NCBI GenBank assembly: GCA_018064885.1
Contig: JAGHUI010000051.1
Coordinates: 1 to 59,188, forward strand
Direction of reading: 5' to 3'
Origin: Candidatus Minthosoma equi
GTDB lineage: Bacteria; Bacteroidota; Bacteroidia; Bacteroidales; Bacteroidaceae
DNA: 59,188 nucleotides
Shown here: positions 1 to 59,188 of the stretch, one piece after another
Numbering within the stretch: position 1 is the first letter of the stretch
Layout of the letters: the number at the start of each line of letters is the position of its first letter
Notes under the pieces: generated by a model
What the model was told of the DNA's origin: nothing
Seen by the model: only the letters and a program-made list of their open reading frames with translations
The model's database searches: none
Position numbers and translations under genes: made by a program

Positions 1-270
1 GCGCCCACACAGGCTATTAAATACCAACGATTTCAAAGAACTATTATATTATGGCGTCTCGGACGCTGCGTGATTATTCAAATTTTTAACGAACTATTGA
101 ATTTAGCAATTAAAAAATATTATTTTAAATAGTAAATATCTTATATGAGGTGTTGAAAAAGATTTATAGTTTGATAAATAATTTTACAATTTATGTTGTT
201 CTATTTTCATTATTTTTTATTCGTATTTCTACAATAACAAGGACAAAGTTAGTGATTTTCGGCAAATTGG
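1..270. other. Left-edge intergenic DNA, possible tail of an upstream gene
   Basis: The first 130 bases are open in frame 1 to a TAG at 130-132. They are also open in frame 2 to a TGA at 71-73, with a peptide ending LLYYGVSDAA that looks more protein-like. Either could be the 3' end of a gene that begins outside the window, but neither is recognisable. From about 100 to 270 the DNA is very AT-rich and I see nothing more in it. Confidence 0.3.
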
Positions 271-301
271 TTGTAGATTTATGAAAGTTTCTTTATTTTT
301 G
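271..301 (+). promoter_or_regulatory. Bacteroidales-type promoter of the DUF4254/GT/LicD operon
   Basis: TTG at 271-273 is followed after 20 bp by TATTTTTG at 294-301, matching the Bacteroidetes -33/-7 consensus (TTTG, 19-21 bp, TAnnTTTG). The start codon at 333 leaves a leader of about 25 nt. Confidence 0.65.
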
Positions 302-332
302 CACTAAATTTTAACTAAAATCACACATTTAT

Positions 333-938
333 ATGACTTTCACGCAACGCGCATATCCAATTTTCGAGCAATCCATTAAGGATTATCATGTTTACGACAA
401 CGTTGATCAGCCTATCAACAACCCATACGCAGAAGGCACAATTGAGTATTATCTCTACATCAAAAATTGGATTGACACAGTGCAGTGGCATTTTGAGGAC
501 ATCATTCGCGACCCACAGATTGATCCAGTGGCAGCCCTCACACTCAAGCGCCGCATCGACAAGAGCAATCAGGACCGCACAGACTTGGTGGAAATGATTG
601 ACAGCTACTTCCTGACAACATACAAGGACGTAGAAATCAAAGCAGACGCTACAATCAACACCGAGAGTCCAGCATGGGCTGTTGACCGCTTGAGCATCTT
701 GGCTCTGAAGATCTACCACATGCAGGAGCAGGTGGACCGCAAGGATGCCAGTGAAGAGCACATCGCAACATGTCAGAAGAAGCTCAGCGTGCTTCTTGAA
801 CAGCAGAAAGACCTCTCAAGTGCTATTGACCAACTCATAGCAGACATTGAAGAAGGCAATAAATACATGAAGGTGTACAAGCAGATGAAAATGTATAATG
901 ATCCTTCAACAAACCCTATTCTTTACGGAAAGAAATAA
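333..938 (+). CDS. DUF4254 domain-containing protein
   Basis: This 201-residue soluble, mostly helical, charged protein has the sequence character of the DUF4254 family of Bacteroidetes. It has no signal peptide and no membrane segment. The biochemical role of the family is not known to me; members commonly sit next to glycosyltransferases, as here, where the GT4 gene starts 2 bp after the stop. That suggests an accessory role in surface-glycan assembly, which is inference from context. It is the first gene of a six-gene run (333-5601) and has its own promoter at 271-301. The start codon follows the promoter at a normal leader length. Confidence 0.8.
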   Translation: MTFTQRAYPIFEQSIKDYHVYDNVDQPINNPYAEGTIEYYLYIKNWIDTVQWHFEDIIRDPQIDPVAALTLKRRIDKSNQDRTDLVEMIDSYFLTTYKDVEIKADATINTESPAWAVDRLSILALKIYHMQEQVDRKDASEEHIATCQKKLSVLLEQQKDLSSAIDQLIADIEEGNKYMKVYKQMKMYNDPSTNPILYGKK

Positions 939-940
939 AC

Positions 941-2041
941 ATGAGGATTGGGTTCGACGCTAAGAGGTTGTTCAACAACTTTACTGGCCTGGGGAATCAC
1001 AGCCGCACAACGATTGACATCTTGACGGAGAATTTCCCAGAGCATGAGTACTATCTATATACCCCAAAGGTGAGGCTGAATGATATAACACAACCCTACT
1101 TGGAACGAAAGGGCTGTCATACCATCCAGCCTCATGGCATTGTTAGAGGCAGCGCATGGAGAACCTTCGGACTCGTGAACGACATGAAGCGCGACGGCAT
1201 CCAGATTTTCCATGGATTGAGCAACGAAATGCCCACCAACCTTTTCCATTCCGGCATACCTTCCGTCGTAACTATCCACGATGTTGCTTTCAAGACATTT
1301 CCAGACATGTATCACTGGCACGACCGTCAGATATACGATAAAAAATGGCAATACGCCTGCAACCACGCAGACAGGATCATTGCCATCAGCGAATGTACAA
1401 AGCAGGATGTCCTGAAATACTACAATGTTCCTGATCATAAGGTTACAGTGGTGTATCAGCCAGTAAACCCTCGCTATTACACACCTATCGAAAAGACAGC
1501 ATCCAAGCCATACATGCTCTATGTAGGCAGTATCAATTCAAGAAAGAACCTGCTAAGCGTTGTCAAGGCAATGGAACTCATGCCTAAGGATTTGCAGATA
1601 CCGCTGATCGTCGTTGGCGGCGGAGGCAGCTATAAGAATGAGGTGAAGCAATATATAGCAGAGCACAATATGGAGCATCTGTTCCAATGGCCAGACATGG
1701 TGTTCAATGGCGAGCTGCAACAGCTTTACACCAATGCACAGCTTTTCGTATATCCTAGCTTCTATGAAGGATTCGGATTGCCAGTCGTTGAAGCACAGCT
1801 TTGCGGCTGCCCTGTAGTGACAAGCAATGTCAGCAGCCTCCCAGAAGCAGGAGGGCCATTCTCACTGAAAGCAAATCCGAACAGTCCAGAAGATATTTGC
1901 CAGATGATGATCAAAGCCCTGACAGATACGGCAAAACGAGAGGAGATGATCAACTGCGGACGCGACTACGCCATGAAGACCTTCCATCCAACGGTATTGG
2001 CACATCAGCTGATGGATGTATATGCAAAGCTGGCAGAATAA
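941..2041 (+). CDS. Glycosyltransferase family 4
   Basis: This 366-residue retaining GT-B transferase is predicted to move a sugar from a nucleotide-sugar donor onto a glycan acceptor at the cytoplasmic face of the inner membrane. The N-terminal Rossmann half starts MRIGFDAKRLF and contains VVTIHDVAF and RIIAISECT. The C-terminal donor half has YVGSINSRKNL near residue 195 and the E-x7-E motif EGFGLPVVEA near 276-285. Length is typical of the family. It starts 2 bp after the DUF4254 gene and is followed within 12 bp by licD, so the three are very likely co-transcribed. Donor and acceptor cannot be read from the sequence. Confidence 0.9.
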   Translation: MRIGFDAKRLFNNFTGLGNHSRTTIDILTENFPEHEYYLYTPKVRLNDITQPYLERKGCHTIQPHGIVRGSAWRTFGLVNDMKRDGIQIFHGLSNEMPTNLFHSGIPSVVTIHDVAFKTFPDMYHWHDRQIYDKKWQYACNHADRIIAISECTKQDVLKYYNVPDHKVTVVYQPVNPRYYTPIEKTASKPYMLYVGSINSRKNLLSVVKAMELMPKDLQIPLIVVGGGGSYKNEVKQYIAEHNMEHLFQWPDMVFNGELQQLYTNAQLFVYPSFYEGFGLPVVEAQLCGCPVVTSNVSSLPEAGGPFSLKANPNSPEDICQMMIKALTDTAKREEMINCGRDYAMKTFHPTVLAHQLMDVYAKLAE

Positions 2042-2052
2042 AAAATAAGAAA

Positions 2053-2913
2053 ATGAGACTCATAAACGAAGCAAACTACGATATTAGGACACTTCAAAAC
2101 CGATTAGTGCCCATTTTGGAATGCATTGACAAAGTGTGCAAGGAACACAACCTTCGTTACTATCTTTGGGCAGGCACAATGCTCGGTGCAGTGCGCCACA
2201 AGGGATTCATTCCTTGGGATGATGACATGGACATTGCCATGCCACGCAAAGACTATGAAGTACTCTTGAAGCATTGCGCAGAATGGGTGCCAGCACCTTT
2301 TGAGATTATCGGTCCACACAACCGTCCCGACTATCCATACACGTTTGCAAAGGTTGAGGACTCCAGCACAACCGTACTTGAGCGTCCCGACTTTCTTTTC
2401 CCAGAAGGTATCTATGTGGATATCTTCCCTATTGACGGCATTGTGCCAGAAGGCAGCGAGCGCAAAAGCCTTATGCGCAAATACAAGCGTTACAGAAAAA
2501 TGCTTTTCTTCCGGGGTCGTGACCCATACAAGCATGGAGGCGGTCCGAAAGCATGGGGCGGCTTGCTCTTCAACAAGATGTTCAGTTTGAAATGGATTTT
2601 GGGCAAGCTGAACGGCATCATGCTCAAATACAAATATGAAGATTGCGAGGATGTCATTGATTATGACTCTGTAGAGAGGGGCATTGTGAAGAAGGCATAC
2701 CTCGGCGAACCAAAGCTGTATGAATTTGAAGGTAAACAATTCCTCGGTGTGGCAGATTACGACAAGTACCTTACACAGTTCTATGGCGATTACATGACTC
2801 TTCCTCCAAAGGAGAAGCAGATACAGCATAACTTCTACTACATCGATCTTGACATGCCATACAGAGAGTTTGTCAAGCAAGGCAGACTTGAAGATTTCAA
2901 GCTGAAAAGATGA
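2053..2913 (+). CDS. LicD family phosphotransferase (copy 1)
   Basis: LicD proteins transfer a phospho-substituent such as phosphocholine from a CDP-activated donor onto a surface glycan. This 286-residue copy has the family core: GTMLGAVRHKGFIPWDDD near residues 40-57, with the metal-binding Asp cluster, then GIYVDIFPIDG and YGDYMTLPP toward the C-terminus. The reading frame is open upstream to 1801, but that stretch overlaps the GT4 gene in another frame and looks non-coding; the ATG at 2053, giving MRLINEANYDIRTLQ, aligns with the start of the paralogue at 4798. It is close in sequence to that paralogue, so a duplication is likely. The aminotransferase and LicC-like genes that follow suggest the donor is a CDP-amino-alcohol made in the same operon (inference). 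Confidence 0.88.
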   Translation: MRLINEANYDIRTLQNRLVPILECIDKVCKEHNLRYYLWAGTMLGAVRHKGFIPWDDDMDIAMPRKDYEVLLKHCAEWVPAPFEIIGPHNRPDYPYTFAKVEDSSTTVLERPDFLFPEGIYVDIFPIDGIVPEGSERKSLMRKYKRYRKMLFFRGRDPYKHGGGPKAWGGLLFNKMFSLKWILGKLNGIMLKYKYEDCEDVIDYDSVERGIVKKAYLGEPKLYEFEGKQFLGVADYDKYLTQFYGDYMTLPPKEKQIQHNFYYIDLDMPYREFVKQGRLEDFKLKR

Positions 2914-2952
2914 TGTAAACAAAAACAAGCAACAATTAAATCAATTATACTA

Positions 2953-3996
2953 ATGAATTTTCTTGATCGTAACGAATTCAATTTCGAGCCATCTGAAAAG
3001 GTGGTTGAAGCTATAAAGAATTTTGATCCAAAGGATTTGTGTTTCTACACCCGCATATACGACGAGGGTAAAAAGAGCGTTGTATCTGTGCGCCTGTCCG
3101 AAATATACGGTGTTCCAGAAGAGCAGGTGCTGCTTGGCTATGGCGGTGAGGACATCCTGAAGAATGCTGTTCACTACTATCTGATGAAGGGTAACAACAA
3201 GACAATCCTTATCCCCGAATTCTCATGGTGGTACTACAACCGCATCGCAGGTGAGTGCGGCGGCAACTTCGAGATGTATCCACTCTATGAGCAGGATGAC
3301 ACATTTGCATACAACGTGGACGAGGTTATCGAATACACCAATCGCATCTGTCCTCGCATGCTTCTTCTTGCTTCGCCAAACAACCCAACCGGCAACTGCC
3401 TGACAAGCGAGGAAATTGGACGCATCATGGAGAACATACCTTCTGAGACCATGGTGCTCATCGACGAGGCGTACGCTTCGTTCATCACAACCGATGTTGA
3501 CTACATTGCTCCACTTGTAAACAAATACAACAATCTCATCATCTCACGCACTCTTTCTAAGTTCTACGGACTCCCAGGCCTCCGCATGGGCTTCGGCTTC
3601 ATGGGAGCAGGACACACAGAGTTCTTAAGCTACGCAAATAAGTATCTTGGCTATAACCGTTTCAGCGAGGCTGTGGCACTTGCCGCACTAGACAGCGATG
3701 ACCACTATCGTGCCGTTGCCGACAAGATGGAATGGGATCGCCAGCTCTTCAAGAAGGAACTTGGCGACATGCCAGGATTCAAAGTATATAAGAGTGTGGC
3801 AAACTTCATCCTTATAAAGTATCCTGAAGAAATCAAGGAAGCCCTCAAGATTGCAATGGCAGAACAAGACTACAAGATTAAGTTCATGGGCGACAAGGGA
3901 CTTGAATCTTGCCTCCGCATCACTCTTGGACGCCCAGAGCAGATTCAGGTTGTTTGCGACACAATCAAGAAAGTAGCATTGAAGTCAAAAGCCTAA
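2953..3996 (+). CDS. HisC-like PLP-dependent aminotransferase
   Basis: A 347-residue fold-type I PLP enzyme of the histidinol-phosphate aminotransferase group. Visible motifs are SPNNPTG, the cofactor-binding DEAY, and SRTLSKFYGLPG with the Schiff-base lysine at about residue 203, followed by the LRMGF arginine. A C-terminal LRITLGRPEQ carries the expected substrate-carboxylate arginine. No histidine genes are nearby; it lies between licD and a licC-like cytidylyltransferase. HisC-like enzymes in capsule loci, such as those I recall from Campylobacter jejuni, act on phosphorylated C3 compounds to give amino-alcohol phosphates. I infer a similar role, supplying a phospho-amino-alcohol to the next gene product. 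A normal role in histidine synthesis cannot be excluded from sequence alone. Confidence 0.85.
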   Translation: MNFLDRNEFNFEPSEKVVEAIKNFDPKDLCFYTRIYDEGKKSVVSVRLSEIYGVPEEQVLLGYGGEDILKNAVHYYLMKGNNKTILIPEFSWWYYNRIAGECGGNFEMYPLYEQDDTFAYNVDEVIEYTNRICPRMLLLASPNNPTGNCLTSEEIGRIMENIPSETMVLIDEAYASFITTDVDYIAPLVNKYNNLIISRTLSKFYGLPGLRMGFGFMGAGHTEFLSYANKYLGYNRFSEAVALAALDSDDHYRAVADKMEWDRQLFKKELGDMPGFKVYKSVANFILIKYPEEIKEALKIAMAEQDYKIKFMGDKGLESCLRITLGRPEQIQVVCDTIKKVALKSKA

Positions 3997-4023
3997 AGTC
4001 AAGGTCAAAGTCAAGGTCTAAAG

Positions 4024-4788
4024 ATGAAAGCAGTTATACTGGCAGCAGGCATGGCATCACGCCTTCGCCCACTCACTAACAACACCCCGAAATGTCTTTT
4101 GAAAGTTGGCGAACGCAGTCTTCTTCAGCGCAGCATTGATGCACTCGTGGAAAATGGCGTGAGAGAATTCGTGTTTGTAACAGGCTACCTGCACGAGATG
4201 ATTGAGGAGTTTGCAGGCAAGCAATACCCAGATTTGAAATGTACATATATATATAATAATGTGTACGAGTCAACAAACAACATCTATTCTCTCTGGCTGG
4301 CACGTCCAGAAGCCGAGAACGAAGAGATACTCCTTCTCGACAGCGACCTGCTCTACGACCCTCTGATTGTGGGACGCGTGCTCGCCTCACCTGCCGACAA
4401 CATCCTCACCCTCATCAAGCATCCGCTTGGCGAGGAAGAGATGAAAGTTGTCACCGATGCCAACGGTTCTATCCTTGAAATCTGCAAGACATGCAACCCT
4501 GCCGAGGCTGCAGGAGAAAGCCTTGGAATAGAGAAGATGGGCAAAACCTATACCGCGGCGCTCTACAAGGAGTTGGAAATCATGATGAATGCAGAGCGCT
4601 ACATCACCAACGCCGACGGCAAGACAATCGACCAGCGTGACATCTTCTACGAGCGTGCTTTTGAGCGACTTATTCCTCAAGGACACACATACAAAGTGCT
4701 TGACGTGACAGACCTCTTCTCATGCGAGCTTGACACAGTTGAGGACTTCAACACAGCAAAAGAACTTATTCCAGCAAATCTTTACTAA
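4024..4788 (+). CDS. LicC-like cytidylyltransferase (phosphocholine cytidylyltransferase family)
   Basis: A 254-residue nucleotidyltransferase opening with MKAVILAAGMASRLRPLT and then PKCLLKVG, the NTP-binding loop and lysine of the sugar-phosphate and phosphocholine nucleotidyltransferase fold. YESTNNIYSLWLAR near residues 80-94 and LLLDSDLLYD near 102-111 are features I associate with LicC. The predicted reaction is CTP plus a phospho-alcohol giving a CDP-alcohol and pyrophosphate in the cytoplasm. It sits between the aminotransferase and the second licD (10 bp gap), which is the arrangement expected of a make-activate-transfer cassette. No choline uptake or kinase genes (LicA/LicB type) are present, so a substrate made in the cell is more likely than scavenged choline. 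Substrate identity is inferred. Confidence 0.8.
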   Translation: MKAVILAAGMASRLRPLTNNTPKCLLKVGERSLLQRSIDALVENGVREFVFVTGYLHEMIEEFAGKQYPDLKCTYIYNNVYESTNNIYSLWLARPEAENEEILLLDSDLLYDPLIVGRVLASPADNILTLIKHPLGEEEMKVVTDANGSILEICKTCNPAEAAGESLGIEKMGKTYTAALYKELEIMMNAERYITNADGKTIDQRDIFYERAFERLIPQGHTYKVLDVTDLFSCELDTVEDFNTAKELIPANLY

Positions 4789-4797
4789 TTTCATCCG

Positions 4798-5601
4798 ATG
4801 GCGGCATACGATATACGTCCACTTCAGCTCAGAATTCTTGACATCTTGCTTGCTATTCAAAAAGTGTGCGAAGAACACGAGTTGCGCTATTACATAATAG
4901 CAGGAACACTTTTGGGCGCAGTAAGGCACAAAGGATTCATTCCATGGGATGATGACCTCGATATTGCCATGCCACGTAAAGACTATGACCTGTTGATGGC
5001 ACACGCCAAGGAATGGATGCCTGAACCATTTGAGGTCGTAGCATACGAGACGGACAAACAGTATCCTCTGCCATTCGCCAAGATACAAGATGCCAGCACA
5101 ACGCTCATAGAGCGGATGCATCTCAAATATCTTGGCGGCATATATATTGATGTGTTCCCATTGGACGGAATGACATCCAGCAAACTCAAGCAGCGCATAC
5201 ACTTTGCACATTACTTCCTTCTGAAGAAAATTCAGTATTTCCTCTATCGCGATCCATACCGCCATGGCCATGGTCCATCTTGCTGGATTCCTTTGCTTTG
5301 TCGTAAATTATACACACTTGAAGAAGTACAGGAGAAGATGAAGCGAATGCAGAAAGAGTACGACTACGACACTTCAGAACTTGTTGTCGATCATGATGAT
5401 GGCAGAAAAGGCATAATGCCTCGCAAGAATCTCGGAGTCCCCACCCCAATTCTTTTCGAGAATAAGATTGTCATGGGCGTTGAGAATCCCCACGAATACC
5501 TCTCAACAAAGTATGGCGACTACATGACCATTCCTCCTGGTCCAAAGCAGCGACAGCACAACTTCCACCTTCTTGACTTGAACAAGAGCTATAAGGACTA
5601 A
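4798..5601 (+). CDS. LicD family phosphotransferase (copy 2)
   Basis: A 267-residue LicD protein, clearly paralogous to the gene at 2053. Shared landmarks are GTLLGAVRHKGFIPWDDD near residues 40-57, GIYIDVFPLDG, RDPYRHGHGP and YGDYMTIPPGPKQ. It is the last gene of the operon and is followed by a terminator hairpin at 5627-5655. Having two LicD enzymes with one cytidylyltransferase suggests either two acceptor positions on the same glycan or two acceptors (inference). No frameshift or missing motif is seen. Confidence 0.88.
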   Translation: MAAYDIRPLQLRILDILLAIQKVCEEHELRYYIIAGTLLGAVRHKGFIPWDDDLDIAMPRKDYDLLMAHAKEWMPEPFEVVAYETDKQYPLPFAKIQDASTTLIERMHLKYLGGIYIDVFPLDGMTSSKLKQRIHFAHYFLLKKIQYFLYRDPYRHGHGPSCWIPLLCRKLYTLEEVQEKMKRMQKEYDYDTSELVVDHDDGRKGIMPRKNLGVPTPILFENKIVMGVENPHEYLSTKYGDYMTIPPGPKQRQHNFHLLDLNKSYKD

Positions 5602-5626
5602 CAAGAATGTAATACATAACAACAAA

Positions 5627-5655
5627 AAGGTGTGACGGAAATTCCATCACACCTT
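5627..5655. terminator. Bidirectional terminator between licD copy 2 and the OM barrel gene
   Basis: AAGGTGTGA (5627-5635) pairs perfectly with TCACACCTT (5647-5655). A run of A precedes the stem and an AT-rich, T-containing stretch follows it. The flanking genes converge, so it can serve both. Confidence 0.75.
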
Positions 5656-5682
5656 ATATTTTCGATTTATTTCTAACTCAAA

Positions 5683-6237
5683 TTAGAGAGAGAAGTAAAC
5701 ACCGAAAGTGATTGCGTTGTCAACACCGAGGTTGAAAGAGTTCTTCTTAAGGTCACCCTGCTTAGAGAATCCGTAGCTAACTTCACCGAGGTGAGCAACG
5801 AGAGTTGTCTTTGGGCTGAGTGAGTAAGCGAGACCTGGGTTAATAGCGATCTTCCAGTCGTTCTGGTTGTCGTCGTTACCGCTCCAGTGAGTGTTAGCGT
5901 AAGAGAAACCACCATCGAGGAAGAACTTGAGGTCACCAACCTTAGCGTATGAGTAACGTACGTATGGGTGGAATGTGAATGCGTTAGCGTTTGATGTAAC
6001 GTTGCTTGCATTAGAGAGGTCACCGTGAGTGAAACCGATAGCGAGAGCTACATCCCAGTTCTCGTTGAGTGAGTAACCAACCTCTGGGAGTACTGTTACA
6101 GCGTTTTCGCTTGCAACCTTGTTACCGTCGAAAGTAGTCTTTGAAGTTGTGTAACCAGCTTCACCACCTACCCAAATCTGTGCGTTTGCAGCAACAGATG
6201 CAACTGCTACGATAGCAGTAAGAATAAACTTCTTCAT
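5683..6237 (-). CDS. Small outer-membrane beta-barrel protein
   Basis: A 184-residue protein with a clear signal peptide (MKKFILTAIVAVASVAANAQ) and then alternating amphipathic strands, ending in FGVYFSL with a C-terminal aromatic/Leu signature suited to BAM recognition. The pattern of GGEAGYTTS, LPEVGYSLN, FHPYVRYSYA and INPGLAYSLS is that of an eight-stranded OprW/OmpW/Opa-like barrel of Bacteroidetes. The function is unknown. The gene stands alone with its own promoter (6350-6382) and a leader of about 110 nt. It is convergent with the licD operon. Confidence 0.85.
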   Translation of the reverse strand: MKKFILTAIVAVASVAANAQIWVGGEAGYTTSKTTFDGNKVASENAVTVLPEVGYSLNENWDVALAIGFTHGDLSNASNVTSNANAFTFHPYVRYSYAKVGDLKFFLDGGFSYANTHWSGNDDNQNDWKIAINPGLAYSLSPKTTLVAHLGEVSYGFSKQGDLKKNSFNLGVDNAITFGVYFSL

Positions 6238-6349
6238 AATTTTGTTACCTAAAAAATAATCTTTTTACTTTCCTACTCTGTTATCCTAATTCAATTCTTT
6301 TTGAGCCAAGCGGAGTTTTTCGGAATCCCCTCCTGTTGCTTAGCGAGTG

Positions 6350-6382
6350 CAAAGTTAGGAACTTTTTGTTGTATGTGCCAAA
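6350..6382 (-). promoter_or_regulatory. Promoter of the OM barrel gene
   Basis: On the minus strand TTTG (6379-6382), 21 bp, then TAACTTTG (6350-6357). This predicts a leader of about 110 nt before the ATG at 6237. Confidence 0.6.
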
Positions 6383-6469
6383 CAAATGGTGTTAAATTCA
6401 GACAATTAGAACAATTATTTATTCTTTTGCAACAAAAAGGAACAATAAATTCAAAGATTTTGCAGCAAA

Positions 6470-6503
6470 TTTCGTTAGTTTAACTGGAAATTTGCTAATT
6501 TTG
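6470..6503 (+). promoter_or_regulatory. Likely promoter of dxs-trkA-trkH
   Basis: TAATTTTG at 6496-6503 matches the -7 consensus. The -33 element, TTCG near 6471, is weak. The dxs start codon follows at 6521. Confidence 0.5.
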
Positions 6504-6520
6504 CATGTTTTTACTACAGT

Positions 6521-8437
6521 ATGGGAGACAAAATAGAATATACATATATAAATAATATAGATTATCCTGCCGATTTGCGCAAACTGGGGGTGGAAGAACT
6601 GCCCAAGGTGTGCGAGGAGTTGAGAATGGATATCATAGAGGAGCTGTCGGTCAATCCTGGCCACTTGGCTAGCAGCCTTGGTGTGGTGGAGCTCACCGTG
6701 GCTCTTCACTATGTTTTCAATACACCATACGACAGGATTGTGTGGGATGTTGGTCATCAGGCTTACGGTCATAAGATTCTGACTGGCAGGCGCGACAAAT
6801 TCTGCACAAACAGGAAGCTGCACGGAATCAAGCCTTTCCCTCATCCATACGAAAGCGAGTATGACACATTCTGCTGCGGGCATGCAAGCAACAGTATTTC
6901 TGCGGCCTTAGGCATGGCTGTGGCTGCCAAGCTTAACAAAGAGGAAAGGCAGGTTGTTGCCGTTATTGGTGACGGTGCCATGAGCGGCGGCTTGGCTTTT
7001 GAAGGCATAAACAATACTGCAAGCACGCCTAATGATATGCTCATCGTTCTGAACGACAACAATATGAGCATTGACCGCAGCGTGGGCGGAATGAGAAAGT
7101 ACTTGTTGCAACTTACAACAAGTTCGCAATACAACAGCATAAGATATAAGATTTCCCAGAAACTTATCAACATGGGTGTTCTGACGGAGAAAAGGCGCAA
7201 GGGACTTATCCGCTTCAACAACAGCGTGAAGTCTGTGCTCACTCGTCAGCAGAACATGTTTGAGGGTATGGACATCCGCTATTTCGGTCCTACGGATGGA
7301 AATGACGTGATTGAGCTGGTTCGCATCCTCAGAGCAATCAAGGAGATGAAGGGCCCTAAGATTCTTCATATTCATACGAAGAAAGGCAAGGGCTATGCGC
7401 CAGCCGAGCAGAATGCTACTGTTTGGCATGCTCCGGGCAAGTTCGACTTCGAGAGCGGCGAGCGCATTCAGCATGATGATGGCAAAGCGCATCCGCCTAA
7501 GTTCCAAGATGTGTTTGGAATGACGCTCCTTGAGCTGGCTCAGAAAAACAACAAAATAGTTGGCGTGACACCTGCCATGCCTACAGGATGCTCTATGAAC
7601 ATCATGATGAAGGCAATGCCAAACCGTGTGTTTGATGTCGGCATTGCTGAAGGTCATGCAGTTACGTTCTCTGGCGGCATGGCTAAGGATGGTCTGATGC
7701 CATTCTGCAACATCTATTCTTCTTTTGCCCAGCGCGCATACGACAACATTATCCATGATGTCGCTACAATGAACCTTGATGTGGTGTTCTGCTTGGACAG
7801 AGCTGGAATTGTGGGTGAGGATGGCCCTACACATCATGGCGCATTCGACCTCGCAGCTCTACGTCCTATTCCAAACCTCACGATTGCATCTCCATACAAC
7901 GAGCCGGAACTGCGCAACCTTATGTTTACCGCGCAGTTGGGCAATAAAGGACCATTCGTGATCCGCTATCCAAGAGGCAACGGAAGCGTTATTGAATGGC
8001 GTCAGGACATGGAAGAAATAGCTGTCGGCAAGGGACGCAAGTTGAAAGATGGCGATGACATTGCAGTGCTAAGCCTCGGACCTATAGGCGTGGAGGCCGC
8101 GAAAGCTATTTCAATTGCAGAAATGAAGGCGTTGAACGAAAATAGCGCGGAAGCGCTCCATGTGGCTCATTACGATATGCGTTTCCTCAAACCTATTGAT
8201 ACTGATATACTTCATGAGGTTGGAAAGAATTTCAAGAAGGTCATCACGGTGGAGGACGCCACAATCAAGGGAGGCTTAGGAAGCGCTGTACTGGAGTTCT
8301 TTGCCGACAACGGATATGAATTGGAAGTGAAGCGCATCGGCATTCCAGATGAGTTCGTAGAGCACGGCACCGTGGCAGAACTTCTTGAGATTTGCAAAAT
8401 GGATGCAGAAAGCATAGCACAGGAGATATTGAAATAG
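6521..8437 (+). CDS. dxs: 1-deoxy-D-xylulose-5-phosphate synthase
   Basis: Thiamine-diphosphate enzyme that joins pyruvate and glyceraldehyde 3-phosphate to make DXP, the entry step of the MEP isoprenoid pathway and a precursor for thiamine and pyridoxal. At 638 residues it is full length. [15 protein letters not shown] near residues 74-88, [12 protein letters not shown] near 150 (ThDP/Mg motif), [13 protein letters not shown] near 380 and [15 protein letters not shown] near 427 are all present. trkA follows 4 bp after the stop, giving the dxs-trkA-trkH order that I know from Bacteroides and Prevotella. The IspD-like gene at 41390 is far away in a glycan operon and is not evidence of a MEP cluster. 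Confidence 0.97.
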
Positions 8438-8441
8438 TAGT

Positions 8442-9824
8442 ATGAAGATAATCATTGCAGGCGCAGGAGCCGTGGGTACGCATCTGGCTCGTCTGCTGTC
8501 GAAAGACAGTCAGGACGTGGTGCTCATAGATGACAATCCCACAAGACTTTACCATCTAAACAAGGAACTAGACATCATAACCCTTGTGAAGAAGCCTACC
8601 TCCATCAAGGGATTGAAGGATGCCGGGGTGAACAAGGCAGACCTCTTCATCGCTGTCACACCAGACGAGAGCGAGAACCTTGCTTGTGCTTCGCTTGCAA
8701 AACAGCTGGGCGCAAAGAAAACCGTGGCTCGTGTGGATAACTACGAGTACATGATGCCTGAGAATGAGAAACTGTTCAGATCAATGGGCATAGAATCTCT
8801 CATCTACCCGGAACTGCTTGCTGCTGAGGATATTGAGGCGAGTGCGAGATACAGCTGGATAAGGCAGATGTGGGAGTTCAATAATGGAGAATTGCTGCTG
8901 CTGAGCGTTAAGATGCACGATGAGAGCCCATTCTATGAACATGAGGTGGCAAACAAGAACAATCTGCTTGTGGGACATTCGCTCAAGGAGATTGGTATGA
9001 GGTATGGACATAATTTCCATGTTGTTGCCATACGAAGAGATGAGGAAGCCATCTGTCCGCGTGGCGACGAGAAGATTCTTCCTCGCGACCTTGTTTTCTT
9101 CATGACAACAAAAGAGAATCTTGCTGAGATTCGTCATCTTTCCGGAAAAGACAATTACCCTTCTGTAAAGAATAGTCTTATCATTGGCGGTGGAAAACTC
9201 TCAGTAAGAGCAAGTTGGATGCTCAATCGCATCCACGATTCAGTGAAGATCATCGAGCCTGACTCAAAGCGAACAGATGAGCTTCAGGCTCTCGTTTCGC
9301 CAAAGACGATGATTTTGCAGGGCGAGGGCTACGACATGGATTTGCTGAACGATGAGGGATACGGCAGTTCGGAGGCGCTTATCGCGCTGACAGACAATGA
9401 CCAGCAGAATATTCTTGCATGTGTGGCAGCACGAAGAAGGGGAATACGCAAGACCATAGCCCAGGTGGAGAATATTGATTATTTCGATATGGCTAACGAC
9501 TTGGATATCGGTACAATAATCAATAAAAAGATGATTGCTGCAAGCCATATTTACCGCATGCTCCTGAAAGGTGATGTTGACAATATGAAGATGCTTACCA
9601 TCGGCAAGGCTGATGTGGCAGAGTTTGTGGTCAAGGCTGGTTCAAAAGTAACAAAGAAAACCATCATGGAGCTTGATTTCCCAGATGGAGTGAACATTGG
9701 AGGCATGTCGCGCGACGGCAAAAGCATGCTTGTTGGCGGCCGCACCCAGCTTCAGGAAGGCGACAAAGTTGTGGTTTTCTGCGTGGGAAAGGCTATCCGC
9801 AAGCTCGACAAGTTCTTTAAGTAA
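8442..9824 (+). CDS. trkA: Trk system potassium uptake protein TrkA
   Basis: Cytoplasmic regulatory subunit of the Trk potassium transporter, 460 residues, built as two RCK units in tandem. The first NAD-binding Rossmann domain begins MKIIIAGAGAVGTHLARLL, with VLIDDNPTRL marking the ribose-binding acidic residue. A second begins near residue 244 with NSLIIGGGKLSVRAS. An RCK_C domain follows each. It lies between dxs and trkH with gaps of 4 and 18 bp, so TrkA and its membrane partner are made together. Confidence 0.95.
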   Translation: MKIIIAGAGAVGTHLARLLSKDSQDVVLIDDNPTRLYHLNKELDIITLVKKPTSIKGLKDAGVNKADLFIAVTPDESENLACASLAKQLGAKKTVARVDNYEYMMPENEKLFRSMGIESLIYPELLAAEDIEASARYSWIRQMWEFNNGELLLLSVKMHDESPFYEHEVANKNNLLVGHSLKEIGMRYGHNFHVVAIRRDEEAICPRGDEKILPRDLVFFMTTKENLAEIRHLSGKDNYPSVKNSLIIGGGKLSVRASWMLNRIHDSVKIIEPDSKRTDELQALVSPKTMILQGEGYDMDLLNDEGYGSSEALIALTDNDQQNILACVAARRRGIRKTIAQVENIDYFDMANDLDIGTIINKKMIAASHIYRMLLKGDVDNMKMLTIGKADVAEFVVKAGSKVTKKTIMELDFPDGVNIGGMSRDGKSMLVGGRTQLQEGDKVVVFCVGKAIRKLDKFFK

Positions 9825-9842
9825 TTCATATACAGCATCATT

Positions 9843-11327
9843 ATGATTAATTGGCGTCTCATATCAAAAATCATGGGTATCCTTCTCTTCATCGAGGCAG
9901 GACTCATGATGTCATGCCAATTAGTCAGCTGGATATACGGAGAGGGCATAAAAGCTTTCATTCCCCCAATTGCAGGCGCACTCGCCCTAGGAACTGTTCT
10001 GCTCATTCTTGGCAGGAATGCAGGAAAAAGCATGGGACGAAAGGACGGATACATTGTCGTTTCTCTCGTGTGGACAGTATTCACACTTATCGGCATGGCG
10101 CCATTCCTGATAGACGAAGTTGTTCCTGACGTGGCAAGCGCATTTTTTGAGACTATGTCGGGGTTCACCAGCACAGGAGCCACGATCATTGATGACCTGA
10201 GTGCTGTTCCTCATGGAATACTCTTCTGGCGAAGCGTCACTCAATGGATTGGCGGTATAGGAATCGTATTCTTCACCATCGCTATCCTGCCTGCATTCGG
10301 CGTGGGCGAAGTGAAGCTCTTTGCTGCCGAAAGCACAGGGCCGTTGCAGAACAAGGTGCATCCGCGAATATCTGTCACAGCGAAATGGATTGGCGGTATC
10401 TATGTGGCTCTCACAGTATTATGTATCATTTCTCTGCTCGTTTGCGGAATGAATCTTTTTGATGCCATCAACTATTCCATGTGTACCACAGCAACTGGTG
10501 GCTATGGCACTCATTCCGAACTTATTAACGACTACTACAATTCTCCTGCTATAGAATATGTGCTGATTGTGTTCATGTTCTTTTCTGGTGTGAACTATTC
10601 TCTTATTTATTACACAATACTCAAAGGACACATAAGAAAATTCTTTGCCGACCAGGAGATGATCACCTATCTTTTCGTCGCACTTGGCGCTTCTCTCATT
10701 TGCACAATCACATTGGCAATAGAAAATCCTGCACACGACATTGAACTTGCCTTGCGCCAAAGTCTTTTCACAGTCATTTCTCTTCAAACAACAACGGGAC
10801 TTGCTACATACGACTACACGATCTGGCCAGTTCAGCTCATGCCTGTATTACTCTTTGTAATGTTTGCAGGTGCATGCTCTGGCAGCACAACTGGAGGCTT
10901 CAAGTGCGTGCGTCTCACAATCATATTCCATGTCCTTCGCAATGAATTCAAGCGAATACTCCACCCTCGTGCGGTGATTCCTGTTCGCCTGAACGACAAT
11001 ATCATTCCGAGTAACATTGTCCAGACCTTGCTAGGCTTCATTGCTCTTTTCGTAGGCGCTCTGTTCTTGGGAGCATTCGTACTAGCCCTTACTGGCGTGA
11101 ATCCAAATGATGTTCATCCAAACTTTGATTATTATGAAGCGTTTGGTATTGCAATGTCAAGCATAAGCAATGTGGGACCTGGAATGGGGTATTATGGCCC
11201 AGTCCACTCTTGGGCTATCCTTCATCCGGTTGCCAAGTATGTTTGCTCGTTCCTCATGCTCATTGGACGTCTGGAAATTTTCCCAATCATGATTCTTTTC
11301 ACCAGAAGTTTCTGGAAGAGCCATTAA
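9843..11327 (+). CDS. trkH: Trk potassium uptake membrane protein TrkH
   Basis: The 494-residue pore-forming subunit of the Trk/Ktr potassium transporter, about ten membrane helices. Selectivity-loop segments are visible: GFTSTGATIID near residue 109, TATGGYGTHS near 216, TTTGLATYD near 316 and SNVGPGMGYYG near 440. SVTQWIGGIGIVF is the typical TM segment after the first pore loop. It ends the dxs-trkA-trkH operon; the hairpin at 11375-11400 can terminate it. Confidence 0.95.
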   Translation: MINWRLISKIMGILLFIEAGLMMSCQLVSWIYGEGIKAFIPPIAGALALGTVLLILGRNAGKSMGRKDGYIVVSLVWTVFTLIGMAPFLIDEVVPDVASAFFETMSGFTSTGATIIDDLSAVPHGILFWRSVTQWIGGIGIVFFTIAILPAFGVGEVKLFAAESTGPLQNKVHPRISVTAKWIGGIYVALTVLCIISLLVCGMNLFDAINYSMCTTATGGYGTHSELINDYYNSPAIEYVLIVFMFFSGVNYSLIYYTILKGHIRKFFADQEMITYLFVALGASLICTITLAIENPAHDIELALRQSLFTVISLQTTTGLATYDYTIWPVQLMPVLLFVMFAGACSGSTTGGFKCVRLTIIFHVLRNEFKRILHPRAVIPVRLNDNIIPSNIVQTLLGFIALFVGALFLGAFVLALTGVNPNDVHPNFDYYEAFGIAMSSISNVGPGMGYYGPVHSWAILHPVAKYVCSFLMLIGRLEIFPIMILFTRSFWKSH

Positions 11328-11374
11328 ATCTTGAATAATCCAGAAATCAAGATCTAACAATAGCTAAACAAAAA

Positions 11375-11400
11375 AGACGCATCACAAATGTGACACGTCT
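11375..11400. terminator. Bidirectional terminator between trkH and tRNA-Asn
   Basis: AGACG (11375-11379) pairs with CGTCT (11396-11400), and TCAC (11382-11385) with GTGA (11390-11393). A run of six A precedes the stem, which is the T tract on the minus strand, and CGTTTT follows it. It lies 8 nt beyond the tRNA 3' end. Confidence 0.7.
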
Positions 11401-11407
11401 CGTTTTG

Positions 11408-11481
11408 CGCTTCAGGATGGGCTTGAACCAACGACCCCATGATTAACAGTCATGTGCTCTAACCAACTGAGCTACTGAAGC
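11408..11481 (-). tRNA. tRNA-Asn (GTT)
   Basis: On the minus strand a complete cloverleaf is seen: acceptor arms GCTTCAG and CTGAAGC, D-arm GCTC/GAGC, anticodon stem CATGA/TCATG with loop CTGTTAA, and T-loop GGTTCAAGCC. The anticodon GTT reads Asn codons. The length is 74 nt and CCA is not encoded. Its own promoter lies at 11508-11539. Confidence 0.95.
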
Positions 11482-11507
11482 AGTTTGTTTGGTTTTGAAA
11501 AGCGATG

Positions 11508-11539
11508 CAAAGGTACGCTCTTTATGTGAAATGACCAAA
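11508..11539 (-). promoter_or_regulatory. Promoter of tRNA-Asn
   Basis: On the minus strand TTTG (11536-11539), exactly 20 bp, then TACCTTTG (11508-11515). This is a full consensus Bacteroidetes promoter about 27 bp upstream of the mature tRNA 5' end. Confidence 0.75.
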
Positions 11540-11652
11540 GAAATGTTTAAGAAAATTAAGAAATATTTACATTTTCTCTACTAAATCGGTATTTTAGGGG
11601 TAATAAAACCTCATTCTTGGCAATATTGCCGTTTCACCTCACTTTTTCTTTG

Positions 11653-11660
11653 TAACTTTG
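11653..11660 (+). promoter_or_regulatory. Likely -7 element of the GT4/GT2 operon
   Basis: TAACTTTG matches the -7 consensus exactly. No well-spaced TTTG is seen upstream. The TTG start codon of the next gene is at 11714. Confidence 0.5.
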
Positions 11661-11713
11661 CAGCTGTTTTAAGGATTGATTGATTTTTAGCAACCGTAAA
11701 TTACGATTTTCCT

Positions 11714-12955
11714 TTGCGCGTACTTATTATAAATACATCTGAACGTATAGGCGGTGCAGCCATTGCTGCTAATCGTCTTATGGAAGCCTTGAAGAAAAAT
11801 GGTGTCAAGGCAAAGATGCTTGTGCGCGACAAGCAGACAGATCATCTCACGGTTCTTTCTGTCGGTTCCAGCTGGCTCATGCCAATAAAATTCGTTTGGG
11901 AGCGTTTTTGCATTTTCATTGCAAACAATTTCAGCAAGAAGAATCTCTTCCAAGTAGATATTGCCAATACGGGAACTGATGTCACTTCAATCTCAGAATT
12001 TCAAAGAGCAGACGTTATCCACCTGCATTGGGTGAACCAAGGGTTCCTTTCTCTCAATGATATTGAGAAGATTATCTCTTCTGGCAAGCCAGTGGTCATC
12101 ACAATGCACGATCAATGGTATTTCACTGGTGTTTGTCACTATTCCGACAAATGCGAGAAATACAAGACGCTTTGTCAGGATTGCAACCTCATGAGCCACA
12201 AGCTCTTTGGCGACATTCCAAAAAAAGTGTTTGAGAAGAAACAGCAAATCTATAAGAATGCAAGAATCACGTTTGTTGGTTGCAGCAAATGGATGGCTGA
12301 CCTTGCGCGTTCTTCAAAGCTTGCGGAAGGACATAGAGTGGTGAACATTCCTAATGCAATAGACACCGAGCTATTCTGCCCTTCGGATAAAACTGCTGCT
12401 CGCAAAGAGTTCAATCTCCCTGAAGATAAGCGACTTCTTTTGTTTGGCTGCCAGCGAATCACCGACGAGAGAAAGGGCTTCAATCTCCTTGTTGACGCAT
12501 TGCAGATTATAAAGAAAGAACATCCAGAACTTTCCAACAAAGTGGAAATCGTTGTTGTTGGCGGCGACTCAGACAAGGTGGCAGACATGCTGTCTTTCAA
12601 TATCATACCTGTTTCTTACGTCAGCGATCCGCAAAAGATGGTTCAGCTATACAATGCGATCGACATCTATGTCACTCCATCCCTTCAGGACAACCTGCCA
12701 AACACGATCGTAGAGTCTATGGCATGCGGCATTCCATGTGTTGGTTTCAATGTAGGCGGCATACCTGAGATGATTGATCATAAAGAGAATGGCTATGTTG
12801 CTGAATACAAGAACGCTCAAGACTTTGCCGACGGCATCATCTGGGCACTTTCGGCAGATTATTCCTCACTCAGCAGCAACGCGCGCTCAAAGGCAGTAAA
12901 AACATACAGCGAAAGCGCCGTGGCACGAAAATATACGGAAATATATGAAAATTAG
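11714..12955 (+). CDS. Glycosyltransferase family 4 (TTG start)
   Basis: A 413-residue GT-B glycosyltransferase. The start RVLIINTSERIGGAAIAANRL is the normal N-terminus of this Bacteroidales GT4 group, and it begins at a TTG codon; no in-frame ATG lies nearby upstream, so translation from TTG is well supported. Further marks are VVITMHDQWYFTG with a Cys-rich CEKYKTLCQDC insert near residues 138-157, a feature of this subgroup, then LFGCQRITDERKGF and the SLQDNLPNTIVESMACGIP donor-site region near residues 325-343. It overlaps the following GT2 gene by 11 bp, so the two are translationally coupled. Sugar specificity is unknown. Confidence 0.88.
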   Translation: MRVLIINTSERIGGAAIAANRLMEALKKNGVKAKMLVRDKQTDHLTVLSVGSSWLMPIKFVWERFCIFIANNFSKKNLFQVDIANTGTDVTSISEFQRADVIHLHWVNQGFLSLNDIEKIISSGKPVVITMHDQWYFTGVCHYSDKCEKYKTLCQDCNLMSHKLFGDIPKKVFEKKQQIYKNARITFVGCSKWMADLARSSKLAEGHRVVNIPNAIDTELFCPSDKTAARKEFNLPEDKRLLLFGCQRITDERKGFNLLVDALQIIKKEHPELSNKVEIVVVGGDSDKVADMLSFNIIPVSYVSDPQKMVQLYNAIDIYVTPSLQDNLPNTIVESMACGIPCVGFNVGGIPEMIDHKENGYVAEYKNAQDFADGIIWALSADYSSLSSNARSKAVKTYSESAVARKYTEIYEN

Positions 12956-13670
12956 CATCATAACCGTAACATATAATGCCGAGGCAACTATTGAGCGCAC
13001 CATGCAGAGCGTTGCAAATCAGTCGTATCACGACTACGAACACATCCTTATGGATGGCGCTTCGAAGGATCTAACGGTTGAGATTGCCAAGAAATATGAT
13101 GCCATCATTGTAAGTGAGCCGGACAAAGGACTTTACGATGCCATGAACAAGGCTATGAAGCTCGCAACAGGTGACTTTGTCTGCTTCCTCAATGCTGGAG
13201 ACAAGCTCCATTCTAACGAAACACTTTCACACATAGCAGCAGCGTCGAGCAATGATGTTGCTGTAATTTATGGAGATACAGACATTGTTGATGATGAAGG
13301 TAGATTTATCAGAAATCGCCGACTCACGCCACCAGAGCATCTAACATGGAAATCGTTCCGAAACGGAATGCTCGTTTGCCATCAGTCATTCTACATCAAC
13401 CGTTCTATAATGCAACAGTATGACCTTTCATGGCGATTCTCTGCCGATTTCGACTGGTGCATCCGCTGCATGAAGGAGGGAGAAAAGAAAGGAATGAATA
13501 ATATATATGTACGCGAGCCACTCTCCGATTACCTTAGCGAGGGTATGACAACTGCTAATCAGAAGGCTTCGCTGCGCGAAAGATTCAGGATAATGGCAAA
13601 GCACTATGGGCTTTTGCCTACTATCGCACAACATATTTGGTTTATATTAAGAGTATTTGTAAAAAAGTAA
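12945..13670 (+). CDS. Glycosyltransferase family 2
   Basis: A 241-residue inverting GT-A enzyme of the WcaA type. It begins MKISIITVTYNAEATIERTM, the nucleotide-binding strand, with LMDGASKD near residue 36, DKGLYDAMNKAM near 60-71 and the acidic FSADFDWCIR near 165. It overlaps the GT4 gene by 11 bp and probably acts on the same glycan. The stop codon lies inside the first copy of a TTTGTAAAAA-type direct repeat that recurs just before the SulP gene. Confidence 0.88.
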   Translation: MKISIITVTYNAEATIERTMQSVANQSYHDYEHILMDGASKDLTVEIAKKYDAIIVSEPDKGLYDAMNKAMKLATGDFVCFLNAGDKLHSNETLSHIAAASSNDVAVIYGDTDIVDDEGRFIRNRRLTPPEHLTWKSFRNGMLVCHQSFYINRSIMQQYDLSWRFSADFDWCIRCMKEGEKKGMNNIYVREPLSDYLSEGMTTANQKASLRERFRIMAKHYGLLPTIAQHIWFILRVFVKK

Positions 13671-13694
13671 AAGAGTAATTTGTAAAAAGTAAAA

Positions 13695-15416
13695 ATGAGC
13701 AGGAATTTCATTACAAAGGAAAACATGAAGAAGCTGCGCCCATCAAAGCCAGAATTGCTTCACACACTCAAAAATTACAACAAACAGAAGTTCACAGCCG
13801 ACTTGATGGCTGGTATAATTGTAGGTATCGTTGCACTTCCTCTTGCCATTGCCTTCGGTATAGCATCTGGAGTTTCACCAGAGAAAGGTATCCTCACAGC
13901 AATCATCGCAGGTTTCGCTATCAGCGCATTCGGTGGCAGCCGCGTACAGATTGGCGGTCCTACGGGAGCCTTCATCATCATCATCTATGGAATCATCCAA
14001 CAGTATGGACTGACAGGTCTTGCCATTGCTACTGTACTTGCAGGTTTGTTCCTTATATTATTGGGAGTCTTCCGTTTAGGAACAATCATCAAATACATTC
14101 CTTACCCAATCATCGTGGGTTTCACCAGCGGTATCGCTGTCACCATTTTCTCCACACAGATCAAAGACCTCTTCGGTCTTCATATTGAGGGAACGGTTCC
14201 TGCCGACTTTATTGAGAAATGGATATGCTATTTTGAAAACTTTGGAACAATTGATCTAGCCACAGCCATTGTCGGCATTCTCTCTGTTGTGATTATCGCT
14301 TGCACTCCACTCATCTCCAAGAAGATACCAGGTTCTCTCCTTGCCATCATAATCATGACCATTGCAGGCGTTGTGATGACAAACTATTTCGGAATCCACG
14401 TTGATACTATCGGCGACCGTTTCGAAATCAATCCTTCCGTTCCTGAAGCAACCGTTCCTGATCTCAATTGGGACACAATCAAGGGACTCATCTCTCCTGC
14501 TATCACCATTGCCATTCTCGGTGCTATCGAGAGTCTTCTTTCTGCAACCGTGGCAGATGGTATCATCGGTCATAAGCACAACTCAAACCAGGAACTCATC
14601 GGTCAGGGTATTGCCAATGTGCTTAGCCCAATCTTCGGCGGTATTCCTGCCACAGGTGCTATTGCCCGCACAATGGCAAACATCTCTAATGGTGGCAAGA
14701 CACCTGTTGCCGGCATCATCCATGCTGTCGTTCTGTTGCTCATCTACTTCTTCCTCATGCCATTAGCAGCATACATTCCAATGGCTTGCCTTGCCGGTGT
14801 GCTTGTCATAGTATCATACAATATGAGCGGCTGGCGCACAGTTAAGCAGCTGATGAAGAATCCAAAGAGCGATGTTACTGTCCTTTGGCTCACATTCATC
14901 CTTACTGTAATCTTCGACCTCACAATTGCCATTGAGGTGGGACTTGTGCTTGCTTGCCTCCTCTGCATGCGCCGTATGGCAGAAACTACTCAGGTCAGCG
15001 TACTTACAGACCAGGATGACATTGATCCAAATGCAAATACAGATATTAACAACCCTGATGTTGAGCATCTTACAATTCCAAGCCATGTTGAAGTTTATGA
15101 AATCAATGGTCCTTACTTCTTCGGTATGGCAACCAAATTCGATGACATCATGGCACGAATGGAAGACAAACCAAAGGTGCGCATCGTCCGTATGCGTCGT
15201 GTCCCATTCATCGACTCAACAGGTATGCATAACCTTCAGAATCTTATCGAGATGAGTCATCAGAATGGCATCATTGTAATCCTTTCTGGTGTCAACGATA
15301 AGGTGCGCAGCGTCCTTGTAAGAAACAAGTTCGACAAACTGCTTGGCGAGGACAACATCTGTCCAAACATCAACCAGGCGCTCGAAATTGCAAAGAAGGA
15401 AATTGCAGCAAAATAA
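13695..15416 (+). CDS. SulP family inorganic anion transporter with STAS domain
   Basis: A 573-residue inner-membrane transporter of the SLC26/SulP family. About 12-14 hydrophobic segments follow the start of the transport domain (ADLMAGIIVGIVALPLAIAF), with the substrate-site region SRVQIGGPTGAF near residues 77-88. A cytoplasmic STAS domain occupies about residues 455-565, including IDSTGMHNL. Substrates in the family include sulfate, bicarbonate and other anions, and the exact anion cannot be told here. An internal ATG at 13725 (MKKLRPSKP) is an alternative start that loses only 10 residues. It lies 24 bp after the GT2 gene and 18 bp before the flavoprotein gene. Confidence 0.92.
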   Translation: MSRNFITKENMKKLRPSKPELLHTLKNYNKQKFTADLMAGIIVGIVALPLAIAFGIASGVSPEKGILTAIIAGFAISAFGGSRVQIGGPTGAFIIIIYGIIQQYGLTGLAIATVLAGLFLILLGVFRLGTIIKYIPYPIIVGFTSGIAVTIFSTQIKDLFGLHIEGTVPADFIEKWICYFENFGTIDLATAIVGILSVVIIACTPLISKKIPGSLLAIIIMTIAGVVMTNYFGIHVDTIGDRFEINPSVPEATVPDLNWDTIKGLISPAITIAILGAIESLLSATVADGIIGHKHNSNQELIGQGIANVLSPIFGGIPATGAIARTMANISNGGKTPVAGIIHAVVLLLIYFFLMPLAAYIPMACLAGVLVIVSYNMSGWRTVKQLMKNPKSDVTVLWLTFILTVIFDLTIAIEVGLVLACLLCMRRMAETTQVSVLTDQDDIDPNANTDINNPDVEHLTIPSHVEVYEINGPYFFGMATKFDDIMARMEDKPKVRIVRMRRVPFIDSTGMHNLQNLIEMSHQNGIIVILSGVNDKVRSVLVRNKFDKLLGEDNICPNINQALEIAKKEIAAK

Positions 15417-15434
15417 CATACAGAAAAATAACGA

Positions 15435-16670
15435 ATGAATAGCGAAAGCGTTGCAATCATAGGCGGCGGTGCAGCAGGTTTCTTCTGCGCCATCCAGCTT
15501 GCAGAGATGCGTCCAGACCTCAGCATCACTATCTTCGAGCAGCAAAAGAAAGTGCTTGCAAAGGTTGAAATCTCTGGCGGAGGACGATGCAACTGCACAA
15601 ACAGCTTTCGCGATGTTACAGACTTAGGTCAAGTATATCCACGCGGTTCCAAATTGCTAAAGAAACTCTTCAAGCAGTTTGGACCGCGTGATGCTTTTAA
15701 ATGGTTCGAGAATCATGGCGTTCCGCTAACCATTCAGGAAGACCAATGTGTTTTCCCCGAAGCACAAGACAGCCATGCTATCATCAACTGTTTTCTTTCT
15801 GAAGCACAGCGTCTTGGCATAAGAATAAAGCTCGGCAGCAAAGTCGATGATATTGAGCAACTGTTCAATGGCGGTTACGATTATGTTGTAGTAACTGTAG
15901 GGGGGCTTGCCAAAAGCAATGCAAGCATATTAGGAAGCAGTAATGCTAATCCTTCCGAAGGCGGCAATGCTGGTTCTCTTTTCTCCATCCATCCATCAAT
16001 CACCGAGCGCGTCCCTTCTCTTTTCACATTCAATATCAAGGACAAAGCCCTCACGGAACTCATGGGAACTGTTGTGGAAAATGCCATAGCAAGCATTCCT
16101 GGAACCAAATTCCGTTCACAGGCACCTCTTCTCATTACACATTGGGGCATGAGCGGACCTGCAATCCTGAAACTTTCCAGTCATGCAGCCCTCTATCTGG
16201 CAGAGCGCAACTACCAGTCATCTCTGCTCATCAACTGGACAGGCGAGACGAATGCCGATGCTGTCCGTACACATATTATATATATAATAGAGAAGAACTC
16301 CCAGAAGCTCATTGACAACATTCATCCTTTCAATCTTCAGTCACGCCTTTGGCTCTATCTCTTGCAAAAGGCTCAGCTTCAAGGCAAGAGATGTGGAGAT
16401 ATTGGCAAGAAAGGCATAAATAAAATAACTGACCTGCTAACTAATGATAGTTACCAGATCAGTTCCCGATCTCATTATAAAGATGAATTTGTCACATGCG
16501 GAGGCGTTGCCCTCGATTCTGTCAATCGCCTAACTCTCGAATCCGTCCACCATCCAAACCTTTTCTTCGCAGGCGAAGTGCTTGATATAGATGGAGTAAC
16601 AGGTGGTTTCAACTTCCAAGCTGCATGGACAACAGCCTATGCTGTTGCAAAAGGAATTGCAGACAGATAA
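15435..16670 (+). CDS. HI0933/BaiN-type NAD(P)/FAD-dependent oxidoreductase
   Basis: A 411-residue flavoprotein of the HI0933 family. The FAD-binding Rossmann motif VAIIGGGAAGFFCAIQL is at the N-terminus. The family signature VEISGGGRCNCTNS is near residues 44-57, and the second FAD motif FFAGEVLDIDGVTGGFNFQ is near 376-394. Physiological substrates of the family are mostly unsettled. The gene ends only 7 bp from the metG stop on the opposite strand, so no room exists for a terminator between them. Confidence 0.9.
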   Translation: MNSESVAIIGGGAAGFFCAIQLAEMRPDLSITIFEQQKKVLAKVEISGGGRCNCTNSFRDVTDLGQVYPRGSKLLKKLFKQFGPRDAFKWFENHGVPLTIQEDQCVFPEAQDSHAIINCFLSEAQRLGIRIKLGSKVDDIEQLFNGGYDYVVVTVGGLAKSNASILGSSNANPSEGGNAGSLFSIHPSITERVPSLFTFNIKDKALTELMGTVVENAIASIPGTKFRSQAPLLITHWGMSGPAILKLSSHAALYLAERNYQSSLLINWTGETNADAVRTHIIYIIEKNSQKLIDNIHPFNLQSRLWLYLLQKAQLQGKRCGDIGKKGINKITDLLTNDSYQISSRSHYKDEFVTCGGVALDSVNRLTLESVHHPNLFFAGEVLDIDGVTGGFNFQAAWTTAYAVAKGIADR

Positions 16671-16677
16671 TTGTATC

Positions 16678-18747
16678 TTAGCAAACCTGACTGCCGCCCT
16701 TTACTTGATGCTCAACTGTTGTTACGCTGATGCTGCCATCATAGTTCTCAGCAGAAAGAATCATGCCTTCACTCACAAGACCATTCTTGAACTCACGAGG
16801 AGCAAGGTTTGCTATGAAGAGAACCTGCTTGCCAACAAGCTGCTCTGGCTCGTACCACTGAGCAATGCCGCTGACGATTGTGCGTCCCTTTGGAGTGCCG
16901 TCGTCAATCTTGAACTTAAGAAGCTTCTTCATCTTTGGCACACGCTCGCACTCAAGCACAGTACCCACGCGGATATCAAGCTTGCCGAAATCGTCAAACG
17001 CGATAGTGTCCTTCACTGGAGCAGCAACAGCATTTGCCTCCTCGTTTGCCTTGATTGTTGCCTCAAGCTTATCCATCTGGAACTTGATGATATCATCCTC
17101 AATCTTAGAGAATAGGAGTGATGGCTTGCCAAGCTGCTTGCCTGTAGGAAGAAGGTCAGTCTTGCCAAGGTCTTCCCAGTTGAGTTCATCCATGCAAATC
17201 ATCTCACGCAACTTTGCAGAAGAGAATGGCAAGAATGGCTCAAAGGCAATAGCAAGGTTGGCTGTGAGCTGGAGTGAGATGTAGATAACAGTCTTAACAC
17301 GCTCAGGATCAGTCTTGATAACCTTCCAAGGCTCTTCGTCAGCAATATACTTATTACCGATGCGAGCAAGGTTCATTGCTTCCTTCTGCGCATCGCGGAA
17401 CTTGAAGTTCTCCAAGAGGTTTTCAACCTTTTCCTTAACCTGAGCAAACTCAGCAAGCGTAGCCTTGTCTGTCTCAGTCAGTTCACCGCAAGCAGGAACA
17501 ACGCCATCGTAGTATTTCTGAGTGAGCTGAAGAGCACGGTTCACGAAGTTGCCATAGACAGCAACGAGCTCATTGTTGCAGCGTGCCTGGAAATCAGCCC
17601 ATGTGAAATCGTTATCCTTGGTTTCTGGAGCATTGGCAGTAAGAACATAGCGAAGCTCATCCTGACGGTTTGGCATCTCTTCAAGATATTCATTGAGCCA
17701 AACGGCATAGTTCTTAGATGTGCTGATCTTATTTCCTTCAAGATTGAGGAACTCATTTGATGGCACATTGTCTGGCATGATGTAACCGCCATGAGCCTTC
17801 ATCATTGTTGGGAAAATGAGGCAGTGGAACACGATGTTGTCCTTGCCAATGAAATGAACAAGGCGGCTGTCCTCATCCTGCCACCACTTCTGCCATGATC
17901 CCCACTTCTCTGGCTCCTTGTCGCAAAGTTCCTTAGTGTTTGAAATATATCCGATTGGAGCATCGAACCAAACGTAAAGCACCTTGCCCTCTGCACCCTC
18001 AACAGGCACAGGAATACCCCAATCGAGGTCACGAGTCATTGCGCGTGGCTGAAGATCCATGTCGAGCCAAGATTTGCATTGGCCATAGACATTGCTTCGC
18101 CACTCCTTGTGACCTTCAAGAATCCACTGCTTCAGCCAATCCTGATAATCTCCAAGAGGGAGATACCAGTTCTTTGTGGCACGAAGCTCAAGCGGATTGC
18201 CCGGATTATTCTTATTTGTTGGATTGATAAGTTCTGATGGAGAAAGAGTAGCGCCACACTTCTCGCACTGGTCTCCGTATGCGCCCTCAGCACCGCAGCG
18301 AGGACAAGTGCCCACGATGTTGCGGTCAGTAAGGAATTCACCAGTCACAGCATCGCAATACTGTTCCTCAACCTTCTCAACAAGCTTACCATCGTCGTAA
18401 AGCTTACGGAAGAAATCAGCTGCGAACTTATGGTGAATGTCGCTTGTAGTGCGGCTGTAAACGTCGAAACTGATGCCGAAGTCCTCGAAAGACTTCTTGA
18501 TAATGCCATGATAGCGGTCAACAACATCCTGAACTGTGCATCCTTCCTTCTTTGCGCGGATAGTAACTGGCACGCCATGCTCATCGCTACCGCCAATGAA
18601 CATCACCTCGCGACCTTTCAAGCGGAGGTAACGCACATAGATATCAGCAGGCACATAAACGCCAGCAAGGTGACCTATATGCACAGGGCCATTGGCGTAT
18701 GGGAGAGCCGAAGTTACGGTTGTTCTCTTATAGTTTTTCTGTTCCAT
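16678..18747 (-). CDS. metG: Methionyl-tRNA synthetase
   Basis: Charges tRNA-Met with methionine. The 689-residue protein has the class I HIGH motif as PVHIGHLAG near residues 21-29, a zinc-binding knuckle [18 protein letters not shown], and a KMSKS loop in the variant form KISTSK. A C-terminal EMAP-II-like tRNA-binding domain (about residues 580-689) includes [12 protein letters not shown], which marks the dimeric form. Its promoter (18774-18805) has a -33 element inside a repeat block shared with the DUF2207 promoter. Confidence 0.97.
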
Positions 18748-18773
18748 TTCTTATTATTTTTATTATTTGTATG

Positions 18774-18805
18774 CAAAGTTAGTGTAAAAGACTGACAATA
18801 ACAAA
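18774..18805 (-). promoter_or_regulatory. Promoter of metG
   Basis: On the minus strand TTTG (18802-18805), exactly 20 bp, then TAACTTTG (18774-18781). The leader is about 20 nt. The -33 element is the edge of the repeat block at 18802-18836. Confidence 0.75.
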
Positions 18806-18836
18806 TTTATTTGAGTATTTCCGAGCGTGAGTACCT
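18802..18836. repeat. Promoter-associated repeat block, single copy
   Basis: About 35 bp, starting CAAATTTATTTGAG and ending GAGCGTGAGTACCT, matches the blocks at 20768-20802 and 20841-20875 with about one difference. It fills most of the gap between metG and the DUF2207 gene and supplies the metG -33 element. Confidence 0.85.
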
Positions 18837-18840
18837 GTTA

Positions 18841-20706
18841 TTACCATGCACCGCCGCCGCCACCGCCGGTTCCGCCTCCTGCGCCGCCGCCAGATGACGA
18901 GCTTGGCGACATGCAGCTCACGGCATCGCTTGTTGCCGAAGAAAGGCTTGACATGAAGCTTGCTGTGCTGAAAGCAACACCAGGCGTAGAACTCTCATAC
19001 CATGATGGCTGTTCCATGGCAATGTTGCTGAATCGGCGAGTCCATTCGTTAGCAAGATCAAACACCATAGCGTATGGAATGATCTTGTAGAAATACTCTG
19101 GATCCTCCTTGAGCAGCTCCTCAAGGCGTGGCTTCTCAGCAGTCTTGATAAACTCCTTCAATCCTAAGAGCTTGCCAATCATGTCGGCACGATATTTTGT
19201 GTTGATAATCAGTCTGCCAATAAACTCAGTAACAATGTAGCTTCCAAAGTACACTACGCCAGATGCCACATCGCTCACCTGCACATCGCCTTCATTCACC
19301 CACAGGAAAATGCCAAAGCCTGCAGCCATCATCGCAAAGCGCGCAACACACGCAAAGACCCTCCATCCAGTAGCCCTGAACATATCGCCAGAAGCACGCG
19401 TAAGCACGGTGCATATCTGCACGCCATAAGGAATGCACCAATACAGCAAAACAAGCAGGTAATCGTCGCCCTCGAACATGCGGCAAGGCAAATCAGCCAC
19501 GAAATAGAGTGAAGACGTGATAAACAGCAGGAACACAAGGAACAAAGAAGAATGCCATTCGGTCAGTTCCTTGTCGCCGCTGAACTTCTTGTTCAGCTGT
19601 TTCTTTGTAGCCTCAATCTGGTGCTCCAAACGTGCCAATTTGTCAAGGCGCATAGTCTTGCCATCCTCGCTGGCAGCAAAGAGAGCATTGAAGAAAGTTA
19701 TCTGATAGCCAGGCGCACCCTCTTTGGCAATATCGTCCGTCACCTTCTGCAGTTCCAGATATTTCTTGTCTGAAAGGAAAGTCCTCTTCTCCTCCTTCTC
19801 CACAATCTTCAAGTACCCCTTGCTGGCAAACCAAGGAATGAGTGAAGCAAGGTCAACAGGATCCACACTCTCGTCAATCACCGTGCCCACCTCAGCGCTG
19901 CACATGCCATCAGGAGGGTAGAACTCAATGGTCTTAGTTATCGCAGGATGCTTCACCGTAAGTTCATAGTAGAGCATGACACCGATGATCAAAACCGTGA
20001 TTGCCAAGAATATATAAGCCCACGTCGGAGTCACGCCGTCAGTCCCCTTGAAGTAACCCTCAGGCAAAGGCAAGCGAAGAGTCACCGCATTCTTAGGAGC
20101 CACGTTAGACACCTCGCCAAAAATGGTGTCACGATCCACCCAAGCATCCACCTTCAATCGGTTGGTAGTCAAGCCCGCGCCTCCGCTGAACACACGAAGC
20201 TTCTTCTCTGCACTTTCTGGCAATCCCTTCTCAAACACAACGGAAAAGCCCAGATAGTCTATCGGCAGCTCAAAATACTCGCCAATGATACTATGGAAAA
20301 ACATATCATGACTTTTGATGCGATCGTCGCGATCCTGAATAGTGTACTTCAGGATATAATCCTTATCTCCCTCCACATAGCGGTCCTCAGAACCAATCTT
20401 GAAGAGAATGTTCTGCTCCTCATCCGAGAACTCACACTCATCCCCCTCCACGCTCCAATCCTTGATCTCGCAATAATACGTCTTGTTGGACATGAAATAC
20501 TTGTAAGGCACATAGCGGAAGAATCCATGATGCGGTTCAGCGAAATGCACCGTCACATACTCAGTAACATCATAAGTCTTATTCTCATGCACCAAGACAT
20601 CGACGAAGTACTCCTTCACCCTCGTCACATCCGCCTCAGCCCATGCCGACATCGTGAACATACACATTATAATATATAATATGTGTCTTTTGAAACTGAT
20701 CTGCAT
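18841..20706 (-). CDS. DUF2207 domain-containing membrane protein
   Basis: A 621-residue protein with a signal peptide ending near SAWAEA, then an extracytoplasmic beta-rich DUF2207 domain (about residues 25-225, with HHGFFRYVPYKY). A membrane helix (AYIFLAITVLIIGVMLYY) near 230-250, a cytoplasmic part and two or three more hydrophobic segments near 385-500 follow. The tail is a striking low-complexity run of Gly with Ala/Thr/Trp near the end. DUF2207 proteins are widespread and functionally unassigned. It is upstream of metG on the same strand, but metG has its own promoter. Its own promoter (20740-20771) lies inside the first unit of a tandem repeat. Confidence 0.88.
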   Translation of the reverse strand: MQISFKRHILYIIMCMFTMSAWAEADVTRVKEYFVDVLVHENKTYDVTEYVTVHFAEPHHGFFRYVPYKYFMSNKTYYCEIKDWSVEGDECEFSDEEQNILFKIGSEDRYVEGDKDYILKYTIQDRDDRIKSHDMFFHSIIGEYFELPIDYLGFSVVFEKGLPESAEKKLRVFSGGAGLTTNRLKVDAWVDRDTIFGEVSNVAPKNAVTLRLPLPEGYFKGTDGVTPTWAYIFLAITVLIIGVMLYYELTVKHPAITKTIEFYPPDGMCSAEVGTVIDESVDPVDLASLIPWFASKGYLKIVEKEEKRTFLSDKKYLELQKVTDDIAKEGAPGYQITFFNALFAASEDGKTMRLDKLARLEHQIEATKKQLNKKFSGDKELTEWHSSLFLVFLLFITSSLYFVADLPCRMFEGDDYLLVLLYWCIPYGVQICTVLTRASGDMFRATGWRVFACVARFAMMAAGFGIFLWVNEGDVQVSDVASGVVYFGSYIVTEFIGRLIINTKYRADMIGKLLGLKEFIKTAEKPRLEELLKEDPEYFYKIIPYAMVFDLANEWTRRFSNIAMEQPSWYESSTPGVAFSTASFMSSLSSATSDAVSCMSPSSSSGGGAGGGTGGGGGGAW

Positions 20707-20739
20707 TGTAGTTATTGAATTTAGTTAATTTTCAGGATG

Positions 20740-20771
20740 CAAAGGTACGATTAAGCGAGCGAAATACCAAA
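20740..20771 (-). promoter_or_regulatory. Promoter of the DUF2207 gene
   Basis: On the minus strand TTTG (20768-20771), exactly 20 bp, then TACCTTTG (20740-20747). The leader is about 30 nt. The spacer and -33 element belong to the first 73-bp repeat unit. Confidence 0.75.
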
Positions 20772-20920
20772 TTTATTTGAGGATTTCCGAGCGTGAGTAC
20801 CTTCGGCGAAGCCAACGTTACGATTAAGCGAGCGAAATACCAAATTTATTTGAGGATTTCCGAGCGTGAGTACCTTCGGCGACAGCCAACGGCACGATTA
20901 AACGAGTGAAATACCAAATT
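20747..20920. repeat. 73-bp tandem repeat, two full units and a partial third
   Basis: Units start at 20747, 20820 and 20894 (periods 73 and 74), each opening ACGATTAA(G/A)CGAG. Unit 3 stops after the ATACCAAATT segment. Each full unit contains the CAAATTTATTTGAG...GTGAGTACC block also seen at metG. Unit 1 ends with a CTTC-GGC-GAAG hairpin near 20801-20811. In units 2 and 3 the -7 position has decayed to TAACGTTG and TGCCGTTG on the minus strand. Confidence 0.9.
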
Positions 20921-20958
20921 ATCCAGCAATTTTTCCTGTCATTCACCCGCATATTATC

Positions 20959-21043
20959 TACATTTCATTGTTTGAAATGTACATTCTTTGTTTGAAACAT
21001 ACATTTCATTGTTTGAAACGTACATTTCAAACAATGAAATGCA
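20959..21043. repeat. Array A: 21-bp-phased palindromic repeats ending in an inverted copy
   Basis: Three direct units (20959-20979, 20980-20999, 21000-21020), each containing TTTCATTGTTTGAAA or a near form, are followed by an inverted copy (21021-21043). The third unit and the inverted copy form a perfect 17-bp stem (21002-21018 with 21025-21041) and a 6-nt loop. Array B (44236-44321) has the same unit and layout. Confidence 0.9.
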
Positions 21044-21056
21044 GGTAAACACGAAG

Positions 21057-21087
21057 CAAAAGTACTCTTAAAAGCGAAACGAAGCAA
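21057..21087 (-). promoter_or_regulatory. Possible minus-strand promoter reading into array A
   Basis: On the minus strand TTG (21085-21087), 20 bp, then TACTTTTG (21057-21064). It is 14 bp from the array edge and points through array A and the 73-bp repeats toward the DUF2207 gene. It could be a distal promoter giving a leader of about 345 nt. Confidence 0.45.
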
Positions 21088-21259
21088 TTCGGAGTTATAG
21101 AGATACACCACACATTATTATATTATATAACAGTCCTTAACGAACTAAAGTACTCTATTTCACCCCCTTCAAGTTACAAATAACATACTTTTAAAGCATT
21201 TTTTTGCACAAAAAGATAAAAAGTCATAACATTTAAGCATAAAATATCATCTTTATATG
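21088..21259. other. AT-rich intergenic stretch
   Basis: Between array A and the LruC-gene promoter I see AT-rich DNA with one ACACATTATTATATTATATA-like segment near 21111-21130 and no gene or clear structure. Confidence 0.4.
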
Positions 21260-21267
21260 TAACTTTG
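21260..21267 (+). promoter_or_regulatory. -7 element of the LruC lipoprotein gene
   Basis: TAACTTTG matches the consensus. No clear -33 TTTG is seen. It predicts an unusually long leader of about 130 nt before the ATG at 21405. Confidence 0.5.
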
Positions 21268-21404
21268 CACCGCAAATTGATTTTAATATCAATATCTATA
21301 AAAACTAACTAACAGAATAAGCATGTTGCCTGGCTGTGTGAACAGCAGATAGGACAAATAGGTAAATTTTAAGGTTCTATTTAAATTAACTAAATTGATT
21401 TCGG

Positions 21405-23771
21405 ATGAAACATTTCATTTCCACCATGCTCACGGCATTAGCTGTGGCATTTGTCGTTGTAAGCTGTAGCGACTATGACAATGGGTACACAAGCAATGAG
21501 ATTCAGTACAAGCAGAGTTTCAAGGAAACGTTCGGTCAGATTGACCCAACACAGGATTGGAACCTTGCTACGCGTGCTATTGTTACTGTTACAACAAACA
21601 GCTCAACAAATGTCAAGATTTTCGCCCTTACAGACGGAACTTACAGATTAGTGGCAGACTATGCAGATGTTACTGGTACTAAAGAACTTGGTTTTGATGT
21701 CCGCGAGGATGTTACAGACCTTATGGTGACAAATGGCAGCACAGCTGTTAAAGCAAAAATTGGAGAAAGTGTTTCATTTGGCGCAACTCGCGCAGGACAC
21801 TATGGCACTACAGGTGACGTTACTGTAACTGAAATTACTGACGAGAACTCTTGGTTTGTTTTCAATAAGGAAGAGGCTCTTAAATATCAAGAGAAACTAC
21901 CTGAAGGTGGCAAAGACTGGGATGGTGATGGCAACAAAGAGAACAACCTTGGACAGGTAACCCAGAATTTCACTTTTATTTCAAATGGAGAATTCACAAT
22001 TTATCCTATCTATTGGCAAACATCAAACACAGATGAAATTGGAGTATATTTCACAGATGCTTCAGGTTACCACGAAGTACCAGTCTATACTATAAAGAGT
22101 GGTGACGAATTGCAATACACTTCCACAAATGCAAGCACAAGTTTTGATTATTGTTACGCTTCCGATGCATATAACAATGATCAATCTAAGGTCGGCAAAG
22201 AGTGTGCAGGTTGTTCAAATGGTGGAATTGTCACCAAAGTAGATGATAGCGGAAGAGCGTATCACACTAAAACGACCCCAGCAGCGTGGAGCAATGTAAC
22301 AGCCTCACCAACATCTGATCACTTTGACTGGGGAGCACAATATGAACGTTCAAAGGGTATCAAGGTATCTATCCCTAAAGGGACTTTATTTGGCATGTAC
22401 ATTAAACCATCAAATGGTATCAAACAGTATTCACAGCAAGAAAAGAACGCAATGTTCTACAATTCGCCAAACAAAGATGTTGTTGCTGCAACTTTCACTT
22501 TGCCAAGTGCTTCAAACTCAAACGAAGATGATATGTATCTCTGTTTCGAAGATTGGCAGACAAGCTCCTGTGATGCAGACTTGAACGACGTTGTATTCCG
22601 CTTCTACGGTTCAACTCCTACTGTTATTGACGAAGATCCATCTGCATGGGTGATTTGTGCAGAGGACCTTGGTAACACATTCGATATCGACTACAACGAC
22701 GTTGTGGTTGAGGTAAAGCATGTTAGCGGTAAAGAAAACGTAACGGTTTCACCTATCGCTGCAGGCGGTACTCTCGCATCATACATTTTCTTCAATGATA
22801 AGACCAATGGTGAAACATGCCTTGGTGAGATACATGAACTTCTTGGTCAATCAAATGCAAAGAGCGGTGAGTACAATCCAATTAACGTATTTGGTTCTGT
22901 AAACACATCTAAGATCAAAGACTACACATTCAATGTATCAGAAGCTTGGTCACTTGCTTCATCTACTGTAGGCGATGAAAGCTTCAATTCCGATGCTGCA
23001 ATGGGCGGTTTCTCTGTCAAGGTAGTTCCCGAAGGCACTCAAGCATCAGAAAGCGCAGCATCAATTTCCGGTCAGAAGATTCAAAACTCTACTGCTAAAG
23101 GTTCAGAGAATGTTCCATATATTTTCTGCGTCCCACGCGACTATAAGCGTACTTACACCGACAGCGAGGGAAATTCTCATGAAATCACAGCTTGGTTCCG
23201 TTGGTCAAATGAGTTGAAGTCACTTTATCCATTGGCAGGTTACGGTTCTGGTACATACAGCACATCTGGACATGCCTTTGAAGAATGGGTAGCAAATAAG
23301 AACAGTGCAAAGGACTGGTATCAGTATCCATCTGATATGGAAAACACTACAGGTATTTTATACACAGATGTAACAGTTGATGCTAATTCTGGCGATGGTG
23401 GAAATAGTGGTTCAAGTGAAGACGAAGGAAACAATGAGCAAAATACAGGAAACTCTTCTACATCTTTAAATTTGGTAAAATCAGCATATAACACCTGGAA
23501 TTACGGAGAATGCTGCTACCTCGTATCAGGCGACAAAGCTTTATTGAAACAAGGAGCCACTTTAACAATTTATGTAAAAGACGCATACACAAGTTTAAAC
23601 ATTGACCTTGGAACTTCATACGGAGATCACAGTATTAAACAAGGTATAAACTCTACTACATACAACATAGAAGACATATCAAAATACACAACTGACAACA
23701 ATAGTTTCTCATTCTATTTAACAACTTGGGGAGGCGGTGATGACAGCGTCATAAAAGTTACAATAGAATAA
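21405..23771 (+). CDS. LruC domain-containing surface lipoprotein
   Basis: A 788-residue lipoprotein with a signal peptide and lipobox ending VVVSC (Cys21). The N-terminal YKQSFKETFGQIDPTQDWN is a stretch I know from Bacteroidales LruC/DUF4842 surface proteins. Two acidic, possibly calcium-binding repeats are visible near residues 375-400 (EDW...DADLNDVVF) and 409-440 (EDLG...DIDYNDVVV), the DUF4114-like core. A Gly/Ser/Asn/Glu-rich linker near 660-690 joins a C-terminal beta domain of about 100 residues. The role is unknown; surface adhesion or substrate binding is likely (inference). It is a single-gene unit with a strong terminator at 23862-23895. Confidence 0.82.
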   Translation: MKHFISTMLTALAVAFVVVSCSDYDNGYTSNEIQYKQSFKETFGQIDPTQDWNLATRAIVTVTTNSSTNVKIFALTDGTYRLVADYADVTGTKELGFDVREDVTDLMVTNGSTAVKAKIGESVSFGATRAGHYGTTGDVTVTEITDENSWFVFNKEEALKYQEKLPEGGKDWDGDGNKENNLGQVTQNFTFISNGEFTIYPIYWQTSNTDEIGVYFTDASGYHEVPVYTIKSGDELQYTSTNASTSFDYCYASDAYNNDQSKVGKECAGCSNGGIVTKVDDSGRAYHTKTTPAAWSNVTASPTSDHFDWGAQYERSKGIKVSIPKGTLFGMYIKPSNGIKQYSQQEKNAMFYNSPNKDVVAATFTLPSASNSNEDDMYLCFEDWQTSSCDADLNDVVFRFYGSTPTVIDEDPSAWVICAEDLGNTFDIDYNDVVVEVKHVSGKENVTVSPIAAGGTLASYIFFNDKTNGETCLGEIHELLGQSNAKSGEYNPINVFGSVNTSKIKDYTFNVSEAWSLASSTVGDESFNSDAAMGGFSVKVVPEGTQASESAASISGQKIQNSTAKGSENVPYIFCVPRDYKRTYTDSEGNSHEITAWFRWSNELKSLYPLAGYGSGTYSTSGHAFEEWVANKNSAKDWYQYPSDMENTTGILYTDVTVDANSGDGGNSGSSEDEGNNEQNTGNSSTSLNLVKSAYNTWNYGECCYLVSGDKALLKQGATLTIYVKDAYTSLNIDLGTSYGDHSIKQGINSTTYNIEDISKYTTDNNSFSFYLTTWGGGDDSVIKVTIE

Positions 23772-23861
23772 AAATGAATGACTCTAATAAAGAAATTATA
23801 TACAACATAGCAAAATCAATTTCATATTAAATATAATTGTTGGTTATTACCAGTTATATTG

Positions 23862-23895
23862 AAAATGCCCTAAGTCGTGAGACTTGGGGCATTTT
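23862..23895. terminator. Bidirectional terminator between the LruC gene and rnr
   Basis: A near-perfect 15-bp stem runs from AAAATGCCC (23862-23870) to GGGCATTTT (23887-23895), with inner AAGTC/GACTT and loop GTGA. T-rich DNA follows on the plus strand, and the A run serves as a T tract on the minus strand. Confidence 0.9.
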
Positions 23896-23899
23896 TTAA

Positions 23900-26356
23900 T
23901 TATTTTTTCTTTCTGCTTCTTGTTTTCTGCTTGCCAGATTTCTTTGAAACCTTTGGGGCTTTACCCTGTTTCTTATTCGGTTTCTGCTGCATGTCAACGA
24001 AGGATTTGTAGAAGGCGGTATTTTCGACTGCATCGGCTGTGAGCTTGCGAACAAATTCATAATCAAGCTGCTTGCGATATAGGTTGGCATTGGCAACCTT
24101 GATGCGGATGGCATCGCCAAGAGAGAACACATGATGCGTCTTGCGACCAATGAGACAGAAGTTCTTATCGTCAAAATCAAAGGCTTCGTCACCAAGGAAA
24201 CGCACAGCAATGAGTCCTTCACAATGGTTCTCGTCAATCTCTGCATATACACCAAACTCTGTCACACCACTGATATGAGCATCAAACTCTTCGCCTATCT
24301 TATCAGACATGAACTCTACCTGCTTGTACTTGATGCTGGCGCGCTCTGCTGCCGTGGCAAGCTGTTCCATGTTGGAAGAATGTTCGCACAAAGCTTCATA
24401 TTTCTTTTGGGATGCAGATGCAGCTCCTTCGGCATATCGAGTGATAAGGCGATGAACCATGAGGTCTGGGTAACGGCGGATTGGCGACGTGAAATGTGTG
24501 TAGAAATCGAATCCAAGTCCGTAGTGTCCTATGTTGAATGTTGAATAGCGTGCCTTCTGCATTGCACGAAGTGACACATTCTCAATGAGATTCTGCACTC
24601 TGTTGCCACGAACATCCATAAGAAGTTTATTTATGCTATTTGCCACATCTTCCTTCTTGCCTTGAGTGATGAGGTGGAATCCGAAGCGTGATGCAAGGCC
24701 TGCAAGATTGTCGAGTTTTCCAGAATCTGGAAGATCATGAATACGATAAGGAAGCGTCTTTGCCTTTTCCTTCTTTTCCACCTTGCCAACGCTCTCAGCA
24801 ACAGTACGATTGGCAAGGAGCATGAACTCTTCTACCAGTTTGTTAGCATCCTTGGCATTCTTGAAATACACACGGATAGGCTTGCCCTGTGGATCTATCT
24901 CAAAGCGTGGCTCTTCACGGTCGAAATTGATGGCGCCCTCCTTGAATCGTGCATCGCGAAGCTTATGAGCCATGCGGTTAAGCGTGATGAGTTCATCTGC
25001 ATACTGACCTTTGCGATGATCGTCAGGAACTGGTGTCACAGGAATCGTAGCAGGGTCGATAGGTACAAGGTTATCACGGAACGCATTGAGTTCTGTATCA
25101 GGCAGAACTTCCTGTGCAGGAATAGGCTGAGTAGGAACTGCCTTTCCCTCACGAATAAGCTCACATTCAAGCGCTTCGCCATTCTGTTCAAGAAGGTACT
25201 GCACCTCCTCGTATGTGTAACGGCGGCATGACTTGATGACCGTATGCTTAATGCGGCTTGAGAGCACTTCGGCATCCTCGTTCATTTCGAAGATGGCTGA
25301 GAATGTAAGTTTCTCTTCATCAGGACGAAGCGAGCAGAGGAAATTGCAAAGATGCTCTGGAAGCATTGGTATGGTGCGGTCAACAAGATAAACGGATGTT
25401 GCTCGCTGCTGTGCCTCCTGGTCAATTACTGATCCTTCAAGAACATAGTGACTCACATCTGCAATATGAACGCCGACTTCCCAAAGACCGTCCTTTATCT
25501 TCTTTATAGAGATCGCATCATCAAAATCCTTCGCATCTCTTGGGTCGATGGTGATTGTAAACGTCTGGCGGAAGTCTTCGCGCTTAGCAATTTCTTCATC
25601 AGTAATGCCTGGCGCAATCTGCTCTGCTGCGTATGTCACCTCCTTCGGATATGTGTAAGGAAGTCCGTATTCAGCAAGGATGGCATGCATCTCAGCATTG
25701 TTATCGCCTTCTTTTCCAAGCACATCAATAACTTCGCCAATCGGGTTACGAGCGTTGAGAGGCCAATCAATGACCTTTACTATAGCCTTATCGCCATTCT
25801 GTCCGCCTTTAAGTTTTTCTACAGGAATGACAATGTCGTTCTGCAAGATGCCAGAAGGCGTGCTGAGAAATGCCACGCTATGCTGCACGTTGAGTGTTCC
25901 AACGAATGGCTTGTCGCTGCGATGAAGGATCTCAATGACTTCGCCATGTATCTTGTTGCTTCCACGCTTCTTTGCATGTATGCCCACACGGACACGATCA
26001 CCAGGCATTGCATGAAGCGTGTCTTCATCATAGATGGAGATGCCCACGCCATTATCGGTATCAACAAAATTTCTGCCTCCGCCTGTACGACTGAACACGC
26101 CCTCGGCTGTATGGGAAGTGCCATTGAAAATTATCTCACCATCATTGTTGCGAGTGATGTAGTCGCTCTCAAGCATCTCGTTGAGGATGTCAACACATAG
26201 CATACGGAGAGGATGACTAGTGAGTCGCAGCGCACTGAAAAGCTTCTTCAATGTGTATGCCTCACCCGGATGTGAACTGAGATAGCCGGCAACCATGTCG
26301 GTCAGTTCGCGCTTGTTTATACTTGACTTAACAAGTTTATCTTTCTTCTTTCCCAT
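23900..26356 (-). CDS. rnr: Ribonuclease R
   Basis: A processive 3'-5' exoribonuclease of the RNB family that degrades structured RNA. From the ATG at 26356 (MGKKKDKLVKSS) it is 818 residues. An N-terminal winged-helix/OB part is followed by the RNB catalytic centre IDPRDAKDFDDAIS, with its aspartate cluster, near residues 267-280. The HYTHFTSPIRRYPDL-type motif (YTHFTSPIRRYPDLMVH) is near 620. An S1 domain and a basic tail with K/R-rich GKAPKVSKKSGK follow. The frame is open to a TTG at 26443, but that would run through the gene's own promoter and abut the divergent promoter, so 26356 is preferred. Confidence 0.95.
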   Translation of the reverse strand: MGKKKDKLVKSSINKRELTDMVAGYLSSHPGEAYTLKKLFSALRLTSHPLRMLCVDILNEMLESDYITRNNDGEIIFNGTSHTAEGVFSRTGGGRNFVDTDNGVGISIYDEDTLHAMPGDRVRVGIHAKKRGSNKIHGEVIEILHRSDKPFVGTLNVQHSVAFLSTPSGILQNDIVIPVEKLKGGQNGDKAIVKVIDWPLNARNPIGEVIDVLGKEGDNNAEMHAILAEYGLPYTYPKEVTYAAEQIAPGITDEEIAKREDFRQTFTITIDPRDAKDFDDAISIKKIKDGLWEVGVHIADVSHYVLEGSVIDQEAQQRATSVYLVDRTIPMLPEHLCNFLCSLRPDEEKLTFSAIFEMNEDAEVLSSRIKHTVIKSCRRYTYEEVQYLLEQNGEALECELIREGKAVPTQPIPAQEVLPDTELNAFRDNLVPIDPATIPVTPVPDDHRKGQYADELITLNRMAHKLRDARFKEGAINFDREEPRFEIDPQGKPIRVYFKNAKDANKLVEEFMLLANRTVAESVGKVEKKEKAKTLPYRIHDLPDSGKLDNLAGLASRFGFHLITQGKKEDVANSINKLLMDVRGNRVQNLIENVSLRAMQKARYSTFNIGHYGLGFDFYTHFTSPIRRYPDLMVHRLITRYAEGAASASQKKYEALCEHSSNMEQLATAAERASIKYKQVEFMSDKIGEEFDAHISGVTEFGVYAEIDENHCEGLIAVRFLGDEAFDFDDKNFCLIGRKTHHVFSLGDAIRIKVANANLYRKQLDYEFVRKLTADAVENTAFYKSFVDMQQKPNKKQGKAPKVSKKSGKQKTRSRKKK

Positions 26357-26378
26357 AAGTTTTTCATGTTTTGATTCC

Positions 26379-26386
26379 CAAAAGTA
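26379..26386 (-). promoter_or_regulatory. Likely -7 element of rnr
   Basis: TACTTTTG on the minus strand, about 23 bp upstream of the chosen ATG. The nearest TTTG upstream (26401-26404) is spaced only 14 bp, shorter than usual. Confidence 0.4.
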
Positions 26387-26428
26387 GTACATTTCTTTCA
26401 CAAACGACATTACATTTTCGTTAAATTG

Positions 26429-26458
26429 TTGAAAATAGGGCAAAAAGTTGTATCTTTG
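26429..26458 (+). promoter_or_regulatory. Promoter of the epimerase gene
   Basis: TTG (26429-26431), 19 bp, then TATCTTTG (26451-26458), a strong consensus promoter. The leader before the ATG at 26479 is about 15 nt. Confidence 0.75.
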
Positions 26459-26478
26459 CCTGCAAAATAACCCAAATT

Positions 26479-27549
26479 ATGAAGATACTGATTACAGGCG
26501 CAAGCGGTTTCATAGGAAGTTTCCTTTGTGAGGAAGGACTGAAGCGAGGCATGGAAACATGGGCTGGCATGAGAGAACATTCCAGCAGACGATGGCTGCA
26601 GAACGAAAAACTGAACTTCGCCTTCCTCGACATGACAAAGCCTGAGCAGCTGAAGGAACAGCTGGCAAAATACAAAGAGAAAATTGGTAAATGGAACGTT
26701 GTCATCCATGCTGCCGGCGCAACGAAATGTCTTCACAGCGAAGATTTCTTCAAGAACAATTTTGACTGCACTCGCAATCTGGTCACCGCCTTGCAGGAGA
26801 TGGACATGATGCCAGAGCAGTTTCTATACCTGAGCAGCCTCAGCGTGCTCGGACCTGTGAGAGAGAATATGGTCAATGATGATGACTATGAGGAGATGAA
26901 GAACGATGACACACCTCAGCCAAACACAGCATACGGCGAAAGCAAGGTGAAGAGCGAACAATGGCTCCTCTCAACTTTCTCAACTTTTTCAACTGACTCA
27001 ACTTTCTCAACTTTCTCGACCAACAATTCAAAACTCACCATATTCCGTCCAACAGGAGTGTATGGTCCAAGAGAAAAGGATTACTTCATCATGGCAAAGA
27101 GCATCAAGCAGCATGTGGATTTCGCCGTTGGATACAAGAAACAGATCATCACCTTCGTTTATGTGAGAGATCTAGTCAGCGCTATCTTTGCCGCAATAGG
27201 AAAGGGGGACGTGGCAAACGGAAAGATTTATGCAGTAAGTGACGGAAGGAACTACAGCAGCAGGGCTTTCAGCGATCTGATTCAAAAGGAGTTAGGTGTG
27301 AAGAATGTGCTGCACATCAAGGCTCCTCTGTGGTTCTTGAAGGCTGTTTGTTCCGTAAGCGAGGCTTTTTCACACTTGACAGGAAAGATGACTGCGCTCA
27401 ACAATGACAAATACAACATCATGAAACAGCGTAACTGGAAGTGCGACATTACTCCGCTGCAACACGACCTTGGCTATGATCCGCAATGGCAACTGGAACG
27501 CGGTGTGAAAGAGTGCATGGAGTGGTACAAGAATGAAGGATGGCTATGA
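26479..27549 (+). CDS. NAD-dependent epimerase/dehydratase (extended SDR)
   Basis: A 356-residue extended SDR enzyme. The N-terminal ILITGASGFIGSFL is the NAD(P)-binding glycine motif. YLSSLSVLGP gives the active-site Ser region near residue 118 and YGESKVKSE the catalytic Tyr-x3-Lys near 155. TIFRPTGVYGPRE is near 192-204. Just after the YxxxK helix the protein carries a repetitive insert rich in S-T-F triplets (about residues 172-190), encoded by TCAACTTTC-type repeats, which is unusual for the family. The substrate is unknown; a nucleotide-sugar or a steroid/flavonol-type carbonyl are family options. Confidence 0.88.
   Translation: MKILITGASGFIGSFLCEEGLKRGMETWAGMREHSSRRWLQNEKLNFAFLDMTKPEQLKEQLAKYKEKIGKWNVVIHAAGATKCLHSEDFFKNNFDCTRNLVTALQEMDMMPEQFLYLSSLSVLGPVRENMVNDDDYEEMKNDDTPQPNTAYGESKVKSEQWLLSTFSTFSTDSTFSTFSTNNSKLTIFRPTGVYGPREKDYFIMAKSIKQHVDFAVGYKKQIITFVYVRDLVSAIFAAIGKGDVANGKIYAVSDGRNYSSRAFSDLIQKELGVKNVLHIKAPLWFLKAVCSVSEAFSHLTGKMTALNNDKYNIMKQRNWKCDITPLQHDLGYDPQWQLERGVKECMEWYKNEGWL
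26970..27039 (+). repeat. In-frame simple repeat inside the epimerase gene
   Basis: TCAACTTTC/TCAACTTTTT units repeat about five times and run into an AATTCAAAACTCACCAT segment. The reading frame is kept. The same AATTCAAAACTC type of sequence occurs inside prmC near 48740. Confidence 0.75.
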
Positions 27550-27625
27550 ATAAGTTAAGAGTTAAAAGTTATGAGGGAAAAGTTTTCTAACAAAGATAAC
27601 GGTTTTACTAACACATATATATAAT

Positions 27626-29968
27626 ATGAAAGGAAAAAAGATATTAGCAATGGCAATGAGTACAGCAATACTGGCTGGATGCAACAATTCGGCAGTTCCC
27701 CAGGCAGAATATAACGGCAAAACAGTAGATGAAATCATCGCTGCAATGACTCCAGAGCAGAAGGCAAACATGGTAGTGGGCACTAACCGTGTGCATGAAA
27801 CACCGCCAGACGCCCCAGAGTGTGTAACGAAATATCCTCTTATATGCGAGAAATATCAGAAGGATGCAGAAAAGTTTGGTGTCTCTGAGTGGGAAAAACT
27901 GCAAAGTTTCGTGGCAACATACCAGACAGAGGGACGTGTGCCAGGTGCCGCTGGTCAGCATTATTCAAATGACAGCCTTGGTATTCCTCCTTTCGTCTAT
28001 GCTGATGGTCCTGCAGGTCTTCGCATTGATCCTACCAGAAAGAATGATAAGGGCGAGTACTACTGCACAGCATTCCCAACAGAGACGGCTCTTGCTGCCA
28101 CATGGGATGTTGATCTCGTAGAAAAGGTCACAACTGCTATGGGTGAGGAGGTGAAGGAATATGGTACGGATATTCTTCTTGCACCTGCAATAAACATTCA
28201 TCGTAACCCTTTGTGCGGCAGAAACTTTGAATATTTCTCTGAGGATCCTTACCTTGTGGGCAAGATGGCTGCAGCATACATCAATGGCATGCAGAAAAAT
28301 GGCGTTGGTACATCACTTAAGCATTTTGCCGTAAACAACCAAGAGACTCATCGCAATGGTGTGAATGCCGTTGTCAGCATGCGCGCTCTCCGCGAGATAT
28401 ACTTGAAAGGTTTTGAAATGGCGGTGAAGGAGAGTCAGCCTTGGACAATCATGTCTTCTTACAATAAGATCAACGGTGTGTTTGCTTCTGAAAACCATTG
28501 GCTTCTGGAAGATGTGCTTCGAGGCGAATGGGGATTTGAAGGTTTCGTGATGACCGACTGGTGGGCACAAGAAAACGGTGTGCGTCAGCAGCTGGCAGGC
28601 AACGACCTCATCATGCCGGGAACAGAACGCCAGTATCAAGAGATTCTTGAAGGACTCAACGACGGTTCTCTTCCTAAAGAAGTGATTGACAGAAACATCA
28701 GCCGCATTCTCACAACAATGGCAAAGAGTCCAGTCGCTCAAGGATATAAGTACAGCAACAAACCAGACTTGAAGGCTCATGCCAAGATTACACACGAAGT
28801 TGCTTGCGACGGCATGGTTCTGCTTGAGAACAACGGCGCACTACCTATCAGCAAGGACAAGTGTGTTGCTCTCTATGGCAACGCAAGCTATGATATTCTT
28901 GTTGGTGGTTCTGGTTCTGGCAATGTAAACAGAAAGTATAAGGTTTCTCTCTCAGAGGGAATGAGTAACGCTGGCTTCGCAGTTGTTGATGACAATGCTG
29001 CAAATTACAACAAATACCTTGAAGAAGAGAAAGCTAAGAAGCCATCAGAAAACTTCTGGGCAGTGCCTGTGTTTGACGAAATGGTTTTGAAAGAGGCTGA
29101 TGTGGAACGTCACCTCACAAATGCCGATGCTGCAATCCTGACGATATGCCGCATGGCGGGTGAAGGCGGCGACCGCAAGAACGTTGCCGGTGACTATCAA
29201 CTGAGTGCCGAAGAATCAGCAAACATCGAGACAATCAGCAAGGTGGCAAAGGCAAAGGGAAAGCCATTCATCATTGTGCTTGATATGGGTAACATCATTG
29301 ACATGAAGGAGATTCTTGCAGCCGAACCTGATGCAGTTCTTCATGCTTGGCTTGGCGGTCAGGAGGCAGGCAACAGCATTGCTGACGTCCTCTCTGGCAA
29401 AGTGAATCCTTCTGGCAAGCTTCCTATGACATGGGCTAAGAACTATGAGGATTATGCTTCTGCAAAGAACTTCCCATTCTCTGAGGGAGATTCTGTAACT
29501 CGCTATGAAGAAGACATTTATGTAGGCTACCGCCAGTTTGACAAGAAAGGCAGCGCAGCACCACTCTATCCTTTCGGTTACGGAAAGAGCTACACGACTT
29601 TCAGCTATGACGTAATTGGTGCGAAAGAAAAATCCATAACTATCAATAATAATATCATTGAGGGCGAGATAACTGTTGAAGTTCAAGTGACAAACACTGG
29701 CAAAGTTGCTGGCAAAGAGGTTGTTCAGATTTATGTTTCTGCACCAGAAGGCAGCATTAAGAAGCCTGTTAAAGAACTCAAGGCATTTGCAAAAACAAAG
29801 CTTCTCAAACCTGGAGAGAGCGAAATGCTCAGCATGACCATTCCTGCCCAATCACTCGCATCATGGGATGAGAGCAAAAATGAATGGATAGCAGAAAAGG
29901 GCAAATACACATTCCATGCTGCTGCTAACGCTATGGATATCAAATTATCAACAGACTTAAACTTCTAA
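27626..29968 (+). CDS. Glycoside hydrolase family 3 lipoprotein (beta-glucosidase-like)
   Basis: A 780-residue exo-acting glycosidase with a lipoprotein signal (lipobox LAGC, Cys near residue 19), so it is periplasmic or surface-anchored. The N-terminal TIM barrel includes LLAPAINIHRNPLCGRNFEYFSEDP and KHFAVNNQE. The GH3 nucleophile motif VMTDWWAQ has its Asp near residue 312. The alpha/beta sandwich contains LYGNASYDILVGGSGSGNV and AEPDAVLHAWLGGQEAGN. A C-terminal fibronectin III-like domain completes the standard three-domain beta-glucosidase layout. The likely substrate is a beta-glucoside or beta-xyloside, not resolvable here. The PAP2 gene follows 3 bp after the stop. Confidence 0.93.
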   Translation: MKGKKILAMAMSTAILAGCNNSAVPQAEYNGKTVDEIIAAMTPEQKANMVVGTNRVHETPPDAPECVTKYPLICEKYQKDAEKFGVSEWEKLQSFVATYQTEGRVPGAAGQHYSNDSLGIPPFVYADGPAGLRIDPTRKNDKGEYYCTAFPTETALAATWDVDLVEKVTTAMGEEVKEYGTDILLAPAINIHRNPLCGRNFEYFSEDPYLVGKMAAAYINGMQKNGVGTSLKHFAVNNQETHRNGVNAVVSMRALREIYLKGFEMAVKESQPWTIMSSYNKINGVFASENHWLLEDVLRGEWGFEGFVMTDWWAQENGVRQQLAGNDLIMPGTERQYQEILEGLNDGSLPKEVIDRNISRILTTMAKSPVAQGYKYSNKPDLKAHAKITHEVACDGMVLLENNGALPISKDKCVALYGNASYDILVGGSGSGNVNRKYKVSLSEGMSNAGFAVVDDNAANYNKYLEEEKAKKPSENFWAVPVFDEMVLKEADVERHLTNADAAILTICRMAGEGGDRKNVAGDYQLSAEESANIETISKVAKAKGKPFIIVLDMGNIIDMKEILAAEPDAVLHAWLGGQEAGNSIADVLSGKVNPSGKLPMTWAKNYEDYASAKNFPFSEGDSVTRYEEDIYVGYRQFDKKGSAAPLYPFGYGKSYTTFSYDVIGAKEKSITINNNIIEGEITVEVQVTNTGKVAGKEVVQIYVSAPEGSIKKPVKELKAFAKTKLLKPGESEMLSMTIPAQSLASWDESKNEWIAEKGKYTFHAAANAMDIKLSTDLNF

Positions 29969-29971
29969 ATC

Positions 29972-30928
29972 ATGAAGGTGAAAGATTATTTTAGGAAAGA
30001 ATACGAAACAGGATTGTGGAGCATGGAGTGGATAACACTCATTTACATGCTCTTCACTTCTGTGCTCCTCGCGATACATTGGAATGGAATTGAGGATCCA
30101 ATATCAATGGTTTACACCCGTCTCATTATGTTCGGAGCAATGCTTGGTGCATACATAATCTATATTGTATATCCTTGCCGTGCCACAAGACTCTTAAGGA
30201 ACGTACCTGTAATGTTAGGTTTGATATGGTGGTATCCAGAGACTTACGATTTCTGCAGCCAGTATCCTTATCTTGATCATGTATTTGCAGGAATAGACCA
30301 AACACTCTTTGGCTGTCAGCCAGCATTGCTGTTCAACAAAGTCCTCAGCAGCACATTCTGGAGCGAAGCTTTCAACTTTGGCTATTATGCTTACTATTAC
30401 ATCATGGCGGCAACGCTTGTTTTCTATTGGCTGTGCCGTTATGAGAAAGCAGATAAAGCTGGATTCGTATTTCTCGGTTCGTTCTTCATATACTATATTA
30501 TATATGAGTTCCTCCCGGTTGCTGGTCCTCAGTATTACTTCAAAGCAATCGGCGTTGAAGCGGGAGAGACTGGGGTGTTCCCAGCATTAGGCAGTTATTT
30601 CAAGACTCACACGGAAATGCTTATGCCAGAGATAAAGGGTATTTTCAGCCAGTTAGTTCTTGGCGCTCAGGAGATTGGCGAACGACCAACAGCAGCATTC
30701 CCAAGCAGTCACGTAGGCATGAGTACCGTAAGCATGATGTTGGCATGGAAAACAGGAAACCGCTGGCTCCTTTGGATCATGTTCCCTGTGTATGTGCTTC
30801 TTTGCTGTGCTACAGTTTATATTCAAGCACATTATCTTATTGATAGCATCTGCGGATTCATCCTTGCGGTTATCCTAGTACTGTCAATGAGCAAGATACA
30901 TGATAAGTTCGTACCTAAGCCTCTATAA
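29972..30928 (+). CDS. PAP2 / AUR1-like inositolphosphotransferase family membrane protein
   Basis: A 318-residue integral membrane protein with about six to eight helices. The PAP2 catalytic residues are recognisable: FLPVAGPQYYF near residue 187, AAFPSSHVGMST near 242-253 and HYLIDSICGF near 289-298. The combination resembles the AUR1-like PAP2_3 branch, which moves phospho-headgroups between lipids, rather than a simple phosphatase. In a Bacteroidales cell this could act on inositol/ceramide lipids or on a lipid-linked glycan (inference). It is co-transcribed with the GH3 gene and overlaps the opposing GT4 gene by 6 bp at the 3' ends. Confidence 0.85.
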   Translation: MKVKDYFRKEYETGLWSMEWITLIYMLFTSVLLAIHWNGIEDPISMVYTRLIMFGAMLGAYIIYIVYPCRATRLLRNVPVMLGLIWWYPETYDFCSQYPYLDHVFAGIDQTLFGCQPALLFNKVLSSTFWSEAFNFGYYAYYYIMAATLVFYWLCRYEKADKAGFVFLGSFFIYYIIYEFLPVAGPQYYFKAIGVEAGETGVFPALGSYFKTHTEMLMPEIKGIFSQLVLGAQEIGERPTAAFPSSHVGMSTVSMMLAWKTGNRWLLWIMFPVYVLLCCATVYIQAHYLIDSICGFILAVILVLSMSKIHDKFVPKPL

Positions 30929-31984
30929 ACCTAACAGTTCCTTGTATAAACTGATATAGGCATTTATATGCTTATCATAAGTGAACTCTCGGGCATGGGC
31001 TTTCACCTTTTCTACTCGTCCTTCTTCCTTTGAGAAATCAGGAAGAAGGCGTTTTATTTCTTCTGCCATAGCATCAGGATCAAGGCTTTGCCACTGGTAT
31101 GCGCAATCATCGCAAATCTCTGGCAAACAAGTATATGTGCTGATAAATACTGGTTTGCCAAATTGCATTGCCTCTATTGCAGGAAGTCCGAATCCTTCAC
31201 CTTGACTTGGGAAAAGAAATGCTTCGCAATGGCGGTACAACCACACCTTTTCCTCTGCAGATATCTTGCCTGTAAGGAATGCGTTTTTAGTAGGAAGTGC
31301 AGCGATATGTTCACGAACAACAGTATTGTAAGCAAAGTGGTCATCACCACATATATATAAATCATAATCAGGGAAATGCTTCATCATATCCACAAGGAGA
31401 TGGAAGTTCTTCTTTGGGCGAATCTGTCCTATTGCAAAGAAGAATGGTTTGCCTGATGCAAATGCAGGTTTCTTTTCAGGATCGCTGGAAATATCACCAA
31501 CGCCATTGTATATCACCTTAACCTTCTTTCCCTTCATATTGAATTGTTCCTCAATCTGTTTGCCGACAAACTTAGAGATGCAAGTGACAGCATCTGCTTG
31601 GTTTATTGCGTGCTGAAGAACAATCTTATGCTTCAACTGGCGAATCCAATTCTTTTCAGTCAGATAGTTAAGGTCATGAATAGTCAGCACGAACTTACTG
31701 CATTTGCCGCGACGGCGTTTCAACTGCTGCTGATTAGTGCTGTGCCAAATATCCACCTGAGGAAGTCCCTTGCTGAAATGCTTATGGAATTTCCTTCTAA
31801 GATTTGTTGTTTCAACATTGTCACCAAAATCCGCTTCATATCCTTGAGGCAAAAGAAAATGGAATTTCAAAACCTCATCATTAACCTTTGGATAAAGCTC
31901 AGAATAGTTTTTTGCAATGTTTCCAAACCCGCTTGTAGGGTTTCCTATTTCGTTGATATCTAACAGAACTGTTTTCTTTTCCAT
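30923..31984 (-). CDS. Glycosyltransferase family 4
   Basis: A 353-residue GT-B enzyme starting MEKKTVLLDINEIG. It shows FVLTIHDLNYLTEKNW near residue 102, AIGQIRPKKNFHLLV near 187-201 and the E-x7-E motif EGFGLPAIEA near 263-272. It is the only gene of the 29972-44172 glycan region on the minus strand and is convergent with the PAP2 gene. Its promoter lies 5 bp before the ATG, so the transcript is predicted to be leaderless or nearly so. Donor and acceptor are unknown. Confidence 0.9.
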   Translation of the reverse strand: MEKKTVLLDINEIGNPTSGFGNIAKNYSELYPKVNDEVLKFHFLLPQGYEADFGDNVETTNLRRKFHKHFSKGLPQVDIWHSTNQQQLKRRRGKCSKFVLTIHDLNYLTEKNWIRQLKHKIVLQHAINQADAVTCISKFVGKQIEEQFNMKGKKVKVIYNGVGDISSDPEKKPAFASGKPFFFAIGQIRPKKNFHLLVDMMKHFPDYDLYICGDDHFAYNTVVREHIAALPTKNAFLTGKISAEEKVWLYRHCEAFLFPSQGEGFGLPAIEAMQFGKPVFISTYTCLPEICDDCAYQWQSLDPDAMAEEIKRLLPDFSKEEGRVEKVKAHAREFTYDKHINAYISLYKELLGL

Positions 31985-31988
31985 ACCA

Positions 31989-32018
31989 CAAAGTTATGCA
32001 TTTTTCAGAGTCCTGCAA
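31989..32018 (-). promoter_or_regulatory. Promoter of the minus-strand GT4 gene, abutting the start codon
   Basis: On the minus strand TTG (32016-32018), 19 bp, then TAACTTTG (31989-31996). Transcription should begin within a few bases of the ATG at 31984. Confidence 0.7.
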
Positions 32019-32081
32019 TGTGTTTTTATTCAAAAGGACAAAAAAGTCATTGATTTTTATCTCCATGCAGAAAAAAAGCGG

Positions 32082-32089
32082 TAAATTTG
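32082..32089 (+). promoter_or_regulatory. -7 element at the head of the 11-gene glycan operon
   Basis: TAAATTTG matches the consensus. It overlaps an upstream in-frame ATG at 32087, which supports translation from the ATG at 32123. No well-placed -33 element is seen. Confidence 0.45.
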
Positions 32090-32122
32090 AACCTTGTAAC
32101 TCAAACAGCAGAGAATAGGATA

Positions 32123-33160
32123 ATGAAGATACTCGTCATAAGATTTCGTCAGATGGGGGATGCAATACTCGCAACAGCATTGCTCAACACCCTTCGCCAT
32201 AACTTCCCCGAAGCAGAAATTCATTTTGTACTCAATGAAAAGATTGCACCGCTTTTTGAAGGGCATCCTTCCATTGACCGTATCGTGACTTTCACAGACG
32301 CTGAACGCCACAGCACATTCACATACATGAAAAAAGTATGGCGAATCGTTCATGAAACTCACTATGATGTCATTATCGATATGCGAAGCACAACAAACAC
32401 TATGCTGTTTGCCCTGTTTTCTCCAAACACGAAATACAGAATTGGCGTAAAAAAAGGATACACGAGACTGGCATTCAACAAGTTCATAGACAAATGCGGA
32501 ACAAAACGCTCTATGGTGGAATATGATGTTTCTTATACTAATCCATTAAATGAACTGAAGAAGATTATTCCTGTCAATGAGTTCACACTCAACATCACCG
32601 ACAAAGAAAAGACTGATTTTGGAGAATATCTGAAAACGCAAGGTATTGATTTAGAAAAACCAGTCATGCTTGCCAATGTAACTGCAAAACTTGCTAATAA
32701 AGTGTGGGATGAGGAAAGAATGGTCTGGGTTCTTGATCAATTCATGAAGCAGTATCCTGAATATCAGATAATTTTCAACTATGCTCCTGGGCAGGAAGAG
32801 GCGAACGCAAGAAGAATATACGAGAAACTTGGCAACCCGAAACAAGTGTTCATTGATGTTCAGGCACGCTCATCCCGACAGCTCGTGGCAATGGGACATT
32901 ACATGACTTTCTTCTTTGGCAATGAAGGAGGAGCACGCCACATAATGCATGCCGCAGGATGTCCATCACTCGTTGTTTGCGCACCTGGCAACAGCAAGAA
33001 AGTCTGGATACCCCAAACCTCAGTACCAGCTCTAGGCATTTCGCCAGCAGATTTTGCAACGGAACAGCAACTGGCAGAAATGACTCGTGAACAACAATAT
33101 GCCCTCATCACGAAAGAAAGCGTTTGGAACAAACTGAACGAATTCACAAATAGTTTGTAA
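32123..33160 (+). CDS. Glycosyltransferase family 9 (heptosyltransferase-like)
   Basis: A 345-residue GT-B enzyme of the ADP-heptose:LPS heptosyltransferase family. The N-terminus MKILVIRFRQMGDAILATAL is the family's acceptor-side motif, and FFGNEGGARHIMHAAGCPS near residues 269-287 is the donor-binding H-x-A region. The frame is open to an ATG at 32087, but that ATG overlaps the -7 element, so 32123 is chosen. It heads the 11-gene run to 44172 and suggests that the glycan is built on an LPS/LOS-type core (inference). The metallophosphoesterase gene follows 3 bp after its stop. Confidence 0.9.
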   Translation: MKILVIRFRQMGDAILATALLNTLRHNFPEAEIHFVLNEKIAPLFEGHPSIDRIVTFTDAERHSTFTYMKKVWRIVHETHYDVIIDMRSTTNTMLFALFSPNTKYRIGVKKGYTRLAFNKFIDKCGTKRSMVEYDVSYTNPLNELKKIIPVNEFTLNITDKEKTDFGEYLKTQGIDLEKPVMLANVTAKLANKVWDEERMVWVLDQFMKQYPEYQIIFNYAPGQEEANARRIYEKLGNPKQVFIDVQARSSRQLVAMGHYMTFFFGNEGGARHIMHAAGCPSLVVCAPGNSKKVWIPQTSVPALGISPADFATEQQLAEMTREQQYALITKESVWNKLNEFTNSL

Positions 33161-33163
33161 ATC

Positions 33164-34513
33164 ATGAAAATGAGAAGAAAGGCAATAAGTCTCATTGCAA
33201 TTATTGCAGTATTAGTTGCTCTTGGCTTCTGGACATCATCCAGATGGGATGTATGGTTCAGCAATCCAGAAGAGCCTGCATACGTTGCCAGCAATGAGCC
33301 TTCAAGGATTCTTCTCACTTTTGGTGATTCTACAGCAACAAGCAGAAACATCAGTTGGATGTGTGACTCCGTAGTAATGCCATCATACATAGAGCTTTAT
33401 GACACTACAGCACACAAGCTCGCACAAAGCATTCCTGCAATAGGCGAAGTGTATGAGTCAAGAAGCGGTAAAGCTGCCTACTATCATGGGAAGCTGCGCG
33501 ATTTGTTATACGGACACACATATAAATACCGTGTTGCAACTGGAGAGGCTGTTTCCGAATGGCACACATTCACCATGCAACAGGAAGGAGCACCTGCAAG
33601 CTTCATCTATGTTGGTGACGTTCAAGACAGTATAGATGGTGTGGCAAATTCTTTATTGAAAAATGCATTCAAGAATAATCCAGATGCAGAATTTCTAATT
33701 TGCGGCGGAGATCTTACCGAACGCCCTATTGACGAATATTGGGCAGAAAGCTTCCGCACACTTGATTCCATTGGACAAAGCATGCCAGTGCTCACAATCA
33801 CAGGCAATCATGATTACCTAAAAGGCATAATCGGCAATTTGGAACGCCGATTCTCTCTCATTCATTCTTATTTTCTTGATTCCATGATAGGTGAGAATCA
33901 AGTGTTCACGACTCATTACGGTGACATCCAGTTCTTTTTGCTTGACAGCAATCGCGAATTCCCGTATCTGTTCACTCAACGTGAATGGCTTGAGAAAGAG
34001 CTAATTGCAAGCAAAGCAAAATGGAAGATTGTCATAGCACACCATCCCCTCTATTCCATTCGCGGAAGTATGAACAACCTCGTCCAAAGATGGATGTTCG
34101 ACGATTTGGTTCGCAAATATGGAGTGGATCTTATTTTGCAAGGACACGAACATGCCTATGCAAGAATGACCAATGAGGGCAGCACTCCTGTTTATACCGT
34201 AAGCCATTGTTCGCCAAAGAGCTACAGAATAGAATTTGATGACATCTTTGACAAGTTTGGCTCTGGCACCCGCTACTATCAAAAGATACATGCCTCAAAC
34301 GACACATTATATATTACCGCATACGATGCCAATAACGGCACACACTACGACTCATTACTTATCGTAAATAATGGAAACATGAAGAACATTATTGACTGCG
34401 GTAAGAACATTCGTGAAGTTGTTGAGTTTGAGCCTGCTCCAGGCAGCAAAAAGGATGCAGAATTTGCAGAGAGAATAAAAGAATATAAAGAGAAACATAA
34501 AGACAGATTCTAA
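33164..34513 (+). CDS. Membrane-anchored metallophosphoesterase (purple acid phosphatase-like)
   Basis: A 449-residue protein. One N-terminal membrane helix (about residues 6-24) is followed by a fibronectin III-like domain (about 45-140) as in purple acid phosphatases. The calcineurin-type catalytic domain has YVGDVQDS, CGGDLTERP, TGNHDYLKG, VIAHHPLYS and LQGHEHAYAR, supplying all the expected metal ligands. It should act outside the cytoplasm on a phosphomonoester or diester. Its stop codon overlaps the ATG of the LtaS-like gene, so the two are translationally coupled. A phosphatase paired with a phosphotransferase suggests trimming or recycling of a phosphodiester glycan substituent (inference). 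Confidence 0.9.
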   Translation: MKMRRKAISLIAIIAVLVALGFWTSSRWDVWFSNPEEPAYVASNEPSRILLTFGDSTATSRNISWMCDSVVMPSYIELYDTTAHKLAQSIPAIGEVYESRSGKAAYYHGKLRDLLYGHTYKYRVATGEAVSEWHTFTMQQEGAPASFIYVGDVQDSIDGVANSLLKNAFKNNPDAEFLICGGDLTERPIDEYWAESFRTLDSIGQSMPVLTITGNHDYLKGIIGNLERRFSLIHSYFLDSMIGENQVFTTHYGDIQFFLLDSNREFPYLFTQREWLEKELIASKAKWKIVIAHHPLYSIRGSMNNLVQRWMFDDLVRKYGVDLILQGHEHAYARMTNEGSTPVYTVSHCSPKSYRIEFDDIFDKFGSGTRYYQKIHASNDTLYITAYDANNGTHYDSLLIVNNGNMKNIIDCGKNIREVVEFEPAPGSKKDAEFAERIKEYKEKHKDRF

Positions 34514-36501
34514 TGAAACAGATACATCTTCAAAAGTCCTTCTTTTCAAGCCCAATTGCTTTTATTTGTAATTTAGCTCTCGTATATCTGGCATACGGAA
34601 TATGCCGTGTGGCTTATCTGTTGGAAAACTGGACAGCACTTTCTGAAGGCTTTGACACATTGTCGCTATGGGAAGCATTCAAAGGATGCTGGATGTTTGA
34701 CACTTCTGCCATCCTTTATACTAATGCTCTTTATGCCATACTGATGCTGTTTCCTCTGCACTATAAAGAGAAAGACGGCTGGCAGATATTTGTGAAATGG
34801 ATTTACATGATAATCAACTCTGTATGCATCTGTGCCAATCTCATTGATGCTGTTTATTTCCAATACACAGGAAGAAGAACGACGGCATCAATTTTCCAAG
34901 AATTCAGTAATGAAGGAAACATTGGTGAGGTATTCGGAATAGAGATTATGCGCCATTGGTATCTTGTGGTTCTCGGCGTCATACTTATTGCAGGCTTATT
35001 TTTTGCATACGTAAGACCAAGAGGAGAACTCAAACTGCGCTCCTTGAAAGACGATTTCATCTATTATACCATCCAGATTGTTTGTCTCGGACTTTACATT
35101 CCAATAACAATATGCGGTATGAGAGGCGGAGCAACAACAGCTGTTCGCCCTATCACTTTGAGCAATGCAAATCAGTACGTTAACCGTCCAGCAGAGGCTG
35201 CCCTCATTCTGAACACACCATTCTCAATGATTCGAACAATCAATAAAAATGTGTTTGCCGATCCGCAATACTACCAAAGAGCAGAACTCGACAAGATATA
35301 CTCTCCTGTTCATATACCTGCAGACAGCCTGGTTGTCAGAAAGAAAAATGTCGTTATCCTCATCATGGAAAGCTACGGCAGAGAATATATCGGATATTAC
35401 AACAAGACTCTTGATGGAGGAAAATACAAAGGCTACACACCTTTTACAGACTCGCTTATAGAACAATCAGTTACATTCGACTATACATTCTGCAACGGCA
35501 GAAAGAGTGTGGACGGAATGCCATCTATCCTTTCAAGTATCCCTCGCTTTATCGAGCCTTTCTTCCTCACACCAGCATCTCTTAATGATGTAAGCGGCAT
35601 TGCAGGAGAGCTTGGAAAGGTTGGCTACTATTCTGCATTCTTCCATGGAGCAGAAAACGGTTCAATGGGATTCGAAGCATTTGCCCACCATACTGGCTAC
35701 AAAGATTACTTCGGCAGAACAGAATACAACCAAGACAAGCGATTCCACGGTGATGATGATTACGATGGCATGTGGGCAATATGGGACGAAGAGTTCCTGC
35801 AGTTCTATGCGCTGAAAATGAGTGAGATGAAAGAACCATTCGTAACATCAGTCTTCACCGCAAGCTCTCACCATCCATACAAAGTCCCTGAGCGTTACAA
35901 AAACGTCTTCAAGGATGATCCTGGCGATGATAACATCATGCATAAGTGCATCCGTTACACAGACAATGCGTTGCGACTTTTCTTTGAAACAGCAAAGAAA
36001 CAGCCTTGGTATGAAAACACAATTTTCGTACTCACTTCCGACCACACAAACCTGACATCATATCCTGAGTATCAGACAGAACTTGGACTTGTATGTTCTC
36101 CTATTATAATATTCGACCCATCGGGAGAACTGCAACCAGAACAGCGCCATTGCATTGCTCAGCATATTGACATCATGCCAACAATACTTAACTATTTGGG
36201 ATACAACAAGCCATACGTTGCCTTTGGCATTGACCTCTTCAATACCCCAGACAAAGACACATGGGTTGTTGGCCACAATAACGGCGTGTACTTCTATGGC
36301 AAGGAAGATTATGTCCTTCTCTTCACCGAGGACAGTCAAATCAAGGGCATCTATAACTTCAAAAAGGATTGGTTCATGAAGAACAATCTCAAAGGCAAGA
36401 TTGGCAAAAAAGAGCTGCAGCTTGAACGAGAATTGAAAGCTCTCATACAGTCATACATGATTAGAATGACAGAAGATCAGCTCGTATATAAAAAGAAATA
36501 A
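34513..36501 (+). CDS. LTA synthase/sulfatase-like phosphotransferase (alkaline phosphatase superfamily)
   Basis: A 662-residue membrane enzyme with about five N-terminal helices (residues 1-210) and an extracytoplasmic alkaline-phosphatase-fold domain. Metal and catalytic motifs are VVILIMESYGREYIG (Glu ligand) near residue 279, NGRKSVDGMPSIL with the predicted Ser nucleophile near 331, and LTSDHTNLTS near 510-519. Family members transfer glycerol-phosphate (LtaS), phosphoethanolamine or similar groups from a phospholipid to a glycan. In this Gram-negative context, phosphoethanolamine or phosphoglycerol addition to a surface glycan is the best guess. The start codon overlaps the previous stop. 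Confidence 0.88.
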   Translation: MKQIHLQKSFFSSPIAFICNLALVYLAYGICRVAYLLENWTALSEGFDTLSLWEAFKGCWMFDTSAILYTNALYAILMLFPLHYKEKDGWQIFVKWIYMIINSVCICANLIDAVYFQYTGRRTTASIFQEFSNEGNIGEVFGIEIMRHWYLVVLGVILIAGLFFAYVRPRGELKLRSLKDDFIYYTIQIVCLGLYIPITICGMRGGATTAVRPITLSNANQYVNRPAEAALILNTPFSMIRTINKNVFADPQYYQRAELDKIYSPVHIPADSLVVRKKNVVILIMESYGREYIGYYNKTLDGGKYKGYTPFTDSLIEQSVTFDYTFCNGRKSVDGMPSILSSIPRFIEPFFLTPASLNDVSGIAGELGKVGYYSAFFHGAENGSMGFEAFAHHTGYKDYFGRTEYNQDKRFHGDDDYDGMWAIWDEEFLQFYALKMSEMKEPFVTSVFTASSHHPYKVPERYKNVFKDDPGDDNIMHKCIRYTDNALRLFFETAKKQPWYENTIFVLTSDHTNLTSYPEYQTELGLVCSPIIIFDPSGELQPEQRHCIAQHIDIMPTILNYLGYNKPYVAFGIDLFNTPDKDTWVVGHNNGVYFYGKEDYVLLFTEDSQIKGIYNFKKDWFMKNNLKGKIGKKELQLERELKALIQSYMIRMTEDQLVYKKK

Positions 36502-36503
36502 GC

Positions 36504-37529
36504 ATGAACAACAGAAACCACGCTTTTGACCTCCTTTGCGGTCTTTGTATTCTTCGTATGATAATGCTGCATGCTATAAGCAGCTGCGGCTATCGCGATG
36601 AATATTGGTTCACGAAGGTCATGGCATGGTCATTCTTCTTCATGTCATTTTTCTTCTTCAAGGCAGGATATTTCAACAAAGGCGTTTCTGGCAAGACATT
36701 ACCATACATAAAGGACAGAATCAAGAGACTATTAACACCTTATTTCGTTTGGGGAGCGATAGGAAGCGTTATCTATTTCTCATTTCTATTCCTTTGCCCA
36801 GACCATTTTGACAAATTCCGCAAAGCATTGAATTTACATCATTTATGGGAGGACAGCCATTTCTATGGCAACCCTCCCGTGTGGTTCTTGTTTTCTTTCT
36901 TCAGCTCATACATCTTGGCTCATTTCCTTGACAAATACCTGCTTTCAACGAAAGTGAGATGGATTGGACATCTGCTGATATTGGCATTTCCTTTCGTCAG
37001 CTACTATTTCTGGAGGATGCATAATCCATTGTGGATGAGTCTCAACAACGTATTCATGGGCGTGTTCTTTTTCTATTTAGGAAGAGTTTGGAAGTGGCTG
37101 CAGACGCAAGTCAACAGAAAATGGCTTATTGCCATAAGCATTCTACTCATTGCCGAATTTATCGTAGGCAACAAGCTCTGGCACGGAGAATATGATATGA
37201 GTCTTAACAAATTCGTACAAAATCCATTTGGAGCAGGAGTCAACACGGTGTGTGCCCTTGTTGGAATTTCAGGACTTTTGCTCGCATTGCCACTAAAGCG
37301 CATACCAGTTATCGGCTACATCGGAGAACATTCAATGGTGTTCTTCGTAGCACACTATCCGCTGATAATTCTTTATGCTTTCACCCACATGGTGTTTGGT
37401 CGCAGCGTGGCACATCATTGGGATGAATTTGCATTGATGATGGCATTTATTCTCATAACATGTGCTTGGTTAGTACCTTATGTGGAAAAAAATCCATTCC
37501 TTAGTGGTCGTTTTCCTAAAAAGCAGTAA
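36504..37529 (+). CDS. Acyltransferase family 3 membrane protein (tandem copy 1)
   Basis: A 341-residue integral membrane O-acyltransferase with about ten helices, starting NNRNHAFDLLCGLCILRMIMLH, the first-helix His/Arg signature of Acyltransferase_3 (OafA-like). Such proteins typically acetylate a glycan hydroxyl from cytoplasmic acyl-CoA. FFFFKAGYFNKGVSG, KRLLTPYFVWG and VPYVEKNPFLSG are shared with the next gene, showing a tandem duplication. It starts 3 bp after the LtaS-like gene. Confidence 0.88.
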   Translation: MNNRNHAFDLLCGLCILRMIMLHAISSCGYRDEYWFTKVMAWSFFFMSFFFFKAGYFNKGVSGKTLPYIKDRIKRLLTPYFVWGAIGSVIYFSFLFLCPDHFDKFRKALNLHHLWEDSHFYGNPPVWFLFSFFSSYILAHFLDKYLLSTKVRWIGHLLILAFPFVSYYFWRMHNPLWMSLNNVFMGVFFFYLGRVWKWLQTQVNRKWLIAISILLIAEFIVGNKLWHGEYDMSLNKFVQNPFGAGVNTVCALVGISGLLLALPLKRIPVIGYIGEHSMVFFVAHYPLIILYAFTHMVFGRSVAHHWDEFALMMAFILITCAWLVPYVEKNPFLSGRFPKKQ

Positions 37530-37534
37530 CTTTG
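37527..37534 (+). promoter_or_regulatory. Possible internal -7 element
   Basis: TAACTTTG begins on the TAA stop codon of the first acyltransferase. A 60-bp gap, the longest in the operon, separates it from the next start. The -33 side is weak. Confidence 0.35.
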
Positions 37535-37589
37535 CAAGGAGAGTACACATATATATAATTATACACAACATTTCATAATTCGTAAATCT

Positions 37590-38609
37590 TTGAAAGAGCG
37601 CAACCATACTTTCGATTTTCTGTGCGGTATCTGCATCATACGAATGATAACGCTGCACACTATCACGTTCTGTGGACATAAGGGCGACGACTGGTGGTCA
37701 ACCGTCATGGCATGGTCGTTCTTTTTCATGTGTTTCTTCTTTTTCAAGGCAGGATACTTCAACAAAACTGTCAGCGGAGACACAAAAGCCTACATCAAGG
37801 ACAAGGCCAAGCGCCTGCTTGTCCCTTATGTTGTTTGGGGATCAATAGGCTTTGTTGTTTATATGATATATCTCCCATTCGAGATGAAGCGATACGGCAA
37901 CCCTATAGAACCGATGAGCTGGGATCACTTGTGGAGGACAAGCGCCTTTTGGGGCAACGAACCTGTGTGGTTCCTGTTCTCGTTCTTCTCAGCCTACATT
38001 CTGGTGCATTTCATAAAGAAAATACACATTATCAAGCCGATATCCGTATTCCAAACAGTAGTTATCCTTGCATGCCCATTCATCAGCTATTTCATGTGGA
38101 CACTCGACAATCCTCTGCCAATGAGTCTCGGCAACGTGTTCATGGGTGTGTTCTTTTTCAACATGGGACGCACCTGGCATTGGGTTCTTGACCATTTGAA
38201 CCGTCGCAATGCCTTGCTGATATGCGGAACCATGATTGGCGTGTTCGTATTCCTGAATATCATCTGGCATGGAGAATACGTGATGAGCACAAACCGTTTT
38301 GAGGGCAACTGTCTGGCGGCATTCATCAACACGGTCATCATTCTGCTTGGCCTGTCTGGATTCCTTCTCAAGCTGCCAATAAAACACATTCCTGTCATCA
38401 ACTACATAGGTCAGCATTCAATGGTGTATTTCGTATGCCACTACCCTATTCTTCAGTTCTATCGCTTCACACATATCTGCTTCGGACATAGCATTTATGG
38501 CAGATATGATGATTTCATAGTGCTTCTTGTATTTGTATTTTGTATATGCACTTGGCTCGTCCCATACGTTGAGAAAGTGCCATACCTTAGCGGAAGATGG
38601 AAAAAATGA
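37590..38609 (+). CDS. Acyltransferase family 3 membrane protein (tandem copy 2, TTG start)
   Basis: A 339-residue paralogue of the preceding gene with the same helix pattern and motifs (RNHTFDFLCGICIIRMITLH, FFFFKAGYFNKTVSG, KRLLVPYVVWG, VPYVEKVPYLSGRW). The homology with copy 1 extends to the very first residues, which fixes the start at a TTG codon at 37590. The stop overlaps the start of the GT14 gene by 13 bp. It probably acetylates a different position or sugar from copy 1 (inference). Confidence 0.87.
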   Translation: MKERNHTFDFLCGICIIRMITLHTITFCGHKGDDWWSTVMAWSFFFMCFFFFKAGYFNKTVSGDTKAYIKDKAKRLLVPYVVWGSIGFVVYMIYLPFEMKRYGNPIEPMSWDHLWRTSAFWGNEPVWFLFSFFSAYILVHFIKKIHIIKPISVFQTVVILACPFISYFMWTLDNPLPMSLGNVFMGVFFFNMGRTWHWVLDHLNRRNALLICGTMIGVFVFLNIIWHGEYVMSTNRFEGNCLAAFINTVIILLGLSGFLLKLPIKHIPVINYIGQHSMVYFVCHYPILQFYRFTHICFGHSIYGRYDDFIVLLVFVFCICTWLVPYVEKVPYLSGRWKK

Positions 38610-39505
38610 CCCTAGCATATCTCATATCAGCCCACACCGATGCTCCTCAGCTGAAAAGACTTGTGGACGCATTGAATCAGGATGCCCATTTCTTTATTCA
38701 TATTGACAAGAAAACGGACATCACAAAATTCACATCTATAATTCAAGGAGAAAACATTCACTTTCTTGATAACAGGGTTGATGTGCGCTGGGGAACAATA
38801 CTTGAAGTTGAATATCAGATGAATCTCATTGCCGCTGCGATAGACTATCCCAAGCATTTTGACCGCTTGATAACTCTCAGCGGCATGGATTATCCTCTAT
38901 GGAGTAACAAGCGTATCCATCAGTATTTCCGCGAGATAGGAGACAAGGAAATACTCACTGGCTGCGACCTTGCCTCTCCAGATGTTTCTCCAAAACATAC
39001 TGCAATATACCGCCTTGCACGTCCTTTCTTTGCCCTTTCATGCTTCGGCAACAAAGGCAACCAGCGACTTAGCATAGCTTGCCGAAAGGTGCTCGGAGCC
39101 TTGGGAGTGAAGAAAAGTCTCACATTGCCTAATGGCTGGCATCTTTACAAAGGTGCTGCTTGGTGGGCAATATCGGAAGATTTAGGTAGTTACATATTCA
39201 ATACCTATAGAGAGAATGCCGAAGCAAGAGATTATTTCCGAAACTCTTTCGGTCAGGCAGAAACTTTCATACAAACCATAGCGTTCAACTCACCAAAGTG
39301 GGCGGCAAAATGCATGCTCACAAAGGGTGATTATCCTGGACTTGCCGCACTCACCCCTCTGCAATTCATCATCTACGAACCTGTTATCAAGATTATGAAC
39401 GAAACAGATTATGAAACGCTGATGGCAAGCGGCAAGATGTTTACAAGAAAACTCATTTCCTTAGAAAGCGACAAACTCGTACAGCGCCTTGAAACAAGAG
39501 AATAA
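38597..39505 (+). CDS. GT14-type (core-2/I-branching) beta-N-acetylglucosaminyltransferase family protein
   Basis: A 302-residue protein of the Branch family: LAYLISAHTDAPQLKRLVDAL, FFIHIDKKTD, WGTILEVEYQMNLIAAAI, FDRLITLSGMDYPL and YKGAAWWAIS are characteristic. Family members add N-acetylglucosamine or xylose in beta-1,6 or related branch linkages; bacterial versions occur in capsule and LPS loci. A second ATG at 38606 (MTLAYLIS) is an equally good start. It overlaps both neighbours, 13 bp upstream and 17 bp downstream. Confidence 0.85.
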   Translation: MEKMTLAYLISAHTDAPQLKRLVDALNQDAHFFIHIDKKTDITKFTSIIQGENIHFLDNRVDVRWGTILEVEYQMNLIAAAIDYPKHFDRLITLSGMDYPLWSNKRIHQYFREIGDKEILTGCDLASPDVSPKHTAIYRLARPFFALSCFGNKGNQRLSIACRKVLGALGVKKSLTLPNGWHLYKGAAWWAISEDLGSYIFNTYRENAEARDYFRNSFGQAETFIQTIAFNSPKWAAKCMLTKGDYPGLAALTPLQFIIYEPVIKIMNETDYETLMASGKMFTRKLISLESDKLVQRLETRE

Positions 39506-40562
39506 CAGCAGATTAGAGTGGTTGGATGCCATGCGCGGATTCACAATGATACTCGTTGTAGCGTATCATGTGGCGCAGATGTCCTTCTGTGAGTCGGAAA
39601 AGATTTCTGCCTCACTGCCTTTCCTTGTGCTATTCCGCATGCCTCTGTTCTTCTTTGTCAGCGGCTTTCTTGCATATAAGGCAAAATGGATATGGACTCC
39701 AATGAGTTTCTGTCAGTTAACATGGAAAAAAATCAAGGTTCAGATTATTCCTGCATTAGTATTCCTGTGCGCTTTTATCGTTCTAAGAGGACAGCACGAC
39801 TTTGGCGAGGGATTCCTCAACTGCATGAAGACTCCGACAAAAGGAGGCTACTGGTTCACATGGGTGCTTTTGCAGATGTTCCTTATATATTATGTTGTGG
39901 CAATAATCGCTCAAAAGTTGCGAAGTCATGTGCCTGTCATAATCTTATGGGCAGCATCTCTCTTTGCATATCTGTCACTATACATGCCGCAGGAATTTGG
40001 CAAGTGGTACAAAACAGACTTCATGATGTACAGCTCATTCTATGAAACACTGAAATTCATGCACTTCTTCGTCATAGGCAACATCGTCCACCGCTATTGG
40101 AATCAGGTACAGCAACTGTTTGACAAGCGTTGGTTCTTCCCCGTAGTGGCAGTGTTTGCTTTCCTTTGCTGTGCTGACATTTTCCGTTGGCACACAATGA
40201 AACTGGAGTGGACAAATATGCCTAAAACATTGGCAATGTACACATTGATGTTCATTGTGCTGATGACATTCCGCCACTATAAAGATCTTTTCTCAAAAGA
40301 GAAGCAACTTGGCAAAGCATTGCAGTATATTGGCACTCGTACTCTTGACATTTATCTGCTGCACTTCATCCTTTTGCCAAAATTGCCACAGGTGGGCGAA
40401 TGGTTGAACTCCAACCATCCTAACTTCGTAATAGACATAGTTCTGGCAGGCAGCATAGCTCTCATAGTTATTGCTTTCTGCTTGCTCATCAGCAACATAC
40501 TTCGTGTGAGTCCTATATTGCAGGAATATCTCTTTGGACGTCCAGCACCTAAAAAACAGTAA
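39489..40562 (+). CDS. Acyltransferase family 3 membrane protein (third copy, TTG start)
   Basis: A 357-residue integral membrane acyltransferase with about ten helices. RLEWLDAMRGFTMILVVAYHV is the canonical first-helix motif and LFFFVSGFLAYKAK is the second. It is more distant from the tandem pair at 36504-38609, so it is not a product of that duplication. Starting at the TTG at 39489 gives a full N-terminus and a 17-bp overlap with GT14; the first ATG (39530) would cut into the motif. It likely adds an acyl group to the same glycan. Confidence 0.85.
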   Translation: MKQENNSRLEWLDAMRGFTMILVVAYHVAQMSFCESEKISASLPFLVLFRMPLFFFVSGFLAYKAKWIWTPMSFCQLTWKKIKVQIIPALVFLCAFIVLRGQHDFGEGFLNCMKTPTKGGYWFTWVLLQMFLIYYVVAIIAQKLRSHVPVIILWAASLFAYLSLYMPQEFGKWYKTDFMMYSSFYETLKFMHFFVIGNIVHRYWNQVQQLFDKRWFFPVVAVFAFLCCADIFRWHTMKLEWTNMPKTLAMYTLMFIVLMTFRHYKDLFSKEKQLGKALQYIGTRTLDIYLLHFILLPKLPQVGEWLNSNHPNFVIDIVLAGSIALIVIAFCLLISNILRVSPILQEYLFGRPAPKKQ

Positions 40563-40568
40563 TCACTC

Positions 40569-41387
40569 ATGAACAATACATATTTAAAAGAATACGTAAA
40601 GGCTAATCTCCGTCCATGCCAACTGAAGCAGCTGAGCATACTTGAGGTGATTGATGACATTTGTCGCAAGCACAATATTGAGTATTGGCTTGACGGGGGA
40701 ACACTTCTCGGTGCTGTACGCCATGGAGGTTTCATTCCCTGGGATGACGACATTGACATTGCCATGCGCAAGGAAGCGCTTGAAAAGTTCATCAAGGTAG
40801 CACCTGCAGAGCTTCCCGACAACCTTTTCTTACAAACCCCAGAAAGCGATCCGCAATCAAAAGAGCCAATCATAAAGGTGCGCGATCTCAACTCTCTCTA
40901 CATTGAAAGCACCGACACGTTCAACGCTGAATATCAGAAAGGTCTCTATGTGGACATATTCCCTTTCATCGACTACCCTTCTGTATCTAAATCATTCGTA
41001 AAGAAGGTAGCAAAGGGTATTTCTGTCAGCTACAGCATTCTTCATGCTCAGCATTACTATTCATTGCGCTCATTCTTCGAGTTCTTCTATTTCGGAGCAA
41101 AATACCTGCTGCTGAATGCTATCTGGAGCATGGCAAGCGTTGTAAAATCACACGACACATACATCTCTAACATACTCATAAACAACGGCTACGGCATCAT
41201 GCATCGTCAGGACTCTATCTTTCCTCTTGGCACGATAGAGTTTGAAGGAAAGACATTCTCCGCACCTGGCAACCCCGACGCTTACCTTAAGGATCTCTTC
41301 CGCAACTACATGGAGATTCCACCAGAGGACAAGCGCCACATACATGCAATATACGTCCAGCCAACCCTAAATGTCCAAACATCCTAA
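40569..41387 (+). CDS. LicD family phosphotransferase (copy 3)
   Basis: A 272-residue LicD protein with GGTLLGAVRHGGFIPWDDD near residues 38-56 and GLYVDIFPFID near 125. The C-terminal half differs strongly from the copies at 2053 and 4798 and lacks their YGDYM motif form (it has FRNYMEIPPED). It is immediately upstream of the IspD/TarI-like and SDR genes (2 and 6 bp gaps), which suggests its donor is a CDP-alditol or CDP-deoxysugar rather than the product of the LicC-like enzyme at 4024. Confidence 0.88.
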   Translation: MNNTYLKEYVKANLRPCQLKQLSILEVIDDICRKHNIEYWLDGGTLLGAVRHGGFIPWDDDIDIAMRKEALEKFIKVAPAELPDNLFLQTPESDPQSKEPIIKVRDLNSLYIESTDTFNAEYQKGLYVDIFPFIDYPSVSKSFVKKVAKGISVSYSILHAQHYYSLRSFFEFFYFGAKYLLLNAIWSMASVVKSHDTYISNILINNGYGIMHRQDSIFPLGTIEFEGKTFSAPGNPDAYLKDLFRNYMEIPPEDKRHIHAIYVQPTLNVQTS

Positions 41388-41389
41388 TC

Positions 41390-42112
41390 ATGAACATAGC
41401 AATAATAATCGCCGGCGGCGTGGGAAACCGCATGGGGCAAGACATCCCGAAACAGTTTATCAATGTGTACGACAAGCCTGTGCTAATCTATACACTTGAG
41501 AGTTTTCAACGCCACTCACAGATTGACGCCATTGAAGTTGTGTGCATTGAAGGCTGGGAAAACATGGTGCAAGCATACGCCAACCAGTTCAATATCACCA
41601 AACTGAAATGGATTGTCGGCGCAGGCAACTCTGCTCAGGAGTCTATCCGCAATGGCGTGTATAACCTTGAAGGAAAGGTGAACGATAACGACAATATCAT
41701 TATTCATGACGGCATCCGCCCTCTCATAGAGCCATCCGTACTGAGCGATGTGATTGCTAAATGCGATGAGTTTGGCAATGGAGTGACTTCCATGCCTTAC
41801 AACGAGCAGATTTTCATTGTAAACCCTGAAGACGAGACAACAACGGTTGATTACATTCCTCGCGAGACTCTCCGCCGTGTGGCTACTCCACAAGCTTATA
41901 AATTCCGTCTTCTTGATGACAAATATCATGAGGCATACGAGAAGGAAATAGGCATATACGGATCTGCATACACTAACACCATGATGGTGCAACTCGGTGA
42001 GAAACTGCATTTTGCGGCAGGATCTGACAAAAACATAAAGCTGACCACCAAGGATGATCTTGAGATGTTCAAGAGTTATCTGAAGATGGATAAAGACAAC
42101 TGGCTGAAGTAA
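41390..42112 (+). CDS. IspD/TarI family cytidylyltransferase
   Basis: A 240-residue enzyme with AIIIAGGVGNRMGQDIPKQF (CTP-binding loop) at the N-terminus, HDGIRPLIEP near residues 105-114 and RRVATPQAYKF near 160-170. These fit IspD and its paralogue TarI, which makes CDP-ribitol. Position between licD and an SDR gene in a glycan operon favours CDP-alditol formation. A housekeeping MEP role alongside dxs (6521) is possible but not supported by context. The phospho-alcohol substrate is unknown. Confidence 0.85.
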   Translation: MNIAIIIAGGVGNRMGQDIPKQFINVYDKPVLIYTLESFQRHSQIDAIEVVCIEGWENMVQAYANQFNITKLKWIVGAGNSAQESIRNGVYNLEGKVNDNDNIIIHDGIRPLIEPSVLSDVIAKCDEFGNGVTSMPYNEQIFIVNPEDETTTVDYIPRETLRRVATPQAYKFRLLDDKYHEAYEKEIGIYGSAYTNTMMVQLGEKLHFAAGSDKNIKLTTKDDLEMFKSYLKMDKDNWLK

Positions 42113-42118
42113 AACAAG

Positions 42119-43138
42119 ATGAACAAAAGCAATCCTTTATATAAAGAAGATTTAGCACGCATCCTTGCAACAAAGGATATTGAAAGGCTGAAAGGCAAAA
42201 GTTTTCTCATCACAGGTGCCACAGGACTGCTGGGCATGTGCATGATTGATGCACTCATGGCATTGGGAGAGGTTACTATCTACGCTGTAGGACGCAGCAA
42301 GCAGAAGGCTGCGGATAGACTTGGCGAGTATTTTGAAAATCCTCTCTTCCATTTCATTGAGCAGGATGTGTGCAATCCACTGCCTGACGATGTGACTGTT
42401 GACTACATCGTCCCAGGAGCAAGCAACACTCATCCTTTGGCTTATTCGCAATATCCTATTGAGACTATAATGATAAACATCAAGGGAGCAGAGCATGCCC
42501 TTGAGAAAGCCCTTCAATGCGACGCCACCGTGCTTTACCCTTCTACTGTTGAAGTCTATGGCAACGCTATCGGCCAGGATGTTTTCACAGAAGACTACAC
42601 AGGAAAACTGAACCTTGCAAACAGCCGTTCTTGCTACACGGAAAGCAAACGAGTAAGCGAAGCTATGTGCCAATCGTACATTGCCGAAAAGGGTGCGAAA
42701 GTAAAGATTGTTCGCCTCTCACGCATCTTCGGGCCATCCACACTTCCTACCGACACAAAAGCATCTTCACAGTTCATCAACAAGGCTATTGCTGGTGAAG
42801 ATATCGTATTGAAAAGCAAAGGAGAACAGTATTTCTCTTACACCTACATGGCTGATGCCGTATCTGCTATGCTTCACGTTCTTCTGCATGGAGAATATGG
42901 AGTGGCATACAACATTTCCGCCGAAGGATGCAATGTCCATCTTAAAGACTTTGCCCGTCTCTGTGCAGAAGCAGCAGGCAAGCAAGTCATCTTCGATCTT
43001 CCAAGCGAAACAGAACAGAAAGGCTTCTCCATTGCCACACAAGCCATCCTCGACAACACACGCATAAAAGGAATCGGCTGGCAGCCTCAATACGCAATGA
43101 AAGATGCCCTAGAGCGCACAATAAAGATATTGAAATAA
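42119..43138 (+). CDS. NAD-dependent epimerase/dehydratase (extended SDR) of the CDP module
   Basis: A 339-residue extended SDR. SFLITGATGLLGMCMIDAL gives the NAD-binding motif near residues 28-46, LYPSTVEVYG the Ser site near 139, and CYTESKRVSE the Tyr-x3-Lys near 166-175. RLSRIFGPS is near 195. It differs from the short-chain TarJ-type ribitol dehydrogenase, so the CDP-linked product may be modified after activation, for example a deoxy or keto sugar, rather than plain ribitol (inference). It is tightly linked to licD copy 3 and the IspD/TarI-like gene. Confidence 0.87.
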   Translation: MNKSNPLYKEDLARILATKDIERLKGKSFLITGATGLLGMCMIDALMALGEVTIYAVGRSKQKAADRLGEYFENPLFHFIEQDVCNPLPDDVTVDYIVPGASNTHPLAYSQYPIETIMINIKGAEHALEKALQCDATVLYPSTVEVYGNAIGQDVFTEDYTGKLNLANSRSCYTESKRVSEAMCQSYIAEKGAKVKIVRLSRIFGPSTLPTDTKASSQFINKAIAGEDIVLKSKGEQYFSYTYMADAVSAMLHVLLHGEYGVAYNISAEGCNVHLKDFARLCAEAAGKQVIFDLPSETEQKGFSIATQAILDNTRIKGIGWQPQYAMKDALERTIKILK

Positions 43139-43164
43139 ATCCTCCCCATAAACCCTACTTCAAG

Positions 43165-44172
43165 ATGCAACTGCCCATAGCCATGTTTGTCTATAATCGT
43201 GTGGACAACACCCAGAAAACAATAGAGCATCTCCTTGCCAACACGCTTGCCAAGGAAGCGGAACTCTTTGTCTTCAGCGATGGCGGCAAGAATGAAGAAT
43301 CATGGAAAGCTGTGAACGAGGTGCGCAGATACCTTCACAGCATCAAGGAAACAGTAGATAAGACTGGTGCATTGAAAAGCATGACTATCATTGAGCGTCC
43401 CGAAAACTTTTATCTGGAGCGCAACATAACCGAGGGAATTGCGCAAGTATTTCAGACTTACGACCGCATCATTGTCCTTGAAGACGACATCTGCACCTCA
43501 CCCTACTATCTGCAATATATGAACGATGCTTTTGAAATGTATAAGGACATTCCAAAAGTCATGCACATAGCTGGCTTCACCAATCTGCATTTGATGGATC
43601 AAAAGATAAAAGGAGGTCCTATATCCCGCATGGTCTCCCCCTCTACGGGGGAGATGTCCGAAGGACAGAGAGGGTCTTTTTCCTTCTATTTCACCCCTCA
43701 CATGTCTGGCTGGGGCTGGGGTACATGGCGTGACCGCTGGCAGAAACATTTCATTCACTACAAATCAAGAGCAGAAGCCCTTGAAGGCATGACTGCCGAG
43801 GATCAAGATGCCATACAATACGGCGGTGTGTTCCCTTGCCTGAAAAGTCTTGACAAGGATCCTATCCCTTGGGACATCTGCTGGGAGATAGCAATCTACA
43901 AAGCAGGAGGTCTCTGCTTGACTCCTGCACAAACCATGGTTCGCAACATCGGATTGAAGAACGGCACTCACTTCCGTTCATTCGACATCATCCAGCATTA
44001 TGAGTTCGACCGCGAACCATCACAAACTCCATTACATCTTTCACGAGTAGAGAATCCAGAAAAGAATCCGCAAATAGAATCCCTATTTGCCGAAGCGATA
44101 ACCGACTGGGGAATACGCTATACACCATTTGGAAAAGTTGTCAGATTCATCTACAAAGCATTCAAGAAGTAG
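43165..44172 (+). CDS. GT-A fold glycosyltransferase carrying an in-frame repeat insertion
   Basis: A 335-residue transferase starting LPIAMFVYNRVDNTQKTIEHL, with LFVFSDGGKNEE near residue 34, IIVLEDDICTSPYYLQYMNDA (acidic metal site) near 101-121 and HMSGWGWGTWRDRW near 182-195. Just before that last motif, residues about 157-171 (VSPSTGEMSEGQRGS region) are encoded by a palindromic intergenic-type repeat, see 43632-43678. It is the last gene of the 11-gene operon. Donor and acceptor are unknown. Confidence 0.85.
   Translation: MQLPIAMFVYNRVDNTQKTIEHLLANTLAKEAELFVFSDGGKNEESWKAVNEVRRYLHSIKETVDKTGALKSMTIIERPENFYLERNITEGIAQVFQTYDRIIVLEDDICTSPYYLQYMNDAFEMYKDIPKVMHIAGFTNLHLMDQKIKGGPISRMVSPSTGEMSEGQRGSFSFYFTPHMSGWGWGTWRDRWQKHFIHYKSRAEALEGMTAEDQDAIQYGGVFPCLKSLDKDPIPWDICWEIAIYKAGGLCLTPAQTMVRNIGLKNGTHFRSFDIIQHYEFDREPSQTPLHLSRVENPEKNPQIESLFAEAITDWGIRYTPFGKVVRFIYKAFKK
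43632..43678. repeat. Double-hairpin repeat inside the GT coding sequence
   Basis: TCTCCCCC (43634-43641) pairs perfectly with GGGGGAGA (43647-43654), and TGTCC (43655-43659) with GGACA (43663-43667) around a GAA loop, followed by GAGAGGGTC. It resembles, from memory, a repeat scattered between genes in Bacteroidetes. Here it is read through in frame. Confidence 0.85.
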
Positions 44173-44235
44173 CATACCCGCAAATACCGAGGTATGATAC
44201 CACGTTTTCTTGCCCACTTTTACCTGCATGTTATC

Positions 44236-44321
44236 TATATTTCATTATTTGAAACGTACGTTTCATTGTTTGAAATATACATTTCGTTGTTTGAAATGTA
44301 CGTTTCAAACAATGAAATGTA
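44236..44321. repeat. Array B: 21-bp-phased palindromic repeats ending in an inverted copy
   Basis: Three units of exactly 21 bp (44236-44256, 44257-44277, 44278-44298) are followed by an inverted copy (44299-44321). Arms 44278-44296 and 44303-44321 pair over 19 bp with one G-T, loop TGTACG. GAAACGTACGTTTC at a unit junction is itself a perfect palindrome. The unit and layout are those of array A. The flank at 44221-44235 (TACCTGCATGTTATC) resembles the flank of array A. Confidence 0.9.
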
Positions 44322-44416
44322 GCGTAATGCGAGCGTATTGTACTCGCAATATGCAGATAAAGGTATTCGCAATAACGAGCAAATGCCTATAAAACATACG
44401 ATTGCTTTAAAACAAA

Positions 44417-44441
44417 AGAAGGCGGCATAAAGCCGCCTTCT
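44417..44441 (-). terminator. Terminator of the large T9SS surface-protein gene
   Basis: AGAAGGCGGC (44417-44426) pairs perfectly with GCCGCCTTCT (44432-44441), loop ATAAA. On the minus strand the stem is followed by TTTTGTTTTAAAG. Confidence 0.9.
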
Positions 44442-44469
44442 AATTGTTGATATGTTTTGTTAATTATTA

Positions 44470-47400
44470 TTACTTAACAAGAACCTTCTTTACAGAACCG
44501 TCAGCCATCTTAACGATGTTGATACCCTTCTGGAGGTTAGCAACCTTAGCACCTGAGATAGTGTAGATGCCAGCAGGAGCAACTGTGTTAGCTGCAACAT
44601 TGCTAATAGCAGTCTGAGTTGCGTTACCTTCAGATGGAGTCTTAGCACTGTTCTTACCATAGTATGTAAGCTTGAAGTCATCGATCATGACCCAACGTGC
44701 GCTGAGCTCGCCAACGTTCTTAGCACCGATGCGAACGATGTCACCTTCAGCAACTGTGAAGATAATTGAGTATTCAGTATAAGCCTGAGCATCACCGTTA
44801 CATGGAGCAGTCTGTGCCTCGATAGCACCATTGTCTGTGTAAACATAGTTGTCACCCTGACCAACTGCAACATAAAGATAAGCAGCACCTTCACCTGGAC
44901 CAGCAGCCTGATCATTGTAAGAGTTAGCAGCATTAGCTGTAAGCTCGTAAGTACCAGCTGGGAGATTAGCAATATCCTGATAGAAGTTGAACTTAGTACC
45001 AGAACCATTTGTTGGGCTCCAGAATTCCATAGATACCTTACCAGAGTTGAAACCGTTCTGAACCTGATAGTTACCAGTAGCGCCTTCACCCTTCTCAAGT
45101 GTCCAACCAGTAGCCTGCTGACCTGCAGCATTAGACTCGAAGTCAGCGTTTACGATAAGACCAGTCATGTTAACAGGATCATCATCAGAAGCGTCATCAG
45201 TTACAGGAACCTTGAGTGCCTCAATAACATCCTTGATTTCCTGAACAAGTGCCTCAACTTCTTCTGTTGTCAAGCCGCTATAATTGTTACGCTTAGCATC
45301 AACAGCAGCAAAAGCTTCCTTAGCAGCTGCAGATGGCTTAGTGTAAGTTTCAACAGTTTCGTCAAGTTCATCGCTTGCAGCTGTCAATTCGTTAACTGCA
45401 GCAACGTTAGCCTTAGCAGCTGTGAGACCAGCACCAAGATCAACGATAGCAGCTGTCATTTCTGCCTCATCGTAGTTCTTCTTTGCTGCATCAGCATTCT
45501 CAATTACAGCCTGAGCATCAGCCATTGCAGGAGCTGTCAAAACATCTTCGTGCTTTGCAATGTAATCAGCAAGAGCGTTGTAAGCAGGCTGCATCATCTG
45601 GTAAACAGCGTCAGCACCTGTACCGAGGTAAGTAAGTCTGAAGTTACCCCAGAGAGCCCACTGATGAAGTGAAGTTGTGTTGCGAACACCAATTGTGAGC
45701 TTGCCACCACTTACATAACCCTGAGCGATAGCCTTGTAACGGTCAGCAGAGAATGCTACAGAAGCACCTTCCATACCGTTTGGATAGTAAGCGCCTTCAG
45801 ATGTCTGTGAGTCAGTTGCATCGTTTGGAGACTTGTGGCTATTGCCTGCGAAGATTGGGTTTGACATGATTGCAGCAGACTGATCACCATTAGAAAGGTA
45901 GCAGTTGATACCGTCAACAGCTTCCTCCTTTGGAAGAGCACCTTCAACGATGTCCTGAAGTGGAGAAACGAATTCGTTCATGTAAAGTTCAGCAGCTACG
46001 TCAGAGTCAACACCATCGTCGAGACGGCAGAAACCGTTAAGACTGAGCTGATAAACACCGTCAGGAATACCTGTGATTTCCTGATAGATATCGAAGTAGC
46101 TGTGCCATGACTCAGCAACTGGCTGACCAGGGATGATACCACCTGTGAGAGCGAGGTTAGAGTTCATACCTGCGCCTGTAGCCTTTATCCAACCCTTACC
46201 GTTAGGATCAGCGAAGTTAGGATTGATGATGATTTCTGTACATTCGAAACCTGGCTTGAAGAGTTCAGTGAATGCCTGCTTGAATGTTTCTGTTACCCAT
46301 TCAGTCTCTGCAACGATAGCTTCTGTGTCAAGAGTGTAGCCCTTGATATAGTCGTATGTACCATTGCCGTTGTACTCGCCCTCAGCAGGCTCTTCTGGAT
46401 TGTCATCCATTGTGTAGTCAGCAAGAATGTCTGCGCTTTCGCTTGAGAGAGAGTGGTCGTTCATGAATGCCTTAACCTCTTCAACCTTCTCGAAGTATGC
46501 CTTGTAAGCCTCGATGTTAGCTTCGAGAGCAGCCTTAGCCTCTTCTACTTCCTTAGCAGCTGCATCCATTTCTTCTGTAGTTACAGCCTTTTCAAATGCA
46601 GCAACCTTATCATTGTAAGCAGCAATAACGTCTGGGTTTGCGTCTGTGCCTTCGTATGCGCTTACGTTGTAAGCCTGACGAACAAGCTTAAGTGCATTCT
46701 CCTCTACGTTCTCATTACCATAGTACTTGAGAGAAGTGCCCTTGAATGCAAGCCAGTTGAAGTTAGCATCCTTGATATTGAAACCGAACTCAATATCACC
46801 GCTTTCCTTCACGATTGCAATGATATTGAAATAGTTCTTTGACCAAAGAACGCACTTGCTGCCAGCCTTAGTCATTTCTGTCTGAGACTGAAGATCAACG
46901 CTCTCATTGCCGAAATACATAGTAAGACCCTCGAAAGAATCGATGCCACCTGCCTCGCTGTAAGCACGAACGTTAGCAGTGAACTTGTAAAGACCTGGAG
47001 CTGCGCCCTTGAACACCTGATAGATCTTCTGGTCAGAGAGGATGCCGCCTGAACCAGTCCAGTGCTCGATGAATGGAGTAGTCATATCTGTGCCATCAGC
47101 ACCACCGTTAGCCTCTGTTGACCAAGTGTTTGTAGAGTGTGAACCTGTAGTACCCTCACCTGTGAAGTCACGTGTCCATGGATCAACAGAAGAACCATCA
47201 CCGATAACGTCAGTGAAGTCAACTGGAGACTCGAAAGATGCCTGAGAAGTCATGAAGTCGTTGATGATAGCCTGAATGTTAGACTCAGCAGCAGCGAGTT
47301 CTTCTGCAGTAGAAGCTGTGTTGTCATAAACAGCCTTTGGAGCAGAGAAGTCAAGCTTAGAGTAAGTCTCCATAGCAGCCTCGTAAGCCTTCTTGAATGA

Positions 47401-48177
47401 GTTAACAGCAGAACACTTAGCAGATGCAGCCTTGAGTGCCTCTGTTGTTGAGCTTGTGTTGTTGTAAACAGCCTCAACTACAGACCAATCATAAGATGGG
47501 TTCTCAGCCTTTGCAGCAGCAATAGCAGCAGCGAGATCCATAGCAGCACGATAAGCCTCTACCTTTGGCTTAAGAGCCTGATACTCTTCTTCGCCAATGA
47601 ATACCCAGTTCTTGTAAACGTTACCAGAGAATACAGGAGCTTCAACCTCCTCCTCATCTTCTGTGTAAGTGTACTTGATGTTTGCATCGTAAAGGTAAAC
47701 GCGAGTGTCAGCTACGCCTCTAACATTCTCAACAACAGCAAATGGTGCTGATGCATAATCTACATCTGTAGATGAGTTAGAGATCTGATAGTAGTTGCCT
47801 ACCTTTTCAATCTGCCAAGTGTCAGTACCTGGGTAATTTGTGTTTGCAGTTGCATTACCTGCATCCACCCACATGGCATCCCAGCCATTGCAAGAAACAT
47901 AGAGCCAACCTGTCTTAACAGAAGGGCGGCAGTTGAAGTTGTAACCATTGCCAGATTCAGCCTTTGAGAAATAAACAGAATCTGCAAATGAAGCGATTGA
48001 AGCACGAGTGTTCCAATCATTGGCTCCTGCAAAGAAGCCACCTGCCTCTACATTGTAAAGGTACTGATACTGCTCAGCCTTCATATCCTCTGTAGTTGAT
48101 GGTACAGGGGCAGTCCACTGAGCGAAAGAAACAGCACTTACAAGCATTGAAGCAAGAAGAAGTAATGATTTCTTCAT
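44470..48177 (-). CDS. Large multidomain secreted protein with T9SS-type C-terminal sorting domain
   Basis: A 1235-residue protein with signal peptide MKKSLLLLASMLVSAVSFAQ. Beta-rich, lectin-like or carbohydrate-binding-like regions (about residues 25-190, 330-510, 650-880, 1030-1190) alternate with helical FIVAR-like segments containing AVYNNTSSTTEAL and AVYDNTASTAEEL (about 215-325, 515-600, 890-1010). The C-terminus, with PAGIYTISGAKVANLQKGIN and then VLVK, is the short sorting tail of Prevotella T9SS cargo. No catalytic domain is recognised. A surface adhesin or glycan-binding role is likely (inference). It stands alone with its own terminator and a plausible promoter at 48280-48310. Confidence 0.8.
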   Translation of the reverse strand: MKKSLLLLASMLVSAVSFAQWTAPVPSTTEDMKAEQYQYLYNVEAGGFFAGANDWNTRASIASFADSVYFSKAESGNGYNFNCRPSVKTGWLYVSCNGWDAMWVDAGNATANTNYPGTDTWQIEKVGNYYQISNSSTDVDYASAPFAVVENVRGVADTRVYLYDANIKYTYTEDEEEVEAPVFSGNVYKNWVFIGEEEYQALKPKVEAYRAAMDLAAAIAAAKAENPSYDWSVVEAVYNNTSSTTEALKAASAKCSAVNSFKKAYEAAMETYSKLDFSAPKAVYDNTASTAEELAAAESNIQAIINDFMTSQASFESPVDFTDVIGDGSSVDPWTRDFTGEGTTGSHSTNTWSTEANGGADGTDMTTPFIEHWTGSGGILSDQKIYQVFKGAAPGLYKFTANVRAYSEAGGIDSFEGLTMYFGNESVDLQSQTEMTKAGSKCVLWSKNYFNIIAIVKESGDIEFGFNIKDANFNWLAFKGTSLKYYGNENVEENALKLVRQAYNVSAYEGTDANPDVIAAYNDKVAAFEKAVTTEEMDAAAKEVEEAKAALEANIEAYKAYFEKVEEVKAFMNDHSLSSESADILADYTMDDNPEEPAEGEYNGNGTYDYIKGYTLDTEAIVAETEWVTETFKQAFTELFKPGFECTEIIINPNFADPNGKGWIKATGAGMNSNLALTGGIIPGQPVAESWHSYFDIYQEITGIPDGVYQLSLNGFCRLDDGVDSDVAAELYMNEFVSPLQDIVEGALPKEEAVDGINCYLSNGDQSAAIMSNPIFAGNSHKSPNDATDSQTSEGAYYPNGMEGASVAFSADRYKAIAQGYVSGGKLTIGVRNTTSLHQWALWGNFRLTYLGTGADAVYQMMQPAYNALADYIAKHEDVLTAPAMADAQAVIENADAAKKNYDEAEMTAAIVDLGAGLTAAKANVAAVNELTAASDELDETVETYTKPSAAAKEAFAAVDAKRNNYSGLTTEEVEALVQEIKDVIEALKVPVTDDASDDDPVNMTGLIVNADFESNAAGQQATGWTLEKGEGATGNYQVQNGFNSGKVSMEFWSPTNGSGTKFNFYQDIANLPAGTYELTANAANSYNDQAAGPGEGAAYLYVAVGQGDNYVYTDNGAIEAQTAPCNGDAQAYTEYSIIFTVAEGDIVRIGAKNVGELSARWVMIDDFKLTYYGKNSAKTPSEGNATQTAISNVAANTVAPAGIYTISGAKVANLQKGINIVKMADGSVKKVLVK

Positions 48178-48231
48178 AACGCAAGTTAAGTTAGAATTAG
48201 TAATTAGTTAAATAGTTATTTAATATTGTTT

Positions 48232-48262
48232 TTTGTCAGAAAAAGCGAATTAGCTAACTTTG
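48232..48262 (+). promoter_or_regulatory. Consensus promoter upstream of prmC (distal)
   Basis: TTTG (48232-48235), 19 bp, then TAACTTTG (48255-48262) on the plus strand. It would give prmC a leader of about 150 nt, or start a separate small RNA. Confidence 0.55.
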
Positions 48263-48279
48263 GTATAGGTTTAGCATTG

Positions 48280-48310
48280 CAAAGTAACTCATTTGTTTGA
48301 TGATAACAAA
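48280..48310 (-). promoter_or_regulatory. Likely promoter of the large T9SS surface-protein gene
   Basis: On the minus strand TTTG (48307-48310), 19 bp, then TTACTTTG (48280-48287), one mismatch from TAnnTTTG. The leader is about 95 nt. Confidence 0.5.
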
Positions 48311-48382
48311 ATTTTTTTAGTTAATTTTAACCTATCACACATAAAAAAGACTCTATGACGCTGATTTTTACTCGAAAATCAT

Positions 48383-48390
48383 TACATTTG
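48383..48390 (+). promoter_or_regulatory. Proximal -7 element of prmC
   Basis: TACATTTG matches the consensus; -33 is weak. The ATG at 48416 follows at a normal leader length. Confidence 0.4.
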
Positions 48391-48415
48391 TATCAATTTA
48401 GAATAGTTAAGTACA

Positions 48416-49261
48416 ATGTTTAGACAAATAAAGCAAAGTTTCACGCTATCAGGAATGGATGAAGGCGAAGCAAAAGCCACAGCCCTCTTACTGCTGGAAA
48501 AAGTTTGCGGAATGACACAAACCGATGTGCTCATGGGTAATGAGAAATGGGTAGGCCATGAAAACAAGCTTACAGACATGACTCGGCGCATTGCTAATGG
48601 CGAACCTATACAATATGTGTTAGGCGAAACAGACTTCTGCGGCATGACTTTCCACGTCGAGCCAGGGGTGCTCATTCCACGTCCAGAAACTGAAGAAATA
48701 GTTCATGCTGTTTCATCTACTATAATCCCTACCCTCACCATTCAAAACTCAAAACTCTCCATTCTTGACATCGGCACAGGCTCTGGATGCATTGCCATTT
48801 CATTTGCAAAGATGCATCTGGAAGCAAGCGTTGAAGCATGGGACATAAGCGATGATGCTCTTCGTATTGCAAAAGAGAATGCCAAACGCAATAATACGAA
48901 CATTGATTTCAAGAAGATTGATGCTTTGAATACAACGACATCAGAAAAACAATTCTCTCTAATCATCAGCAATCCTCCTTACATTTGCCAAGAAGAGGAA
49001 AAGGACATGGAAGCTCGCGTGCTTGACCACGAACCTCACCTGGCTCTCTTCGTTCCTAACAACGATCCACTTCTTTTCTATAGAAAAATAGCAGGACTCG
49101 CCCTACACATATTATATAATAAAGGAGCGCTGGTGTTTGAAATCAACCGTCGCTTCGGCAAAGAAACAGCAAACATGCTTCAAGATATGGGATTCTGCAA
49201 TGTGGAAGTGACGAAAGACATGTATGGCAATGACAGAATGGTGAAAGCAATAAAACCGTAG
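48416..49261 (+). CDS. prmC: Peptide chain release factor N5-glutamine methyltransferase
   Basis: A 281-residue SAM-dependent methyltransferase that modifies the GGQ glutamine of release factors. It has an N-terminal helical recognition domain, VEPGVLIPRPETEE near residues 81-94, the SAM-binding ILDIGTGSGCIAISF near 118-132 and the catalytic NPPY near 183. Between the PRPETEE helix and the SAM loop, PTLTIQNSKLSI is encoded by an AACTCAAAACTC-type simple repeat, like the repeat inside the epimerase gene at 26970. The porZ-like gene follows after 48 bp with no clear promoter between. Confidence 0.94.
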   Translation: MFRQIKQSFTLSGMDEGEAKATALLLLEKVCGMTQTDVLMGNEKWVGHENKLTDMTRRIANGEPIQYVLGETDFCGMTFHVEPGVLIPRPETEEIVHAVSSTIIPTLTIQNSKLSILDIGTGSGCIAISFAKMHLEASVEAWDISDDALRIAKENAKRNNTNIDFKKIDALNTTTSEKQFSLIISNPPYICQEEEKDMEARVLDHEPHLALFVPNNDPLLFYRKIAGLALHILYNKGALVFEINRRFGKETANMLQDMGFCNVEVTKDMYGNDRMVKAIKP

Positions 49262-49309
49262 TTTCTTCGTTATTAGAAATAAACATAAGAAATAGTAAAA
49301 CAAGAAATA

Positions 49310-51361
49310 ATGACTCGCAAAGCTCAACTCATATTGTCTTTTTTAATGGTTTTCAGTCTCATAGCAATCAATGCAAGTGCCATTGATTGGAAAATCTATG
49401 CTTCATACCATAATCATACAAAAGCTGTCAAGACCGATTCCCGCATTTTCGTTTTGGCAAATGGAGCCCTTTTCAGTTACGATACTGAAGACGAAACAGT
49501 TGAATCGTATGATAAGTCTGGCGGCTTGAGTGATTTTGGCATTAAGGACATCGCATATTCTTCAGCATCAAAGACATTAGTTGCTGTTTACGAGAACAAC
49601 AACATCGATTTGCTGACAATGGATGGCGGGCGATGGAACATGCCAGAACTGAAGAATAAGGCATTGAGCGACAAGACATTGAACGAGCTCAATGTGGTTG
49701 GAAAAGAGGCGTTGATCAGTCTTAATTCAGGTTTGGCTATCGTAGATATTAGCAAAGGAAACTTTTCAAACTTCTACGATTTCGGAAGCAAGGTTACCAA
49801 TGCCACTATCGCCAACGGAAAGATTTACGTCAAGACTACAGATGGCGTCTATGAAGGAAATCGCACAAAGAACCTTCAGGACAAGGGAAACTGGATAAAG
49901 ACGGAGACACCATCTGTGACATTCGCTCAGACAGAAGCCGAGAAGAAAACAGCAGCTGAACTGCTTGATAAAGTGAAGAATGTAACCATCAATTCACCTT
50001 TAAGAAACCTATCTTACAAGCTCAATCTGCTTGGCAACAGATTGCTTGTTGCGGGCGGAAACTTCTATGATCCAAGCGCAGATGCAATAGGAACGGCGAT
50101 GTGCTACGAGAATGACAAATGGTCTGCATTTGAGGAAGATGCAGCAAAGAAAGCTGTAGGAGACATTCTTTACATGAACGTGACAGACGTGTTGCAAGAT
50201 CCTAATGATGCTTCTCACCACTGGTTAGGAACAAAGCGTTCTGGTATTTATGAATTCAAGGACTTCAAGTTCGTAAAGAACTACACACACAACAATTCTG
50301 CCCTCTCGTCAATTCTACCTAAAAACGCAAATGCAAACAGATATGTCTGGGTAACAGGTTTGGCTTATGATCCAAACGGAAATATATGGATGTTCAACAA
50401 CGAGTGCGACACAATCATCAAGGTTTTGAAGAAGGATGGCAAGTGGGCATCATTGTATTACAAGGACCTAAGTACTTGCACATCATTCAATAACACCATT
50501 TTCGACTCACGCGGATGGATGTGGACAAATGCCACGAGATGGAGCAGCTTTGGTGGCAAGCCTGGTGTTATCGTGATAAACACAAACGGCACTCTTGAAA
50601 AGACTTCAGATGATCAGTATCGTCACTTCTATTCATTCAAAAATCAGGACGGAACAAGCTACGAGCCCCAGAAATGGAATTGTGCGGTAGAAGACCTTAA
50701 CGGTGCTATGTGGATAGGCACTTCCGAAGGCATATTCGTTGCTTATAATCCTGAACTTGTGTTCAATAGCGACTATTACCTTTCACAAGTGAAGGTGCCT
50801 CGCAACGATGGTACGAACCTTGCAGATTATCTGCTCAATCAGGTACATGTGAGGTGCATTGCTATTGATGGCGGAAACCGCAAATGGGTGGGAACAGCAG
50901 GCAATGGCGTTTACCTCATTAGCGCTGACGGATTGGAGACAATAGAGCATTTCACCGCAAATAACAGTCCTCTTATCAGCGACGAAATCAATGACATAGC
51001 AATCAATGGAGAAACAGGCGAGGTATTCATAGCAACAGTGAAAGGACTTTGTTCTTACCAAGGCGATGCAACTGACCCAGCAAAAAGCATGAATTCAAGC
51101 AGTTTGAAGGTTTGGCCAAACCCCGTTCATCCTGATTATCAAGGCAAGATTCACGTTAGCGGACTTATGTTCAATAGCGATGTGAAAGTTGTAAGCGCCT
51201 CTGGAAAGGTTGTTGCGCAGGGCAAGAGTGTAGGAGGAGAGTTTTCCTGGGATGGCCATTACTCTTCTGGCGGCAAAGTTGCCTCAGGCATTTACTACTT
51301 CTTCTGTACTGACGAAGAAGGAAACAAAGGTGCTTGCGGCAAGGTACTGATTATCAAATAG
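49310..51361 (+). CDS. porZ: PorZ-like two-propeller protein with T9SS C-terminal domain
   Basis: A 683-residue exported protein (signal peptide ending INASA) with many beta-propeller blades. FVLANGALFSYDTEDETVESY is near residue 45, blades of the two-component-regulator-propeller type include GAMWIGTSEGIFVAYN and RKWVGTAGNGVYLI near 470-545, and a C-terminal sorting-type domain (KVWPNPVHPDYQGKIHVSG ... ASGIYYFFC) lies near 602-683. This layout matches PorZ of Porphyromonas, the attachment-complex protein that delivers anionic LPS for T9SS cargo. Length is somewhat shorter than I recall for P. gingivalis PorZ. An ordinary T9SS cargo propeller is the alternative. Confidence 0.75.
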   Translation: MTRKAQLILSFLMVFSLIAINASAIDWKIYASYHNHTKAVKTDSRIFVLANGALFSYDTEDETVESYDKSGGLSDFGIKDIAYSSASKTLVAVYENNNIDLLTMDGGRWNMPELKNKALSDKTLNELNVVGKEALISLNSGLAIVDISKGNFSNFYDFGSKVTNATIANGKIYVKTTDGVYEGNRTKNLQDKGNWIKTETPSVTFAQTEAEKKTAAELLDKVKNVTINSPLRNLSYKLNLLGNRLLVAGGNFYDPSADAIGTAMCYENDKWSAFEEDAAKKAVGDILYMNVTDVLQDPNDASHHWLGTKRSGIYEFKDFKFVKNYTHNNSALSSILPKNANANRYVWVTGLAYDPNGNIWMFNNECDTIIKVLKKDGKWASLYYKDLSTCTSFNNTIFDSRGWMWTNATRWSSFGGKPGVIVINTNGTLEKTSDDQYRHFYSFKNQDGTSYEPQKWNCAVEDLNGAMWIGTSEGIFVAYNPELVFNSDYYLSQVKVPRNDGTNLADYLLNQVHVRCIAIDGGNRKWVGTAGNGVYLISADGLETIEHFTANNSPLISDEINDIAINGETGEVFIATVKGLCSYQGDATDPAKSMNSSSLKVWPNPVHPDYQGKIHVSGLMFNSDVKVVSASGKVVAQGKSVGGEFSWDGHYSSGGKVASGIYYFFCTDEEGNKGACGKVLIIK

Positions 51362-51363
51362 CG

Positions 51364-52929
51364 CTATCGTTTCATCGCTAATTCTATCGCACTAACAGGT
51401 AAGATTGTCACGATTGGGCTGTTTTCCCATTCCAGTTCTTCCAGTTCTTCTCCAAACAAATTAGAAGAATAGAAGATGTGCAGTTTGTAAGTGCCTTCCT
51501 TTGGGACATTCAGAGGAGTTAGCTTATTATGGACAACAAACTCTTCGTCTGCGCCAACTGTAATGCCTTGTTCTTGCAAATAGAAATCCTTGCCCAAAAC
51601 ATCCAAGCTTTCCATGAACAAATACACCTGACCAGCCATTTCCGGACCATGATTTCGGAAACGGAGAGAATAGTCGGGTTTTGATTTATCCACAAGGAAA
51701 TCAGGGAAATCAATATCTTCAAGTGTGAGATAGGCTATTGATGCCGTATCGGAAGAAAATGTTGCCTCACCATCTTTCACAGAAGCAATGAGATAGTTAG
51801 GCATACCAACGCTTGTGCGCACCTCACGCCACTCTTTGCCGCCATCCTCTGCATTGTCTCGGTACATAGGAAGAATTGTGTAGGTTCCATCAGCAATATC
51901 TTCGGGCATACGGAGAATGAGGGTGTCTGTGTATGCCGTATCATCCACCTCTTCCAAAAGGAATTGTCTGGAATATGTGTAAAGCGGACAAATACGTTCT
52001 CCATTATGCATAAGCATCAGAGAAACAGAATCTTCATGCATATTCCAACCCACATTTGACATATTCTGAACAATCACGCTGTCTTCATGAGCAATGAATC
52101 CGCCAAAGCCATAATTATGCCTTTCGATGTTTGTTGCAAATGGATGATTGTTAGGCATAACACCAGTAGTGAACATCTGCAAGACATTATATCCGTTCTC
52201 TGGAGAATCAAGATAGCTATTGTAGCCAGGAAGGTCGGGAGACAAATAAGGTAGATAGGTGTATTCGTTACCTATGCCGCGTGGATTTCCCCACGAAACA
52301 TGAAACCAATCTCTTTCGTCATATCCATCGATGACAAAAGCATGTCCATCGGTTTTGCGATATCCAGAAACAAGCACTGGACGACCAGCAGCAAGCTCCT
52401 TCTTCAGCATGAGTGTCATTTCTTCAAGAGAATAGAAATCACGGAAATACATTTGAAGGCCACGGTTATACTCATATTCATTAGCCAATGCTATTGCCTG
52501 ATAGACACTTCTGGCTCCGCTGGCAGTTGAAGTGTATTTCATCTTCACAGATTGTCCGCAATCCAAGGCGAGCTGAGCAACGGCATTCACCTGCTCATCA
52601 GTATAATCCTTTTTCTCGTAATTGTCAAGCATATTGTCCCAGTCATAGCGCTCTGGCCATTGCCAATAGTGCATGACCTGACTCATGGATGTAGCTACAC
52701 AGCCTACAACGCTTCGCTTGTTGGTGATTGTGTCTATAGGGCATAAGCTATTATAGGGAGGTTCCTGATGCCAACGGTCTTGCAATATCGGATCAACCCT
52801 GTCGGGCAATCCCAGCTGAGCAACATAATGTCGGCTATTGCGGCGTATGATGCGCTGAGCACTCACTTGCTGACAGAACAACAGCAATACTGCTATATAT
52901 ATATAATATGTGTACTTCGTGATTCGCAT
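51364..52929 (-). CDS. C10 (streptopain) family cysteine protease without a long pro-domain
   Basis: A 521-residue exported protease with a signal peptide ending CQQVSAQ. The catalytic domain begins almost at once: VVGCVATSMSQVMHYWQWP gives the nucleophile Cys77, DGHAFVIDGYD gives His196, and FHVSWG follows. Classical streptopain has a pro-domain of about 100 residues before this point; here only a short spacer exists. About 250 beta-rich residues follow the catalytic domain. It lies 7 bp downstream of murF-alr, so the two are co-transcribed, and its stop is 2 bp from the porZ-like stop. Surface or secreted proteolysis is expected. Confidence 0.88.
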   Translation of the reverse strand: MRITKYTYYIYIAVLLLFCQQVSAQRIIRRNSRHYVAQLGLPDRVDPILQDRWHQEPPYNSLCPIDTITNKRSVVGCVATSMSQVMHYWQWPERYDWDNMLDNYEKKDYTDEQVNAVAQLALDCGQSVKMKYTSTASGARSVYQAIALANEYEYNRGLQMYFRDFYSLEEMTLMLKKELAAGRPVLVSGYRKTDGHAFVIDGYDERDWFHVSWGNPRGIGNEYTYLPYLSPDLPGYNSYLDSPENGYNVLQMFTTGVMPNNHPFATNIERHNYGFGGFIAHEDSVIVQNMSNVGWNMHEDSVSLMLMHNGERICPLYTYSRQFLLEEVDDTAYTDTLILRMPEDIADGTYTILPMYRDNAEDGGKEWREVRTSVGMPNYLIASVKDGEATFSSDTASIAYLTLEDIDFPDFLVDKSKPDYSLRFRNHGPEMAGQVYLFMESLDVLGKDFYLQEQGITVGADEEFVVHNKLTPLNVPKEGTYKLHIFYSSNLFGEELEELEWENSPIVTILPVSAIELAMKR

Positions 52930-52936
52930 ATTTTTT

Positions 52937-55399
52937 CTATTCTTGTATATAAACTCTCTGCACTCGGGTGCTTATGCCTGTGAGCACTTCGTATGGAATG
53001 GTGCCAAGAGCATCGCTGAGGACAGTAACAGGAAGATTGTTGCCGAATATCTCCACATGATCACCTTCCTTGCAATCAATATCTGTAACATCAATCATGC
53101 AGACATCCATACAAATGTTGCCTACATATTCCGCTTTCTTTCCGTTCACCAAGCAATAGCAATTTCGGTTGCCAAGATGACGGTCAAGACCATCGGCATA
53201 GCCAATAGGAATTGCAGCAATGCGGCTGTCTCTCGCCAAAGTAGTGCGTCGTGAATATCCGATTGTGTCACCTGCTGGCACATCACGAATCTGCAAGATT
53301 GTTGTCTTCAGGGTTGCCACATTATTGAGAATGGCATTGTTGCGGGCATTTATTCCATAAAGTCCAAGACCTAAGCGAACCATGTCGAGATGATATTCTG
53401 GGAAATGCTCAATGCCTGCAGAGTTGCAGATGTGGCGAATTATCTTGTGGGAATAGGCATCCTGCAACTGGCGGCTCGCCTTATCGTACAGTTCAAACTG
53501 GCGATGAGAGAAATCGTCAAACTCATTGCCATCACTTCCAACGAAATGGCTGAACACAGAGCAAGGGACAAGGGCTGTCTGTCGGCAAAGACGCTCGATG
53601 AGACGAGGCATGTCTTTTTCTGGATTGAAGCCAAGGCGATGCATGCCTGTGTCAAGCTTTATATGAACAGGGAAGTTGGTGATACCTTCCTTTTCGGCGG
53701 CATGGATAAGCTGCTCAAGGAGTTCAAAGCTAAACACTTCCGGCTCAAGACGATAGTCAAACAGCATCTTGAACGATGTTGTCTCTGGATTCATCACCAT
53801 GATATTTGCCGTAATGCCTGCTTTTCGGAGATCAACGCCTTCGTCTGCCACGGCAACAGCAAGGTAATCCACGCCATTGTCCTGAAGCGTCTTGCTTGTT
53901 TCCAAGGAACCCACTCCATAACCGCTTGCCTTGACCATGCACACCATCTTTGTTTCTGGTTTCATGAAATGGCGGTAATAGCGCACGTTGTTCACGAGTG
54001 CATTAAGGTTCACTTCGAGGATTGTCTGATGGACCTTCAAAGTGAGAAGGTCGCAGATATTATCGAAATGGAAACGGCGCGCTCCCTTGATGAGGATGAA
54101 CTCGTCCCTCAAATTCTCAAAGACCTCGCTATTCACCAATTCTTCTGTGGAATGGAACATGTGATGCTCCATTGGGAAGTAGTCTGCACACATGGATATT
54201 TCTTCTCCCACACCAATCACCTTTTCTATTCCGCGGGAATCTGCCATCTGGGCAACTCGGCTGTAAAGAGAGCGTGGCGATTCGCCTGATTGCAGGATAT
54301 CAGAAAGTATGAGGGTGCGATGCTGCTTGCGCGTTTCTGGACGGCGTGACATGAAGTCAAGAGCAATATCAAGAGAGTGAACATCGGAATTATAGGTATC
54401 ATTGATGAGGGTGCATCCATGCTTGCCGTCCTTAACCTCAAGGCGCATGGCTACCTGCTCAAGCTTGTTCATGCGCTGGCAAAGTTCTTCAATGCTGATA
54501 TTTGTCTTGAGCGAAAGAATGGTAGAGAAGCAAGTGATGGAGTTTTCTATTGACGCATCATCGATGAAATTTATCTTGAAACTGCCAACCTGACCATTAT
54601 ACTCAAAATAGACAACTGCATGCTGATTGTCCTTTTCTATGTTGCGAACCTGAAGCGATACCTTATGAACATTCTCTGGAAGCAGGGAGGCGCAGCGCTG
54701 AATGGTTGAACTTTGAGAATTTATGATAACAGTTTGGCATCCCTTGAAAAGCTGCATCTTTTCAGAGCACTTGATGTCGTAGCTCATAAAGTTCTCCTGA
54801 TGAGCAACGCCAAGATTTGTCATAACACCCACGGTTGGCTTCACGATGCGCTCAAGTTTGCCCATCTCTCCTGGCATGGAAATACCTGTCTCAATTATCG
54901 CCAAATCATTGTGGCTGCTTATAAGCCACACGCTCAGAGGTACTCCGACCTGGCTGTTGTAGCTTCTCGGAGAACGGCACACGTTGTAATCTGGAGAAAG
55001 AAGCTGGTAGAGCCATTCCTTTACTGTTGTCTTTCCGTTTGAGCCAGTAATAGCAATAACAGGAATATCAAGCCGGGAACGATGATAGGCAGCAAGGTCC
55101 TGCAATGCCTTGAGAGGGCTGTCAACAATTAGGAAATTAGCATCGTCCATGCTTTCCATGTTGAAAAGGGAGTCACAATGAGCCTGTTCCTCCACAACGA
55201 AATTTCTCACGCCGCGGCGATAAAGCTCACTTATGAACTTATGTCCATCATTCTTTTCTGTTTTAAGTGCAAAGAAAAGTGTTTCTTCTGGAAAACACAA
55301 GCTTCGGCTATCAATGAGGAGCCAATTGATTTTTGCGTCTGCCGTTCCCATACGGCGCGCGCCAACAACTTTGGCTATATTTGCTATATTGTATGTCAT
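52937..55399 (-). CDS. murF: Bifunctional MurF ligase / alanine racemase
   Basis: An 820-residue fusion that supplies and uses D-alanine for peptidoglycan. Residues about 1-440 are MurF (UDP-MurNAc-tripeptide:D-Ala-D-Ala ligase), with the ATP loop ITGSNGKTTVKEWL near 116-129 and the Mur ligase region LINDTYNSD near 330. Residues about 455-820 are a PLP alanine racemase, with MVCMVKASGYGVGS (Schiff-base Lys near 489), HIKLDTGMHRLGF and the C-terminal IGYADGLDRHLGN and GNICMDVCMIDVT. This fusion is usual in Bacteroidetes. Promoter motifs directly upstream are absent; it is 70 bp from the GSCFA gene and probably shares its transcript. Confidence 0.96.
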   Translation of the reverse strand: MTYNIANIAKVVGARRMGTADAKINWLLIDSRSLCFPEETLFFALKTEKNDGHKFISELYRRGVRNFVVEEQAHCDSLFNMESMDDANFLIVDSPLKALQDLAAYHRSRLDIPVIAITGSNGKTTVKEWLYQLLSPDYNVCRSPRSYNSQVGVPLSVWLISSHNDLAIIETGISMPGEMGKLERIVKPTVGVMTNLGVAHQENFMSYDIKCSEKMQLFKGCQTVIINSQSSTIQRCASLLPENVHKVSLQVRNIEKDNQHAVVYFEYNGQVGSFKINFIDDASIENSITCFSTILSLKTNISIEELCQRMNKLEQVAMRLEVKDGKHGCTLINDTYNSDVHSLDIALDFMSRRPETRKQHRTLILSDILQSGESPRSLYSRVAQMADSRGIEKVIGVGEEISMCADYFPMEHHMFHSTEELVNSEVFENLRDEFILIKGARRFHFDNICDLLTLKVHQTILEVNLNALVNNVRYYRHFMKPETKMVCMVKASGYGVGSLETSKTLQDNGVDYLAVAVADEGVDLRKAGITANIMVMNPETTSFKMLFDYRLEPEVFSFELLEQLIHAAEKEGITNFPVHIKLDTGMHRLGFNPEKDMPRLIERLCRQTALVPCSVFSHFVGSDGNEFDDFSHRQFELYDKASRQLQDAYSHKIIRHICNSAGIEHFPEYHLDMVRLGLGLYGINARNNAILNNVATLKTTILQIRDVPAGDTIGYSRRTTLARDSRIAAIPIGYADGLDRHLGNRNCYCLVNGKKAEYVGNICMDVCMIDVTDIDCKEGDHVEIFGNNLPVTVLSDALGTIPYEVLTGISTRVQRVYIQE

Positions 55400-55469
55400 G
55401 AAATAATTCTTCCTTTAAATATATATATGTGTAATTTTACATGAAAGTCTTAGAAAAACAAGAAGCGAA

Positions 55470-56336
55470 TCAAACGGAATCTACAATTATAGTCCTATGC
55501 TGGCTTCTTGTCCACTCTTTCGCGGCTTTTGCAACGATATCTTTGGTCTTATTATTTAAATATGTGTCTTGGAATCTTTGCCAAATGTATTCTACCGCTT
55601 TTTCCGAAGGATGAATCATGTCGTCTGCATAGAAGCGGTAATCACGAAGCTCATCCATCATGATTTCGTAAGAAGGGAAGTATTCCACCCCCAAGTGATC
55701 TACTGCCATGAGAAGCGTGCCTTTGCTCACCTGATTGGTATGGTATCCGTCTCGCTTATGACGTATAGGACTCACCGTAAAAAGTATTTTCATCTTTGGA
55801 TTGACAGCGTTCAACGCATGAAGGAGCGTTTTCCATTCATCAACTATTTCCGCTACGGACAACTGCTGTCTGGCAAAAAGGCTGTCTAGCTGCTTATGAC
55901 AGTTGGCAACGAGCATTCCATTTTCCTTCAATCGGTAAATAATGGATGTGCCAAGCGTAACTATTAGTATGTCTGCTTCACGAAGAAATCTGCTCACTTC
56001 TGCTGTCGTGAGATTTATTTTTGTTACAAGATCTTCACACGAGGTTGAAGAAAAACTACTATGATGCATCCATGAATGCCAGATGCCAGAAGCATCTTGG
56101 ATAATTTCCTCCGACTGCTCACCAATGCATTTCTCATCAACACACCTCTGCAACGAAGCAGCTATACTGGCAGGATTGTAGAGAGTTCCAAAAGGATTCA
56201 CCAATGTATGAAAGCCGCCTTTCGTCATTTTCTTTCCAATTTCATCAGCAAAACATGAGCCTAAAAGCAGAATTTTCGACTCTGGCTCTATCTGCCATTT
56301 AGATTTTGGAATATCTATTTTTGTCATCAGTTCCAT
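55470..56336 (-). CDS. GSCFA domain-containing protein
   Basis: A 288-residue protein named for its motif, here LLLGSCFADEIGKKM near residues 22-36. Further marks are NPFGTLYNPASIA, ILIVTLGTSIIYRL and the C-terminal YRFYADDMIHPSEKAVEYIW with the Asp/His pair of an SGNH-like hydrolase. The family is widespread in Bacteroidetes and of unknown substrate. The frame opens at a GTG at 56357, but the ATG at 56336 (MELMTKIDIPKS) or 56327 is more likely. It is the first gene of a GSCFA, murF-alr, C10 protease unit. Confidence 0.87.
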   Translation of the reverse strand: MELMTKIDIPKSKWQIEPESKILLLGSCFADEIGKKMTKGGFHTLVNPFGTLYNPASIAASLQRCVDEKCIGEQSEEIIQDASGIWHSWMHHSSFSSTSCEDLVTKINLTTAEVSRFLREADILIVTLGTSIIYRLKENGMLVANCHKQLDSLFARQQLSVAEIVDEWKTLLHALNAVNPKMKILFTVSPIRHKRDGYHTNQVSKGTLLMAVDHLGVEYFPSYEIMMDELRDYRFYADDMIHPSEKAVEYIWQRFQDTYLNNKTKDIVAKAAKEWTRSQHRTIIVDSV

Positions 56337-56444
56337 AACGAAACATAAAAAATACACATCTTTATATTATATAGCACTCGAATTTATAATTATACAAAAC
56401 ACGAAGTTCGAGAATAAATTACACTTCACTTTGCTAACTGAAGG

Positions 56445-56452
56445 CAAAATTA
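56445..56452 (-). promoter_or_regulatory. -7 element of the GSCFA operon
   Basis: TAATTTTG on the minus strand matches the consensus. No good -33 is seen. The leader is about 105 nt. Confidence 0.45.
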
Positions 56453-56511
56453 CGGAATTTTATTAAAATGGTGACTATTTCATTAAGGTTTTTAATACGG
56501 AACATAAAAAA

Positions 56512-56545
56512 AGCACCGCCTGTGTGATGTCACATAGACGATGCT
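56512..56545 (-). terminator. Minus-strand terminator of the candidate small RNA
   Basis: A stem of about 13 pairs with two mismatches joins AGCACCGCCTGTGTG (56512-56526) to CACATAGACGATGCT (56531-56545), with a 4-nt loop. On the minus strand seven T follow (56506-56512). Confidence 0.7.
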
Positions 56546-56620
56546 CGTATCATTGAAAACACATCCCTCGTATTTACAACATGTATTATCCCGCATATTC
56601 AACATGAATTTACCCGAAAA

Positions 56621-56704
56621 GAAAACCGGACAAAAGCCTTGGCTCGTGCGACAAAGCTTTTGACTCGTTAGCCAAAAGCTTTGATTCATTAGACAAAAGT
56701 TTTG
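56621..56704. repeat. Array C: four units of exactly 21 bp
   Basis: Units 56621-56641, 56642-56662, 56663-56683 and 56684-56704 each end ACAAAAGCTTTTG or a near form, itself a palindrome. The flank CCGCATATT about 22 bp to the left also stands directly left of array A. Confidence 0.85.
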
Positions 56705-56815
56705 TTTTGTTTGCTTTTTTTCATTAGTTGCAAATAATAAAAGAAAAGGCAACTGATGAAAAAAAACGATAACGGAAGAATTTACTTGAACTTTTCAAGT
56801 ATTTCTTCTTGAACA

Positions 56816-56846
56816 CAAAGGTAAGAATTTTTTTTGAATTTGTCAA
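56816..56846 (-). promoter_or_regulatory. Promoter of the candidate small RNA
   Basis: On the minus strand TTG (56844-56846), exactly 20 bp, then TACCTTTG (56816-56823). It points into array C with no convincing ORF. Confidence 0.65.
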
Positions 56847-57108
56847 TATTTTCAGGATCAAGTATTGAAAAAAACATGTTTTTCTTGCGAAAAATACAAA
56901 TCAGGAAATATTTCGAACACGCAAAAATAGTCACTCAACACCTGTTTTGTCTTAATTTATGTTTCACGAAGACACCCGAAATGTATCCTTTAAGAGCAAA
57001 AACAGGCCATTTTGCAAACTCCATATTGCAAAACAACAAAATATAACACCGTTTTTGTATTCTTTTTAAAGAAAAACGAAGATTTTTTAAAAATAATAGA
57101 CTATAATG
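56847..57108. other. AT-rich intergenic stretch
   Basis: Between the small-RNA promoter and the MORN-gene promoter I see AT-rich DNA, with short ORFs that have no protein-like character. Confidence 0.4.
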
Positions 57109-57139
57109 TTGCAAGTAAACAAAAACGTCCGTACCTTTG
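57109..57139 (+). promoter_or_regulatory. Promoter of the MORN-repeat gene
   Basis: TTG (57109-57111), exactly 20 bp, then TACCTTTG (57132-57139). The leader before the ATG at 57201 is about 55 nt. Confidence 0.7.
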
Positions 57140-57200
57140 CAATGTCAAAAACAAAATGACACTTTTAATTTTAATTATTAACACTCAAAATTTAGATTTT

Positions 57201-57782
57201 ATGAAAAAGTTCATCATCGCTCTCTTAGCAGCTTTAACACTCGGTATTTTTGAAACAGTAGCTTTCGCAGCAACACCAAACGACAACGCTGGAACTTATT
57301 ATGGCAAAAAGAAGCACGGTAAGTACGAAGGTTATGGAGTTTATGTTTTTAACTGTGGCGACAAGTACGAAGGCAATTTTAGCAACGGAGTTTTTGAAGG
57401 CGAAGGCATTTACACTTATGCAAACGGCGACACTTACGTAGGCGAATTTAAGAATGGTAAGCAGAACGGTCACGGTGTAGCATACTACGAGAAGACTGGT
57501 AATATTTATGAAGGCAATTTTATCAACGGTGCACGCGAAGGCAAGGGCAAGTTTACATGGGCTAACGGTGCTGAATATGAAGGTGATTTCGTAGCTAACG
57601 CTCGCACAGGTCACGGTAAGCTCGTAGCAAGCACAGGTGATATTTATGTAGGCGATTTTAAGGATGGTGCATACGAAGGTAACGGTACACTTTACAAGGT
57701 TAACGGTCGTATTTATGCAGGAACTTGGAAGGCTAACCACATTACTTCTCTCGACTACAGCGCACTTTCAATTGCTGAATAA
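57201..57782 (+). CDS. Secreted MORN-repeat protein
   Basis: A 193-residue protein with signal peptide MKKFIIALLAALTLGIFETV and a cleavage site near AFAA. After a short KKKHGKYEGYG segment it is almost entirely MORN repeats of about 23 residues: YEGNFSNGVFEGEGIY, YVGEFKNGKQNGHGVA, YEGNFINGAREGKGKF, YEGDFVANARTGHGKL and YVGDFKDGAYEGNGTL. MORN repeats form a beta-hairpin rod used for protein or lipid contact; no enzyme domain is attached. The frame is open to 57012, but that part precedes the promoter, so the ATG at 57201 is used. The promoter is strong and the gene is followed by a clear terminator. Confidence 0.85.
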   Translation: MKKFIIALLAALTLGIFETVAFAATPNDNAGTYYGKKKHGKYEGYGVYVFNCGDKYEGNFSNGVFEGEGIYTYANGDTYVGEFKNGKQNGHGVAYYEKTGNIYEGNFINGAREGKGKFTWANGAEYEGDFVANARTGHGKLVASTGDIYVGDFKDGAYEGNGTLYKVNGRIYAGTWKANHITSLDYSALSIAE

Positions 57783-57904
57783 TTTTAATACAAAAACAAA
57801 ACAAATTTTATTTTACATTTTACAATTCCGAACTTTTGAAATCAAAAACAATCTATATAGAAAACACAATAAATAAGTATCATATCTAAAAAGTTTTAAT
57901 TCGG

Positions 57905-57938
57905 ATGTCCCACCTGCTTAGCGAAGTTTGGTGGGCAT
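57905..57938 (+). terminator. Terminator of the MORN gene
   Basis: ATG-CCCACC (57905-57914, T57908 bulged) pairs with GGTGGGCAT (57930-57938), with an inner CTT/AAG, followed by TCTTTTTATAT. Confidence 0.8.
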
Positions 57939-58028
57939 TCTTTTTATATACACTTGCCTTTCGTACAAATTATTGTTAATAAACAAACTTTATTATACAC
58001 ATATATAATATAGAAGCATAATTTTTGC

Positions 58029-58036
58029 TAACTTTG
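58029..58036 (+). promoter_or_regulatory. -7 element of gpmI
   Basis: TAACTTTG matches the consensus, with the ATG at 58083. No good -33 is seen; the upstream 57997-58013 holds an ACACATATATAATATAG copy of the recurring AT motif. Confidence 0.5.
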
Positions 58037-58082
58037 CAACGAAATAAAAAACAGAAGAAATAAAACTCTAAATTATATTATT

Positions 58083-59188
58083 ATGGCAAAGAAAGCTCTT
58101 TTGATGATTCTCGATGGTTGGGGAATCGGCGACAAAGGTAAGGGTGACGTGATTTACCAGACACCAACACCTTACATGGATTATCTGAATGCAAACTATC
58201 CAAATTCACAGGTTCTCACTTGCGGCGAGAACGTTGGTCTCCCAGATGGTCAGATGGGTAACTCTGAGGTTGGTCACCTTAACATCGGTGCAGGACGCAT
58301 CGTTTACCAGGACCTTGTTAAGATCAACCGTGCATGTGCTGACGGCTCTATCCTGAAGAACAAGGAGATTCAGGCAGCATACGGATATGCAAAGGAAACT
58401 GGCCACGCTGTTCACCTCATGGGACTCACTTCCACAGGTGGTGTTCACTCAAGCTTCGACCACATCCTCAAGCTTATTGACATCGCTAAGGAATATGGCG
58501 TGAACAATTGCTATGTTCACTGTTTCATGGATGGACGTGACACTGACCCTAAATCAGGCAAGGGCTTCATTGCTGATCTCCAGAAGCACATCGACGAGGT
58601 TGGTTGCGGCGCTATCGCAAGCATCATCGGCCGTTTCTATGCTATGGACCGCGATAAGCGTTGGGATCGTATCAAGGTTGCTTACGATCAGCTCATCGAA
58701 GGCAAGGGACGCAAGTGCGATGACATGGTAGAGGGCGTTCAATCTTGCTACGACAAGCATTGCGAGGAGTTCAAGGATACAGATGAGTTCATGGAGCCAC
58801 TTATCAACGCAAATGTTGATGGAACAATCAAGGAAGGCGATGTTGTTATTTTCTACAACTATCGTAACGACCGTGCTAAGGAGCTCACTATCGTTCTCAC
58901 TCAGCAAGACATGCCTGAGCAGGGCATGAAGACAATTCCAGGCCTTCAGTACTACTGCATGACTCCATACGATGCGTCGTTCACTGGCGTTCACATCCTC
59001 TTCCCTAAGGAGAATGTTGAGAACACTCTTGGCGAAATCATCTCTAAGAAAGGTCTCAAGCAGCTCCACACAGCAGAGACAGAGAAGTATGCTCACGTTA
59101 CATTCTTCTTCAATGGCGGTCGCGAGGCTCCATACGAGGGTGAGGAACGTATCCTTGTAAACTCTCCAAAGGTCGCAACCTACGACCT
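58083..59188 (+). CDS. gpmI: 2,3-bisphosphoglycerate-independent phosphoglycerate mutase, 3' end outside the window
   Basis: Interconverts 3- and 2-phosphoglycerate in glycolysis. The frame is open from the ATG to the window edge, giving 368 of about 505-510 residues. [12 protein letters not shown] starts the metal-binding phosphatase-like domain, and [17 protein letters not shown] near residue 58 contains the catalytic Ser. [27 protein letters not shown] and [13 protein letters not shown] mark the mutase domain. The remaining metal ligands lie beyond the edge. It has its own -7 element at 58029-58036. Confidence 0.96.

Follow-up and report, generated by a model that had tools for sequence, protein, structure and literature searches.

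Array C of Candidatus Minthosoma equi: a candidate multicopy structured RNA gene on a repeat with a shared tail

What kind of element is array C, a run of 21-bp units that has a core of its own and stands beside the same flank as arrays A and B of the same contig? The window analyzed here, 59,188 nucleotides of the gut bacterium Candidatus Minthosoma equi, is the entire contig C65 of its genome (3.51 Mb, 114 contigs). An earlier reading of the letters (herein the sequence-only reading) had proposed that A, B and C are members of one element family whose core unit can change while period and flank are kept.

Layout of array C and its copies

Array C comprises four contiguous 21-bp units (56629-56712), palindromic in near forms, and is flanked by a GSCFA-family gene (55470-56357, minus strand) and a MORN-repeat gene (57189-57782, plus strand). 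Self-identity at lag 21 is 0.69 over positions 56626-56704 (lags 15-20 and 22-29 give only 0.15-0.37), and none of 20,000 mononucleotide shuffles attains this value at lags from 15 to 29, which bears out the four contiguous units of the sequence-only reading; Tandem Repeats Finder picks up part of the array. The span that had been proposed, 56585-56704, was nearly right, and the palindrome CAAAAGCTTTTG is present in near forms, the exact 12-mer being absent from the window array.

A BLAST search with 56585-56730 finds 23 separate places in the own genome (E ≤ 1.6e-6, array C included), six of them cut by contig ends, so that halves of one physical copy may count twice. The six cut copies were left out of the first alignment and of the covariance model built on the other 17 (R1); 22 of the 23 places keep the promoter side. 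Read on the minus strand, family-C copies begin with a promoter pattern and a leader; the four 21-nt units come next, then a stretch rich in T, a predicted terminator, and finally the 23-bp tail units. The window copy is laid out as follows.

56629-56649, 56650-56670, 56671-56691 and 56692-56712: array C units in plus-strand phase
56816..56846, minus strand: promoter pattern TTG-N20-TANNTTTG, the same pattern as in the other family-C copies with upstream sequence (22/22 in all)
56705..56815, minus strand: 5' leader of the long class, with two hairpins, one after the start and a later one whose inner stem is GTTGC/GCAAC (leader z -6.2; swapped-arm test below)
56686..56706, minus strand: array unit 1 in RNA-strand phase
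56665..56685, minus strand: array unit 2 in RNA-strand phase
56644..56664, minus strand: array unit 3 in RNA-strand phase
56623..56643, minus strand: array unit 4, which with unit 3 makes the terminator hairpin of the family consensus
56613..56629, minus strand: T-rich stretch behind unit 4 (TTTTCTTTT in the window, T8 in many copies), with a predicted 3' end at about 56617
56539..56618, minus strand: tail of degenerate units of about 21-24 bp past the terminator, one of them holding CCGCATATT; low profile score in the window copy
56506..56548, minus strand: second hairpin resembling a terminator, with T7 (z -5.7), separating the element from the GSCFA gene

A shorter terminator-like site is flagged at 56634-56609, in the region of unit 4. 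All 22 family-C copies that keep upstream sequence have the promoter pattern, TTG-N19-21-TANNTTTG, no more than 200 nt upstream; its start, counted from unit 1, is at 73-74 nt in 16 copies, 130-131 nt in four, 85 nt in one and 142 nt in one, the window copy. The intergenic background holds the pattern 0.62 times per kb and strand. It is also found within 260 nt in seven of the eight family-C copies of a second genome (G001, see below), within 200 nt in 10 of the 11 copies of a further class, D1, and at 2 of 38 sides of class A, counted on 19 of 22 loci after exclusion of three cut by contig ends. Upstream of the promoter, no conservation is seen by eye in family C. From its motif, we take the pattern to be the Bacteroidota sigma-ABfr type (-33/-7). 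This naming also leans on the use of the motif in PMC11697453.

We consider it somewhat probable (about 0.57) that array C supplies the hairpin-and-terminator half of a small structured RNA gene some 200 nt long, carried on a non-autonomous repeat that shares its tail. The gene would lie on the minus strand from 56815 to about 56617, as one of at least 22 dispersed copies. The letters hold a promoter pattern, predicted leader hairpins, four units able to pair 1 with 2 and 3 with 4, and a T-rich stretch; the gene would be transcribed, with its 3' end at units 3-4.

A tail unit beside cores A, C and D

Two copies of class A lie in the same window.

20958..21044, no strand assigned: array A, a class A core 87 bp long in which one unit has 20 bp; the class is promoterless and two-tailed
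44235..44322, no strand assigned: array B, another class A copy (88 bp)

The flank on which the sequence-only reading rested is where it had been placed: CCGCATATT stands to the left of C (56591-56599) and of A (20947-20955), and CTGCATGTT to the left of B. CCGCATATT represents, in degenerate form, a 23-bp tail unit that A, C and D have in common. As a bare 9-mer it has 16 matches in the window with up to one mismatch, against 12.5 expected, and was dropped as a mark of the element since it is not enriched. A tail pattern, ATACGAG-N12-18-ATACGAG, was rejected with 10 matches in the genome against 15 for the reversed control, all ten having 23-bp spacing. A two-unit core pattern with three mismatches was likewise discarded (0 matches).

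Class A occupies 26 places in the own genome (E < 1e-11). A core was obtained at 22 of 23 inspected loci, 88 bp long in 21 and 87 bp in window array A; one shorter copy yielded none. In most copies of this class the 23-bp units point outwards from either end of the core, though not clearly on every side. Array A is adjoined by a 73-bp repeat in 2.5 copies (window 20740-20920). The third core, D, was obtained by tail-pattern search at 15 places: 11 of the promoter type (D1), three two-tailed (D2; L116, L117 and L119) and one, L115, that seems rearranged, with a leader followed by an inverted tail and core. D1 copies have four units, with the exception of L114 (three) and L104 (five). Two-unit tail scores in the two-tailed D elements are 2.7 to 15.6 over six sides, against a background median of -15.

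Cores A, C and D each consist mostly of four near-palindromic 21-bp units beside the common 23-bp tail unit, in fixed phase. A tail profile made from 37 class A tail units, both window copies left out, was run on 11 D1 copies and on those C copies that retain sufficient tail (17 of 23). The best match falls at offset 0 or 23 in 17/17 C copies and at 4, 26 or 27 (within 1 nt) in 11/11 D1 copies. Two-unit scores exceed those of 442 intergenic background windows (Mann-Whitney p ~1e-9 for C and ~1e-8 for D1); the 99th percentile of the background is passed by 6/17 C and 8/11 D1 copies with two units and by 0/17 and 0/11 with one. Few copies have a poorer tail than the window copy, whose best one-unit score is 0.5 against a background median of -2.1. 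The fixed phase and the two-unit scores argue that the common flank is real, and the single-unit scores, never above the 99th percentile, that its unit is loose.

The proposal that the core changes as period and flank stay is therefore largely right, with three cores beside one 23-bp tail unit. The grouping of A and C into one element family holds for the flank module and not for the architecture: C is arranged like an RNA gene with a promoter of its own and a terminator at its end, and A is promoterless, usually with tails on both sides. The tail units behind the RNA gene, found also with classes A and D, may be a DNA module by which non-autonomous intergenic elements spread or recombine. More tentatively, A, C and D could form a modular superfamily in which the common 23-bp tail spreads interchangeable four-unit palindromic cores of fixed 21-bp pitch, some of which gained promoters and became amplified structured RNA genes. 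The numbers above show different cores of the same pitch behind one flank unit; were the superfamily real, it would give a genome a route to new multicopy RNA families.

Searches for a partner found no transposase and no proven mobility. Across the genome a single ORF passes the Y1_Tnp cut-off, and barely (23.5 vs 23 bits): a RAYT-like ORF of 449 aa on contig C35 (L101 508-1857, with MPDHCHVLVHV). The only trace of A, C or D on that contig is a 21-bp match at chance level (E 0.45). A RAYT partner was accordingly rejected, the C35 ORF being without repeat copies and one further hit, on C59, being sub-threshold; the C59 hit sits in what we take to be a FecR/sigma-factor region. Phage, viral and plasmid collections gave no match to the element, and Rfam had nothing at the gathering threshold near the array, with sub-threshold matches only at the array itself.

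Folding, covariation and rival explanations

The predicted transcript of the window copy folds with z -6.6, and copy L014 reaches -9.7. In the minimum-energy fold of the window copy, units 2-3 are nested within 1-4, rather than paired 1-2 and 3-4; the consensus terminator is the hairpin of units 3-4 with its T-run, which is interrupted in the window copy. Covariation was assessed on 25 rows (17 from the own genome and eight from G001), 24 of them distinct, with L072 of G001 nearly identical to L009 of the own genome. For the two-hairpin structure (1-2, 3-4), 19 cells carry changes on both sides, where shuffles give 9.2 ± 2.3 (0/500 as high), and the covariation score is 0.096 against 0.073 (0/500); double-changed pairs (5; 285/500 shuffles as high) and further pair types (15; 324/500) are not in excess. 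With the structure slid by +1 the score is 0.098, though 56% of cells are then paired, against 89.5% unslid. Palindromes within units have 6 double-changed cells against 6.6 in shuffles (344/500) and no excess in score either; they exceed shuffles in pairs with a double change (4 vs 2.2; 12/500). The alternative 2-3 pairing, that of an antiterminator, has zero covariation signal.

Leaders fall into two classes, long and short. Long leaders fold below shuffles in 11/11 cases (five own, six G001; z -1.7 to -6.6), and short ones fold weakly (z 0.6 to -3.1). The GTTGC/GCAAC stem is found in 9 of the 11 long leaders, and in the swapped-arm test the outer arms pair better with their own partner than with exchanged ones (p = 0.006, n = 9; dropping a near-duplicate leaves n = 8 and p = 0.011). 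Against mononucleotide shuffles, the stem of the first hairpin gives combined p values of 1e-6 (long) and 0.001 (short), the sequences not being independent. Because the window copy and six of the seven G001 copies with a promoter belong to the long class, the short-leader class looks like a later amplification in the own genome. Covariation and the swapped-arm test modestly favor an RNA. In D1, no clear terminator is seen by eye.

The most likely reading is that the promoter-bearing C and D1 elements are multicopy structured RNA genes on a repeat whose tail A and D2 share, for which we infer transcript, mobility and target. Classes C and D1 would then carry an expressed RNA, most likely acting in trans as a multicopy sRNA or a protein-binding RNA.

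The same letters could instead belong to a DNA-only element, MITE- or REP-like, in which the palindromic units, spaced two helical turns apart, serve as cruciforms or as binding sites for a protein, the promoter being incidental. Such an element would fit class A and D2, which have a core of the same kind without a promoter, the common 21-24-bp intergenic arrays of the genus with their lack of inward promoters (0/32, below), and the one within-unit covariation measure above shuffles. It accounts poorly for a promoter upstream in 22/22 C copies at mainly two distances, for double-changed cells that exceed shuffles between units 1-2 and 3-4 and not within units, and for leader hairpins maintained despite changing letters; we regard it as rather unlikely.

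A cis-acting leader or attenuator of the downstream gene, in which units 3-4 would terminate and 2-3 antiterminate, is improbable. The array units are mutually complementary, the window copy favors the nested fold, and 8 of the 13 family-C copies with a readable neighbor (22 copies examined) point the same way as the downstream gene, as an attenuator would have it. Against this stand the absence of covariation in the 2-3 pairing and the neighbors, mostly unrelated genes that differ in orientation and family; these varied neighbors and the second terminator-like hairpin that precedes the GSCFA gene argue against a simple leader. Among 184 ORFs at 62 loci, no recurrent neighbor gene or transposase was noticed; besides ORFs inside the elements, the recurrent groups are presumably leucine-rich-repeat-like proteins, sigma factors and one small DNA-binding-like family. 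One family-C copy lies close to a cobalamin riboswitch (L005 611-805).

Distribution and known systems

An exact core pattern matches one named record, contig C112 in a MAG of Candidatus Minthosoma caballi (G001; taxonomy Bacteroidaceae). Across 45 genomes of the genus (G000 included), R1 scores highly only in the own genome and G001; matches in G020, G022 and G038 (best E 9e-8) were rejected as other arrays or a lone hairpin on reading, and 59 other genomes sampled from the order have none at E 0.001. D1 is present once in G001. Cores like A and D (the linker of A, the palindrome of D) occur in G022, G036 and G019, with no clear tail of the family kind (ten sides, -22.5 to 2.8; core ends rough). 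The GSCFA-locus query matches 40 other genus genomes, and the element part is matched there in 0/40; the gene DNA is mostly 64-72% identical, and the intergenic DNA is too diverged to define an insertion site.

Intergenic arrays of period 21-24 bp are widespread in the genus, with units that vary by species. Eight genus genomes, sampled over 520 kb of contigs that were picked without regard to arrays, have 32 at period 21-24 (a range fixed after seeing the data), 2 at 18-20 and none at 25-28. Not every unit of the 32 is palindromic; their promoters point inward in 0/32 and outward in 8, so that the RNA reading does not extend to the arrays of other genus members. Twenty other genomes of the order (610 kb, of which 78 kb is intergenic) have 7 arrays, and the genus has 32 in its 56 kb of intergenic DNA. 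The own genome (459 kb) shows a smaller excess: 11 arrays at 21-24, 8 at 18-20 and none at 25-28. A 50-kb stretch of E. coli, a control too small to weigh, has no arrays. A strict palindrome test on the consensus units is weak, with p ≤ 0.05 in 9/56 intergenic 21-24-bp arrays and 2/94 at period 10-17, and a rule with loops allowed and a higher score limit retains 8/56. By eye, nine genus loci (L183-L187, L195, L196, L201 and L202) hold 23-24-bp arrays with units such as GGTGTGAGTCACACC or ACCGACATCGTCGACATCGGT and have short inverted flanks in common, approximately CCTC...GAGG, several with CTTTCAG/GAAAG; here again one flank accompanies different cores. L074, L078 and L081 of G020, another species of the genus, are 22-bp arrays with the core AAAGCTTT.

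Our literature searches showed no earlier description of these elements among the records listed. The statement of the sequence-only reading that no element of this behavior is described was nonetheless too strong, since BrickBuilt and PgRS/MITE464 of Porphyromonas gingivalis also join a minisatellite to a leader and a tail (PMC4596501). As described there, they are intergenic, in about 20 copies, with 23-nt tandem units that have a variable half, a leader and a tail, and promoter activity (PMC4596501); element C resembles them, its promoter being predicted. Membership in or close kinship with them is very improbable, and it fails at the level of sequence, the IS5-like TIR and the published 23-nt unit both being absent: the BrickBuilt TIR GAGACCTTTGCA (≤2 mismatches) occurs at 0/23 C, 1/23 A and 1/15 D loci against 23/400 background windows, and unit identity is 11/23, equaled by 1620/2000 shuffles. 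Unlike BrickBuilt, the core here is mostly of fixed length, with four palindromic 21-bp units.

REP, BIME and REPIN elements with RAYT are short, dispersed intergenic palindromes, often paired, and the present family is also short, dispersed, intergenic and palindromic (PMC3733652). Unlike the REP tag, the CTAC...GTAG ends of class A (class A only) sit inside the paired stem, and unlike REP/RAYT systems, the RAYT-like gene on C35 is not flanked by the repeat.

The ToxI arrays of type III toxin-antitoxin systems consist of a promoter, tandem RNA repeats and a terminator, an order that family C shares, with its terminator predicted. They differ from the elements here in that the unit is 21 nt and in that the neighbors of the window copy (window copy only) are the GSCFA and MORN genes. 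ToxI is named in PMC8040213.

FopS is a set of 14 paralogous sRNA genes of Bacteroides thetaiotaomicron with canonical sigma-ABfr promoters and a Rho-independent terminator, each RNA combining a seed in a single-stranded 5' region with one terminator hairpin. Family C is likewise multicopy, with predicted promoters of the sigma-ABfr type and a predicted terminator, in the same NCBI family, Bacteroidaceae (PMC11697453). The leader hairpins, the four-unit 21-nt array and the shared 23-bp DNA tail set it apart from FopS as described. If the reading of array C as part of a structured RNA gene is right, repeat elements dispersed through a genome would give rise to multicopy RNA genes, joining intergenic minisatellites and paralogous sRNA families, which are usually studied apart in Bacteroidota.
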